Shown here: positions 1 through 48,208 of the stretch, piece by piece | How the letters are laid out: each line of letters begins with the position of its first letter | How positions within the stretch are numbered: position 1 is the first letter of the stretch | Source: Sandaracinaceae bacterium | GTDB lineage: Bacteria > Myxococcota_A > Polyangia > Polyangiales > Sandaracinaceae | Direction: 5' to 3' | NCBI GenBank assembly: GCA_019637095.1 | Contig: JAHBWG010000074.1 | Span: forward strand, 1-48,208 | Length of the DNA: 48,208 nt | Notes under the pieces: model-generated | The model's input: the letters and a program-made list of their open reading frames with translations, nothing else | What the model was told of the DNA's origin: nothing | Databases searched by the model: none | Made by a program: the position numbers and the translations under genes

Positions 1-28
1 GTCGCCCTCCCCGGGGGCTCGTACCTCG

Positions 29-119
29 GACGGATCATGTCGCCCGGACGGGACGGATCATGTCGCCCGGACGCTCATGTCGGACGGATCATGTCGCCCG
101 GACGGATCATGTCGCCCGG
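29..119. repeat. Four-copy 19-bp tandem repeat
   Basis: The 19-mer GACGGATCATGTCGCCCGG occurs exactly at 29-47, 52-70, 83-101 and 101-119. The last two copies share one base, and degenerate partial copies follow at 72-83 and 121-137. The array lies just downstream of the mlaF stop codon on the minus strand. Unit spacings (23, 31 and 18 bp) are irregular, so this is not a CRISPR array. It could be a slippage-prone repeat or a cluster of binding sites. The window edge prevents seeing whether it continues. Confidence 0.85.
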
Positions 120-126
120 GGCGATG

Positions 127-972
127 TCATCGCCCGGGGCGGGCGGGCTGCGGGGCGCCATCGAGCTCGTTGATGCTCACGCCCGACGCGCGGAGGAAGT
201 CGATGACGATGAGGTTGTCGCTCGCGAGGATCTCGTCCGGCGTGCAGCTCGCCTCGATGCGACCGCGATAGAGCATGCTGACGCGGGTGCCGATCTCGAA
301 CACGCTCGCCATGTCGTGCGTGATGATGAGCGAGGTGACGCCGAACTTCTCGCTCGTCTCGCGGATGAGCTCGTCGACGCGGCGCGAGCTCACCGGGTCG
401 AGGCCGCTCGTCGGCTCGTCGTAGACGAGGATCGCAGGCTCGAGGACGAGCGCGCGGGCGAGCGCGGAGCGCTTGTTCATGCCGCCGGAGATCTGCCCGG
501 GGAGCTTCTTCGCTGCGTGCGCGACGTCGAGGTCCTGGAGCTTGGCCATCACGCGGTCGCGGATCTCCTTCTCGGAGAGCGAGGTGTGCTCGCGCAGCGG
601 GAACGCGACGTTGTCGTACACGGTCATCGAGTCGAAGAGCGCGCCGAACTGGAAGACCATGCCGAACTTCTTGCGGATGGGGACCAGCTCCCAGTCGTTC
701 AGCGGGACGATGTCGACGCCGTCGACGAGGATCTGCCCGGCGTCCGGGCGCTCGAGGCGCAGGAGCTGGCGCGTGAAGACGCTCTTTCCGGCGCCGGAGC
801 CGCCGATGATGACGTTGATCTCGCCGCGGAAGACGTCGAGGTCGACGCCGGTGAGGACGTCGACGCCATCGTAGCCCTTGCGCAGGGCACGCACCCGGAC
901 GTGGATCGGGTCGGCCGCCGCCTCGGCGGCCGCGCGCTCGGCCTCCGGGTCTCGCTTCTTGCGAAACAGCAC
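127..972 (-). CDS. mlaF: MlaF-type ABC transporter ATP-binding protein
   Basis: This is the ATPase of an MCE/Mla-type retrograde phospholipid or lipid ABC transporter at the inner membrane. About 281 residues. Visible motifs: Walker A GGSGAGKS (about residues 57-64), the Q-loop in VFQFGALFDSMTVYDNVAFPL, the signature SGGMNKRSALARA, Walker B ILVYDEPTSGLDP and the switch His in ITHD. The DSMTV-NVAFPL stretch is typical of the MlaF/Ttg2A family. The chosen start is a GTG giving VLFRKKRDPEAE; the reading frame continues upstream but becomes Arg/Pro-rich noncoding sequence. A small unknown gene lies 17 bp upstream on the same strand. The likely permease partner MlaE is about 4.5 kb away at 5457-6305 rather than adjacent, and no mlaD is seen. 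Confidence 0.9.
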   Translation of the reverse strand: MLFRKKRDPEAERAAAEAAADPIHVRVRALRKGYDGVDVLTGVDLDVFRGEINVIIGGSGAGKSVFTRQLLRLERPDAGQILVDGVDIVPLNDWELVPIRKKFGMVFQFGALFDSMTVYDNVAFPLREHTSLSEKEIRDRVMAKLQDLDVAHAAKKLPGQISGGMNKRSALARALVLEPAILVYDEPTSGLDPVSSRRVDELIRETSEKFGVTSLIITHDMASVFEIGTRVSMLYRGRIEASCTPDEILASDNLIVIDFLRASGVSINELDGAPQPARPGR

Positions 973-989
973 GGCGCCAGTGTAGCGCG

Positions 990-1340
990 CTACGAGCTGG
1001 TGACGCGGGCGACCACGGCCTGGAGCTCGTCGTCGCTGCCGTAGACCTCTTCGACGTGGTCCGAGTGGACGACGCAGCGCACGAAGCGCTTGAGGTAGTC
1101 CCGGGGGCTGCGCGCTTCGCCGACGACGGTGGCGAGCTCGGCGACGAGCGCGGGGCGGCGCTCGTCCTCGAGCTCGACGAGGCCGGCGTCGACGAGGGCG
1201 CCGAGGGCCGCCTCGACCTCGCGGGCGATCTGGGGGCTCGGGGGCTCGCCGGCGGGCGCGTCGCCGCCGAGCACGGCGCGCAAGAAGCCGAGGTCCGAGA
1301 GGTCGTCGTCGCCGTCGGGCGGCGGGGGGTCGCTGGCCAT
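990..1340 (-). CDS. Small acidic protein of unknown function upstream of mlaF
   Basis: A 116-residue soluble protein I do not recognise. It has an acidic, Pro-rich N terminus (residues 1-40) followed by a probably helical region. No signal peptide or membrane segment is visible. It starts at an ATG and ends 17 bp before the mlaF start, so the two are probably co-transcribed. The 141-bp region on its other side separates it from the divergent VWA lipoprotein gene and should hold both promoters. A role connected with the lipid transporter is only inferred from position. Confidence 0.65.
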   Translation of the reverse strand: MASDPPPPDGDDDLSDLGFLRAVLGGDAPAGEPPSPQIAREVEAALGALVDAGLVELEDERRPALVAELATVVGEARSPRDYLKRFVRCVVHSDHVEEVYGSDDELQAVVARVTSS

Positions 1341-1481
1341 GAGGTCTCCGTGAGCGCGGCGCACCCGCCGGCTCGCGCATGGTCTATCGCCGGTCCGTGC
1401 GCGGTGGTCAAGCACGTCCGCGCGACGCGGCCTTCGCGCCGGCGCGAGGCGGGTGTACAAAGGACCGACCCGGAGGCTCGG

Positions 1482-2606
1482 ATGCGCGACTCGTTGGTAC
1501 TCTCGCTCGCCGCGGCGCTCGCGGCGCTCGGTTGCAGCGCCGGCCCCGGCGGCGGCACACGCGACGCAGGCCCCGGTGGCTCGATGGACGCGGGGCCGGG
1601 CGGCGGGACGGACGCGGGGCCGGGCGCGGGCACCGACTCCGGCGGGCCGCCACCACCGCCGCCAGACGCGGTGCCGCCCGGACCCGACGCGGGCTGCGAG
1701 GCGACGACGCCGGTCCCCGCGACGATCGTCGGAGACCCGCCGGACATGCTGCTCGTGGTCGACATCTCCGGCTCGATGTGCGTCTCGGTGAGCGTGTTCC
1801 CGCCGAGCGGGGACACGCGGCTCGAGGTGATGCGCCGCGCGCTCGACGGGCTCGTGACGTCCAAGGACGCGCGCATCAACTTCGGGATGATGCTGTTCCC
1901 CGGCGACAACGCGTGCGCGCCGGGGACCGTCCGCAACGGGGTGGCGCCGCGCAACGCGTCGGCGATCCGCGCGACGCTCGGCGGGCTGACGACCGACATG
2001 TTCGGTTGCGCGCTGCGGCACTCGGGCGCGACGCCGACGCACACGTCGCTCGACGCGGCGCGCACCTACTACGGGACGATCCCGGTGAACCCGGTGGGGC
2101 AATTCGTGTTGCTGGCGACGGATGGGCTGCCGAACTGTGGGCCGCCGCTGCCGGACGGCGGGACGGAAGAGACGGTCGACGAGACGGTCGCGGCGATCGA
2201 GGCGCTCTTTGCGGCGGGGATCTCGACGTACGTGCTCGGGTTCGGGGACTCGTTCGGGGGCGGGGGGACCGCGTTGAACCGCATGGCGACGGCGGGCGGC
2301 ACGTCGCGGCCGTACAACGCGCGGACGGCGGCGGAGCTCGACACCGCGCTCGACGCGATCGCGGCCTCGGTGATCCCGCCGAGCTGCACGGTGATGCTCG
2401 ACGGGCCGAGCCGCGACCCGCGCCTGTTCCGCGTGAGCTTCGACTCGGGGCCGCTCATCGCCCGCGACGAGTCGCGGCGCAGCGGGTGGGACTACGACGC
2501 GGCGACGAACACGATCACGTTCTACGGGGCCGAGTGCGCGCGCGTGCAGTCGGGGACGGTGACGAACGTGGAGGTCGACTTCGGCTGCCCGGGGCCGCTG
2601 ATCTGA
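1482..2606 (+). CDS. VWA-domain lipoprotein
   Basis: An exported protein of 374 residues. The signal peptide ends in a lipobox-like LAALGCS, giving a predicted lipid-anchored Cys at about residue 18. Next comes a low-complexity Gly/Pro/Asp linker with repeated DAGPGG units (about residues 20-70). The von Willebrand factor A domain follows, with an intact metal-ion-dependent adhesion site DISGS and the later acidic motif LLATDGLPNC. The C-terminal roughly 75 residues contain paired Cys and are probably a small beta domain. The ATG was chosen because it directly precedes the signal peptide; longer in-frame starts overlap the divergent gene. VWA lipoproteins of this form are common in myxobacteria, but their ligands are mostly unknown. 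Confidence 0.85.
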   Translation: MRDSLVLSLAAALAALGCSAGPGGGTRDAGPGGSMDAGPGGGTDAGPGAGTDSGGPPPPPPDAVPPGPDAGCEATTPVPATIVGDPPDMLLVVDISGSMCVSVSVFPPSGDTRLEVMRRALDGLVTSKDARINFGMMLFPGDNACAPGTVRNGVAPRNASAIRATLGGLTTDMFGCALRHSGATPTHTSLDAARTYYGTIPVNPVGQFVLLATDGLPNCGPPLPDGGTEETVDETVAAIEALFAAGISTYVLGFGDSFGGGGTALNRMATAGGTSRPYNARTAAELDTALDAIAASVIPPSCTVMLDGPSRDPRLFRVSFDSGPLIARDESRRSGWDYDAATNTITFYGAECARVQSGTVTNVEVDFGCPGPLI

Positions 2607-2636
2607 GGCGAGAGAACGCTCGCGCAGGAGGTGGAT

Positions 2637-3860
2637 GTGCGAAGGACGCGGCGAGACGACGGACGAGGCAGCGCGCTCGCGGGGTGCGCGGCGCTCGCGC
2701 TGTGGCTCGGCGCGGCCGGCGCGGCGGCGCAGGCGCCCGAGGAGCGCGGCGGGCTGGAGATCGCGGAGTGGAACGCGGGGCGGGTGACGGCGGCGGGCCT
2801 GAGCCTGCCGACGCGGGTGATCCACCCGGCGCGCGGGGGGCCCTACCCGGTCGTGGGCGTGATCCACGGCGCGGGCCGCGACGGCGGGCGGCACGTGGAG
2901 CTCGCGCGCACGCTCGCGTCCCGCGGGCTCGTGGCGGTGCTGCCCGACATGCCGTGCAGCGTGGTCGGCTGCGATCACGACGCGAACGCGGCGGCGCTGA
3001 GCGCGCTGCTCGAGTGGGCAGAGGCGCAGGGCGCGACGGCGGGCTCGCCGCTCGCGGGGCTCGTCGACGGATCACGCCGCGGGCTGATCGGTCACTCGTG
3101 GGGCGGGCTGAGCTCGCACCTCGCGGCGTCGCGCGACGCGTCGATCATGGCGCTCGTGCTGCTCGATCCGAACGACAACTCGGCGCGACAAGGGCGCGGC
3201 GCGGCGGCGGCGGTCCGCGCGGCGAGCGCGCAGCTCTTGGCCGCGGTGCCGGGGAGCTGCAACGGGCTGTGGGACGAGGACGCGATCACGCCCGCCGTGG
3301 CGACGCCGGCGCTCGAGCTCACGGTGACGCGGTCGGGTCACTGCGATCCGGAGGAGCCGGGCGACAGCCTGTGCCCGCTCGGCTGCGGCCGCGGGGACGC
3401 GGCGACGTCGGCGACGTTCCGGCGCTACGCGGTGGCGTGGGTCGCCTGCGTGCTGAGCGGCGACGCGGCGATGGCGAGCTGGCTCGGCGGGCCGTCGATG
3501 ACCGCGGACGAGGCCGGGCGCATCGAGGGGGTGGTGCGGCGCGGGCTCGACGCGCTGCCCTGCCGCGGGGCCGCGCCGGGCGAGGACGCGGGCGCGATGG
3601 ACGATGACGCGGGCACGATGGACGACGACGCTGGCGCAGGGCGCGAGGACGCCGGCGCGACGCGCGAGGACGGCGGCGCGCCGCCGGGGCTCGACGCGAG
3701 CGCGGGCGGCGGCGACGCGGCGATCGCGCGCGACGCGGGCGCGGGCGGCGAGGCCGGCGGCGGGTGCGGGTGTCGCGTCGGAGAGAGGCGGCGCGCCCTG
3801 CCGCTGTTGGCGCTCGCGCTGCTCGCGCTCGCGCGGCGGCGGCAGACCCTCAGGGGGTGA
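2637..3860 (+). CDS. Secreted alpha/beta hydrolase with MYXO-CTERM tail
   Basis: A 407-residue exported hydrolase. An N-terminal signal peptide ends near AGAAAQA. An alpha/beta-hydrolase domain carries the oxyanion region VIHGAGRDGG and the nucleophile elbow GHSWGG, resembling chlorophyllase/dienelactone-hydrolase-like esterases. A likely catalytic His lies in RSGHCD. An Asp/Ala/Gly-rich linker (about residues 315-375) leads to a Cys pair GCGC, a hydrophobic Leu/Ala segment and a terminal Arg cluster, the MYXO-CTERM architecture for surface sorting. The start GTG at 2637 has AGGAGG five bases upstream; the in-frame GTG at 2631 overlaps that Shine-Dalgarno. Its 3' end overlaps the convergent oxidase gene by 11 bp. 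Substrate unknown. Confidence 0.8.
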   Translation: MRRTRRDDGRGSALAGCAALALWLGAAGAAAQAPEERGGLEIAEWNAGRVTAAGLSLPTRVIHPARGGPYPVVGVIHGAGRDGGRHVELARTLASRGLVAVLPDMPCSVVGCDHDANAAALSALLEWAEAQGATAGSPLAGLVDGSRRGLIGHSWGGLSSHLAASRDASIMALVLLDPNDNSARQGRGAAAAVRAASAQLLAAVPGSCNGLWDEDAITPAVATPALELTVTRSGHCDPEEPGDSLCPLGCGRGDAATSATFRRYAVAWVACVLSGDAAMASWLGGPSMTADEAGRIEGVVRRGLDALPCRGAAPGEDAGAMDDDAGTMDDDAGAGREDAGATREDGGAPPGLDASAGGGDAAIARDAGAGGEAGGGCGCRVGERRRALPLLALALLALARRRQTLRG

Positions 3861-5433
3861 GGCCGAGGCGGCGGCTCGCGTCGTTGGCGAACAGGCCGAA
3901 CGGGTCGAGGCGCGCGTGCTGCGCGCGGTACTGCGCGGCCTTCGGGTAGGCGTCGAGCGCGGCGGCGGTGTGGGCGGCGCGCTGGCCGTGGTGGAAGCGC
4001 GCGCTCGGGACGGCGGCGCGCATCGCGGCCTCGAAGCGCGAGAGGATGCGGGCGATGACGGCCTCGCTGCTCTCGCTCGCGTGCGGGCCGCCGCGCGCCT
4101 TGGTGTACTGGAGCAGCGGCGCCTCGATGGTGCAAGTCTTCCTGCCGTACGCCATCGCGACGTAATGCTTCGAGGCCTGGCTGAAGCGGACGCCGAAGGG
4201 CGAGGTGTGGTTGAGGCCCTCCCCTTCGAGCGCGGCGCAGTGCGCGATGAGCGCGTCGATGGCGGGCACGACCTGATCGAACGGGATCGAGACCTCCGCG
4301 CTCGTGGCGAGGACGAGGTCACCGATGCTCGTTCGCAAGATGTGGTGGCTCGCGGAGCGGTTGGGGGTGAGGCTCTCGTTGGCCTCCTCCTCGAAGGTGG
4401 TCGTGGTCGTGAAGTTGGCGATGCGCGGGTGCTGGCTCGCGAGCCCGGCGAGCTGCTTGGTGAGCGGGTGGCGCGACTTGCCCTTGTCGAGCAGCTTGCG
4501 GCGGCGCGCGTCGTTGCGCGGCGTGCCCCAGCCGGCCGAGGCCTCGCGCGTGCGCGTGGTGACGAGGCACTTGTGCTCGAGACCACCGGGGCCGTTGTGC
4601 GTCGGACGCGCGGTCATGGTGAAGTCGAACCAGTCCTGGTCCGCCTCCTGGGGGAGCTTGGTGCGAAGGACACTCCACGGCTCGAGGCGCTGCGTCTCCT
4701 TCAGCCAGAAGCGGTCCGTGAGACGCAGCGTGACGGCGGTGACGATCCCGAACATGCCGAGGCCGACGACGGCGCTGTAGAACGCGTCGTCGTCCGCGTC
4801 GGTGTCTCGCCAGAGCTCCATGCCGTGGACGCCGGCGGCCGCCTCGAACGCGGCGCGATCGGTCGGGCCGCCGCGCGGCTCGATCCGCAGGTGCGCGAGG
4901 CGCGGCTGACCGTTGGCGCCGCGCAGGAAGGTGACGAGCTCGATCGACGCGACGAGATCACAGAGCGGCGGCGTCACCATCCCGGTCCCGTGCGTCGCGG
5001 TCGCGAGCGCGCCGGCGATCGCCTGCTGGTCGTAGCTGCCGAGGTTCGGGAACGCGAGGCCCGCGTCGAAGAAGCGGCGGTTGAGCGTCGCGATGGACGC
5101 GCCGGCCTCGACGCGCATCAACTTATCTTGCGAGACTACACCGGGACGCCACCACGCCGACGCCTCGGCCGCGAACGCGAGCGCCATCCGGTCCGTCCTG
5201 ACGACGATCCCGGCCCGGGCCGCGCCGGCGCCGGGCCGGCGGTAGGGGCGCGCGACATCCGACGTCGAGTGCCCGGCCCCGATCGCGCGGATGCGGAGCC
5301 TCGTCGGGTCGGTGACGAACGAGAGGTACGCGAGGAGCTGCTCCACGCTCTGGGGCCGGAGGTACGTCGTCGCCGCGTCCTGGAGGCCGAGCCAGTCCTC
5401 CCAGAGCCAGAGCCCGGAGTCGAGTAGAGGCAT
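3850..5433 (-). CDS. FAD-linked sugar-1,4-lactone oxidase family protein
   Basis: A 527-residue flavoprotein of the D-arabinono/L-gulono-1,4-lactone oxidase family. The N-terminal PCMH-type FAD-binding domain has IGAGHSTSD, whose His matches the residue that can carry covalent FAD in relatives. It also has the characteristic GALATATHGTGM segment near residue 145. The C-terminal ALO domain ends in the expected LDPFGLFAND motif. Such enzymes oxidise aldonolactones or sugars at the membrane or in the periplasm. No signal peptide is visible, so it is probably cytoplasmic. It starts 23 bp after the mlaE stop on the same strand and may be co-transcribed with mlaE. The exact substrate cannot be read from the sequence. 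Confidence 0.8.
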   Translation of the reverse strand: MPLLDSGLWLWEDWLGLQDAATTYLRPQSVEQLLAYLSFVTDPTRLRIRAIGAGHSTSDVARPYRRPGAGAARAGIVVRTDRMALAFAAEASAWWRPGVVSQDKLMRVEAGASIATLNRRFFDAGLAFPNLGSYDQQAIAGALATATHGTGMVTPPLCDLVASIELVTFLRGANGQPRLAHLRIEPRGGPTDRAAFEAAAGVHGMELWRDTDADDDAFYSAVVGLGMFGIVTAVTLRLTDRFWLKETQRLEPWSVLRTKLPQEADQDWFDFTMTARPTHNGPGGLEHKCLVTTRTREASAGWGTPRNDARRRKLLDKGKSRHPLTKQLAGLASQHPRIANFTTTTTFEEEANESLTPNRSASHHILRTSIGDLVLATSAEVSIPFDQVVPAIDALIAHCAALEGEGLNHTSPFGVRFSQASKHYVAMAYGRKTCTIEAPLLQYTKARGGPHASESSEAVIARILSRFEAAMRAAVPSARFHHGQRAAHTAAALDAYPKAAQYRAQHARLDPFGLFANDASRRLGLTP

Positions 5434-5456
5434 GCGCGCACTCTACCCACCTTCGG

Positions 5457-6305
5457 TCACAAGAGATCGTACTCGATGATGATGGCGGTCAGGATGTAGT
5501 CGAGCACGAGGATGGCGACCGACGCCTGCACGACCGCCCGGTTCGTCGCGCGCCCGACGCCCGCCGCGCCGCCCTCGGCGTAGAAGCCCTGGCGGCACGC
5601 GATCATCGTGAGCGCGAACCCGAACACCGCCGCCTTGAGGATGCCTTGGAGGACGTCGTCGGGATCGACGATCCACGTGACCTTCTCGAAGAAGATCCCG
5701 CCATCGACGTTCATGATGTAGACGCCGACGAGGTACGCGCCGCCGAGCCCGACGAGGAACGCGAGCAGCGCCATGATCGGCGTCGCGATCGTCGCGGCAA
5801 GCACGCGGGGGACGATGAGGTACTGCACCGGGTTGACGCTCATCGTGGTGAGCGCGTCGATCTGGTTGGTGACGCGCATCGACGCGATCTCGGTCGCGAT
5901 CGCGCTGCCCGCGCGGCTGGTGATCATGAGCGCGCTGAACACGGGGGCGAGCTCGCGCGCGAGGGCGAGGCCGATGGCGGCGCCGGCCTGGCTCTCCGCG
6001 CCGAACGCGCGCAGCGCGTTGATGAGCTGGAGGCTGAACACGCCGCCGACGAAGGTGCCCGTCAGGCCGACGATGAAGATGGACTGCACGCCGAGGAACT
6101 CGAGCGCCTCGACGAGCTGGCGCCACCGATAGGGCGGGCGGACCGCCCACATGAACGTCTCGTAGATCAGGCGGGCCATGATGCCGACCTCGGCGAGCGC
6201 GCTCATGGGGACCTCGACGAGCGGGCCGGCGGCGGCGACGAGGATCGCGCGCGCGCCGCGCGGCTCCTCGTCCGCGCCGTGCTCTTTCGTCTCGGGCTCG
6301 CCCAT
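5457..6305 (-). CDS. mlaE: MlaE-type ABC transporter permease
   Basis: The 282-residue membrane permease of the MCE/Mla lipid transport system. An N-terminal amphipathic region of about 60 residues is followed by five or so hydrophobic segments. The family signature spans LARELAPVFSALMITSRAG and TEIASMRVTNQIDAL (about residues 125-165), matching the conserved Glu/Arg/Gly pattern of MlaE. The ATG is separated by only 48 bp from the divergent alanine racemase start. The gene is followed by the lactone oxidase after 23 bp. mlaF is the usual next gene but lies beyond two opposite-strand genes. It is probably the partner of that ATPase by strand and family. Confidence 0.9.
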   Translation of the reverse strand: MGEPETKEHGADEEPRGARAILVAAAGPLVEVPMSALAEVGIMARLIYETFMWAVRPPYRWRQLVEALEFLGVQSIFIVGLTGTFVGGVFSLQLINALRAFGAESQAGAAIGLALARELAPVFSALMITSRAGSAIATEIASMRVTNQIDALTTMSVNPVQYLIVPRVLAATIATPIMALLAFLVGLGGAYLVGVYIMNVDGGIFFEKVTWIVDPDDVLQGILKAAVFGFALTMIACRQGFYAEGGAAGVGRATNRAVVQASVAILVLDYILTAIIIEYDLL

Positions 6306-6353
6306 CCGCGAAGGGGTGTAGCACCTCCGCGCGCGCTTGACGCCGCCCGCGCG

Positions 6354-7433
6354 ATGGCGCAGCCCTGTCGCGTGCAGGTCCGGCCCACCCGCGCGGAGAT
6401 CGATCGAGGCGCGCTCGCCCACAACCTGCGCGCCGTCGAGGGGCGCGTCGGCGGCGCGGCGGTCTTCGCGGTGATCAAGGCGGACGCCTACGGGCACGGC
6501 CTCGTACCGATCGCGGAGCGCCTCGTGCGCGAAGGGGTGGGCGGGCTCGCGGTCGCGCTCGCGGAGGAGGGGCTGCAGCTGCGCGCGAAGGGGATCGGCG
6601 GGCCGATCCTGGTGCTGAACGGGATCTACGACGGCGCGCATCGGGAGGTCGTCGAGGCGGGGCTGACGCCGGTCGTCTACGACGAGGCGGACGCGGCCCG
6701 GTTCGAAGCGCTCGGCGCGGCGGTGCACGTGAAGGTCGACACGGGGATGACGCGCCTGGGTGTGCGCGCGCTGGGGCCGTTCCTCGATCGGTTCCCGGGG
6801 CTGCGCGTCGCCGGGCTGATGACGCACCTCGCGTCGGCCGACGAGGATCCGGAAGCGACGCGCGCGCAGCTCGACGCGTTCGACGCGGCGATCGCGCTCG
6901 CGCGCGGCCGTGGCCACGCGCCGGTACTGCACGCCGCGAACAGCGCGGGGGCGCTCCTCTGGCCGCGCGCGCGCTACGACCTCGTGCGCGTCGGAGTGGC
7001 CCTCTACGGCGTGCGCCCGGAGGGCGGCGACGCCTCGCTCGACCTGCGCCCCGTCATGCGGGTCGTCACGAGCGTCGCGCGCGTAGTCGAGGTGCCGGCG
7101 GGCACCCGCGTCGGCTACGGCGGTACGTGGACCGCCGCGCGTCCGAGCCGCGTCGCCACGCTCGCGATCGGCTATGGCGACGGCTACCACCGCGCCGCGT
7201 CCAACCGCGGCCACGCCGTCATCCGCGGCGTGCGCTGCCCGCTCGTCGGGCGCGTGTCGATGGACCTGACGGGCGCCGACGTCACCGACCTGCCGGCCTG
7301 CGAGCGCGGCGACGAGGCGATCATGGTCGGCCCGGAACTCCCCGCCGCGGACGTCGCGCGCGCCACCGGGACCATCGCGTACGAGGTGCTCTGCTCGATC
7401 GCGCCGCGCGTCCCGCGCGTGTACCTGGGGTGA
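6354..7433 (+). CDS. alr: Alanine racemase
   Basis: A PLP-dependent racemase converting L-alanine to D-alanine for peptidoglycan. 359 residues, the usual length. The PLP-binding lysine is in [10 protein letters not shown] (about residue 40). The motif [11 protein letters not shown], the catalytic tyrosine in RVGYGGTW (about residue 254) and the C-terminal VGRVSMD motif are all present. The ATG was chosen because the family homology begins right after it. The frame stays open upstream but is antisense to mlaE there. The gene stands just upstream of thiS (76 bp) on the same strand. No signal peptide is seen, so it is cytoplasmic. Confidence 0.95.
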
Positions 7434-7509
7434 GTCGAGCGCGAATGACGAGATGACGAGGATCGTCCCCACCTGCGTCAGCGCGCGCGCTGGGGTATGG
7501 TCCGACGCG

Positions 7510-7710
7510 ATGAGAGTCCAGGTGAACGGAGAGCCCCGCGAGGTCGCGCCGGGGACGACCGTGCGCGCGTTGCTCGAGGCGCTCGGGCTCGGCGACACCC
7601 TCGTCGCGGTCGAGCGCAACCAGGAGATCGTGCCGCGCGCGGAGCACGCGTCGACGGAGGTCGGCGACGGGGACGCGCTCGAGATCGTCCACTTCGTGGG
7701 CGGAGGATGA
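7510..7710 (+). CDS. thiS: Sulfur carrier protein ThiS
   Basis: A 66-residue ubiquitin-fold sulfur carrier for the thiazole moiety of thiamine. It begins [12 protein letters not shown] and ends in the obligatory Gly-Gly tail (VHFVGGG), which is thiocarboxylated. It overlaps the start region of thiG through an ATGA junction at 7707-7710. An adenylating enzyme (ThiF) and the glycine/tyrosine-derived imine enzyme (ThiO or ThiH) are not in this window, so the thiazole pathway must be completed elsewhere. Confidence 0.93.
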
Positions 7711-7712
7711 CC

Positions 7713-8501
7713 ATGAGCGAAGACCTGCTGCGGATCGGCGAGCACACGTTCCGCTCGCGCCTCCTCGTCGGCACCGGGAAGTACAAGGACCTGGACGAGA
7801 CGCGCGCGGCGCTCGAGGCCTCGGGCGCCGAGGTGGTGACCGTCGCGCTGCGCCGCGTGGACCTGGCCGCCCGCGGCGAGGGCTCGATGATGCAGGTGCT
7901 CACCGAGCGCCCTTACACGATCCTGCCGAACACGGCGGGCTGCTACACGGCGCAGGACGCGGTGCGCACGGCGCGGCTCGCGCGCGAGCTGCTCGGCACG
8001 CCGCTCGTGAAGCTCGAGGTGATCGGCGATCCCGAGACGCTGTTCCCCGACGTGCCGGGGACGCTCGAGGCCGCCAAGACGCTGTGCGACGAGGGCTTCA
8101 CCGTGCTGCCGTACACGAGCGATGATCCGATCACCGCGCGCAAGCTCGAGGATCTCGGCTGCGCCGCCGTGATGCCGCTCGCCGCGCCGATCGGCAGCGG
8201 CCTCGGGATCCGCAACCCGTACAACATCGAGATCATCCTGCGCTCGGCGAAGGTCCCGATCCTCGTCGACGCGGGCGTCGGCACCGCGTCCGACGCGGCG
8301 ATCGCGATGGAGCTCGGCTGCGACGGCGTGCTGCTGAACACGGCGATCGCGGGCGCGAAGGACCCGATCCGCATGGCGCGCGCGATGCGCAAGGCGGTCG
8401 AGGCGGGGCGCGACGCATACCTCGCGGGGCGCATCCCGCGCCGGCTCTACGCGACGGCGTCGAGCCCGCTCGAGGGTGTCCTGGGCTCCGGGCAGGCGTG
8501 A
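7713..8501 (+). CDS. thiG: Thiazole synthase ThiG
   Basis: Forms the thiazole phosphate of thiamine from deoxyxylulose 5-phosphate, dehydroglycine and ThiS thiocarboxylate. A 262-residue TIM barrel. Typical segments: [10 protein letters not shown], the active-site lysine in [27 protein letters not shown], and [12 protein letters not shown] followed by the [14 protein letters not shown] phosphate site. The ATG at 7713 is preferred because the CGGAGG at 7701-7706 is six bases upstream. The ATG at 7707 directly abuts that site but would overlap the thiS stop. The stop overlaps the next start by a GTGA junction. Confidence 0.94.
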
Positions 8502-8734
8502 GGGCGCTCGCGCTCGCGCTCGGGCTCGCGCTCGCGCCGCTGCAGTGCGGCACGTCGGCGCGCGGCCCGGACTTCGAGGACAGCCCGGGGCAGGCGCTGT
8601 GGGAGCTGTCCGAGCGCTTCGAGTCGGAGGGCGACGAGGCGGCGCGGCGCCGCACGCTCGAGCACCTGATCGAGCGCTACCCGTCGAGCCGCTTCGCCGA
8701 GCGCGCGCGCGTGGCGCTCGGCCAGGCGCGGTGA
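8498..8734 (+). CDS. Small exported TPR-like protein in the thiamine cluster
   Basis: A 78-residue protein. A Leu/Ala signal-like segment is followed by a Cys at about residue 17, with LQCG as an imperfect lipobox. The remainder is one helical repeat resembling the tetratricopeptide units of BamD/YbgF proteins ([18 protein letters not shown]). The start is a GTG overlapping the thiG stop (GTGA), and its stop overlaps the thiE ATG by one base, so translational coupling is likely. I know of no role for such a protein in thiamine synthesis; it may be a short envelope protein caught in the operon. Function unknown. Confidence 0.65.
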
Positions 8735-9348
8735 TGCGGCTCGCGGCGCGCGTGCTCGTGATCACGGACCCCTGCGGCGCCGTGCTCGACACGACGCGCG
8801 CGGCGCTCTCGGCGGCCCGACCGGGTGAGGCGGCGCTGATCGTGCGCGACAAGGGCGCGGGCGCGCGCGAGCTCGCGGCGCTCGGGCGCGCGCTGCTCCC
8901 GCTCGCGCGCGCGGCGGGCGCGCCGCTGCTCGTCAACGATCGTTGCGACGTCGCGCGCGCGATCGGCGCGGACGGCGCGCATCTCCCGGAGCGCGGGCTC
9001 CGCGTGGCCGACGCGCGGGCGGTCCTCGGTCCGGGGGCGCTCGTCGGCGTGTCACGCCACGGCCCCCCGCGCGAGGACGAGCGCGAGGACCCGCCCGACT
9101 ACGTCACGCTCGGCCCGGTCGGGCCGGTCGAGGGCAAGGGGTCGCCGCTCGGGCTCGACGGCTTCGCGGAGGCGGCGCGCGCGTGGCCCGTCCCGGTGTA
9201 TGCGCTCGGCGGCGTGGGCGTGGCCGACGTCCCCGAGCTCGTCGCGCGCGGCGCGGCCGGCGTCGCGGTGATCCGTGCGGTCTACGCGGCCGCGGACCCC
9301 GCGGCGGCGCTGCGCGCGCTGCTCGACTCGAGGCCTCGCTCCGCCTGA
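8734..9348 (+). CDS. thiE: Thiamine-phosphate synthase ThiE
   Basis: Couples hydroxymethylpyrimidine diphosphate with thiazole phosphate to give thiamine phosphate. 204 residues, TIM barrel. Recognisable elements: VLVITDP at the N terminus, RDKGAGARELAALG, LLVNDRCDVARAIGADGAHLPE, the GVSRH strand, DYVTLGPVGPVEGKG in place of the usual GPVFPTxTK loop, and YALGGVGVADVPELVARGAAGVAVI. The changed phosphate loop is unusual but the rest fits the family. The ATG overlaps the upstream stop by one base. The fourth pathway enzyme visible here, thiD, is about 24 kb away. Confidence 0.88.
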   Translation: MRLAARVLVITDPCGAVLDTTRAALSAARPGEAALIVRDKGAGARELAALGRALLPLARAAGAPLLVNDRCDVARAIGADGAHLPERGLRVADARAVLGPGALVGVSRHGPPREDEREDPPDYVTLGPVGPVEGKGSPLGLDGFAEAARAWPVPVYALGGVGVADVPELVARGAAGVAVIRAVYAAADPAAALRALLDSRPRSA

Positions 9349-9409
9349 CGCACGGCGCGGGCACCGAGGGAATGGCGCGCCGCGGCGCGCGGGGGTTACG
9401 ATCCCAGGC

Positions 9410-10036
9410 GTGCGCGACTTCACCAAGAGTGCGCTGAAGTTCCTCGGCGTCATCGCGGCGATCCTCATCGTCGCGGGCGTCGTGCTGTATCTGTTCTTCG
9501 TCCGCGTCGTCACGGTGGGCCACAACGCGATGGCGCCGACGGTGATGCTCGGCGACCAGATCCTCGTGTGGCGCACGGACCGCTTCGAGCTCGGGCAGAT
9601 GGCCCTCTGCGCCCACCCGAGCGAGGCGAACCGGTACGTGCTGGGGCGCGTCATCGGGAGGCCGGGCGACCTCGTCGCGGTCGAGCGAGGCCAGCTCATG
9701 ATCAACGGACAGTCCCCGGACACCGATCACCGCGCGGCGATCCGCTGGAACGACCTCGAGACCGGGCGCGTGCGCACGATGCACTGGGGCATCGAGAACA
9801 TCCTGTCGCGCAGCCACTACTTCTTCCGCGAAGACCGGCGCAGCTTCGAGCTGCGGCCTCACCGCGTGCGGGGCGGGCTCTACCTGCTCAGCGACCACCG
9901 CACCTACGCCGGCGAGGACAGCCGGACGTTCGGCGAGGTCCCCTCCGCGACCTGCATCGGGCGCGCGTTCTTCCGGCTGACCGCGGCCGAGAGCCCCGAG
10001 GAGATCGGGAACTCGATGCTCGACATCCTCGACTAG
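9410..10036 (+). CDS. Signal peptidase I-like protein lacking the catalytic Ser and Lys
   Basis: A 208-residue protein with one N-terminal membrane segment (about residues 11-31) and an S26 signal-peptidase fold. The box B motif, normally GxSMxPT, reads HNAMAPT, so Ala40 replaces the nucleophilic serine. The box D motif, normally a Lys-Arg followed by xxGxPGD, reads GRVIGRPGD, so Gly79 replaces the general-base lysine. Box E (SDHRTYAGEDSRTFG) is conserved. The codons are GCG and GGG, so no single-base reading error explains both. The GTG start was chosen because it precedes the membrane helix. It is therefore probably a non-proteolytic paralogue that might bind or scaffold exported substrates; that role is inferred. 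It is followed by a YbjN-like exported protein. Confidence 0.82.
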   Translation: MRDFTKSALKFLGVIAAILIVAGVVLYLFFVRVVTVGHNAMAPTVMLGDQILVWRTDRFELGQMALCAHPSEANRYVLGRVIGRPGDLVAVERGQLMINGQSPDTDHRAAIRWNDLETGRVRTMHWGIENILSRSHYFFREDRRSFELRPHRVRGGLYLLSDHRTYAGEDSRTFGEVPSATCIGRAFFRLTAAESPEEIGNSMLDILD

Positions 10037-10056
10037 CGGGGCAAGACTCCGCGCCG

Positions 10057-10632
10057 ATGCGCGCCCCGTCCCTCGCGTCCATGCTCCCGTGGCTGCTCGT
10101 CGCCGCGCTCGCGGCGCCCGCCGCCGCGCAGCCCCCGACCGCGCCAGAGCCCACGGCCGAGCCGGCCGAGCCCGCGGCGCCAGGGCAGCCGCGCTACCTC
10201 GCCGCGATGCAGCGGGAGCTCGAGGCGATGCGCGTCCGCGGCGCGCGCTGCGAGGCCACCGACGCCCAGCGCGGGCGCTGCCAGTTCTCGGTGCGCGGGA
10301 TGACGACCGGCCGCGACTTCACGGTCCACCTCGTCTACAGCGATCGCACGGACACGGTGTACCTCTACGTCGAGCGCTACCTCAGCGCGCCCGCCGACGG
10401 GGCGAGCACCGACGCGCTCCTGCGGCGCCTGATGGAGCTGAACTGGAGCCTCTTGCTCGGTAAGTTCGAGTGGAGCTCGAGCGACGGCGAGGTGCGGCTC
10501 GCGATGATCCTCAACACGGACTCGAACTTCGACCGGCGCGCGTTCCGCTCGGCGGTTCGAGGGATCGGGCAGCTCGCCGACCGCTACTTCAACGAGCTCG
10601 ATCGGCTCACGCGCGGCCAGGCCGGCGAGTGA
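10057..10632 (+). CDS. Exported YbjN-like protein
   Basis: A 191-residue protein with a clear signal peptide ending ALAAPAAAQ and a short Pro/Ala/Glu linker. A compact domain of about 140 residues follows, whose centre (LMELNWSLLLGKFEWSSSD, then RLAMILN) resembles the YbjN/T3SS-chaperone-like fold in which LxxLN-x6-KF is typical. Periplasmic location is predicted. It follows the signal-peptidase-like gene after 20 bp on the same strand and is probably co-transcribed with it. YbjN proteins have been linked to motility and stress, but no specific role can be assigned here. Family assignment is by eye only. Confidence 0.6.
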   Translation: MRAPSLASMLPWLLVAALAAPAAAQPPTAPEPTAEPAEPAAPGQPRYLAAMQRELEAMRVRGARCEATDAQRGRCQFSVRGMTTGRDFTVHLVYSDRTDTVYLYVERYLSAPADGASTDALLRRLMELNWSLLLGKFEWSSSDGEVRLAMILNTDSNFDRRAFRSAVRGIGQLADRYFNELDRLTRGQAGE

Positions 10633-10671
10633 TCGCCTCGCGCTGGCACGGTTGCTGAGTCGCCGCGACGC

Positions 10672-11649
10672 GTGAGGCCACGGTGCACACTCTGGCACGC
10701 GAGCGCGCTGGTCGGCGGCTGGCTGATCGCGCTCGGCGCGCACGCGCAGCCGGGTCCGGCCGCACCGATCGAGGCCGCACCGACCGAGCCCGCACCGACC
10801 GAGCCCGCGCCCCCCCCGGACGCGACGCCCGACGAGGCGGAGCCGGAGGCGCCCGCGGACCCCGCACCCGAGCGCGCGCGGACGCTCGCCTCGCCCATCG
10901 CTCCGAGCGCGCCCAGCCCCCCGAGCGCATCTCCGCCGCCGCCGACCCACCACGAGCCGCCGGCCGCGCGCGCGCGCTACTGGCGTCTGCCACGCGAGGG
11001 CACACGCCGCCCGCTCACGCTGCCGCAGGGCGTGATGCTCTGGCGCTCGACCGTGCAGACGGCGGTGGTCCCGCGGCCGGGCGGGACGGCCGCGTTCCGC
11101 GCGTCGGGCTTCAGCGCGTACGCGATCGGGGTCCTCGACGACCTGGAGCTCGGCACCACGCCGCTCGGCGTCACGTTCTTGCCGCCGTTCACGTTCCACG
11201 ATCCGAGCGTGTACGTGCGCGGGCGCGTCGTCTCCGGTGAGGTGCAAGTCGCCTTGCGGGCCGAGGCGGCCTTCCCGCTCCAGTCCGGCGGGAGCGTCTG
11301 GCTCGGCGCCGGCGTCGATCTCGCGTGGACGCCGATCGACTGGTTCCGCCTCGAGGCCGCGCTCGAGTACGGGCTCCTGCTCTCGTCGCCGCTCCACCAG
11401 ACGATCCACGTCCCCGTGCGCGCGATGTTCCAAGCGGGGCCGAACACGTTCTCGGTCGCGTCCGGAGCCATCATCTACGACGCCGCCTACGAGGTGGAGG
11501 TGCCGCTGATCTTCCGGTGGGCCGTCGCGCTCCGCGGCTACCAGGGCCCGCTCTCGGAGCCTGCGCTGGAGGGCGGCATCGGCCACCTCGGCTACCCCGA
11601 TCGCGCGTGGTTCGTCCGCGGCGTGTGGACGTTCTTCGCGTACCCCTGA
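10672..11649 (+). CDS. Putative outer-membrane protein with Pro-rich N-terminal region
   Basis: A 325-residue exported protein, unrecognised by family. Its signal peptide ends GAHAQ. A roughly 75-residue Pro/Ala/Glu linker contains EAAPTEPAPTEPAP repeats. A C-terminal region of about 220 residues shows alternating hydrophobic and polar strands and ends in an aromatic-rich strand (VRGVWTFFAYP). This is what a small outer-membrane beta barrel or porin-like domain would look like. The start is GTG at 10672; an ATG is not available upstream of the signal peptide. The gene is convergent with the AgmX-like gene, with a 23-bp gap. Confidence 0.6.
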   Translation: MRPRCTLWHASALVGGWLIALGAHAQPGPAAPIEAAPTEPAPTEPAPPPDATPDEAEPEAPADPAPERARTLASPIAPSAPSPPSASPPPPTHHEPPAARARYWRLPREGTRRPLTLPQGVMLWRSTVQTAVVPRPGGTAAFRASGFSAYAIGVLDDLELGTTPLGVTFLPPFTFHDPSVYVRGRVVSGEVQVALRAEAAFPLQSGGSVWLGAGVDLAWTPIDWFRLEAALEYGLLLSSPLHQTIHVPVRAMFQAGPNTFSVASGAIIYDAAYEVEVPLIFRWAVALRGYQGPLSEPALEGGIGHLGYPDRAWFVRGVWTFFAYP

Positions 11650-11672
11650 CCCGCGCGAGAGCCGCGCGCGGA

Positions 11673-12557
11673 TCAGTCCGCGACGAGGCGCACCGGGACG
11701 GAGAGGTCGACCACCTCCGCCTGCCAGCTGCTCGGGCCGGCGGGCAGCGACGCGCTCGCGCCGAGCGCCCGCGCGACGCACTCGGCGACCTGGTCGTCGC
11801 CGAGGCTCGAGAGCGCGACGTCCGCGCGGCGCACGCGCCCGGTGCGCGTCTCGACGTTCAACCGCACGACCACGCGACCCTCGCGCGCCGCGCCGCGCGC
11901 GATGCCGTCCGCGTGGCAGCGCCCCATCGCCTGGCGCGCGGCGTCGGCCGCGAGGGCGGTCTGCCAGCCCGGCGGCGGCGCGATGCCGTTCGCGAAGCGC
12001 GCCGCGTCGACCGCGGCCCGCGGGCCCTCGCCCGGGATCGCGGTCGCCGCGCGCGTCTCGTTCCACGCGCGCAGCCGGTCGGTCTCCCCGCGGGCGAGCC
12101 GCTCACCGGCCTCGTCGTAGAGCTCGACGTAGGCGACGTCGGCCCGCACGATCGTCACCGCGAAGCGGTTGCGCACGAGGCACGGTTGCCGCGAGGTGTC
12201 GTCGAACCCGAGGAAGAAGCCGACCCGGAGGCGCCCGCTCGCGGTGCGCAGGCGCGCGTCGGCCGCCTCGTCCGCGACCTCGAAGCCGAGGCGCTCCTCG
12301 CGGGGCACGAGCACCGCGACGTGGCCGTCGAGCGCGCGGAAGTTCCGGCCGGTGTCGACGCGCAAGAGGCCCTCCCGCGTCGGGCCGAAGCGCCAGCCGG
12401 CCTCGACGTCGATCGCGAAGAGGCGCGGCTGCTCGGCGCCATGCGGCTCGGCGCAAGCCTCGTGAACGGCCGCGAGCGTCTCGAGCCGCGTGCCCTGCGC
12501 GGCGGCCGGGGCGGCCACCCACCAGGCGAGCCACGAGATCGCGAGCGCTCGGCGCAC
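11673..12557 (-). CDS. AgmX/PglI C-terminal domain protein
   Basis: A 294-residue exported protein. The signal peptide (SWLAWWVAAPAAAQ) follows a GTG start. The frame extends 19 codons further but that stretch is Arg-rich, so the GTG is preferred. The central region is unassigned and contains paired Cys. The C-terminal domain (about residues 215-294) is of the TonB-like AgmX/PglI type: REGRVVVRLNVETRTGRVRRADV, then SLGDDQVAECVARAL, then a Leu-Pro/valine-rich final strand. In Myxococcus, AgmX/PglI-type proteins are linked to gliding machinery, but this C-terminal domain occurs in many envelope proteins, so gliding is not implied. The next gene upstream, purL, ends 59 bp away. Confidence 0.65.
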   Translation of the reverse strand: MRRALAISWLAWWVAAPAAAQGTRLETLAAVHEACAEPHGAEQPRLFAIDVEAGWRFGPTREGLLRVDTGRNFRALDGHVAVLVPREERLGFEVADEAADARLRTASGRLRVGFFLGFDDTSRQPCLVRNRFAVTIVRADVAYVELYDEAGERLARGETDRLRAWNETRAATAIPGEGPRAAVDAARFANGIAPPPGWQTALAADAARQAMGRCHADGIARGAAREGRVVVRLNVETRTGRVRRADVALSSLGDDQVAECVARALGASASLPAGPSSWQAEVVDLSVPVRLVAD

Positions 12558-12615
12558 CCCCGGAAGCTGACGCCGCGGCTCGCGGCGGTCAACAAAGCCG
12601 CGCGAGGCCAGCAAC

Positions 12616-14922
12616 TCAACCGACGATGGGCGCGAGCGCGGCGTGGTGGCGCGCGGCGAGCTCGCCGACCGCGATCGCGACGGCGCCGTCGACGACGAGC
12701 TCGCTGCCGCCGACCTCGCCGATCACCTCGAAGGGGACGCCGTGCGCCGCGCAGATCGCGGCGACGCCGTCCCGCGCCTCGGGCGCGAAGCTCACGACCG
12801 CGCGGGTCGGCTCCTCCGCGAAGAGCCGCGCGAGCGCCGGCGCGCCCTCCCCGCTCGGGAGATGCACGCGGCACCCGAGCCCCTTGCCGAGGCACTTCTC
12901 CGCGAGACACACGGCGAGGCCGCCGTCGCTCACGTCATGCGCGCTCGCGAGCCGCCGCTCGCGCGCGAGCGCGAGGAGCGCGCGCGAGAGGGCCACCTCG
13001 GCGTCGAGGTCGATGCCGACCGGCGCGCCGCCCACGTAGCCGGTCTGCCAGACCCAGTACTCCGAGCCGCCGAGCGCGCCGCGCGAGGGCGCGCCGAGGT
13101 GCGCGACGAGGTCGCCCGCGCGCACGAACGACATGCCGACGCGGTGGCTCGGGTCCTCGAGCTGCCCGACGATCGCGACCGTCGGCGTCGGCAGGATCGG
13201 CGCGCCGTCGGTCTCGTTGTAGAGGCTCACGTTGCCGCTCACGACGGGGACGTCGAGCGCGCGGCACGCGGCGGCGAGCCCGTCGATCGCGCGGGCGAAG
13301 CGCCACATCGTCTCGGGCTTCTCGGGGCTCCCGAAGTTCAGGCAGTCCGTGAGGCCCAGCGGCTTCGCGCCCGTGCAAGCCACGTTGCGGGCGCACTCCG
13401 CGACCGCCATCGCCGCGCCCTGGAACGGATCGAGCAGCACGTGGCGCCCATTCACGTCCACGCTCAGCGCGAGGAACTTCTCGCGCGCGGGCTCACCATC
13501 GCGCTCGCAGAAGACCCGCACCACCGCGGCGTCGGCCTCGCCCGGGCGGAACACCGTGCCGTCGCGCACGACGTGGTCGTACTGGCGCCAGATCCACTGG
13601 CGGCTCCCGAGGTTGGGCGAGCCGATCAGCGCGCGGAGCGCCTCGTTCGGGTCGAGCTCGAGCGAGGGCGCGGGCGTGACGGGCGCGGCGGGCGGCTCCG
13701 CCTGCGGGCGGTCGTACTTGGGCGCCTCGTCGGCGAGCGCGCCGACGGGGATGTCGACGACGAGCTGCGGGGCGCGCGCGCTCGGCGGATCGACGAGCGG
13801 GTCGTAGCCGGGCGTCGCCTTGCACACGAAGCGGCCGCTGTCGGTCACGCGGCCGACCACCGCCGCCTCGAGGTCCCACTTGGCGCAGATGGCGAGGACC
13901 TTCTCCTCCTCGCCCGCGCGCGCGACCATGAGCATGCGCTCCTGCGACTCGCTGAGGAGCATCTCGTACGGGGTGAGCCCGCGCGCGCGGCGCGGGATCG
14001 CGTCGAGGTCGAGCTCGAGGCCTCTGCCGGCGCGCGCCGCCATCTCGACGGACGAGCTCGTGAGGCCGGCCGCGCCCATGTCCTGCACGCCGACGAGCAC
14101 GTCGGCGGCGAAGATCTCGAGGCACGCCTCGAGGAGGAGCTTCTCCATGAACGGGTCGCCGACCTGCACCGTCGGGAGCTTCCTCTCGGACGCGTCGTCG
14201 AACTCCGCCGACGCCATCGTCGCGCCGTGGATCCCGTCGCGGCCGGTGCGCGCGCCGACGTAGAGCACGGGGTTGCCCACGCCCTCGGCGGTGCCGAAGA
14301 ACAGCGCGTCGGTCGAGGCGATGCCGACGGTGAACGCGTTGACGAGGATGTTGCCGTCGTAGCTCGCGTCGAACTGCACCTCGCCGCCGACCGTCGGCAC
14401 GCCGATGCAGTTGCCGTAGTCGCCGATGCCCTTGACCACGCCGCGCACGAGGTACGGCGTGCGCTCGTGATCGGGCCGGCCGAAGCGCAGCGAGTTCAGC
14501 GACGCGACGGGCCGCGCGCCCATCGTGAACACGTCGCGCAGGATGCCGCCGACGCCGGTCGCCGCGCCCTGGTAGGGCTCGATGTACGACGGGTGGTTGT
14601 GGCTCTCCATCTTGAAGACGGCGCAGAAGCCGTCGCCGATGTCGACCGCGCCCGCGTTCTCGCCAGGCCCCTGCACGACCTGCGGGCCCTCGGTGGGCAA
14701 GCGCGCGAGGTGCACGCGCGAGCTCTTGTACGAGCAGTGCTCGGACCACATCACGCTGAAGACGCCGAGCTCCGCGTAGGTGGGCTCGCGGCCGAGGAAG
14801 AAGCCGACGCGCTCCCACTCCGCGTCGGTCAGCCCCATCTCGCGCGCCGTCTCGCGGCCGACGTCGGGCTCGCCGGGGAACGGGATCGGCGCGCCGGGCA
14901 AGGTGTCTCTCGGGCTCGTCAT
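12616..14922 (-). CDS. purL: Phosphoribosylformylglycinamidine synthase subunit PurL
   Basis: ATP-dependent conversion of formylglycinamide ribotide to the amidine in purine synthesis. 768 residues, the small (PurS/PurQ-dependent) type. Diagnostic segments: [59 protein letters not shown] and the second AIRS repeat with [17 protein letters not shown]. The start ATG overlaps the last base of the purQ stop (TGATG), showing translational coupling. purS, which completes this complex in most bacteria, is not seen in the window. Confidence 0.96.
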
Positions 14923-15617
14923 CAGGCGGCCTCCTCCAGGAACGACGCGAGGCAGCGGAACAGCGACAGGCCGTCCTCGTTGCCGAGCACGGCCTCCGCC
15001 GCGCGCTCCGGGTGCGGCATGAGGCCGAGCACGTTGCGGGCTTCGTTGTACACGCCCGCGATGCTCGCGACCGACCCGTTCGGGTTCGCCTCCGCGTGGA
15101 CCTCGCCGTCGGGGGCGCAGTAGCGGAAGGCGACTTGCTCCTCGGCCTCGAGCCGCGCCAGCGTCTCGGGGTCGCACACGTAGCGGCCTTCGGCGTGCGC
15201 GATGGGCAGGCGCAGCACCGAGCCCTGCGCGAGCTGGTGCGTGAACGGCCCGCCGCCCTCGACGCGCACCCACACGTCGCGGCACTCGAAGCGCAGGTGC
15301 GCGTTGCGCGCGAGACCGCCGGGCAAGAGCCCCATCTCCGTCAGCACCTGGAACCCGTTGCAGATCCCGAGGACCGGGCCGCCGCCCTTCGCGAAGCGCT
15401 CGATCGCCGGCGCGATCGGCGAGAAGCGCGCGATCGCGCCCGCCCGCAGGTAGTCCCCGTAGGAGAAGCCTCCGGGCACCACGACCGCGTCGGCGTCGCC
15501 GAGCGAGGTCTCTTTGTGGAACACGTAGCGGGCGTCCGCGCCGAGCACGTCGCGCACCGCGTGGAGCGCGTCCCAATCGGCGTTGGATCCCGGGAAGACG
15601 ACGACGGCCACTCGCAT
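14922..15617 (-). CDS. purQ: Phosphoribosylformylglycinamidine synthase glutaminase subunit PurQ
   Basis: The class I glutamine amidotransferase subunit that feeds ammonia to PurL. 231 residues. The nucleophile is Cys86 in GICNGFQVL, with the His-Glu of the triad in MPHPER. The oxyanion segment [17 protein letters not shown] is intact. Translation begins at an ATG, and its stop is fused to the purL start. It is first in a two-gene operon. The 88-bp space to the Uma2 gene upstream contains a TAGTAT sequence 9-14 bases before the start, but no convincing -35 element. Confidence 0.96.
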
Positions 15618-15705
15618 GGGCGCGGATACTAACCGCGGCGACGCCCTCGCGCCCGCGTTCCCGCATCGCGGGACTCGGCCACGGCCCCACCCCGGAGCGA
15701 CGCCC

Positions 15706-16542
15706 TCACGAAGCGCGAACGTTCAGGAGGTCCTCGACGCTCGCGCAGTCGGCCGCGCGGGCGAGCCGCGCGTCGAGGGTGGCCTCGTCCCGCTCGGCGA
15801 GCAGCGCCGCGACGAGCGCGCCTTCGAGCGGGAGACCTCGCGCGCGCAGCACCGCGACGATCGCCTCGGCCTTGCCCTCCGCCTTGCCCTCCGACCTACC
15901 TGCCGACTTGCCTTCCGCGCGCGCATCGGCGCGGGCGCGCTCGAGCTCCGCCTCGATCACGTGGTTCTTCTTCGCGAGGAGCGCGCGGGCGACCGCGTCG
16001 TCGGTCTTGGCAGCGCCGACGAGGTCCGCGACCGCCAGCGGCGTCACCAGCGCGGCGTCGACGATCGTCGCGCTCGGCGCCAAGATCTCCCACGCATCGG
16101 TCGCCCGAGACCACTCGAGCCCGCGCCGGCGCTCCACGTCGATCGCGAACACGCGGCGCACGCCGCGCTCGATCAGGTGCGCCGCCTTGCGGCCCGCGTG
16201 CGCCAACGTCTCGGTGCTCACCACCTCGAACGCGAGCTCCTCGAGCTGGCGTCCGCCGGTGCGAGGGTGCGGCGCGGTCGGATAGACGCTCCCGTCGGGG
16301 GCGAAGTCGTTCTTCTCCGACGTACGCGTGAGCATGTCGCACGCCGCGTCGTAGCCCTCGGCCACGTACGCCTCGAGCAACGAAGACAGCTTCGAGTGCC
16401 GGCTCCCGTGCGGCTGATCCGAAGGCGCCACCTCCACGACCTCCCCGTCGAGCACCTCGTAGCGCGTCTCGGGCATGATCAGCCGCGCGTCGACCGGAAG
16501 CTCGTCGTCGCCCTCGTCCGATGTCGTCCCCGGCCGGCCCAT
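15706..16542 (-). CDS. Uma2/DUF820-type putative nuclease with Glu-Gly-Lys tail
   Basis: A 278-residue protein. The N-terminal part (residues 20-180) looks like the Uma2 (DUF820) PD-(D/E)XK-fold family: [15 protein letters not shown], a conserved APDGSVYP, then [10 protein letters not shown] and a Lys three helical turns later, and [11 protein letters not shown]. The tail contains repeated [11 protein letters not shown] units and a Leu-rich helix ([19 protein letters not shown]), as in Rpn/transposase-like PD-(D/E)XK proteins. The enzymatic activity of the family is not established. The ATG was taken before MGRPGTT. It is followed 49 bp upstream by a second Uma2-like gene, so two paralogues are in tandem. 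Confidence 0.7.
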
Positions 16543-16591
16543 CGAGCCCAGGATAGCAGCCGAACCGCCGCCTTCCCACGGCCAGCGTCGG

Positions 16592-17155
16592 TCAGCTCGG
16601 GTCGTCTCCGAAGAGCACCGCCACCTCGAGCTCGACGGCCTCGAAGGGCTCGACGCGGGCGCGGAGCCCGGGCTCGCTCGCGACGAACGCCGCGACGCGC
16701 ACCCACCGCCCGGCCTCGAGCCGGTGGACGACCAGCTCCCTCGCGTCGGGGTCGACGAGCCAGTAGTGCCCCACCCCTGCGGTCGCGAGCACCTCGAACT
16801 TCGTGACGACGTCGTGCCTGCGGTTCGTCGACAAGATCTCACAGACCCAGTCGGGCGGCTCGCGGACCGGTCGTCCGCTGGGCTTGTCGGCGAGCCGCTC
16901 GCGTCGCCAACCCGCCAGGTCGTGCAGGAACGTCCAGCCGGGGTAGGCGACCTCGCCCTCGGTCGCGATCCACCACCCGCCCGGACCACCCGCCCCCGGC
17001 CGCCGCTGGAATGGGCCGCGGACGGCAACGGCGATCCCACCCTGCGCGTCGCTGTGCTCGAACTTGGCGGCCTCCTTCGGCACGAGCTGCCCCGCGTGCG
17101 TCTCGACGCGCTCGTCGTGCTCCTCGCGCTCGGGTGTGCGCGCCGCGTCGGCCAC
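16592..17155 (-). CDS. Uma2 family putative endonuclease
   Basis: A 187-residue protein fitting the Uma2 (DUF820) family well. The core EPPDWVCEILSTNRR, followed by DVVTKFEVLATAGVGHYWLVDPDARELVVHRL, matches the usual PD-x-VVEIL...K...GVPEYWLVDP pattern. That supplies the Asp, Glu and Lys of a PD-(D/E)XK active site. The start is GTG. It stands between parE (51 bp away) and a longer Uma2-type gene on the same strand. These genes are abundant and poorly understood in myxobacteria and cyanobacteria. Nuclease activity is inferred from fold only. Confidence 0.8.
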   Translation of the reverse strand: MADAARTPEREEHDERVETHAGQLVPKEAAKFEHSDAQGGIAVAVRGPFQRRPGAGGPGGWWIATEGEVAYPGWTFLHDLAGWRRERLADKPSGRPVREPPDWVCEILSTNRRHDVVTKFEVLATAGVGHYWLVDPDARELVVHRLEAGRWVRVAAFVASEPGLRARVEPFEAVELEVAVLFGDDPS

Positions 17156-17205
17156 GGTTCGAGCTTACCGCGACGCGTGGCCGGCCGCTCGGCTCGAGCA
17201 GACGC

Positions 17206-19119
17206 TCACACGTCGAGCTCTTCGGCCTCCGCGCGCGGCGCGTGCTCCATGATGAACGTGAAGCGCGGCGCAGGGTCCTTGCCCATCAGCGCGTCGAGCG
17301 TCTGATCGGTCGCGAGCGGATCGTCGACGATCACCCGCAGCGCGCGGCGGCGCTTCGGATCCATCGTCGTCTCCTTCAGCTCGTCGGGGTTCATCTCGCC
17401 GAGCCCCTTGAACCGAGAGATCTTGGGCTTCACGTTGCCTGGCAGCTCCGCGAGGATGCGGTCGCGGTCGTCGTCGTCGAGCGCCCAGTGCGTGTCCTTG
17501 CCCGCGTCGATGCGATAGAGCGGCGGCTGCGCGAGGAAGACGTGCCCCTCGCGCACGAGGTCCGGGAGCATCCGATAGAAGAACGTGAGCAGCAGCGTCG
17601 CGATGTGGTGCCCGTCCGTGTCGGCGTCCATCAAGAGGAAGACGCGCCCGTAACGCAGCTTGCTCCTGTCGAAGCTCTTGCCCATCCCGCAGCCGAGCGC
17701 GGAGACGATGTTGGAGAGCTCCTTGTTCGACAGCACCTGGCTCGCGCTCGCGCGCTCCGCGTTCAGCACCTTGCCGCGGAGCGCCAAGATGGCTTGCGTC
17801 CTGCGGTCGCGGCCGCGCTTGGCCGTCCCGGCGCCCGAGTCGCCCTCGACGAGGAACAGCTCGCTGTCCTCCGGGCTCGTGCTCGAGCAGTCGGCGAGCT
17901 TGCCGGGGAGGTTCAGGCGGTGGCTCACCGCCGTCTTGCGGCTCACCTGCGCGATGGCGGCGCGGCTCGCCTCGCGCGCGCGCGCGGCCGTCACCACGCG
18001 CGCCACGATCGCCTCGGCCACCGACGAGTTCTCCAGCATCCAGTGCTCGAGCGCGTTGCGGATCGCCGTCTCCACCGGCGAGGCGACCTCGGGGTTGTTC
18101 AGGCGGTCCTTGGTCTGGCCCTGGAACTGCGGGTCGCTCACGTAGACGCTGAGCAGCGCGACGACGCCCTCGCGGATGTCCTCGGCCGAGATCGTCACGC
18201 CCTTGATCGTGATGTTCTTGGCCGCCATGAAGCCGCGCACCGCGCGGTTGAGCGCGGACTTCAGCCCCGCCTCGTGCGTGCCGCCCGACGGCGTCGGGAT
18301 GCCGTTCGCGAACGTGACGAGCCGCTCCTCGGGCGCCTCCGTCCACGTCAGCGCGAGCTCGATGCGCGGCAGGTCGGGCTTGTCGAGGGTGAACGGCGCC
18401 GGCGGGATCGCGCGCTTGCCGCGCTCGGTGACGAGCTTCTCGAGGTACTCGGCGAGCCCGCCCGGGTGGTGGAGCTCCTCGCGCACGTTCGCGGTGGGAT
18501 CCTTGAAGATCACCCGCAGCCCGCGGTGCAGGTAGCTCTTGGCCTCGAGCCGCTCCCGCACGACGTCCGGGTCGAACGCGATCTGCGCGCCGAAGATCTG
18601 CGGGTCCGGCCGGAAGTGGATCTTCGTGCCGCGCTTGCCGCGCGTCTCGCCGACGCGCTCGATCTTCTTCTTGGGCTTGCCGCGCGAGTAGCTCTGCGTC
18701 CAGTGCTCGTTGTCGCGGTAGACGTCGGCGCGCATCGACTCGCTGAGCGCGTTGACGACCGAGCTGCCGACGCCGTGCAGGCCGCCGGACACCTCGTAGT
18801 TGCCCTGGCCGAACTTCCCGCCCGCGTGCAGCGTCGTCAGGATCAGCTCGAGCGCGGGGCGCTTGTACTTCTTCATCATGCCGACGGGGATCCCGCGGCC
18901 GTTGTCGATCACCGTCGCGCCCTTGCGGTCGGCGTCGAGCTCGACCTCGATGGTCGTCGCGTGCCCGTTGATCGCCTCGTCGACGGAGTTGTCGACGATC
19001 TCCCAGAGCAGGTGGTGGTAGCCGCGCTTGGCGGTGTCCCCGATGTACATCGCGGGGCGCTGCCGGACCGGCTCGAGCCCCTCGAGGACGGTGATGTCGT
19101 CGGTGTCGTAGCTGCTCAT
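17206..19119 (-). CDS. parE: DNA topoisomerase IV subunit B (ParE)
   Basis: The ATPase subunit of a type IIA topoisomerase. 637 residues, the ParE size without the long insert of E. coli GyrB. GHKL ATPase motifs: [24 protein letters not shown] and [15 protein letters not shown]. The TOPRIM domain has [19 protein letters not shown] and [13 protein letters not shown]. The C-terminal motif [19 protein letters not shown] is standard. It follows parC after 7 bp, so parC-parE is an operon. It might be called GyrB by some classifiers; the paired ParC-like subunit lacks an internal GyrA box, which favours topoisomerase IV. Confidence 0.9.
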
Positions 19120-19126
19120 CCTGCCC

Positions 19127-21436
19127 TCACTCCCCGAGCTCCGGCAGCTCCGGCAGCACGGGCAGCGCGCGCGCGAGCCGGCCCCGCTTGAAGAGCGGCT
19201 GCCCCTTGCCGCCGCGCGTCGTGACGCCGCGGCGGATCGTGATCTCGAAGGTCGCGGAGCTGCCCTCCTTCTCGACCACGAGCGTCGTCGACATGTCGCG
19301 CAGCGCGCGCGCCGCGAGCACGCGATCGCCCGCGCCGAGCTTGATGAGCTTCACGCCCTTGCCCGCGCCGCCGAGGATCGGGATCTCCTCGCCCTCGGTC
19401 AGCAAGACGTGCCCCTTCTCGGTCACCGCCGCGACCTTCTCCTGCCCGTCCGAGAGGTCGACGAGGATCACCTCGTCGTCGGCGCCGACGCGCATGTAGC
19501 GCCGGCCGCTGCGCGTCGACGGTTCGCGGTGCGCGCGCAGCGAGAAGCGCGACGTCATACCGCCGCGCGTGACCGCGACGGCCCACGGCGGCTCGGGCGT
19601 CTCTGCGCCCTCGGTCGCCTCGGGCACGTCGCACAGGCGCGGGTCGAAGCCGATCATGCGCACGATGCGCTCGCCGTCGGCGAGCTTGAACGTCGAGTGC
19701 ACGGGGTTGCCGTAGCCGGTCGAGGCCGGCACGTCGACGATGCGCGCGACGTAGCAGGAGCCGAGGTTCGAGAAGAGCGCGACCGACGCCCGCGTCGAGC
19801 CGGCGGTGACGTCGAGCACCGCGTCGCCCTCGCGCACGCGCGTCGCCGACAGGTCCGTCACGCGACCCTGCCGTTTGATCCAGCCCTGCTGCGTGAGGAT
19901 GACGATCTGGTCCTCGTCGACGATGAACGCCTCGGCGTCGTACTCGGGCTCCTTCGTGGTGCCGCTGATCTTCGTGCGTCGCCGATCGCCGTAGTCGCGG
20001 TCGAGCTCGAGGAGCTCCGCGCGGATGAGCTTCCAGCGGGCGGCGCGGCTCTCGAGCAGCGCCTCGATGCGCTCGGCCTCGGCCTGCTTCTGCGCGAGCT
20101 CCTCCCGCAGCAGCAGGATCTCCAGCTTCGCGAGGCGGTAGAGCTTGAGCTCGAGGATCGCGTCGGCCTGCACGTCGGTCAGCTCGAAGCGCTTCTCGAG
20201 CTTGTCGGCCGCGTCCGCCTTGCCCTCCGAGCGCCGGATGATCCGGATGGCCTCGTCGAGCGCGTCGAAGATCTTGATGAGGCCCTCGAGCACGTGGATG
20301 CGCTCGCGCAGCTTCTCGAGCTCGTGCTCGAGCCGCTTGGTCACGACCTCCATGCGGAAGTCGAGGAACACGCGCAAGAGATCGCGCAGCGACACGCGCG
20401 CCGGCGCCGCGACGTCGTCCTGCCCCGTCGGGATCAAGCACGTCAGGTTGACGGCGACGCTCGAGGAGAGGGGCGTGTGCTTGTAGAGGTACGCCATGAT
20501 CAGCTCGGGATCGGCGTCGCGCTTGTGCTCGAGCACGATGCGCGTGTCCTCCGTCGACTCGTCGCGCACGTCGAGCAGCGCGGGGAGCTTCTTCTGGATG
20601 ATCACCTCGGCGATCTTCTCGACCACCGTGCCGAGCACCGTGCCGTAGGGGATCGACTTGATCACGATGCGCGGGTTGGCGCGCGGCGACTTGGGCTCCT
20701 CGCGGACCCACTCGCCGCGGAGCTTGAGCGAGCCGTGGCCCGTCTCGTAGACCTCGGTGAGCTCGCGCTTGGTCGTCACGAGCTGGCCGCCGGTCGGGAA
20801 GTCCGGACCGCGCAGGTGCGTGAGCAGCTTGGCGGTGGTGATCTCCGGCTCGTCGAGCATCGCGACCGCCGCCTGGATCACCTCGCCGAAGTTGTGCGGC
20901 GGGATCGACGTCGCCATGCCGACCGCGATGCCCTGGCAGCCGTTGACGAGCAGGTTCGGGAAGCGCGCCGGCAGGACCACCGGCTCGAACGTCTGGCCGT
21001 CGTAGTTCGGCCGGAACGGGACCGTGCGCTGGCCGAGCTCGCCGAGCACCTCGGTCGCGAGCGGGGCGAGCTTGCACTCCGTGTAGCGCATCGCGGCGGG
21101 CGGGTCCCCGTCGAGCGAGCCGAAGTTGCCGCGCCCGTCGACGAGCGGGGCGCGCAGCGTGAAGCCCTGCGCCATGCGCACGAGCGCGTCGTAGATCGCC
21201 TGGTCGCCGTGCGGGTGGTACTTGCCCATCACCTCGCCGACGACGCGCGCGCACTTCACGTAGCGGCCGTCGGGCTTGAGGTGCATGTCCTTGTGCATCG
21301 TGTAGAGGATGCGGCGTTGCACCGGCTTGAGGCCGTCGCGCGCGTCGGGCAGCGCGCGGCTCGTGATCACGCTGAGCGCGTAGCTCAGGTAACGTTTGCG
21401 AGTCTCCTCCGCGAGGGAGGCGTCCACGAAGCTCAT
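19127..21436 (-). CDS. parC: DNA topoisomerase IV subunit A (ParC)
   Basis: The breakage-reunion subunit of topoisomerase IV, about 769 residues from the ATG at 21436. A TTG start at 21499 would add 21 residues; it has an AGAGG sequence upstream and cannot be excluded. The catalytic tyrosine is Tyr118 in AMRYTE. The quinolone-determining region reads [10 protein letters not shown], with Gln79 where Ser is usual and Asp83 retained. A coiled coil and GyrA-like core run to about residue 490, then a degenerate beta-pinwheel. No QRRGGKG box occurs in the first blade, but TTRGGKG lies close to the C terminus. Confidence 0.9.
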
Positions 21437-21580
21437 GGCGGGGGGTCCTCCGGGCCGAGGGACGAAGAGCTCGAGCTGCGTGTCGCGGCGCCTGCTCAAC
21501 GAGAACCTCTTTCGACACGCGCGGGGCGGAACACTGGATCGGCGTTCAGCCTCGCGCGGAGCGAGGAGTAGCAGAAACCG

Positions 21581-22708
21581 CTACGCGTCGGTACCGTCGG
21601 CGCGCGCTTCGAGCAGCCCGAGCAGGCGCCGGGCCCGCGCGTTGGACGCGTCGAGGACGAGGATCTGCTCGAGCGCTTGGCGCATTCCCTCGACGTTTCT
21701 GCGCTCGAACAGCCCTCGCGCGAGGGCGAACAGCGCGTCGAGGGCGGCGTCCCGCACCCCGTGCTCGAGGTAGAGCTCGGCGATCCGTCGGAGCAGGAGG
21801 AGGTCCTCCGGGTAGGCGCGGCGGAGGGCGTCGAGCCGATCGCGGACCTGCCCTGCGTGCCCGTAGCGCAGCAGCACGGCCATGTCGGAGAGCAGGTGGT
21901 CGAGCTCGCGGGTGGGGATCTGTCCGTCCTCGCCCGTCTCGCCCGAAGGCGGGCCGTCCTGCTTCTGGTGCACCGACTCGACGTCAGGGACCAGCCGCCG
22001 CGCCTCGAGCTGCTGCGTGTGGCGGCCGCGGGGGGCGACCACGCTCTGCCAGCTCGGCGAGGCGCGATCCTCGAGCGGGAGCTCGCCGGACTCCGGCGGC
22101 CGCTCCATCGCCGGCGCCGGGCCCGTGATCGTGTCCTCGCTGATCGGCGAGGTGTCCGTCGGCGGCGTCGCGGGCTCGAGCGACGGCTTCACCTTGGTCA
22201 ACAGCAAGATCCGTTGCCCCGAGTCCGTCGTCAGCGCGGCGGCGCGCGGGACGGTCATCCACTCGTCCTCGACCGAGTCGACGTCGTCGTCGATCGCGGG
22301 CTGCTCGGAGCTCGCGAACGCGCGCTGCATCGCGAGCGGCATCGGCGCGTCCGGCTTGGTGCCCTCGTGATCCGGCACCGGCGGCTCGTCGTCGCGCAGC
22401 GCGAGCGGCGGCGGCTCGGCGTCGGGCGCGACCACGGTGACCTGGTGGTCCCACGCGGGTGGGCCGCCGCGGCGCGTGCGCGCCTGGACCTCCTCGCGCG
22501 ACATGCACCCGGTGATCGCGTCCTCGTCCGGGGTCGCGACCTCGACGCTGGCGTTGGCGTTCTTCACGAAGCGATCGAAGATCGCCTCCGGCTCGAAGAC
22601 CGCACGGAACCGGTCCGTCTTGCTCCCGCTCCCCACGCCGGAGGCCCATGCTGGCAGACTGGAACCTTCCACGCAAGCTGACCGCGGCGCCGTCAGGGGC
22701 GTTGCCAC
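21581..22708 (-). CDS. TPR-containing protein with long acidic linker
   Basis: A protein of up to 375 residues, not recognised as a named family. No signal peptide is visible. Residues 1-250 are low-complexity, rich in Asp, Glu and Pro. The last 110 residues are helical and resemble two or three tetratricopeptide repeats (LLSDMAVLLRYGHAGQV, then LRRIAELYLEHGVRDAAL, and ALEQILVLDASNARARRLL). The start is uncertain: the first GTG at 22708 has no clear ribosome-binding site, and later in-frame GTGs lack one too. It is divergent from the TPR/membrane protein gene at 22747. A protein-interaction role is inferred. Confidence 0.6.
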   Translation of the reverse strand: MATPLTAPRSACVEGSSLPAWASGVGSGSKTDRFRAVFEPEAIFDRFVKNANASVEVATPDEDAITGCMSREEVQARTRRGGPPAWDHQVTVVAPDAEPPPLALRDDEPPVPDHEGTKPDAPMPLAMQRAFASSEQPAIDDDVDSVEDEWMTVPRAAALTTDSGQRILLLTKVKPSLEPATPPTDTSPISEDTITGPAPAMERPPESGELPLEDRASPSWQSVVAPRGRHTQQLEARRLVPDVESVHQKQDGPPSGETGEDGQIPTRELDHLLSDMAVLLRYGHAGQVRDRLDALRRAYPEDLLLLRRIAELYLEHGVRDAALDALFALARGLFERRNVEGMRQALEQILVLDASNARARRLLGLLEARADGTDA

Positions 22709-22731
22709 GCGCGGGCTCGGTCGGGTCTAAT
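22702..22731 (+). promoter_or_regulatory. Candidate sigma-70-type promoter
   Basis: TTGCCA at 22702-22707 and TCTAAT at 22726-22731 differ by one base each from the -35 and -10 consensus and are 18 bp apart. They stand upstream of the ATG at 22747, giving a very short leader. In DNA this G+C-rich the match stands out. It overlaps the uncertain 5' end of the divergent TPR gene. Confidence 0.45.
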
Positions 22732-22746
22732 GTCGCGACGAACCCC

Positions 22747-23559
22747 ATGCGAGCTCGAACCCACGCTGGCTCCATCGGTCTCGCGACGGGTCTCGCGATC
22801 GCGCTCGGTGTCGGGCTCGCCGCGGGGGCGGGCGCCGCGCAAGACGCGCCATCCGCCGCCGAGGAGGGGACGCAGGCGCGCGCGCGCGTGCACTTCCAAG
22901 CAGGGGCCTCGTACTACGAGGCGGGCGCCTACGACGACGCCCTGCGGGAGTGGACGCGCGCGTACGAGCTGAGCCCGCGCCCCGAGCTGCTCTACAACCT
23001 CTCGCTCGCGTACCAAGGGCTGAACCGCCTCTCGGAGGCGCGCGACCACCTGCGCCGCTTCCTCGACGAGGTGAGCGACATCCCGAACCGCGCCAACCTC
23101 GAGCTGCGCGTGGAGAACCTCGAGCGCCGGATCGCCGCGCAGGCCGAGGCCATGGCGCCGCCCGACGACGAGCCGGACCCGGGGCCCGCGGTCGCGCTCG
23201 AGCCGCCCCGCGCGAGCCCGCCGCCGGCGGCGTCGAGCGGCGGTGGGGGCGCGCACCCGGCCGCGATCGCCGGCTTCGTGGTCGCCGGTGTCGGGGTCGC
23301 GACGTACGCGATCTTCGGCGGGCTCACGCTCGCCGAGGACGCCCGGCTCCAGACCGACTGCGCCACCCCGTGCGGCCCGGGCGCCGCGGACACCCTGCGG
23401 GCGTTCGCGCTCACCTCGGACATCGGGCTCGGCGTCGCGCTCGCCGGGGCGATCGTGGGCGTGGTGTTCCTGTTCGTCGACGCCGGCGGCGAGGCGGTCG
23501 CCGCCGCCCCGTGGCTCGATCGCGACGGCGGCGGCGTCGTCGCGCGGGGGACCTTCTGA
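22747..23559 (+). CDS. Exported TPR protein with C-terminal membrane segments
   Basis: A 270-residue protein. Signal peptide (residues 1-34, ending GAGAAQ), then about 90 residues of tetratricopeptide repeats (FQAGASYYEAGAYDDALREWTRAYELSP, continuing LLYNLSLAYQGLNRLSEARDHL), a Pro/Ala linker, and two hydrophobic segments (AAIAGFVVAGVGVATYAIF and GLGVALAGAIVGVVFLFV), ending VVARGTF. It overlaps the downstream lipoprotein start by one base (TGATG). The same architecture recurs at 37907-38716, including a terminal GTF, and a related one at 45418-46389. It is probably an envelope protein partnering the lipoprotein. Confidence 0.75.
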   Translation: MRARTHAGSIGLATGLAIALGVGLAAGAGAAQDAPSAAEEGTQARARVHFQAGASYYEAGAYDDALREWTRAYELSPRPELLYNLSLAYQGLNRLSEARDHLRRFLDEVSDIPNRANLELRVENLERRIAAQAEAMAPPDDEPDPGPAVALEPPRASPPPAASSGGGGAHPAAIAGFVVAGVGVATYAIFGGLTLAEDARLQTDCATPCGPGAADTLRAFALTSDIGLGVALAGAIVGVVFLFVDAGGEAVAAAPWLDRDGGGVVARGTF

Positions 23560-25295
23560 TGCGCCGCGCGCTGTGGATCGTGTGGGCGCTCGGCGCGGGG
23601 GGCTGCTCGCTGCTGTTCGACGGCGGCGTCTACGAGGGCCGGCCGGACGCAGGCGCGAGCGACGCCGCGAGCGACGCCGCGGGCGAGGCCGACGCCGCGA
23701 CGCGGCCGTGCCGCCCGGGCGAGGACGCGTGCTGTAGCGCCTTCGACTGCCTCACGGGCAGCGCCGACCTCCCGTTCTGCGCGTACCACCCCGCGGACGA
23801 CGTCTATCGTTGCGCGGCGACGTGCGGCGACGACCGCGACTGCACCGGCCACCCGTTCGGCGAGGTGTGCGTGTCGGTCGGGCCCGCGCGGACCTGCGGA
23901 TGCACGTCGGAGGCGCACTGCAACGATCCGGTCTTCCCCTACTGTGGCCAGCCCGCGCTGCCGGACTGCGTGGAGTGCCGGACGACGAGCGACTGCGCGA
24001 GCGGCGAGCTCTGCGACCTCGGCCTCTGCGAGCCGTGCGCCGACGGCGACGGCGACGGGTTCCTGCCCGAGGGCTGCCCGAGCGCGATGCCGCCGGACTG
24101 CGACGATCGCGATCGAGACGTCTACCCCGGCGCGCCGCCGCGCTGCGGGACGGGCGGGTACGAGGACTGCGACGGCCGCTGGCGCGATCTCGAGGGGGCG
24201 CTCGGCGCCGGCGAGGCGGGGATCGCGTGGACCGGGCTGACGCCCACGGCGCTCGGGACCGTCGATCACCTCGGCCTCGCCGTGCTCGACCGCGACCAGG
24301 TCCTCGTCGCGGCGCTCGTCGAGGGCGCCCCGCGGATCATGCGCTCGCGGCGGACCGCGACCGCGCTCGAGATGCTGCCGTTCGATCCGCAGTGCGAGGG
24401 CGCGGCGCTCATGTTCGCGAGCGCGGTCGCGCTCTTCAACGACCGGGGTCGGCCGCGCGTCGCGGTCGGCGGCGGGCGCGCGGACGCAACGCCGGTCGTC
24501 GCGACCGCCGAGCTCGCGATGGACGGACGGTGGGTCCACGGGCGCTGCGAAGTGATCGGGACCTCCGTGCGGCGCGTCGCGCAGGGGCGCGACGGGCTCA
24601 CGGTCGCGATCGCCGACACGGGGACCGGGCAGGAGCTCGTCCACTTCGCCGGCGCGGCCGGCGTCGGCCGGCTCGCGTTCGACATCGAGGGGCCGCCGTG
24701 GCTCGGCGCGAGCGCCGACCTGATCGTCGTCGCCTCGCAGATGGGCCCGCTGTTCCGGGGCGTCGACCTGTCCGACCTCGTGACCCACGCGTCGCTGGCC
24801 GACCCTCCGGCGGGTCGGCCCGCCTTCGTCGGCGAGCCGATGACGGGGCGCTGGGCCTACGTCGCGCCCCGCCGGACGGCGACCGCCGTGCTGCGCGGCA
24901 CGTGCAGCAGCACGACCGCGATGTGCATGCTCGACTCGTCGGAGACCCCGTCGGGCTGGGTCGGCGTCGGCGGCGCGGTGCCGCCCGCGCTCGACGCCGC
25001 GCTCTTCGACATGACGCGCTTCCTCGTCTCGTCGCTCGAGCCGACGGCCGGGGTCGGCGAGGGCGCGACGGTGAGGCTCTGGACGGCGCAGTGGTCGGGC
25101 ACCTCGCCGGCGCCGCAGCGCACGACGATCGTGCGCGCGGCCGATGTGGCCGCCACCGACCTGACCGCGCACGCCCTCGGCTCGTGGCGCTCGGCGCCCA
25201 CGGCCGACCCGGTGATCGCGTTCGCCTTCGTCACGCGCGAGGCCGCGGGCACGCGCATCGGCGTGCGCGTCCTCGACGTGTGCGCCACGCGCTGA
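23559..25295 (+). CDS. Cys-rich lipoprotein with MopE-like motif
   Basis: A 578-residue lipoprotein. The signal sequence ends in the lipobox GAGGCS. An Asp/Ala linker is followed by a Cys-rich region (about residues 48-160) with repeated CxxDxDC-like spacings. Then comes DGDGDGF and later DCDDRDRDVYPGA, the putative metal-binding motif of MopE-type proteins. The C-terminal 370 residues are beta-rich, with recurring short Gly/Ala/Val strands that could form a propeller. It is translationally coupled to the upstream TPR membrane protein. Surface or outer-membrane location is predicted. Ligand and function are unknown. Confidence 0.75.
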   Translation: MRRALWIVWALGAGGCSLLFDGGVYEGRPDAGASDAASDAAGEADAATRPCRPGEDACCSAFDCLTGSADLPFCAYHPADDVYRCAATCGDDRDCTGHPFGEVCVSVGPARTCGCTSEAHCNDPVFPYCGQPALPDCVECRTTSDCASGELCDLGLCEPCADGDGDGFLPEGCPSAMPPDCDDRDRDVYPGAPPRCGTGGYEDCDGRWRDLEGALGAGEAGIAWTGLTPTALGTVDHLGLAVLDRDQVLVAALVEGAPRIMRSRRTATALEMLPFDPQCEGAALMFASAVALFNDRGRPRVAVGGGRADATPVVATAELAMDGRWVHGRCEVIGTSVRRVAQGRDGLTVAIADTGTGQELVHFAGAAGVGRLAFDIEGPPWLGASADLIVVASQMGPLFRGVDLSDLVTHASLADPPAGRPAFVGEPMTGRWAYVAPRRTATAVLRGTCSSTTAMCMLDSSETPSGWVGVGGAVPPALDAALFDMTRFLVSSLEPTAGVGEGATVRLWTAQWSGTSPAPQRTTIVRAADVAATDLTAHALGSWRSAPTADPVIAFAFVTREAAGTRIGVRVLDVCATR

Positions 25296-25340
25296 GCTTG
25301 CGGCGGGGTTGTTCCCTCCCGCGGCTCCGGTGCGGCGACG

Positions 25341-27995
<2,655 letters not shown>

Positions 27996-28015
27996 GGAGC
28001 GGACGTGCTAGCTCA

Positions 28016-29710
28016 CTACGGGCCGCCTTGCACGGTGCCGATCGCGGGGCGGAGCTGCGCGGGGATCGTCCGGTTCTGATCGGCGACGAGCTCGATGCGC
28101 CGGCCCTCGTAGCCCTCGGCCTGGATCTCGATCACGTGGGAGGTGCCGCGGCGCAGCCGGAGCGGCGAGCTCGCGGGCAGGCCGTCGAGGAGCATGCGCG
28201 CGCCGGGTGGCACACCGACGACGCGGATGCTCACCCAGCGCGGCTCGTCGGCGTCCGGCTCGGGCGCGGGATCGGGGTCCACGAGCGCCCCGGGGTCGAC
28301 GGCGGGCGGCGCGCTCGGCTCGACGAGGGAGCGCACGAGCAACACGACGGCGACGAAGGCGCCGAGCGCGATCGCGGCGAAGATGGCGTAGCGGAACCAC
28401 GCGGGCCGCGACGGCTCGACGGGCGCGGCGGTGGCGCGCTCGTACGCGCCGGAGAGCGTCGCGACGCGCGGCGGGACGAGGGAGGGAGCGGCGGCGGTCG
28501 ACTCCGCCGGGAGCGGCGCCGGCGGCACCGACGGCGCGCGGTAGGACCCGCTCGACGAGGACGTGCCCACCGCGGGGATGCTGCCGCTCGAGCTCGTGCG
28601 CTGGCGGCCCGGGATCGAGGCGCGCAGCGCGTCCTCGTCGAGCTCGAGGGCCTCGACGGGCATGCGCGCCGCCTTGGGCACCTCGACCTCGACGCTGCGC
28701 GGCGGAGGCGGGGGCGCGCCGCTCTGGCTGTTGAGGAGCTCGTCGCTGATCTCCCAGCTCAGCTCACCCGCGTTGGGCGCGGGCAGCGTGGACGGCCGCG
28801 CGTGTCCGGGCGACGACGCGCTCGCGGGCGGCGAAGGCGTGAGCGGAACGTACGGAGGCTCCTCGCCCGCGGCCGCGCGCTCGAGCCAGTCGAGCATCTC
28901 GCGCGCCGAGCCGATCCGCCGCTCGCGATCCTTCTCCATCGCCCAGAGGATCACGCGCTCGACGCCGGCGCCGATGGTGGCGCCGCGCGCGCGCGGCGAC
29001 TGCGGGACCTCGTCGAGGATGCGGCGCAGCAGCTTGTTGTAGTTCGGCGCGTCGTACGGCACGTCGCCCACCGCGCACTCGTAGAGCACCACGCCGGCCG
29101 CGTAGAGATCCGCGCGGTGATCGATCTCCGTCTCGCCCATCGCCTGCTCGGGCGACATGTAGTGCGGCGTCCCGAGCACCGAGCCGGTCATCGTGAGCTT
29201 CTGCGTGTCCTCCTCGACCATGTGCGAGATGCCGAAGTCGAGGATCTTCACGATCTCGCCGCGGCGGCCCGCGGGCACGACGTGGACGTTCTCCGGCTTG
29301 AGGTCGCGGTGGACGACGCCTTGCGCGTGCGCCGCCTCGAGCGCCTCGAGGAGCATCGCGCCGAGCCGCACGAGCTCCTCCTGGTCGAGGCGCCCGCGCC
29401 GCTCGATGCGCCGCGCGAGGGTCTCCCCCTCGAGGAGCTCCATCACGATGAACGGGAGCCCCTGATCCATCTCGTCGATGTCGAGCACCTCGACGATGCC
29501 CGGGTGGGCGACGACGCTCGCGGCGCGCGCCTCGCGCAGGAACCGCCGCGTCACGTGGCGATTGCCGAGGTAGGACTCGTCGAGGACCTTGATCGCGACG
29601 ACGCGCCCGGTCAGCACGTGGCGCGCCTTCCACACCGCCGCCATGCCGCCCTGCCCGAGGAGCGAGTCGATGGCGTACTTGCCGAGGAGCGTCTGGCCGC
29701 TGAGGTCCAC
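28016..29710 (-). CDS. Ser/Thr protein kinase with membrane segment and PEGA domain
   Basis: A 564-residue Hanks-type kinase with all catalytic elements: Gly-loop GQGGMAAVW, VAIK with Lys41, catalytic loop HRDLKPEN (134-141), DFG (158-160) and the activation segment with TPHYMSPEQ. A Pro/Ser-rich juxtamembrane region (about residues 280-445) precedes one membrane helix (FRYAIFAAIALGAFVAVVLLV). A periplasmic PEGA domain at the C terminus contains VPPGARMLLDG and IEIQAEGYEGRRIEL. The start is GTG. It is the last member of a three-gene cassette with a pseudokinase fusion and a degenerate GGDEF protein, and lies just upstream of leuS. Confidence 0.93.
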   Translation of the reverse strand: MDLSGQTLLGKYAIDSLLGQGGMAAVWKARHVLTGRVVAIKVLDESYLGNRHVTRRFLREARAASVVAHPGIVEVLDIDEMDQGLPFIVMELLEGETLARRIERRGRLDQEELVRLGAMLLEALEAAHAQGVVHRDLKPENVHVVPAGRRGEIVKILDFGISHMVEEDTQKLTMTGSVLGTPHYMSPEQAMGETEIDHRADLYAAGVVLYECAVGDVPYDAPNYNKLLRRILDEVPQSPRARGATIGAGVERVILWAMEKDRERRIGSAREMLDWLERAAAGEEPPYVPLTPSPPASASSPGHARPSTLPAPNAGELSWEISDELLNSQSGAPPPPPRSVEVEVPKAARMPVEALELDEDALRASIPGRQRTSSSGSIPAVGTSSSSGSYRAPSVPPAPLPAESTAAAPSLVPPRVATLSGAYERATAAPVEPSRPAWFRYAIFAAIALGAFVAVVLLVRSLVEPSAPPAVDPGALVDPDPAPEPDADEPRWVSIRVVGVPPGARMLLDGLPASSPLRLRRGTSHVIEIQAEGYEGRRIELVADQNRTIPAQLRPAIGTVQGGP

Positions 29711-29751
29711 GCCGGCTCGATCTTATTCGATCCGGCGTCGGGGAGCGCCCC

Positions 29752-31203
29752 TCACCGGCGCCAGTCGACGCCGTAGAGGTCGCGGCCGTCCCCGAGCGCC
29801 TCGGCGCCGATGAGGAGCACCTCGACCTCCGTCGCACCCGTCTGCCGGAGCGCGTCGCGCAACAGCCCCGCCGTCCAGCCCGCGAGCTCGAGGCTCGGCG
29901 TCGGCTGACCGCGGACCCAGAGGCGCGCCGACGCGGGGCCGAGCCAGCGCGAGCTCGCCTCGCCGTGGCGCGAGATGCGCGACCAGATGTAGCGGAAGCC
30001 CTCGACGATCGTCTCGGGCCGCACCGGCGCCGGGAGGTCCGGGCACAGCCGCGCGAGCCCGCGCTGGCTCACCGCCTCGCCGAGCGTCGCGACGAGCGCG
30101 AGATCGCCGTCCCCGGCGATCTCGTCGACCGCCTGCAGGATCTCGGCGAAGAGCGGCACCGGGACGCCCTTCTCGAGGTGCACCGGGGTGTTGCCCGCGC
30201 CGGGCAAGAGCGAGTTCGCGTTCTCGACGCGCTCGCACAGCTGCGCCCAGACGCCGTCGCCGTAGCGGCGGTAGACCGCCTCGATCGTGAGCAGCACCGG
30301 CAGGAGCGACATGCGGCTGTCACCCGCGAGCGTGTTGCCCGGCCCGTGCCGCGTGATGCGCCGCAGGTGCAGGTACTGCAGGTCCGCGCTCAGCGGGTCG
30401 AGCGGCGTCGGGATCTGCTCGACCTCGAGCACCTCCGCGTTCGGCAAGAGGAGCACCGCGGCTTGCAGGAAGCCGTCCGCGCCGTGGAAGCGCTCCTCCG
30501 GGTCCTCGGCGCACGCGCGCGCGATGGCGCGGCGCGCGGTGTCGGAGAGCGTCTCGTCGTCACCGCGCGCGCGGCCCGTCAGGAGCTGCCGCAGGATCAC
30601 CCCGACGCTGAAGAAGTCGGCGCGCGGATCCGCGCCGGGCTCGCCGCGCCGCAGCTCGGGCGCGAGGTGCGCGATGGAGCCGTGGTGGGTGATCGGCGTG
30701 TTGGCTGCGTCCGCGAGGAGCGCGGCGCCCTGCACGCGGTGGAGCTTCACCAGCTCCTCCTCGCCCGCGACCGGCTCGAGCGTGATGTCCGCCGGCGTCA
30801 GCGTGCGCAGCACGACGCCCGCCTCGTGGAGCGCGCGCAGCCCCTCGAGGATCTGCACGACGAGCCGCGCCGCGCGCGTCGGCTCGACGCCGTGCGGGTG
30901 GTCGGCGACGAGCGCCTCGAGCGTCTGCCCGCGCATGGCCTCGAAGACGACGTACGGGCGCCCTTCGTCGTCGCGGCCGGAGTCGACCACGCCCTGTACG
31001 TTGCGATGCGTCGCGGCGCCGAAGACGCGCGCCTCGCGCAAGAGCTGGGCGGCCGCCTCGGAGGCCCCGTCCTGGTCCGGAGCGAGGCACAACAGCTCCA
31101 CGGCGCGGCCGAGCTGCTTGTGCTCGGCGAGGTGACGCTCCACCGCTCCGTCGGCACCGAGCCGCCGGAGGAGCCGGTACTTGCCGACGAAACGCTCGGC
31201 CAC
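29752..31203 (-). CDS. Pseudokinase fused to a C-terminal sensor-like domain
   Basis: About 483 residues from GTG at 31203, which has GGGGAG six bases upstream; a GTG at 31221 would add six residues. Residues 8-260 align with Ser/Thr kinases but have lost every catalytic residue. The Gly-loop is GADGAVERH, the VAIK Lys position reads AVELL, the HRDLKPEN loop is LRTLTPADI (132-140), and the DFG position is HRV. Structural motifs such as AHLAPEL and DFFSVGVIL are kept. The C-terminal 200 residues form a separate alpha/beta domain ending in an aromatic-rich strand and GRDLYGVDWR. It recalls the DUF2378/HNOB-V4R-like domains seen in myxobacteria, but that match is weak. Confidence 0.85.
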   Translation of the reverse strand: MAERFVGKYRLLRRLGADGAVERHLAEHKQLGRAVELLCLAPDQDGASEAAAQLLREARVFGAATHRNVQGVVDSGRDDEGRPYVVFEAMRGQTLEALVADHPHGVEPTRAARLVVQILEGLRALHEAGVVLRTLTPADITLEPVAGEEELVKLHRVQGAALLADAANTPITHHGSIAHLAPELRRGEPGADPRADFFSVGVILRQLLTGRARGDDETLSDTARRAIARACAEDPEERFHGADGFLQAAVLLLPNAEVLEVEQIPTPLDPLSADLQYLHLRRITRHGPGNTLAGDSRMSLLPVLLTIEAVYRRYGDGVWAQLCERVENANSLLPGAGNTPVHLEKGVPVPLFAEILQAVDEIAGDGDLALVATLGEAVSQRGLARLCPDLPAPVRPETIVEGFRYIWSRISRHGEASSRWLGPASARLWVRGQPTPSLELAGWTAGLLRDALRQTGATEVEVLLIGAEALGDGRDLYGVDWRR

Positions 31204-31246
31204 GGGGCTCTCCCCACCCACGGCGAGACGATAGCACCCCTCTGGC

Positions 31247-31864
31247 TCAAGGGGTGGTGCGAAGCTGGTCCTCGGCCCAGTCGAGGACCGATTGCGTCTC
31301 GAACCCGGGGCCCTGCGGGTAGACCAGGCTCTCGATCTGCTCGACGCAGTCGGCGCCGACGCCGACGTCGATGAGCGTGCGCACGCGCTCGACGAGCGGC
31401 GCGAGCGAGTCCGGGCGCATGCGCGGCAGGACGAGCGCGAACCGGCGCCGGTAGAGGAACACCATGTCGGTCCGCCGCAGCCGCTCGACCACCGCGTCGA
31501 GCACGCTCTGGTAGACGCCCTCGGAAGGCTCGGGGCGCAGCGAGATCACGACGACGGCGAACGGGTCGCCGTAGCGATCGGCGAGCGCGCACTGCTCCCG
31601 GACGCGCTTGCGGAAGTAGCGCCCCTCGAGGATGCGCACGCTCTGCGCGCGCTTGCCGCGCACGGCCGCGTCGAAGATGTCGCGCAGGTCCTCGATCGAC
31701 CAGCGGCGACCCGCGACGACCTCGCTCGCGAGCTCCGCGAGCTGCCGCGCGAAGCGATCCGCGAGGAGCGGGTCGGCGCATATGGTGGCGAGATCTGCCT
31801 CTTGGAGCTCCGAGAGGTCGAGCCCTTCGCCGATCCGCTTCGCCGTCTCCGTGACCGTCGTCAT
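31247..31864 (-). CDS. Degenerate GGDEF-domain protein
   Basis: A 205-residue soluble protein. The N-terminal 85 residues are helical and unrecognised. Residues 90-180 resemble a diguanylate-cyclase fold: ADRYGDPFAVVVISL, LRRTDMVFLYRRRFALVLP and a final helix. The signature GGDEF is replaced by YRRRF (138-142), so cyclase activity is not expected; it may bind nucleotide or act as a regulator. ATG start with a promoter candidate 40-68 bases upstream. First gene of a signalling cassette with the pseudokinase and PEGA kinase. The family call rests on fold-like similarity only. Confidence 0.65.
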   Translation of the reverse strand: MTTVTETAKRIGEGLDLSELQEADLATICADPLLADRFARQLAELASEVVAGRRWSIEDLRDIFDAAVRGKRAQSVRILEGRYFRKRVREQCALADRYGDPFAVVVISLRPEPSEGVYQSVLDAVVERLRRTDMVFLYRRRFALVLPRMRPDSLAPLVERVRTLIDVGVGADCVEQIESLVYPQGPGFETQSVLDWAEDQLRTTP

Positions 31865-31903
31865 CGCCAGCCGCCGGCGCCACTTCCGCCGGACGACGAG
31901 GTC

Positions 31904-31932
31904 ACTATATCGACTCGCGCGCCGCGCGTCAC
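31904..31932 (-). promoter_or_regulatory. Candidate sigma-70 promoter for the signalling cassette
   Basis: On the minus strand GTGACG (31932-31927) and TATAGT (31909-31904) are separated by 17 bp. The -10 matches 5 of 6 consensus bases and the -35 matches 4 of 6. Spacing to the GGDEF-like ATG at 31864 gives a leader of about 33 bases. The -35 overlaps the stop codon of the upstream lipoprotein gene. Confidence 0.5.
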
Positions 31933-33110
31933 GGACACTCGGCGCGATTGCCGAGCCCGGCGAGAGCCGTCGCGGCCATCGAGACGTTCGTGTACGGCGC
32001 GCCCTCCCACTCCACGGACGGATCGAACGGATCCATGCTCGCGGTGTCGCCCATCATCACGGCGCAGCGCCGCGTGAGCACGTGGTCGAGCGTGGAGATC
32101 CCCCCGCCGCTCCAGCGCCCGCCGCTCGGGAGCTCCCCGACGCGGCCGAAGCGATCGAGCACGACGCCGAAGCACGCGAGCTCGTACGCGTCGTCGCCGT
32201 TGTGGTTGAGCGCCGCGACCATCGCGTCGCAGGCGGTCGCGATCGAGATCGACGAGTTGCAGACGACGTGCACGTCCCCCGGCGCGACGGTGCCGGTCAG
32301 CGCGATCGAGGACGCGGTCGTCGTGCCGTTCGAGTAGCGCAGCAGCTCACAGCCGGCGAGGGTCGCCGGCGTGGCGCCGTAGTTCAGGATCTCGAGCGCC
32401 TTGTCGTTGGACGGCCCCTCGACGTACTCGCTCAGGAGGATCGACGGTGGGATCGGCGGCCCGGCGTCGACGCCCGCGTCGAAGCCCGCGTCCATCGGCA
32501 CCGCCGCGTCGAAGCCCGCGTCCATCGGCACCGCCGCGTCGAAGCCCGCGTCCATCCCCGGACCCGCGTCGAAGCCGGGGCCCGCGTCCATCCCCGGACC
32601 CGCGTCGAAGCCGGGGCCCGCGTCGAAGCCCGGGCCCGCGTCGAAGCCCGGGCCTGCGTCGAAGCCCGGGCCTGCGTCGAAGCCCGGCCCGCCGTCGAGC
32701 ATCGGCAGGTCGGTGCAGACGCCAGCGACGCAGTCGACGCCGTCCGCGCACACGACGCCGCGACACGCCGCGGAGAGCACGACCGGCACGCGCACCGTGC
32801 CGCCGCGCGAGAACGCCGCGCGGACCACCCGGTGCGTCACGAACCCGTCGCGCAGGATCGCCACGACGGTGATCGTCACGTCCGAGTCCATGCCCGTCGC
32901 GGGCAGGATCGTGAGGCTCTGCGGCCAGCTGCCCTGGATCGGGAAGCGCCGTTCGAGGCTGCGCCCGCTCGACGAGCGCGCGACGAAGTGGAGCGAGTCC
33001 ACGTCCGTCCCGACCGCGAGATCCGGCGAGCTGACCTCGACGAGGATGCCCGTGGCGTCGCCGCAGCCACCGAGCGCGAGGAGGAACGACAAGAGGACGG
33101 TTCGTCGCAT
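31929..33110 (-). CDS. Lipoprotein with lamin-tail-like domain and Asp/Ala/Gly repeats
   Basis: A 393-residue lipoprotein. Lipobox LALGGC gives an acylated Cys at about residue 16. An N-terminal beta domain (residues 20-130) ends in CRGVVCADGVDCVAGVC. A repeat tract built on DAGPGF and DAGFDAAVP (about residues 140-215) follows. A C-terminal lamin-tail (LTD) type domain begins ILLSEYVEGPSNDKALEILNYG. The LTD motif is common in secreted bacterial proteins. The N-terminal domain resembles that of the lipoprotein at 43874-45421. Expected at the outer membrane; ligand unknown. Confidence 0.8.
   Translation of the reverse strand: MRRTVLLSFLLALGGCGDATGILVEVSSPDLAVGTDVDSLHFVARSSSGRSLERRFPIQGSWPQSLTILPATGMDSDVTITVVAILRDGFVTHRVVRAAFSRGGTVRVPVVLSAACRGVVCADGVDCVAGVCTDLPMLDGGPGFDAGPGFDAGPGFDAGPGFDAGPGFDAGPGMDAGPGFDAGPGMDAGFDAAVPMDAGFDAAVPMDAGFDAGVDAGPPIPPSILLSEYVEGPSNDKALEILNYGATPATLAGCELLRYSNGTTTASSIALTGTVAPGDVHVVCNSSISIATACDAMVAALNHNGDDAYELACFGVVLDRFGRVGELPSGGRWSGGGISTLDHVLTRRCAVMMGDTASMDPFDPSVEWEGAPYTNVSMAATALAGLGNRAECP
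32466..32693 (-). repeat. Tandem repeat coding for DAGPGF units
   Basis: A tract of near-identical 18-base units, several complete copies in a row, encodes DAGPGF/DAGPGM, followed by longer DAGFDAAVPM units of the same lipoprotein. It makes a flexible, acidic spacer between the N-terminal and lamin-tail domains. Repeat number may vary between strains. Confidence 0.85.
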
Positions 33111-33136
33111 GGGCCGGACCACCTTAGCACCACCCG

Positions 33137-33973
33137 TCATCGAGGCTCGGGCGGCACGCTCTTGCGGCGTGACACGGGCGTGAAGTGATTGACGGGCCCG
33201 ACCCGGGCGCCCGCGGCGCGCGCGCCGAGCGGGAGCCGCGGCGGCGCGAGGATCGCCTCCGTCAGCCAGCCCTTCGCGTCGGACACGGCCGTCAGGAGCG
33301 GCTCGGCGAGCGCGAGCCGCGCGGTGATCGCGGCCGAGTACGTGCAACCCGTGCCGTGGGTGTGCGGGCTGTCGATCCGCGGGGCGCTCAGCTCCACGAT
33401 CTGCCCGTTGATCCAGAGGTAATCGACTGCCTGCGCGCCGCCGAGGTGCCCGCCCTTGAGCAGCACCGCCCACGCGCCGAGCTCGGCGATCTTCTGCGCC
33501 GCCTCGCGCGCGCTGTGGCGATCCACGACGTCGAAGCCCGCGAGCCAGCTCGCCTCGGGCGCGTTGGGCGTCACGAGCGTGGCGCGCGGGAGCAGGCGCT
33601 CGCGGATCGCCACGCGCGCCGCCTCGTCGACGAGCGGCGCGCCGTGCTTGCTGATCATCACCGGGTCGACGACGAGCGGCAGCTCGAGCCGCTCCGCGGC
33701 GTCGGCGACGACCTCCACGATCGCCGCGGTGCCGAGCGCGCCGGTCTTCGCCGCGGCGGGAGGCAGATCCGCGACGACCGCCTCGAGCTGCTCGCGCACC
33801 AGCGAGGGATCCATCACCGCCACGCGCGACACGCCGCGCGTGTTCTGCACGGTGAGGAGCGTGATCACGCTCGCGCCGTAGACGCCGTGCTGGTGGAACG
33901 TCTTGAGGTCGGCCTGGACGCCCGCTCCGCCCGAAGGATCGGAGCCCGCGATGGTCAGCGCGACCGAGGTCAT
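33137..33973 (-). CDS. thiD: Hydroxymethylpyrimidine (phosphate) kinase ThiD
   Basis: Phosphorylates HMP and HMP-P to make HMP-PP for thiamine synthesis. 278 residues of the ribokinase fold. N-terminal [20 protein letters not shown] is diagnostic, with AAKTGALG, the [12 protein letters not shown] segment, [11 protein letters not shown] and the anion-hole/catalytic Asp motif [13 protein letters not shown]. The ATG was chosen before [12 protein letters not shown]. It is alone, about 24 kb from the thiS-thiG-thiE cluster. It is divergent from the DUF4015 gene with 70 bp between. Confidence 0.95.
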
Positions 33974-34043
33974 CGGCGCAACGTAGCACTCGGCGAGCAC
34001 TGGAAACTACGCAGACCGCGCGGCGGCCCGGCACGATCGGCGG

Positions 34044-35183
34044 ATGCGCCCGCTCTGCCTGCTCCTCGTGCTCGCGCTCGCCCCGAGCGCGGCGCGCGCC
34101 CAGCCCGACGACGCCGACCGCTTCGCCGACCCGATCACCGAGGCGGGGCAACGCGCGCGCGGGATCTACCTCGGCGCGAGCTACGTGCGGCGCAACGGCG
34201 CGGACGGCGTGATCCTCGCGGTGCGCGGCGCGCGCATGAACGCGGTCGTCCTCGACCTCAAGGACGGCGAGGGGCGCGTGCACCACGCGACGCGCATCCC
34301 CGAGCTCGCGCCGGCGCAGACCGGCTGGCTCGGCGACGCCGCCGCGCTCGTCGGGCGGCTGCGCGAGGAGGGCATCTACACGATCGCGCGCATCGTCTGC
34401 TTCGCCGACCGCGCCCTGCCCGCCCGCTTCCCCGAGCGCTCCATCCAGATCGCGCGGCGCCGCGGGCAGCCGTGGGTGTCGTGGGGCACCGGCGGGACGT
34501 GGCTCGATCCCTACCACCCGGACAACCACCGCCTCGTGGTCGCGCTCGCGCGCGAGGCGGAGGCGCTCGGCTTCGACGAGATCCAGCTCGACTACGTGCG
34601 CTTCCCGGTGGACGACGGAACACCCTTTGCGCACTACCCCTCGGAGACGGCGGAGCCGCGTCCTCAGGTGCTCCTGCGTCTCTTGCGCGACGTCGACGCC
34701 GCCGTGAGCATCCCGCTCGGGGTCGACGTCTTCGGGTTGGCCGCGTACCGCGACGGAGACCCGAGCGGGCTGGGCCAGGACCTCGAGCTCTTCGCGCGCC
34801 ACGTCGAGGTCTACACGCCGATGCTCTACGTCCACTCCATGCGCAACTGGCGGCGCGGGGAGCCCGACCGCGCGTTCCGCCTCGTGTTCGATGGCGTGCA
34901 GCGCCTGCGCGAGCGCCTCGGCGCCGAGCCCGTGATCCGGCCGTTCCTGCAGGCGTTCCCCACGAGCGCCGACTCGTTCGACGAGGCGTTCATCCACGAC
35001 CAGGTGCGCGCGTCGCGCCGCGCGGGCGCGGACGGCTTCCTGTTCTGGCACCCCGGCCACGCGTACTCGATGGTGCGCCGCGCGATGCACGGCCGCAGCC
35101 GCTCGATCGTCCCGTTCCCCGTGGCGGAGCCGCTCGCGCGGCGCCGCGCACGGCGCCCCGGCCAGCCCGTCGCCGCGCGCTGA
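34044..35183 (+). CDS. Exported putative glycoside hydrolase (DUF4015 family)
   Basis: A 379-residue exported protein with signal peptide ending SAARAQ. The core looks like the DUF4015 TIM-barrel family of putative glycosidases: RGIYLGASYV, AVVLDLKDGEG, YTIARIVCFAD, ALGFDEIQLDYVRFPVDDG (residues 172-190) and LGVDVFG, ending in an FLFWHPGH segment. The conserved Asp/Glu cluster in the QLDYVRFP motif fits an active site. Substrate unknown, possibly a polysaccharide. Last about 25 residues are Arg-rich and probably not part of the domain. It is followed by a 345-bp gap that carries a pseudogene-like frame and a set of hairpins. Confidence 0.8.
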   Translation: MRPLCLLLVLALAPSAARAQPDDADRFADPITEAGQRARGIYLGASYVRRNGADGVILAVRGARMNAVVLDLKDGEGRVHHATRIPELAPAQTGWLGDAAALVGRLREEGIYTIARIVCFADRALPARFPERSIQIARRRGQPWVSWGTGGTWLDPYHPDNHRLVVALAREAEALGFDEIQLDYVRFPVDDGTPFAHYPSETAEPRPQVLLRLLRDVDAAVSIPLGVDVFGLAAYRDGDPSGLGQDLELFARHVEVYTPMLYVHSMRNWRRGEPDRAFRLVFDGVQRLRERLGAEPVIRPFLQAFPTSADSFDEAFIHDQVRASRRAGADGFLFWHPGHAYSMVRRAMHGRSRSIVPFPVAEPLARRRARRPGQPVAAR

Positions 35184-35340
35184 CGGTGCGACGCGCGCGG
35201 ACGCCGCTCGAGGCCCCGCGGCCGCCCAGGCGCTCTTGTGCCTCTACCTCGAGCTGACTTGGACCGCGGAGGGGTCGGTCACCGCCGAGATCCTCGCCGA
35301 AACGGAGTTCCGATCGGGGCTCTCAAAGACTGTCGAATAA
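35182..35340 (+). pseudogene. Possible decayed coding remnant ending at TAA
   Basis: In the frame ending TAA at 35338-35340, codons from 35224 give AQALLCLYLELTWTAEG and onward to SGLSKTVE. The third codon positions are almost all G or C while first and second positions are mixed, the pattern of real coding DNA in this genome. There is no ATG/GTG start in frame close upstream, only a TTG at 35236, and the preceding gene ends in another frame. It may be the C-terminal remnant of a lost gene or a small gene with an unusual start. I do not recognise the sequence. Confidence 0.3.
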
Positions 35341-35529
35341 TCGAGCGCCCACGCGACCGACTCCGCCATCGAGGCCAGGCCATCGCGCAGCGATGGCCGT
35401 TGGCCGAGGGGGCCCCATCGCCGCGCGATGGGGTCGAACGCGGCTCTGCCGCGTTCGTCTCGGGTGGGGGGACCCAGCGCGGCTTTTGCCGCGATGGGGG
35501 GAGGGGTTGGAACAACCCCTCCAAAGACT
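35324..35529. repeat. Five perfect hairpins in tandem flanked by 8-bp direct repeats
   Basis: CAAAGACT occurs at 35324-35331 and again at 35522-35529. Between them are five stem-loops with perfect stems: 35378-35398 (9 bp, loop 3), 35413-35433 (8 bp, loop 5), 35436-35456 (9 bp, loop 3), 35478-35493 (6 bp, loop TTTT) and 35501-35521 (8 bp, loop 5). Most of the interval from 35378 is paired. It lies between convergent genes. It may be a small non-autonomous mobile element (MITE or REP-like), a bidirectional terminator array or a structured RNA. No transposase is nearby. The rest of the 345-bp gap (35184-35323) holds only the remnant frame described separately. Confidence 0.75.
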
Positions 35530-37904
35530 CAGAGCGCGAGCACGTCGGTCGACATGCCGCGCTCGCCGGGCGAGCCGCCAGGCGAACAGGCCTGACCGTC
35601 GCCGCCGGGGCCGATCGTCGTCGTGAGCCCGGCCGGGAAGCTCACCGTGCTGCCGCGGGTGAGCAGGCCGATGGAGGGACCGCCCGCGCCGCCGCCCCCG
35701 CAGCCGCCGGGACCTCCCTGCCCTCCCACACCGCCGGCGCCGCCGTCGGGAGGGACGGGGAAGGCGGAGCAGCCGACGTCCGAGAGGCAGTTGGTCGACC
35801 CGGCGGCCCCCGCGCCGCCGTTGCCGCCCGCGCCGCCGTTGCCGCCCGCCCCGCCGCGACCGCCCGGGCCCCCGCCGGCCGTCTCGAGCGTCACCGCGTC
35901 GAGCGTCAGCGTCGAGGCGAACGCGGTGATCGCGAACGAGCCGCCGCCGGGGCCTCCGCCCCCGCCGCCGGCCCCCCCGCCTCCGCCGAAGCCGCCCTGC
36001 CCGCCGCCGCGGCCGTAGATCCGCGTCGAGCGGTCGGTGCAGATCACGCGGCCGCCGCCGCCGCCGCCGCCGCCCTGGTGCCCCGTCCCGCCGGGGCCGC
36101 CAGGGTCCCCGCTCACGCCGGCCCAGCCGCTCGCCGTCAGGGTCCCGACGCCCGCGCCCGGCGCGCCGACCGAGCCGACGACGGTGCTCGCGCAGCCGGC
36201 GCGCCCCGGCTGACCGAACGCGACGCTGGTGTCCCACACGCACGCCATGCAGGCGAGCATGTAGTCCGTGCCGGCGGGGCCGGCGCCGCCGCACGCCCCG
36301 GTCATCGACACCGCGGCCGCGCGCCCCGGCTGCGCGGGCGCCGACTGGCTCCCGCCGCGACCGCCCGAGGAGGGCGCGCCCTCGGTCCCGCCGGGCACCC
36401 CGCCGGCGGCGCAGTTCGGGCTGTTGAACGGCGCCGTGCTCGCGCCGACGCCACCCGGCGTCCCCGTCCCGCCGGTGGCGCCGGTCGCGCCGGGCGCACC
36501 GCGCCCCGCGGTGACCTCGAGGTTGCGCAGGATGGTGCTCGGAGAGCTCACCACGGTGACCGTCCGCGTGTACACGCCGGGCGTGGTCTGGTGCGCGGTG
36601 CGCAGATCCACCGCGTCGATGGTGATGGACACTCCGTCGACGACGAGCGCCTGCGACGCCGCCGACGTGACGACGCTGCGCTGCCGCGTGTCGCGCGTCC
36701 GGAAGTTGCCGGCGTAGGCGCCGATCACGAGCACGCCGTCCGTCGCGGAGACCGGCGCCGTGATGTCGTAGGCCCCGGAGGCGACGAGGATCTGCGCCGT
36801 GATCCCGATCGCGCGCCGCTCCGTCGCGACCTGGAACCCGCGGGCGAAGCTCACCGCGGTCCCGGGGGTGCTGCCGCCGCCGGTCGCGACGCCGTCGGGG
36901 CGCACGTAGATGAACCGCGGCGCGCCGACGACGCCGTCCGCGCCGTCGCAGTTCGCGTCGATCGCGCCGGGGTCGATGTCGTCGTCGGCCGAGACGAAGG
37001 TGCACGCGTACTCGCACCCGTTCGTCGGGTCCCGGTCGAGGTCGACGAATCCGTCGGCGCATCGGACGCCGCACGCGCCGGCCATGCAGGTGGCGACGGT
37101 GCCCGGCCGCGTCGGGCACGGCGCGACGCAGTCGGCGGCGGACGTTCCGCAGTGCGCGGGGTCGGAGGCGCTCGTCGGATCGTACGCCTCGACGCACGCG
37201 GCGGCCGCGTCGTCGCATACGGGCGGCAGCGTGCACGCGTTGTCGTCCGGCGCGCACGTGCGCAGCGGGTACTCGCAGAAGCCGCCCTCGCAGGTCTCGA
37301 CGGTGCAGAAGCGGCCGTCGTCGCACTCCGCCGGCGTCGTACACGGCGTCGCGAGGATGCACCCGTCGCCGTCCGGGCCGAGCCCGTCGCGCCCGGTGCC
37401 GGTGGGATCGCAGACGCGACCCGCGGGGCAGCGCGACGAGTCGCGCGCGTTGTCGCAGCCGCTCGCCGCCGCGCAGGTGTCGACCGTGCACGGCACGCCG
37501 TCGTCGCACGAGACGGGCGCGCGCTCGCAGCGCTCGTCCGCGCAGGTGTCCGTCGTGCACGCGTCGGCGTCGTCGCAGTCGACGTCGCTCGTGCACTCCA
37601 TCGGCACGCCCGCGTCGCCCGGGGCGGCGTCGTCCGCGCCGCCGTCGCGCGGCCCCGCGTCGAGGTCGCCCGCGTCGGGTGCCGCGCCGTCGTCGGGGAC
37701 CGCGCCGTCGACGGGCAGCGCGGCGTCCATCCCACCGCCGTCCGCGCCCCCCGAGCTCGAGTAGCACCGGCCGTCGGCGCGGCAGCTCCACCCCGAAGGG
37801 CAGTCCGCCGCGCTCGAGCACGCGAGCCGCCCCTCGGGGGGCGCGACGTCGAGGCAGGCGGTGACGAAGAGCGCGGCGAGCGCGAGAGCGAGGCGAGCGC
37901 GCAT
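35529..37904 (-). CDS. Large Cys-rich and Gly-rich lipoprotein
   Basis: A 791-residue lipoprotein. Lipobox VTACL is at the N terminus. The first 300 residues are Cys-rich, with Asp-spaced CxxDxDCDDxDxCTxDxC units as in secreted myxobacterial proteins. Next is a domain with FIYVRPDGVATGGGS and later VDGVSITIDAVDL that looks like a right-handed beta-helix or pectin-lyase-type repeat. Then come collagen-like Gly-X-Y runs (GAPGATGATGGTG and GGAGGNGGAGG). The start lies 2 bp after the stop of the TPR membrane protein gene at 37907-38716. Likely surface-exposed; function unknown. Confidence 0.75.
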   Translation of the reverse strand: MRARLALALAALFVTACLDVAPPEGRLACSSAADCPSGWSCRADGRCYSSSGGADGGGMDAALPVDGAVPDDGAAPDAGDLDAGPRDGGADDAAPGDAGVPMECTSDVDCDDADACTTDTCADERCERAPVSCDDGVPCTVDTCAAASGCDNARDSSRCPAGRVCDPTGTGRDGLGPDGDGCILATPCTTPAECDDGRFCTVETCEGGFCEYPLRTCAPDDNACTLPPVCDDAAAACVEAYDPTSASDPAHCGTSAADCVAPCPTRPGTVATCMAGACGVRCADGFVDLDRDPTNGCEYACTFVSADDDIDPGAIDANCDGADGVVGAPRFIYVRPDGVATGGGSTPGTAVSFARGFQVATERRAIGITAQILVASGAYDITAPVSATDGVLVIGAYAGNFRTRDTRQRSVVTSAASQALVVDGVSITIDAVDLRTAHQTTPGVYTRTVTVVSSPSTILRNLEVTAGRGAPGATGATGGTGTPGGVGASTAPFNSPNCAAGGVPGGTEGAPSSGGRGGSQSAPAQPGRAAAVSMTGACGGAGPAGTDYMLACMACVWDTSVAFGQPGRAGCASTVVGSVGAPGAGVGTLTASGWAGVSGDPGGPGGTGHQGGGGGGGGRVICTDRSTRIYGRGGGQGGFGGGGGAGGGGGGPGGGSFAITAFASTLTLDAVTLETAGGGPGGRGGAGGNGGAGGNGGAGAAGSTNCLSDVGCSAFPVPPDGGAGGVGGQGGPGGCGGGGAGGPSIGLLTRGSTVSFPAGLTTTIGPGGDGQACSPGGSPGERGMSTDVLAL

Positions 37905-37906
37905 CG

Positions 37907-38716
37907 TCAGAACGTCCCTTCGATCCGCGCCCCGCCCGGCAGCACGCGCAGCCGCGCGCTCGCGCGCTCTCCGCCGCCGGACCCGGCGATCCCCCACGCG
38001 AGCCCGGCGACCATCGCCGCGGCGCCGACGCCGAGGAGCACGAAGCCCGCGGCCCACATCGCCTCGGCGCCGCTCGCGACGCCCTCGAGCTCGGACCAGC
38101 GCGCGCCGTCCGGGGCGCCGGTGACCCGGCCCGCCTCGCCCGCGCCGACGCCGAGGAGCACCGCACCGGCCACGGCGAGCGCGCCGCCCGCGCCGAGCAC
38201 GATCCACGGGGCAGGATCCGCTCCGCCTCCGTCCGAGCGAGCGGCGGCGATCGCCTCGGCACGCGCCCGCGCGGCCTCGACGCGGGCCTCCGGCATCGCG
38301 GGGGCGGGCTCCTCTGCGCGGACCTCGGGCGAGCTCGCCGCGCGCACGCCCATGCCGCGCAGCACGCGCACGCGCTCCTCGACCTCGCCGCGCCGCTCGT
38401 CGTCCGGCGGCGCCTGCCGGAGGAACCCCTCGAACGCCTCGAGCGCGAGCGCGTCGTTGCCCGCCCGCAACTCGGCTTGCGCGATGTTGTAGAGCAGCGC
38501 GAAGCGCGGGGACAGCAAGTACGCGCGCCGGAACCCGCGCACTGCGGCCTCGAACTCGCCCGCGTCGTACGCGGCGCGCCCCTCCTCGAACGCGGCGCGC
38601 GCGTCCGTGTCCGCGCTGCCGCCCTGCGCGGCCGCAGGCCCCGCTGATGCGAACGTCACCACCGCCACGGCGAGCGCGACCGAGAGCCCCACACCGACCT
38701 GCCCCATGTCGGTCAT
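37907..38716 (-). CDS. Exported TPR protein with C-terminal membrane segments
   Basis: About 269 residues if the first ATG is used; a second ATG three codons later is equally possible and neither has a clear ribosome-binding site. The signal peptide ends GPAAAQ. Residues 30-105 form tetratricopeptide repeats (FEEGRAAYDAGEFEAAVRGF, then LLYNIAQAELRAGNDALALEAFEGFL). An Ala/Glu linker precedes two hydrophobic segments (WIVLGAGGALAVAGAVLLGVG and AAGFVLLGVGAAAMVAGLAWG). The end reads RIEGTF. It closely resembles 22747-23559 in plan and is likewise followed at once by a large Cys-rich lipoprotein gene. Confidence 0.72.
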   Translation of the reverse strand: MTDMGQVGVGLSVALAVAVVTFASAGPAAAQGGSADTDARAAFEEGRAAYDAGEFEAAVRGFRRAYLLSPRFALLYNIAQAELRAGNDALALEAFEGFLRQAPPDDERRGEVEERVRVLRGMGVRAASSPEVRAEEPAPAMPEARVEAARARAEAIAAARSDGGGADPAPWIVLGAGGALAVAGAVLLGVGAGEAGRVTGAPDGARWSELEGVASGAEAMWAAGFVLLGVGAAAMVAGLAWGIAGSGGGERASARLRVLPGGARIEGTF

Positions 38717-38808
38717 GGTACCACGCGGGCGGCGGCGCCAAGAAGGTACGACGCCCACGCACGTCGCGTTGCCGGGGGGCCCGTGAGCGATCACCCTCGC
38801 GCTCCACC

Positions 38809-39582
38809 ATGCGCCCGCCGACCGCCCTCGCGCTCTGGCCCTCGCCGCCCGCCGGCGAGGCCGAGCCGTGGCTCGAGCCGTTCTTCGTGGAGACGGACGC
38901 GCCGCGACCCGCCGTGCTCGTCCTGCCCGGCGGGGGCTACCGGCGGCTGATGACGGAGAAGGAAGGGAGCCGCGTCGCGGCCCGCTTCGCGGCCGCAGGC
39001 TGGCACGCCTTCGTGCTGCACTACCGCGTCGCGCCGAGCCGCTTCCCTGCGCCGCTCCACGACGCGTGGCGCGCGCTGGCGCTGGTGCGGGAGCGCGCGG
39101 CGGCGTGGCGCGTCGATCCGGGGCGCGTCGCCGCGTGCGGCTTCTCCGCCGGCGCGCACCTCGCGGGCGCGGCGGGGATCCTCGCGGGCTCGCCGAGCGA
39201 CGCAGCCCGCCCCGACGCGCTGATCCTGGGCTACCCCGTGGTGAGCGCGCTCGACATCGCCACCGAGCACGGCTCGTTCGAGGCGCTCCTCGGGCCGAGC
39301 GCGACCGCGGAGGCGCTCGCCGCCGTCTCGCTCGAGCGGCACGTCGACGCGCGCACGCCCCCGACCTTCCTCTGGCACACCGCCGAGGACGCCGTCGTCC
39401 CCGTGGAGAACAGCCTGCGGCTCGCGGCGGCGCTGAGCCGCCACGCGGTGCCGTTCGAGCTGCACGTCTACCCGCGCGGCGTGCACGGGATGGGGCTCGC
39501 GGATCGCGCCCCGCGGCTCGATCCGCACGTCGCCACGTGGTCCGGGCTCGCCATCGAGTGGCTCCGCGGCCTCGGGTTCTGA
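38809..39582 (+). CDS. Alpha/beta hydrolase (acetyl-esterase-like)
   Basis: A 257-residue hydrolase of the BD-FAE/xylan-esterase-like type. The oxyanion motif is LPGGGYRRL, the nucleophile is in GFSAGAHLAG, the acid is Asp in HTAEDAVVPVENS and the His is in YPRGVHGMGL, so the triad is complete. No signal peptide is visible. It starts at an ATG and stands alone between the divergent TPR gene (92 bp) and the convergent acyltransferase-carrier gene (16 bp). Substrate is probably an acetylated sugar or related ester, inferred from the family. Confidence 0.8.
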   Translation: MRPPTALALWPSPPAGEAEPWLEPFFVETDAPRPAVLVLPGGGYRRLMTEKEGSRVAARFAAAGWHAFVLHYRVAPSRFPAPLHDAWRALALVRERAAAWRVDPGRVAACGFSAGAHLAGAAGILAGSPSDAARPDALILGYPVVSALDIATEHGSFEALLGPSATAEALAAVSLERHVDARTPPTFLWHTAEDAVVPVENSLRLAAALSRHAVPFELHVYPRGVHGMGLADRAPRLDPHVATWSGLAIEWLRGLGF

Positions 39583-39598
39583 GGGCGGCGCGCTCTAG

Positions 39599-40564
39599 CT
39601 AGCGGCGCGCGAGGACGCGGCGCACCTCGCGCGGCGCGAGCGCGCGGTCGCTCGCGGCGAGCGGCGCGTCCTCGACGCGCGCGAGGTGGATCGAGAGCGC
39701 GCGCAGCGTGGGGAACCGGAACAGATCGGTGACCGCGAGCTCGAGCCCGAGCACCTCGGCGAGCCGGGCGCGCGTCTGGAGCGCGAGGAGGGAGTTGCCC
39801 CCCGCGTCGAAGAAGCTCTCCGTCGCGCCGATGCTCGCGCGCCCGAGCACGGCGGCCCACACGGGCGCCATCGCCCGCTCGAGCGTGTCGGGATCGCGCG
39901 GCTCGGCGCGCGCGGCTCGCCGCGCGCCCACGACCTCGGCGGGCACGCCGATCGCCGTCGCGCCGGCCGGGACGTCGTGCACGACCGAGGAGCACGCGCC
40001 CACCGTCGCGCCCTCGCCGACGCGGAGCTCGGGGAGGATCGCCGCGTTCGTGCCGACGTAGACGCCGTCCTCGAGCACGACGCGCGCGTTGAGCACGCTC
40101 CCCGCCGCGAGCACGCAGCACTCGCCGATCCGGCACTCGTGCCCGGCGACCGCGTTCATGAACAGGACCGTCCCCTCGCCTATCTCCACCTCCGGCGCGA
40201 GGATCGCGCCCTCGTAGACGATGAGCTCGCGCGCGAGCGTCGCGCCGAGCGTGTCGACGCCCGGGTGGATCAGCGTGGCGAACGGGATCCCGTACGACGC
40301 GAGCTTCGCGCGCGCCGCGCGCCGCCGCGCGGTCGTGCGCGCGACGAGGTTCGCGACCTCGTCACGCGCCGGGTCGGCGCCCGCGAGCACGTCGAAGCCG
40401 CCGACGACCTCGACCCCGAGCAGCCGCTGGCCCCAGCGGGCGCGGTCGTCGTCGAGGATCGCGAGCGAGCCCCAGCGCGACGAGCGCCGGTTGATCGTCA
40501 GCGCGAGCCGGACCCCCTCGGAGTTGCCGGCGCCGCAGAGGTAGAGCGTGCGATCGAGCGCCAT
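39599..40564 (-). CDS. PglD/NeuD-type acyltransferase fused to a carrier-protein domain
   Basis: A 321-residue protein. Residues 1-95 form a Rossmann-like domain (LCGAGNSEGVRL, then AILDDDRARWGQRLLGVEVVG) as in PglD/NeuD sugar acetyltransferases. Residues 95-215 carry left-handed beta-helix hexapeptides, with the catalytic His142 in AVAGHECRIG. Residues 225-300 form a peptidyl/acyl carrier domain with the phosphopantetheine Ser258 in FFDAGGNSLLALQ and a downstream helix VTDLFRFPTLRALSIHLA. The combination suggests an acyl group delivered by its own carrier. The gene follows the radical SAM gene after 17 bp. No NRPS, PKS or phosphopantetheinyl transferase is nearby. Substrate unknown. Confidence 0.85.
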   Translation of the reverse strand: MALDRTLYLCGAGNSEGVRLALTINRRSSRWGSLAILDDDRARWGQRLLGVEVVGGFDVLAGADPARDEVANLVARTTARRRAARAKLASYGIPFATLIHPGVDTLGATLARELIVYEGAILAPEVEIGEGTVLFMNAVAGHECRIGECCVLAAGSVLNARVVLEDGVYVGTNAAILPELRVGEGATVGACSSVVHDVPAGATAIGVPAEVVGARRAARAEPRDPDTLERAMAPVWAAVLGRASIGATESFFDAGGNSLLALQTRARLAEVLGLELAVTDLFRFPTLRALSIHLARVEDAPLAASDRALAPREVRRVLARR

Positions 40565-40581
40565 CGTCGGTCCCCCGCGCT

Positions 40582-41520
40582 TCAGGCGCCCGCCGCCCGG
40601 AGCTGCACGAGCTCCTCGTCGCTGGTGATCCGGCGCGCCGCGCCCGTCATCCAGTCCTTGCAGGTGTGACAGCGCTCGGGCAGCGCCTCGAAGTCGCGCG
40701 CGAGGTGCAGCCCCCGGTAGCGACCGAGGCGCCCCCACAGGACGTCGAGCGGCTCGTGCCACGCGTTGCCCGCGAGCTCCTCGCCCTCGGTGTCGCCGGG
40801 GCAGCGCGGCACGCGCCCGTCCCAGAAGACGTGCATCATCGTGAGCGCCCAGGGGCACGGGATCCGTTCGTCGGGCGGGATGTCGAGCGGCGTGTCGAAC
40901 TTGCCGCCCCAGCTCAGCTTGTTGCGCACCTTCAGCGTCGCGCCGCGCTCGAGCCAGTACCTCGAGTACTCCTCGCGCTCGTGCTCGTTCTCGTCCATCT
41001 CGATGAACTGCACCATGATCTCGGGGCCCCCACCGCGCCGCGCGCGCGCCGCGAGGAGGCGCTCGACGTTGCCGTAGACGACGTCGCGCTTGGCGCCGAC
41101 GCGGATCGCCTCGAACACGGGCGCCGAGAAGCCGTCGATGCCGAACACGATGCGCTTGATCCCCGAGTCGAGGATCGGCGCGTCGAGATCGGGCGTCAGG
41201 TACATCCCGTTCGTGTTGATGCTGATCGACTCGAGCCCGACCTCACGACCGTAGGCGATCATGCGCAAGAGGAGCTGCGGCTCGAGCAGGGGCTCACCGC
41301 AGAACGAGAACCACACCTCGGTCCGCGGCGAGCGCGCCGCGACCTGGACCGCGCAGCGCTGCCACAGCTCGAAGGGCATGACGCCCTTGGGCCGCTTCAT
41401 CTGCGGGTGGTGACACATCGAGCAAGCCAGGTTGCAGTCTGCGCAGAGCTCCACGGCGAACCGCGTCGGGAACGCGATCTCCTTGAGCGTGGGCGCGATG
41501 CGGTCGAGCTCCGGATCCAT
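40582..41520 (-). CDS. Radical SAM/SPASM-domain enzyme
   Basis: A 312-residue radical SAM protein. The [4Fe-4S]-SAM motif is C29-NLA-C33-SM-C36 within LCADCNLACSMCHHP. Next come the SAM-contact region WFSFCGEPLLEP and SINTNGMYLT. The C-terminal part has extra cysteines (IPCPW, RCPGD and CHTCKDW) typical of a SPASM/twitch auxiliary-cluster domain. The ATG at 41520 was preferred over ATG 41529 because the GAGGAGG on the minus strand sits at a suitable distance upstream. It is co-directional with the acyltransferase-carrier gene 17 bp downstream. An FNR-type box is found in front of it. The substrate could be a sugar, amino acid or carrier-bound intermediate; this is open. Confidence 0.88.
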   Translation of the reverse strand: MDPELDRIAPTLKEIAFPTRFAVELCADCNLACSMCHHPQMKRPKGVMPFELWQRCAVQVAARSPRTEVWFSFCGEPLLEPQLLLRMIAYGREVGLESISINTNGMYLTPDLDAPILDSGIKRIVFGIDGFSAPVFEAIRVGAKRDVVYGNVERLLAARARRGGGPEIMVQFIEMDENEHEREEYSRYWLERGATLKVRNKLSWGGKFDTPLDIPPDERIPCPWALTMMHVFWDGRVPRCPGDTEGEELAGNAWHEPLDVLWGRLGRYRGLHLARDFEALPERCHTCKDWMTGAARRITSDEELVQLRAAGA

Positions 41521-41592
41521 GCGACGCATCCTCCTCGCGTCCGCGGTCGTTGCGGGCGTGCCGTCGTTTTAAGACCCGGGCGGACGCACCCG

Positions 41593-41606
41593 TTGATCCG
41601 CGTCAA
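41593..41606 (-). promoter_or_regulatory. FNR/CRP-type box before the radical SAM operon
   Basis: TTGATCCGCGTCAA at 41593-41606 matches the FNR consensus TTGAT-N4-ATCAA at nine of ten bases. It lies 73-86 bases upstream of the radical SAM ATG. On the minus strand a TCTTAAAA -10-like sequence (41574-41567) lies about 30 bases from the box centre, as expected of a class II activated promoter. Oxygen- or redox-dependent control is inferred. Confidence 0.55.
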
Positions 41607-41649
41607 TGCCGTGTGGGCGGAGGGGTCACCTCGGGGCCGGCGCGCCTCG

Positions 41650-43110
41650 CTACTCGCCGCGCTCGTCCTCGGCGTAGCTCTCGCGCGAGACCCACCGGCT
41701 CTCGGGGTGCCGCCGCCGCCGGTGGCACGTGACCTGGGGCGGGCGCTGGCGCGGGTTGGTCCAGTCCGCGCGGTGCACGGCGCCCATCCGCCCGTCTCGG
41801 TGCCGGACGCCCGGGCGGAAGAGCGGGCCCGGATCGCAGTTCTGGCCGTCGTGGATCAGCTCGAAGTGCACGTGCGGGCCGCGCGAGATTCCCGTCGAGC
41901 CGACCTCGCCGACGATGCCGCCGCGGGGCACCTGCTCGCCGGCGACGACCGAGTTCGCCGAGTTGTGCGCGTACATCGTGACCCAGCCGCCCGGATGGAC
42001 GAGGAGCACCATGTTGCCGTAGCCCGGCACCTCGTCGCCCGCGTAGCCGACGATGCCCTCCGCGGCGGCGCGCACGTTCCAGCCGATGCGTCCCATGATG
42101 TCGACGGCGAGGTGGTAGCCGCCCGCGCCCGAGCCGAAGCCGCGCACGAACCAGCCGTTGGCGATCGGCCAGCGCAGGTGCCCGGGCAGCCGCCCGCGGC
42201 CGGCCGCCGCCACCCACCGCGGCTCGAGCTGCCCGCGAAGGAGCTTGCTCGCCGTGTCGCGCGACCCGAGCCCGAGGCTCCGCGCGCGCGCGGCGGCCCG
42301 CACCTGCCGCGCCGAGAGCTGGCGCCGCACCCGCCCCCCCGCGTCGCGCTCGACGCCCGGGATCCAGAGCCGCGCGCCGTCGCGCAAGCTCCGCACTCCG
42401 TCCTCGTCGAGCCCGTTCGAAGCCATGATCTCGGCGACGCTCACCCCGAACGTCCCCGCGAGGTCCCAGATCGTCTCGCCGCGGCTCACGGTGTGCGAGA
42501 ACCCGCGGCGCGGCGGCGCGGCGGCGCGCGCGGCCTCGCGATCCCCCTGCACGCGGTCCACCTGTCGCTGCGTCGCGCCGGGGATCACGAGCGCGCGGCC
42601 CGGCCGCAGGCGGCGCACCGCCTCGTCGTCGAGCGCGTTGCGCTCCATGATCGCCTCGAGCGTCGCGTCGTAGAGCCGGGCGACGTCCCAGAGCGTCTCG
42701 CCGTCCCCGAGCCGGTGATACGCGCCGTCGGCGAGCGGCGGCAGCTCCTCGGGCTCGGGCGGCGCCGCGGGAGCGGCGGCGATGGGCGCGCTCGCGCCGG
42801 GGATCCGCAGGCGCTGCCCGGCGCGGAGCCGGCGCAGGTCGCGCGGCCGCATCGCGTTCGCGCTCATGATGTCGGCCACCGGCACGCCGTAGGTGCGCGC
42901 GATCACCCAGAGGGTCTGCCCCTCCTCGACGACGTGGTCGACGCCGGGAGGCAGCTCGGCCACCTCCGGCGCCGCGGGCTCCTCGGCCTCCGCGGCGTCG
43001 TCGACCTCGACAGGCGCCGCCTCCGCGGGGCCCGGATCCTCGGACGGCGGCTCTTCGCACGCGAGCGCGGCGAGGACCGCGAGCGCGACGGCGGCGCGGG
43101 CGATCGTCAT
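41650..43110 (-). CDS. LysM/M23 metallopeptidase lipoprotein
   Basis: A 486-residue envelope protein. The signal peptide ends in a lipobox LAALAC. There are three LysM-type peptidoglycan-binding repeats (about residues 57-105, 130-180 and 205-253, with VVEEGQTLWVIARTYGV, LGDGETLWDVARLYDA and VSRGETIWDLAGTFGV). The C-terminal M23 (LytM/NlpD-like) domain has the zinc motifs GYHLAVDI (HxxxD, near residue 335) and HVHFEL (HxH, near residue 412). All three metal-ligand residues are present, so it may be an active endopeptidase or an amidase activator like NlpD. Final 50 residues are Arg-rich. Periplasmic, cell-wall remodelling. Confidence 0.9.
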   Translation of the reverse strand: MTIARAAVALAVLAALACEEPPSEDPGPAEAAPVEVDDAAEAEEPAAPEVAELPPGVDHVVEEGQTLWVIARTYGVPVADIMSANAMRPRDLRRLRAGQRLRIPGASAPIAAAPAAPPEPEELPPLADGAYHRLGDGETLWDVARLYDATLEAIMERNALDDEAVRRLRPGRALVIPGATQRQVDRVQGDREAARAAAPPRRGFSHTVSRGETIWDLAGTFGVSVAEIMASNGLDEDGVRSLRDGARLWIPGVERDAGGRVRRQLSARQVRAAARARSLGLGSRDTASKLLRGQLEPRWVAAAGRGRLPGHLRWPIANGWFVRGFGSGAGGYHLAVDIMGRIGWNVRAAAEGIVGYAGDEVPGYGNMVLLVHPGGWVTMYAHNSANSVVAGEQVPRGGIVGEVGSTGISRGPHVHFELIHDGQNCDPGPLFRPGVRHRDGRMGAVHRADWTNPRQRPPQVTCHRRRRHPESRWVSRESYAEDERGE

Positions 43111-43218
43111 CGGCCGGGGAACCTAGTGCATGCGCGGCCGCTCCGCTAATCGCCGCGCGCAGCGCTTGCGCGGCGCGCCGCTGGGAATAGCTGACGAGGT
43201 GACCAGGGAGGAACAGCC

Positions 43219-43812
43219 ATGACCGAGCCCACGCGCAAGCCCTACAAGATCGTGGTCGGCGTCGACTTCGAGGCCACCGGGGACGTCGCGCTCGCGGACG
43301 CGCTCCGGCTCTTGCGCGAGCACCCGAACGACGAGCTCCACGCGGCGTTCGTGGTGCGGCGCGCCAAGAAGACGTTCAGCGCGGCCGAGCTCGCGCAGCT
43401 CGAGCGCGAGATGGCCTCGGCCTCCGAGCGCCTCGAGGCGCGCGTGCAGAACCTCTGCGAGGCGATCTTCCCCGGCGAGAGCTGGGAGCAGGCCGTGCAC
43501 TTCCACGTCCGCCTCGGCGACGCGGCCGAGCAGCTCCTGCAGGTCGCCATCGACTACGACGCGGACCTGCTCGTCGTCGGGACCCACGCGCGCAAGGGCG
43601 TCGAGAAGCTCCTGCTCGGCTCGGTCGCGCAGCGGCTCATCGAGACGGCGTGCCTGCCCGTGCTCGTCGCGCGCGAGAAGCACTTCGAGGGGCGGCGCAC
43701 CTCGGACCGCGCCGAGGCGGCGCGGCCGGGCGAGCTCCTCGAGGACGCGTCGCACCGCACCGTGCAGCTCGGCTTCGGTCGCCGCTCGAGCCACATCTCG
43801 GGGCTCCTGTAG
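43219..43812 (+). CDS. Universal stress protein UspA family
   Basis: A 197-residue cytoplasmic protein with one Usp domain. The start is VVGVDFEATGDVAL, and the nucleotide-binding loop GTHARKGVEKLLLGSVAQRLIETACLPVLVAR matches the ATP-binding G-2x-G-9x-G(S/T) pattern. The C-terminal 45 residues are polar and extra to the domain. The ATG has AGGGAGG at 43205-43211, seven bases upstream. The gene stands alone between two minus-strand envelope genes. No clear promoter is seen in the 108 bp in front. Confidence 0.9.
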   Translation: MTEPTRKPYKIVVGVDFEATGDVALADALRLLREHPNDELHAAFVVRRAKKTFSAAELAQLEREMASASERLEARVQNLCEAIFPGESWEQAVHFHVRLGDAAEQLLQVAIDYDADLLVVGTHARKGVEKLLLGSVAQRLIETACLPVLVAREKHFEGRRTSDRAEAARPGELLEDASHRTVQLGFGRRSSHISGLL

Positions 43813-43873
43813 GATCGCAACGCGCGTTGCCCTGGCGGCGCGCGCGCCCTTCGCCGCGCTCCATCGGAGGCGC

Positions 43874-45421
43874 TCAATCGCAGAGCGCCGCGAAGTGGAG
43901 CGCGGTCCCGCTGCGGAGCACGACGGCGGTGGTGCGGCCCTGCCGCGCCGCGCGCGCGGTCGTGGGATCCGCGCCCGCGACGGTGAGCGTCTCGAGCGGA
44001 CCGACCGCGCCCGCGGCGTCCACGCGCGCGGTCGTGAGCTCGGCGCTCGGCCAGAGCGCGCGGAACGATCCGTCCGCGCCGGCCGTCACGCTCACGCGGC
44101 CGGGCGCCGCCCCGCCGAGGTCCCCCCGCATCACGACGGTGGTCAGCCCGGCGTCGAGGAGCGCGAAGCTCGCGCGGCGCGCGGCGGCGTCGCCGTTCAC
44201 GTAGACGAGCGCGACGCGCCCGTCGGAGAGCTCGGCGACCCCGACCGAGACGCAGGCCACGTCGGCCGGCACGGGGGACGGCGCGGCCGCGCCACCGCCC
44301 GGCGCGATCGCGATCACGTCGCAGCGCCCCGCCGTCGCGCCGTCGGTCAGCGCCGCGAGCGCGCCGCCGCTCGCGCGCGGCGCGAGCGCGACGTCGCGGT
44401 TCTCCGCCGAGCGGAACACCACCGCCGAGGCGCCACTCGCCGCCATGCGCCGCACGACGAGGGGGTCGCCGAGCCCCTGCTCGTCGTGGGCGATGAGCGC
44501 GTCGCCGCCCAGCGCCGCGGCGACGCCGCGCTGCCGGAGCGAGCCGAGGAGGAAGTCCGGCGTCACCGCGCCCGCGATCGCGTCGCGCACGACGTGCCGA
44601 TCCACCCGCGCCAGATCGTTGCGCCACACCGCCACGAGCGCGTCGTCGGTGCCCGGCGGCACGACCGCGGCGATACCGTTCGCGCCTACCCCCGTCGACA
44701 GCGGCGCGCGCGCGGTCACGCCGGTCCCGTCGAGCGCGAACGTGTCGAGCGCGACGCCGGTGTCGGTGCTGGCGAGCAGCAGCCACTCGCGCGCGGCGGG
44801 GCGCGGGGCGACCTCGAACCCGACCGCGTTGCCCGCGCGGATCACGAGCGGCGCGACCGGCGTGCACTCGCCCGACGGCGGGCTCGCGTCGGCACCTCCG
44901 CCCGCCCCGCCGTCACGCAGCTCATCGCCCGGCCGGACCGGCGAGAGCGACTCGGGTGGCAGCTCGGGCACGACCTCGCAGACGCCCGCGCCCGGATCGC
45001 ACGTCTGCGGCTCCGGGCACTCGACCATGCGGCAGCGTGCGCCGAGGAACATCGGCACCCGCAGCGTCTGACCCGCGAGGAACCCCGTCCGCACCGCGCG
45101 CGAGACGAGGGGGGCGGCGCCTGGCGCGGGCTCGTCGCAGCTCGGCCACGCCTCGGCGCGGATCTCCACGCGGCGCGACGCGTCGCCGTCCGGCGGCACG
45201 ACGCCGAACGAGAACGGCACCGCGACGAGCCCCGGGACGTCGAACATCCGCCGGTCGCCCTGGACGAGCGCGCCGCCCTCGACGCGCGAGACGACCACCC
45301 CGACGCACGCGTACTCGCTCGGCGCGAGGTCGGAGTCGACGACGACGACGAGCTGCGTCGCGGGCTGCGTACACGCGGCGAGCAGCGCGGCGGCGAGCGC
45401 GCCGTGGAGCGACCGCCTCAC
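43874..45421 (-). CDS. Lipoprotein with Cys cluster, paired with a PEGA protein
   Basis: A 515-residue lipoprotein. The signal peptide ends in the lipobox ALLAAC. The N-terminal beta domain (residues 20-145) includes QLVVVVDSDLAPSEYACVGVVV and VRTGFLAGQTLRVPMFLG, ending in CRMVECPEPQTCDPGAGVCEV. The rest is beta-rich with repeated short Val/Ala strands (about 350 residues), possibly a propeller, and no recognised family. The GTG start overlaps the upstream gene's TGA (GTGA), so translation is coupled. The N-terminal domain resembles that of 31929-33110. Envelope role unknown. Confidence 0.72.
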   Translation of the reverse strand: MRRSLHGALAAALLAACTQPATQLVVVVDSDLAPSEYACVGVVVSRVEGGALVQGDRRMFDVPGLVAVPFSFGVVPPDGDASRRVEIRAEAWPSCDEPAPGAAPLVSRAVRTGFLAGQTLRVPMFLGARCRMVECPEPQTCDPGAGVCEVVPELPPESLSPVRPGDELRDGGAGGGADASPPSGECTPVAPLVIRAGNAVGFEVAPRPAAREWLLLASTDTGVALDTFALDGTGVTARAPLSTGVGANGIAAVVPPGTDDALVAVWRNDLARVDRHVVRDAIAGAVTPDFLLGSLRQRGVAAALGGDALIAHDEQGLGDPLVVRRMAASGASAVVFRSAENRDVALAPRASGGALAALTDGATAGRCDVIAIAPGGGAAAPSPVPADVACVSVGVAELSDGRVALVYVNGDAAARRASFALLDAGLTTVVMRGDLGGAAPGRVSVTAGADGSFRALWPSAELTTARVDAAGAVGPLETLTVAGADPTTARAARQGRTTAVVLRSGTALHFAALCD

Positions 45422-46389
45422 GGGAGCGTCCCCTCGAGCAGCGGGACGATGACGGTGTTGCTCGTGCCGCCGTACGGCGCCTCGGTGGTGCTCCCGAAGA
45501 CGACGCCGAGCGCGATGCCGACCGCGGCGAGCACCGCGACGCCGCCGCCGACCACCCCCCAGAACGCAGGGCTCGCGACGAGGTCCTCGCCCGGAGGGAG
45601 CGGCTCGAGGGCGGCGTCGACCGTGAGGCGCGCGCCCGGCGCGAGCTCGACGTCGCGTTCGAACGGCACGTGCCCCTCCGCGGTGATCCCGAGCGCGTGC
45701 GCCCCGGGGGCGAGCGAGAGCTCGAGCGCCCCGACGCCGCGCTCGACTCCGTCGACGGCGACGCGCGCGCTCGCGATCGAGGGGACGACGCGCAGCGTCG
45801 CGTCGAGCGGGCGGAGCGCGACGTCGTGTCGCTCGATGCCGGGCTCGAGCGTGAAGCGCGCCTCTTCGTGGCCCTCGGCGCGCACGACCACCGCGCGCGG
45901 GCCGGGGTCGAGCACCGCGAGGCGCTCGGGCCCCGCGCCCTCGAGGATGGCGCCATCGATCTCGACGATCGCGTCGGCAGGCGCGATGCGCAGCGTCACG
46001 CGGCGGAGCAGCGCGGCGGCCTGCGCGCGGAGCTCCGCCGCGCTCGCGAGCAGGCGAGCGTGCTCGCGCGGGGTGGCGATCGCCTCGAGCTCGTCGAGGG
46101 CCGCGAGCACCTCGCGCGCGCGGCCGAGCCGCACCAGCGTCGTGGCGACGTTGAAGACGGTGGACGGACGGTTCGCGAGCGCGCGCGAGCGCTGGAACGC
46201 GTCGAGCGCCTCGACCCAGCGCTCCGCCTCGGCGGCGCGGCGCCCCTCCTCGAAGAGCGCGCGCGCCCGCGCCTCGTCCACGCGCGACGGCGCCTGCGCG
46301 CTCGCCGCGCCGGGGAAGAGGGCACAGAGCGCGGCCAGCGTGGCGGCGAGGCACCCCCCGACGAACGGCACGGGTCGAGCTCGGCGCAT
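45418..46389 (-). CDS. Exported TPR and PEGA-domain membrane protein
   Basis: A 323-residue protein. Signal peptide ending GAASAQA. Residues 35-120 have a tetratricopeptide-like helical repeat (FEEGRRAAEAERWVEALDAFQ). Then two PEGA-type beta repeats follow (ITLRIAPADAIVEIDGAIL-like and ATLRVVPSIASARVAVDGVERG), a Gly/Val-rich membrane helix (FWGVVGGGVAVLAAVGIALGVVF) and a terminal LLEGTLP. ATG start, 195 bp from the divergent cytochrome-like gene. Its stop overlaps the lipoprotein start. Third member of the TPR-protein/lipoprotein pairs in the window. Confidence 0.7.
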   Translation of the reverse strand: MRRARPVPFVGGCLAATLAALCALFPGAASAQAPSRVDEARARALFEEGRRAAEAERWVEALDAFQRSRALANRPSTVFNVATTLVRLGRAREVLAALDELEAIATPREHARLLASAAELRAQAAALLRRVTLRIAPADAIVEIDGAILEGAGPERLAVLDPGPRAVVVRAEGHEEARFTLEPGIERHDVALRPLDATLRVVPSIASARVAVDGVERGVGALELSLAPGAHALGITAEGHVPFERDVELAPGARLTVDAALEPLPPGEDLVASPAFWGVVGGGVAVLAAVGIALGVVFGSTTEAPYGGTSNTVIVPLLEGTLP

Positions 46390-46398
46390 CGGTCGACC

Positions 46399-46428
46399 AC
46401 GCTAACGGAGCGCGTCACGCAGAGTCAA
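46399..46428 (-). promoter_or_regulatory. Weak candidate promoter for the PEGA-protein gene
   Basis: On the minus strand TTGACT (46428-46423) matches five of six -35 bases. TAGCGT (46404-46399) is 18 bp further and matches only three of six -10 bases. It would put transcription start almost at the ATG. Tentative. Confidence 0.25.
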
Positions 46429-46584
46429 CGGGCGCGGCCGGAGCGGCCCGCGAGCGGCCCCGATGGCCTCGACGCGCGCTCGCGAGGTGACGCGCCTGTC
46501 CCTCGACGAGTGACAGCGCGCCTCGCGGGGCGCGGCGCGCGGAGTCTGGCGCGCCACGGTACGCGCCTTGCGGTGGCCGGGGGC

Positions 46585-48072
46585 ATGCGTTGGTCTCTCT
46601 CGCTCCTCTCCCTCGTCGCCTTCGGGTGCACCGGCGTCCTCGAGCAGGTCGGTGGCGGCAGCGGCGGCGCGGTGCTCGACGCCGGCATCACCGTGGAGCT
46701 GCTCGACGGGGAGGTCGGCGCGCCGCCGACGCCCGCGCCGCCGATCCCCGGGACGGACGGCGCGGTCCCGCCCGGCCCGGCGCCGGATCTCGACGCGGGC
46801 GCGAGCCCGCCGCCACCGCCGCCCGAGACCGGACGACGGCCGAGCATCCCGCTCGACGCCGCGCGCCCCGTCGACATCATGACGCGCGAGCACCTCGCGC
46901 AGGTGGCCGCGCGCGCGCCTCACCTCGCGGACGCGTGGCTGCTCGGTGTGCTCGAGAGCGCCGACACCATGTGGTACGACCACCGCACGATCGTCCCGGG
47001 CTACCAGGACTCGTTCGGTGACAACGTGCAGCTCCCGATCGGGATGCGGCCGAACACGATCGACGCGAACCTCATCAACCTCGCGGTGCCCGGCGGGCAC
47101 CAGCAGATCTTCGTCGAGCACGGCGTCTTCCACTTCCCGTTCGGCCGCCCGATCGGCGCGCACGAGCGCGAGAGCGCGGTGGTCAACTTCTGGCAGCTCC
47201 CGCGTGACGACGCGGGCGCGCTGCGCCCCGTCGTCTACTTCCGCCGCACGCCGAGCCGCTACACGAACCGCATCGAGTGGCTCTTCCCCGCGGGGACCGT
47301 GCTCGGCGAGGTGCTGTTCCTCGTCGACGGCGCGGGCGAGCGGTACGTGTTCGAGATCCGCGTCCGCGTGCGGGAGCCCGACGGCTGGCGCAACGACGTG
47401 TACCGACCGTTTCCGCGCGCGAGCGACCTCGCCGACGCGCTCGAGCGCGCGCGCCCGGAGCGCGCCGAGTGGGCGAGCGCGCGCGACCTCGACGCGCTGA
47501 TCGCGCACCTGCGCGACCCCTCGACGCTGCGCGCCGCCCGCCTCGGCGGCACGAACTTCGGAGGCGCGTTCCCCGCCATCGAGGGCGCCGAGGACGTCCT
47601 GCCGGCGCTCGCGGACGACTCGATCCTGCGCGCGGTCCTCGGGCGCACGCCGTTCCGCTCCGCGCGCGGCGCGATCTGGAAGGAGCACGGCTCGTTGCGG
47701 GCCTTCGCCCCGACGACGGCCGCGCGCACCCACGTCGTCCCGCGCGGGTACAACGGCGGCCTCGTGTCCGTCGACGACGAGACCTGCGCGCGTTGCCACC
47801 GCGACGCCGGCCGACCGTTCCGCGACTGGTACCCGAACATCATCGCGTACGGCGAGCTGTGGGGAGAGGACGAGGCCTTCTCGTGGCACCCCTTCGCGAC
47901 GCAGCGCTTCGTCGACACGAGCTCGGGGCGCGTGCGCGAGTTCAACTACGACAACCGCGAGATGCGGAGCGACTTCGTCGCCGCCGGCGTGCTCGTCCGC
48001 TACGAGAGCGCGCGCCACCCGGAGTCCGTCTACCGCGCCATCCCGCGGAGCTGGAAGGGGTACACGTACTGA
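46585..48072 (+). CDS. Lipoprotein with a single c-type haem motif
   Basis: A 495-residue lipoprotein. The signal peptide ends in the lipobox VAFGC. A Pro/Gly/Asp linker runs to about residue 90. The body is unrecognised and contains aromatic-rich strands. One CxxCH motif, CARCH at about residues 401-405, is in the context VDDETCARCHRDAGRPF, consistent with one covalently bound haem c. The ATG at 46585 directly precedes the signal peptide. It overlaps by one base the start of a twin-arginine lipoprotein (TGATG), so the pair may form an electron-transfer or redox-enzyme unit. The redox function is inferred from the motif. Confidence 0.7.
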   Translation: MRWSLSLLSLVAFGCTGVLEQVGGGSGGAVLDAGITVELLDGEVGAPPTPAPPIPGTDGAVPPGPAPDLDAGASPPPPPPETGRRPSIPLDAARPVDIMTREHLAQVAARAPHLADAWLLGVLESADTMWYDHRTIVPGYQDSFGDNVQLPIGMRPNTIDANLINLAVPGGHQQIFVEHGVFHFPFGRPIGAHERESAVVNFWQLPRDDAGALRPVVYFRRTPSRYTNRIEWLFPAGTVLGEVLFLVDGAGERYVFEIRVRVREPDGWRNDVYRPFPRASDLADALERARPERAEWASARDLDALIAHLRDPSTLRAARLGGTNFGGAFPAIEGAEDVLPALADDSILRAVLGRTPFRSARGAIWKEHGSLRAFAPTTAARTHVVPRGYNGGLVSVDDETCARCHRDAGRPFRDWYPNIIAYGELWGEDEAFSWHPFATQRFVDTSSGRVREFNYDNREMRSDFVAAGVLVRYESARHPESVYRAIPRSWKGYTY

Positions 48073-48208
48073 TGCGCCGCCGCGTCTTCCTCGTGCGGGT
48101 CGGCGCCGCCAGCGTGGGCGCGCTGGTGGTCGGCTGCGACGGCCGGCTCTTCACCGACCGCCCGCGCCCCCCCGCGCCCGGCGGCGGCGGCGCGGGGCAG
48201 CCCGCGCC
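48072..48208 (+). CDS. Twin-arginine lipoprotein, N-terminal fragment
   Basis: Only the first 45 residues are in the window. RRRVFLVRVGAASVGALVV is a Tat-type signal with an Arg-Arg-x-Phe-Leu core, and the following GCDG looks like a lipobox. A Pro/Gly-rich linker begins. The ATG overlaps the stop of the cytochrome-like lipoprotein by one base. A Tat signal suggests a folded cofactor-containing protein, probably linked to its neighbour. Nothing more can be said without the rest. Confidence 0.6.
   Translation, partial: MRRRVFLVRVGAASVGALVVGCDGRLFTDRPRPPAPGGGGAGQPA

Follow-up and report, generated by a model that had tools for sequence, protein, structure and literature searches.

Two co-directional genes and their products

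The window, by which we mean the whole 48,208-nucleotide stretch of DNA analysed here, contains two co-directional minus-strand genes. The first encodes a radical SAM enzyme, and the second, 17 bp downstream (gap at 40565–40581), encodes an acyltransferase of the NeuD/PglD type with a fused carrier protein domain. The two genes form an operon. Their open reading frames, strand and spacing are as given in a first-pass annotation of the sequence. We set aside a 419-aa open reading frame as the acyltransferase–carrier gene and took the ATG at 40564 as its start, which gives a protein of 321 aa. The features of the locus are listed below.

40582–41529, minus strand: BtrN-like radical SAM enzyme of the Twitch type, 315 aa (PF04055; BtrN profile and fold matches; orthologues 63–77% identical)
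41413–41436, minus strand: CX3CX2C motif (Cys32, Cys36, Cys39), predicted ligands of the SAM-binding [4Fe-4S] cluster (from sequence; invariant in orthologues)
40660–40857, minus strand: auxiliary-cluster region, Cys225-x17-Cys243 ... Cys287-x2-Cys290 (aligns with BtrN cysteines; nearly invariant)
39599–40564, minus strand: 321-aa fusion of a NeuD/PglD-type acyltransferase with a carrier protein domain (Hexapep, TIGR03570 and PF00550; orthologues 50–53% identical)
39929–40564, minus strand: NeuD/PglD-like part, with an N-terminal nucleotide-sugar-binding-like domain and a left-handed beta helix (TIGR03570 at residues 13–209; PDB matches PerB, VioB, PglB and PglD)
40139–40141, minus strand: His142, predicted catalytic base, aligned with PerB His141 (PerB and orthologue alignments)
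39671–39892, minus strand: carrier (PP-binding/PCP) domain (PF00550, 1.6e-13; PCP structure matches; helices in the model)
39791–39793, minus strand: Ser258 (GGNSL), predicted phosphopantetheine attachment site (PF00550 motif; invariant in four orthologues)
39602–39670, minus strand: basic C-terminal tail resembling formyl-A(LLM)-PCP NRPS tails (side-by-side comparison; 21–41% identity among orthologues)
41593–41606, no strand assigned: FNR/DNR-like palindrome TTGATCCGCGTCAA, 9/10 positions, 64 bp upstream of the radical SAM start codon

As the first-pass annotation stated, no NRPS, PKS or sugar-nucleotide gene lies next to the pair; aminotransferase and glycosyltransferase genes are likewise missing from its immediate surroundings in the window, and several NRPS and PKS genes are found elsewhere in the genome. 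The window also encodes a lipoprotein-like protein, predicted to be secreted, whose long C-terminal region is rich in glycine (GGxGG; 35529–37904), and a predicted lipoprotein in which DAGPGF/DAGPGM units recur in a row (31929–33110).

The upstream gene product belongs to the radical SAM superfamily: its core matched PF04055 (9.7e-11; 42.6 bits against a Pfam cut-off of 29.5) and contains the CX3CX2C motif, whose cysteines are nearly invariant in 13 homologues. After the core we found a single auxiliary-cluster site of the form C-x17-C...C-x2-C, which identifies a BtrN-like Twitch enzyme. A profile of 13 family members matched BtrN at 3.5e-25; the alignment took in the core as well as the auxiliary-cluster region, and all four auxiliary cysteines lined up. 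The enzyme had initially been labelled SPASM-type; we call it Twitch-type instead, as the Pfam SPASM model (PF13186) did not match it at 0.001 and four auxiliary cysteines, not seven, are conserved. PF13186 does match a relative from Lawsonia.

BtrN, the Twitch radical SAM dehydrogenase of butirosin biosynthesis (PDB 4M7S and 4M7T), was also the best fold match of the predicted structure (pLDDT 86; Z 21.7, rmsd 3.0 over 234 residues). The likeness comprises the radical SAM core and a single auxiliary [4Fe-4S] site with the same four-cysteine layout, yet the two sequences are about 20% identical. BtrN acts on an aminocyclitol (2-deoxy-scyllo-inosamine) in an aminoglycoside pathway and, unlike the window enzyme, has no carrier-fused acyltransferase partner. 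The next fold matches, SuiB, DesII, MoaA and BlsE, lay within about 2–3 Z units, followed more weakly by AbmM (Z 14.6) and SpeY (Z 13.6). Sugars or cyclitols are the substrates of many of the closest enzymes of solved structure; peptide-acting enzymes (SuiB and SkfB) and the nucleotide-acting MoaA score nearly alike, so the fold alone leaves the substrate unsettled. An anti-phage role was rejected, the viperin matches being weak and confined to the radical SAM core.

In the downstream protein, the first 212 residues resemble PerB, VioB, PglB and PglD, and the protein matched Hexapep at 9.6e-13. The best NCBIfam model was TIGR03570 (NeuD/PglB/VioB; 4.8e-39), with a score of 134.1 bits that falls below the curated cut-off of 160.8 and so places the protein outside that family as curated. 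The PerB position aligned with His142 is the one that differs in PerB structures 4EAA and 4EAB, and this histidine of the beta helix is invariant in a three-way orthologue alignment and kept in the fourth orthologue. By contrast with the amino-sugar N-acetyltransferases PglD, PerB, VioB and NeuD, whose N-terminal domain, left-handed beta helix and catalytic histidine it shares, the window protein has a fused carrier, a basic tail, an altered N-terminal motif, a sub-cut-off TIGR03570 score and non-sugar neighbours. The N-terminal GxGGH-type motif is replaced in all four orthologues (GAGNSEG in the window and G111; GATNPEG in G043 and G504), so the sugar-binding site may differ. PglD, PerB and VioB use acetyl-CoA.

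Ancestry of the fused carrier

The C-terminal domain is a carrier: residues 235–294 matched PF00550 with 51.1 bits, far over the cut-off of 20.8, and the domain is helical in the structure model, with PCP structures as its fold matches. When the model of the whole fusion was used as query, the fold matches were mostly carriers, as confidence in the modelled beta helix was moderate. The serine of GGNSL that the first-pass annotation had picked out, Ser258, is the predicted attachment site, and the PglD/NeuD-like architecture with a C-terminal carrier and the intact catalytic motifs in both genes also held up, with the radical SAM cysteines, His142 and Ser258 all kept in the orthologues. A PPTase gene is present in all three genomes tested (the window genome, G000, together with G043 and G111).

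We built a tree of 62 carrier domains. In it the fused carriers of all four orthologues grouped together (support 91/46), which weakly favours a single fusion event. They were nested in a clade with 98/97 support whose other carriers come from formyl-A(LLM)-PCP NRPSs, synthetases that contain a TIGR04020 monooxygenase; the one exception is an unclassified sequence. Three members of this clade had been labelled 'other', and two of them showed the monooxygenase motif once longer sequence was read. The tree rests on 77 columns and finer placement is unsure. Together with the resemblance of the tails, this placement indicates that the fused carrier descends from a specific clade of NRPS carriers that often occurs in exopolysaccharide loci. 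The synthetases themselves are unlike the pair, being large enzymes with an embedded luciferase-like monooxygenase and no radical SAM enzyme.

In the window genome (contig C128), in G043 (C179) and in several relatives, the NRPS lies among genes for Wza-type export, sugar transferases, a flippase, a PPTase and PKSs, some checked by family search and the rest read by eye; such a set of genes makes up an exopolysaccharide locus. In G111, by contrast, a PKS comes after the NRPS. An NRPS of this kind is present in all four genomes that carry the pair. It also occurs in 40 of 379 sampled genomes, including every one of the six sampled from the window's family, and because it is common in the same families we rejected this co-occurrence as independent proof of a functional link. 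The link to the NRPS is thus one of carrier ancestry, and the NRPS is a candidate functional partner.

Loci combining a formyltransferase, an adenylation domain interrupted by TIGR04020 and a carrier amid exopolysaccharide genes were seen at G000:C128:46000–62000 (L060) and in L061, L125, L126, L128 and L131. Such NRPSs in exopolysaccharide loci of several genomes hint at polysaccharides decorated with amino acids or polyketides.

Distribution and surroundings of the pair

We found orthologues of the radical SAM enzyme in three further genomes: G043 and G504, of one genus in another family of the same order as the window genome, and G111, of another class. A fused acyltransferase–carrier gene follows directly in each. 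The pair is therefore adjacent, co-directional and in the same order in 4/4 genomes with the radical SAM orthologue, the window genome included, although G043 and G504 are not independent cases. The junctions are tight: the two genes overlap by ATGA in both G043 and G504, and 4 bp separate them in G111. The first-pass annotation had staked its idea of a system on adjacency in relatives and on the carrier resembling PCP/ACP profiles, and the idea came through on both points. The pairing exceeds chance. No other gene within 4 kb of the pair was detectably conserved across families, so the pair is the unit.

The pair spans three families and two classes of one phylum. Counting the window genome itself, the radical SAM orthologue occurred in 3 of 318 genomes of the window's class and in 1 of 91 of the class of G111; the pair was found in none of nine other members of the window genome's family and is missing from about 99% of sampled relatives. 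This patchy distribution suggests horizontal transfer or repeated loss. All four genomes are draft assemblies. Searches of viral contigs yielded no relatives of the pair, and searches of plasmids no close homologue of either protein, while the latter did yield clusters from Lawsonia and Desulfovibrionales. A whole-collection scan with the acyltransferase alone, using single-sequence patterns, returned distant NeuD proteins and missed the known orthologues, so relatives may exist outside the phylum. A literature search for the combination of radical SAM enzyme, PglD and carrier returned no matching paper, which is weak evidence; the two-gene combination of known enzyme kinds is genuine and apparently undescribed.

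The genomic context of more distant radical SAM relatives (roughly 24–34% identity) points to sugars. On a plasmid of Lawsonia intracellularis, a NeuD-type acetyltransferase gene adjoins a radical SAM gene of the same broad family in a NeuD–radical SAM–DegT aminotransferase–AsnB cluster, which differs from the window pair in its low identity (24–26%), lack of a carrier, reversed gene order and adjoining aminotransferase. Other relatives lie in a radical SAM–perosamine synthetase–AsnB cluster and a DegT–radical SAM–methyltransferase–WbqC cluster, and several from the same phylum are near sugar-nucleotide dehydratase, DegT, WbqC and sialic-acid-type genes (predicted proteins read by eye). In G111 a shortened glycosyltransferase gene precedes the pair; its product shares 54% identity with a glycosyltransferase encoded close to the NRPS of G043.

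The two genes evolve at different rates. Between G043 and G504, dN/dS (Nei–Gojobori) was 0.16 for the radical SAM enzyme and 0.70 for the fused protein. The G504 fused protein (L059:941–1900) lacks, in frame, about 36 residues of the N-terminal domain, including the LDDD region; this gap may be a natural deletion or an assembly error. The high ratio may likewise reflect relaxed constraint on the acyltransferase–carrier in this genus or a faulty assembly.

The FNR-type box reported in the first-pass annotation is present upstream of the radical SAM gene. The expected number of such matches per window is 0.05, for a search that was post hoc and in intergenic DNA that is A+T-richer than the coding-dominated background. 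A 9/10 site also lies upstream of the G504 copy, with 7/10 sites in G043 and G111; across 840,855 bases of related DNA, the density of 9/10 sites is about one per 38 kb, and the window genome has no perfect TTGATN4ATCAA site. A second 9/10 palindrome (41216–41229) lies within the radical SAM coding sequence, so that the window's two 9/10 matches are both within this gene or a short way upstream of it. In G504 the pair adjoins a nos (nitrous oxide reductase) operon encoding NosZ, a NosR-like protein, NosD, an ABC transporter and a NosL-like protein (L059:3807–11833, L167), and a CRP/FNR-family regulator gene is also near. In G111 it adjoins a CRP/FNR-family regulator gene, with a glycyl-radical enzyme and a molybdopterin oxidoreductase nearby. 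Low-oxygen expression of the pair is plausible and would fit an oxygen-sensitive radical SAM enzyme.

Possible function of the pair

We infer, tentatively and at somewhat below even confidence, that the operon modifies an amino sugar through a radical SAM-dependent change to the sugar and N-acylation from the acyl arm of the fused carrier. The BtrN-like enzyme, with SAM and two [4Fe-4S] clusters, would first alter the sugar, most simply by oxidizing a hydroxyl to a ketone, or else by DesII-like deamination or epimerization. The NeuD/PglD-like beta-helix enzyme would then acylate the amine of the sugar, His142 serving as base. The acyl donor would be the phosphopantetheine arm on Ser258 and not free acetyl-CoA, with the carrier loaded in trans by an adenylation enzyme encoded at another locus of the genome. 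The result would be a decorated sugar, made perhaps under low oxygen, that goes into a surface polysaccharide or glycoconjugate.

Several lines of evidence are consistent with this scheme: the pair is kept as a unit; BtrN is the nearest match to the radical SAM enzyme, with DesII, BlsE, SpeY and AbmM also among the matches; distant radical SAM relatives sit in glycan clusters; and the NeuD part retains the PerB catalytic histidine. The carrier, of NRPS-clade ancestry, passes PF00550 with its serine in all four orthologues and a PPTase at hand in the three genomes tested, and the glycosyltransferase in G111 and the low-oxygen context fit as well. Against these stand the lack of adjoining sugar genes in the window, the sub-cut-off NeuD part without its GGH-type motif, the low identity to BtrN with nearly equal fold scores for SuiB, SkfB and MoaA, the weakness of the NRPS co-occurrence, the fast evolution of the acyltransferase–carrier with its shortened G504 copy, and the imperfect FNR sites. 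The first-pass annotation had proposed a stand-alone modification system without specifying a substrate. The conserved two-gene system stands; we read a sugar substrate and a donor loaded in trans as better, because the radical SAM relatives are mostly sugar-acting and the carrier comes from an NRPS clade of exopolysaccharide loci.

Other readings assign the carrier or the pairing a different part. The radical SAM enzyme might act on an acyl or aminoacyl group bound to the carrier, with the beta-helix domain then passing the finished group to an acceptor amine. Translational coupling, or near coupling, of two genes that always occur together would suit this, as would the NRPS-clade origin of the carrier, but we consider it rather unlikely: the nearest radical SAM relatives by profile and genome context are mostly sugar-directed, no stand-alone adenylation gene adjoins the pair, and the radical SAM enzyme is far better conserved than the carrier, which is unexpected if the carrier is its substrate. 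We are similarly doubtful that the carrier is mainly a tether, its NRPS-like tail docking the acyltransferase to a partner such as a PKS of an exopolysaccharide locus while acetyl-CoA remains the donor, as established for the NeuD relatives PglD, PerB and VioB. Tail and carrier do resemble those of NRPSs that accompany PKSs, yet retention of Ser258 in 4/4 orthologues despite fast divergence of the domain suggests a working carrier.

It is improbable that a low-oxygen regulon or an island is all that joins the two genes, each serving a separate pathway. The FNR-like boxes and anaerobic neighbourhoods would be explained, but order and few-base spacing are constant in 4/4 loci while all other neighbours differ, and a NeuD gene adjoins a related radical SAM gene in Lawsonia. 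A SPASM-kind peptide (RiPP) maturase with an accessory acyltransferase seems very improbable. Weak matches to SPASM maturase models and the SuiB and SkfB folds point that way, whereas the Pfam scan found no peptide-recognition domain and the cysteines suffice for one auxiliary cluster; this possibility is further disfavoured by the lack of a candidate precursor peptide gene, as no ORF of 20 aa or more within 4 kb of the pair is detectably conserved across families.

Returning to modification of an amino sugar, a more speculative extension, to which we give little credence, is that the pair stands in for the exopolysaccharide-locus NRPS, or works with it, independently of oxygen. With O2 absent and the luciferase-like monooxygenase of the NRPS idle, the pair, whose carrier domain is related to that of the NRPS, would supply a different acyl-sugar decoration under an FNR/DNR-type switch. 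If the amino-sugar scheme is right, the operon would pair a radical SAM sugar enzyme with a co-expressed NeuD/PglD-type sugar N-acyltransferase that has an acyl donor arm of its own. This compact module of two genes would thereby bring NRPS-style chemistry to the decoration of polysaccharides.
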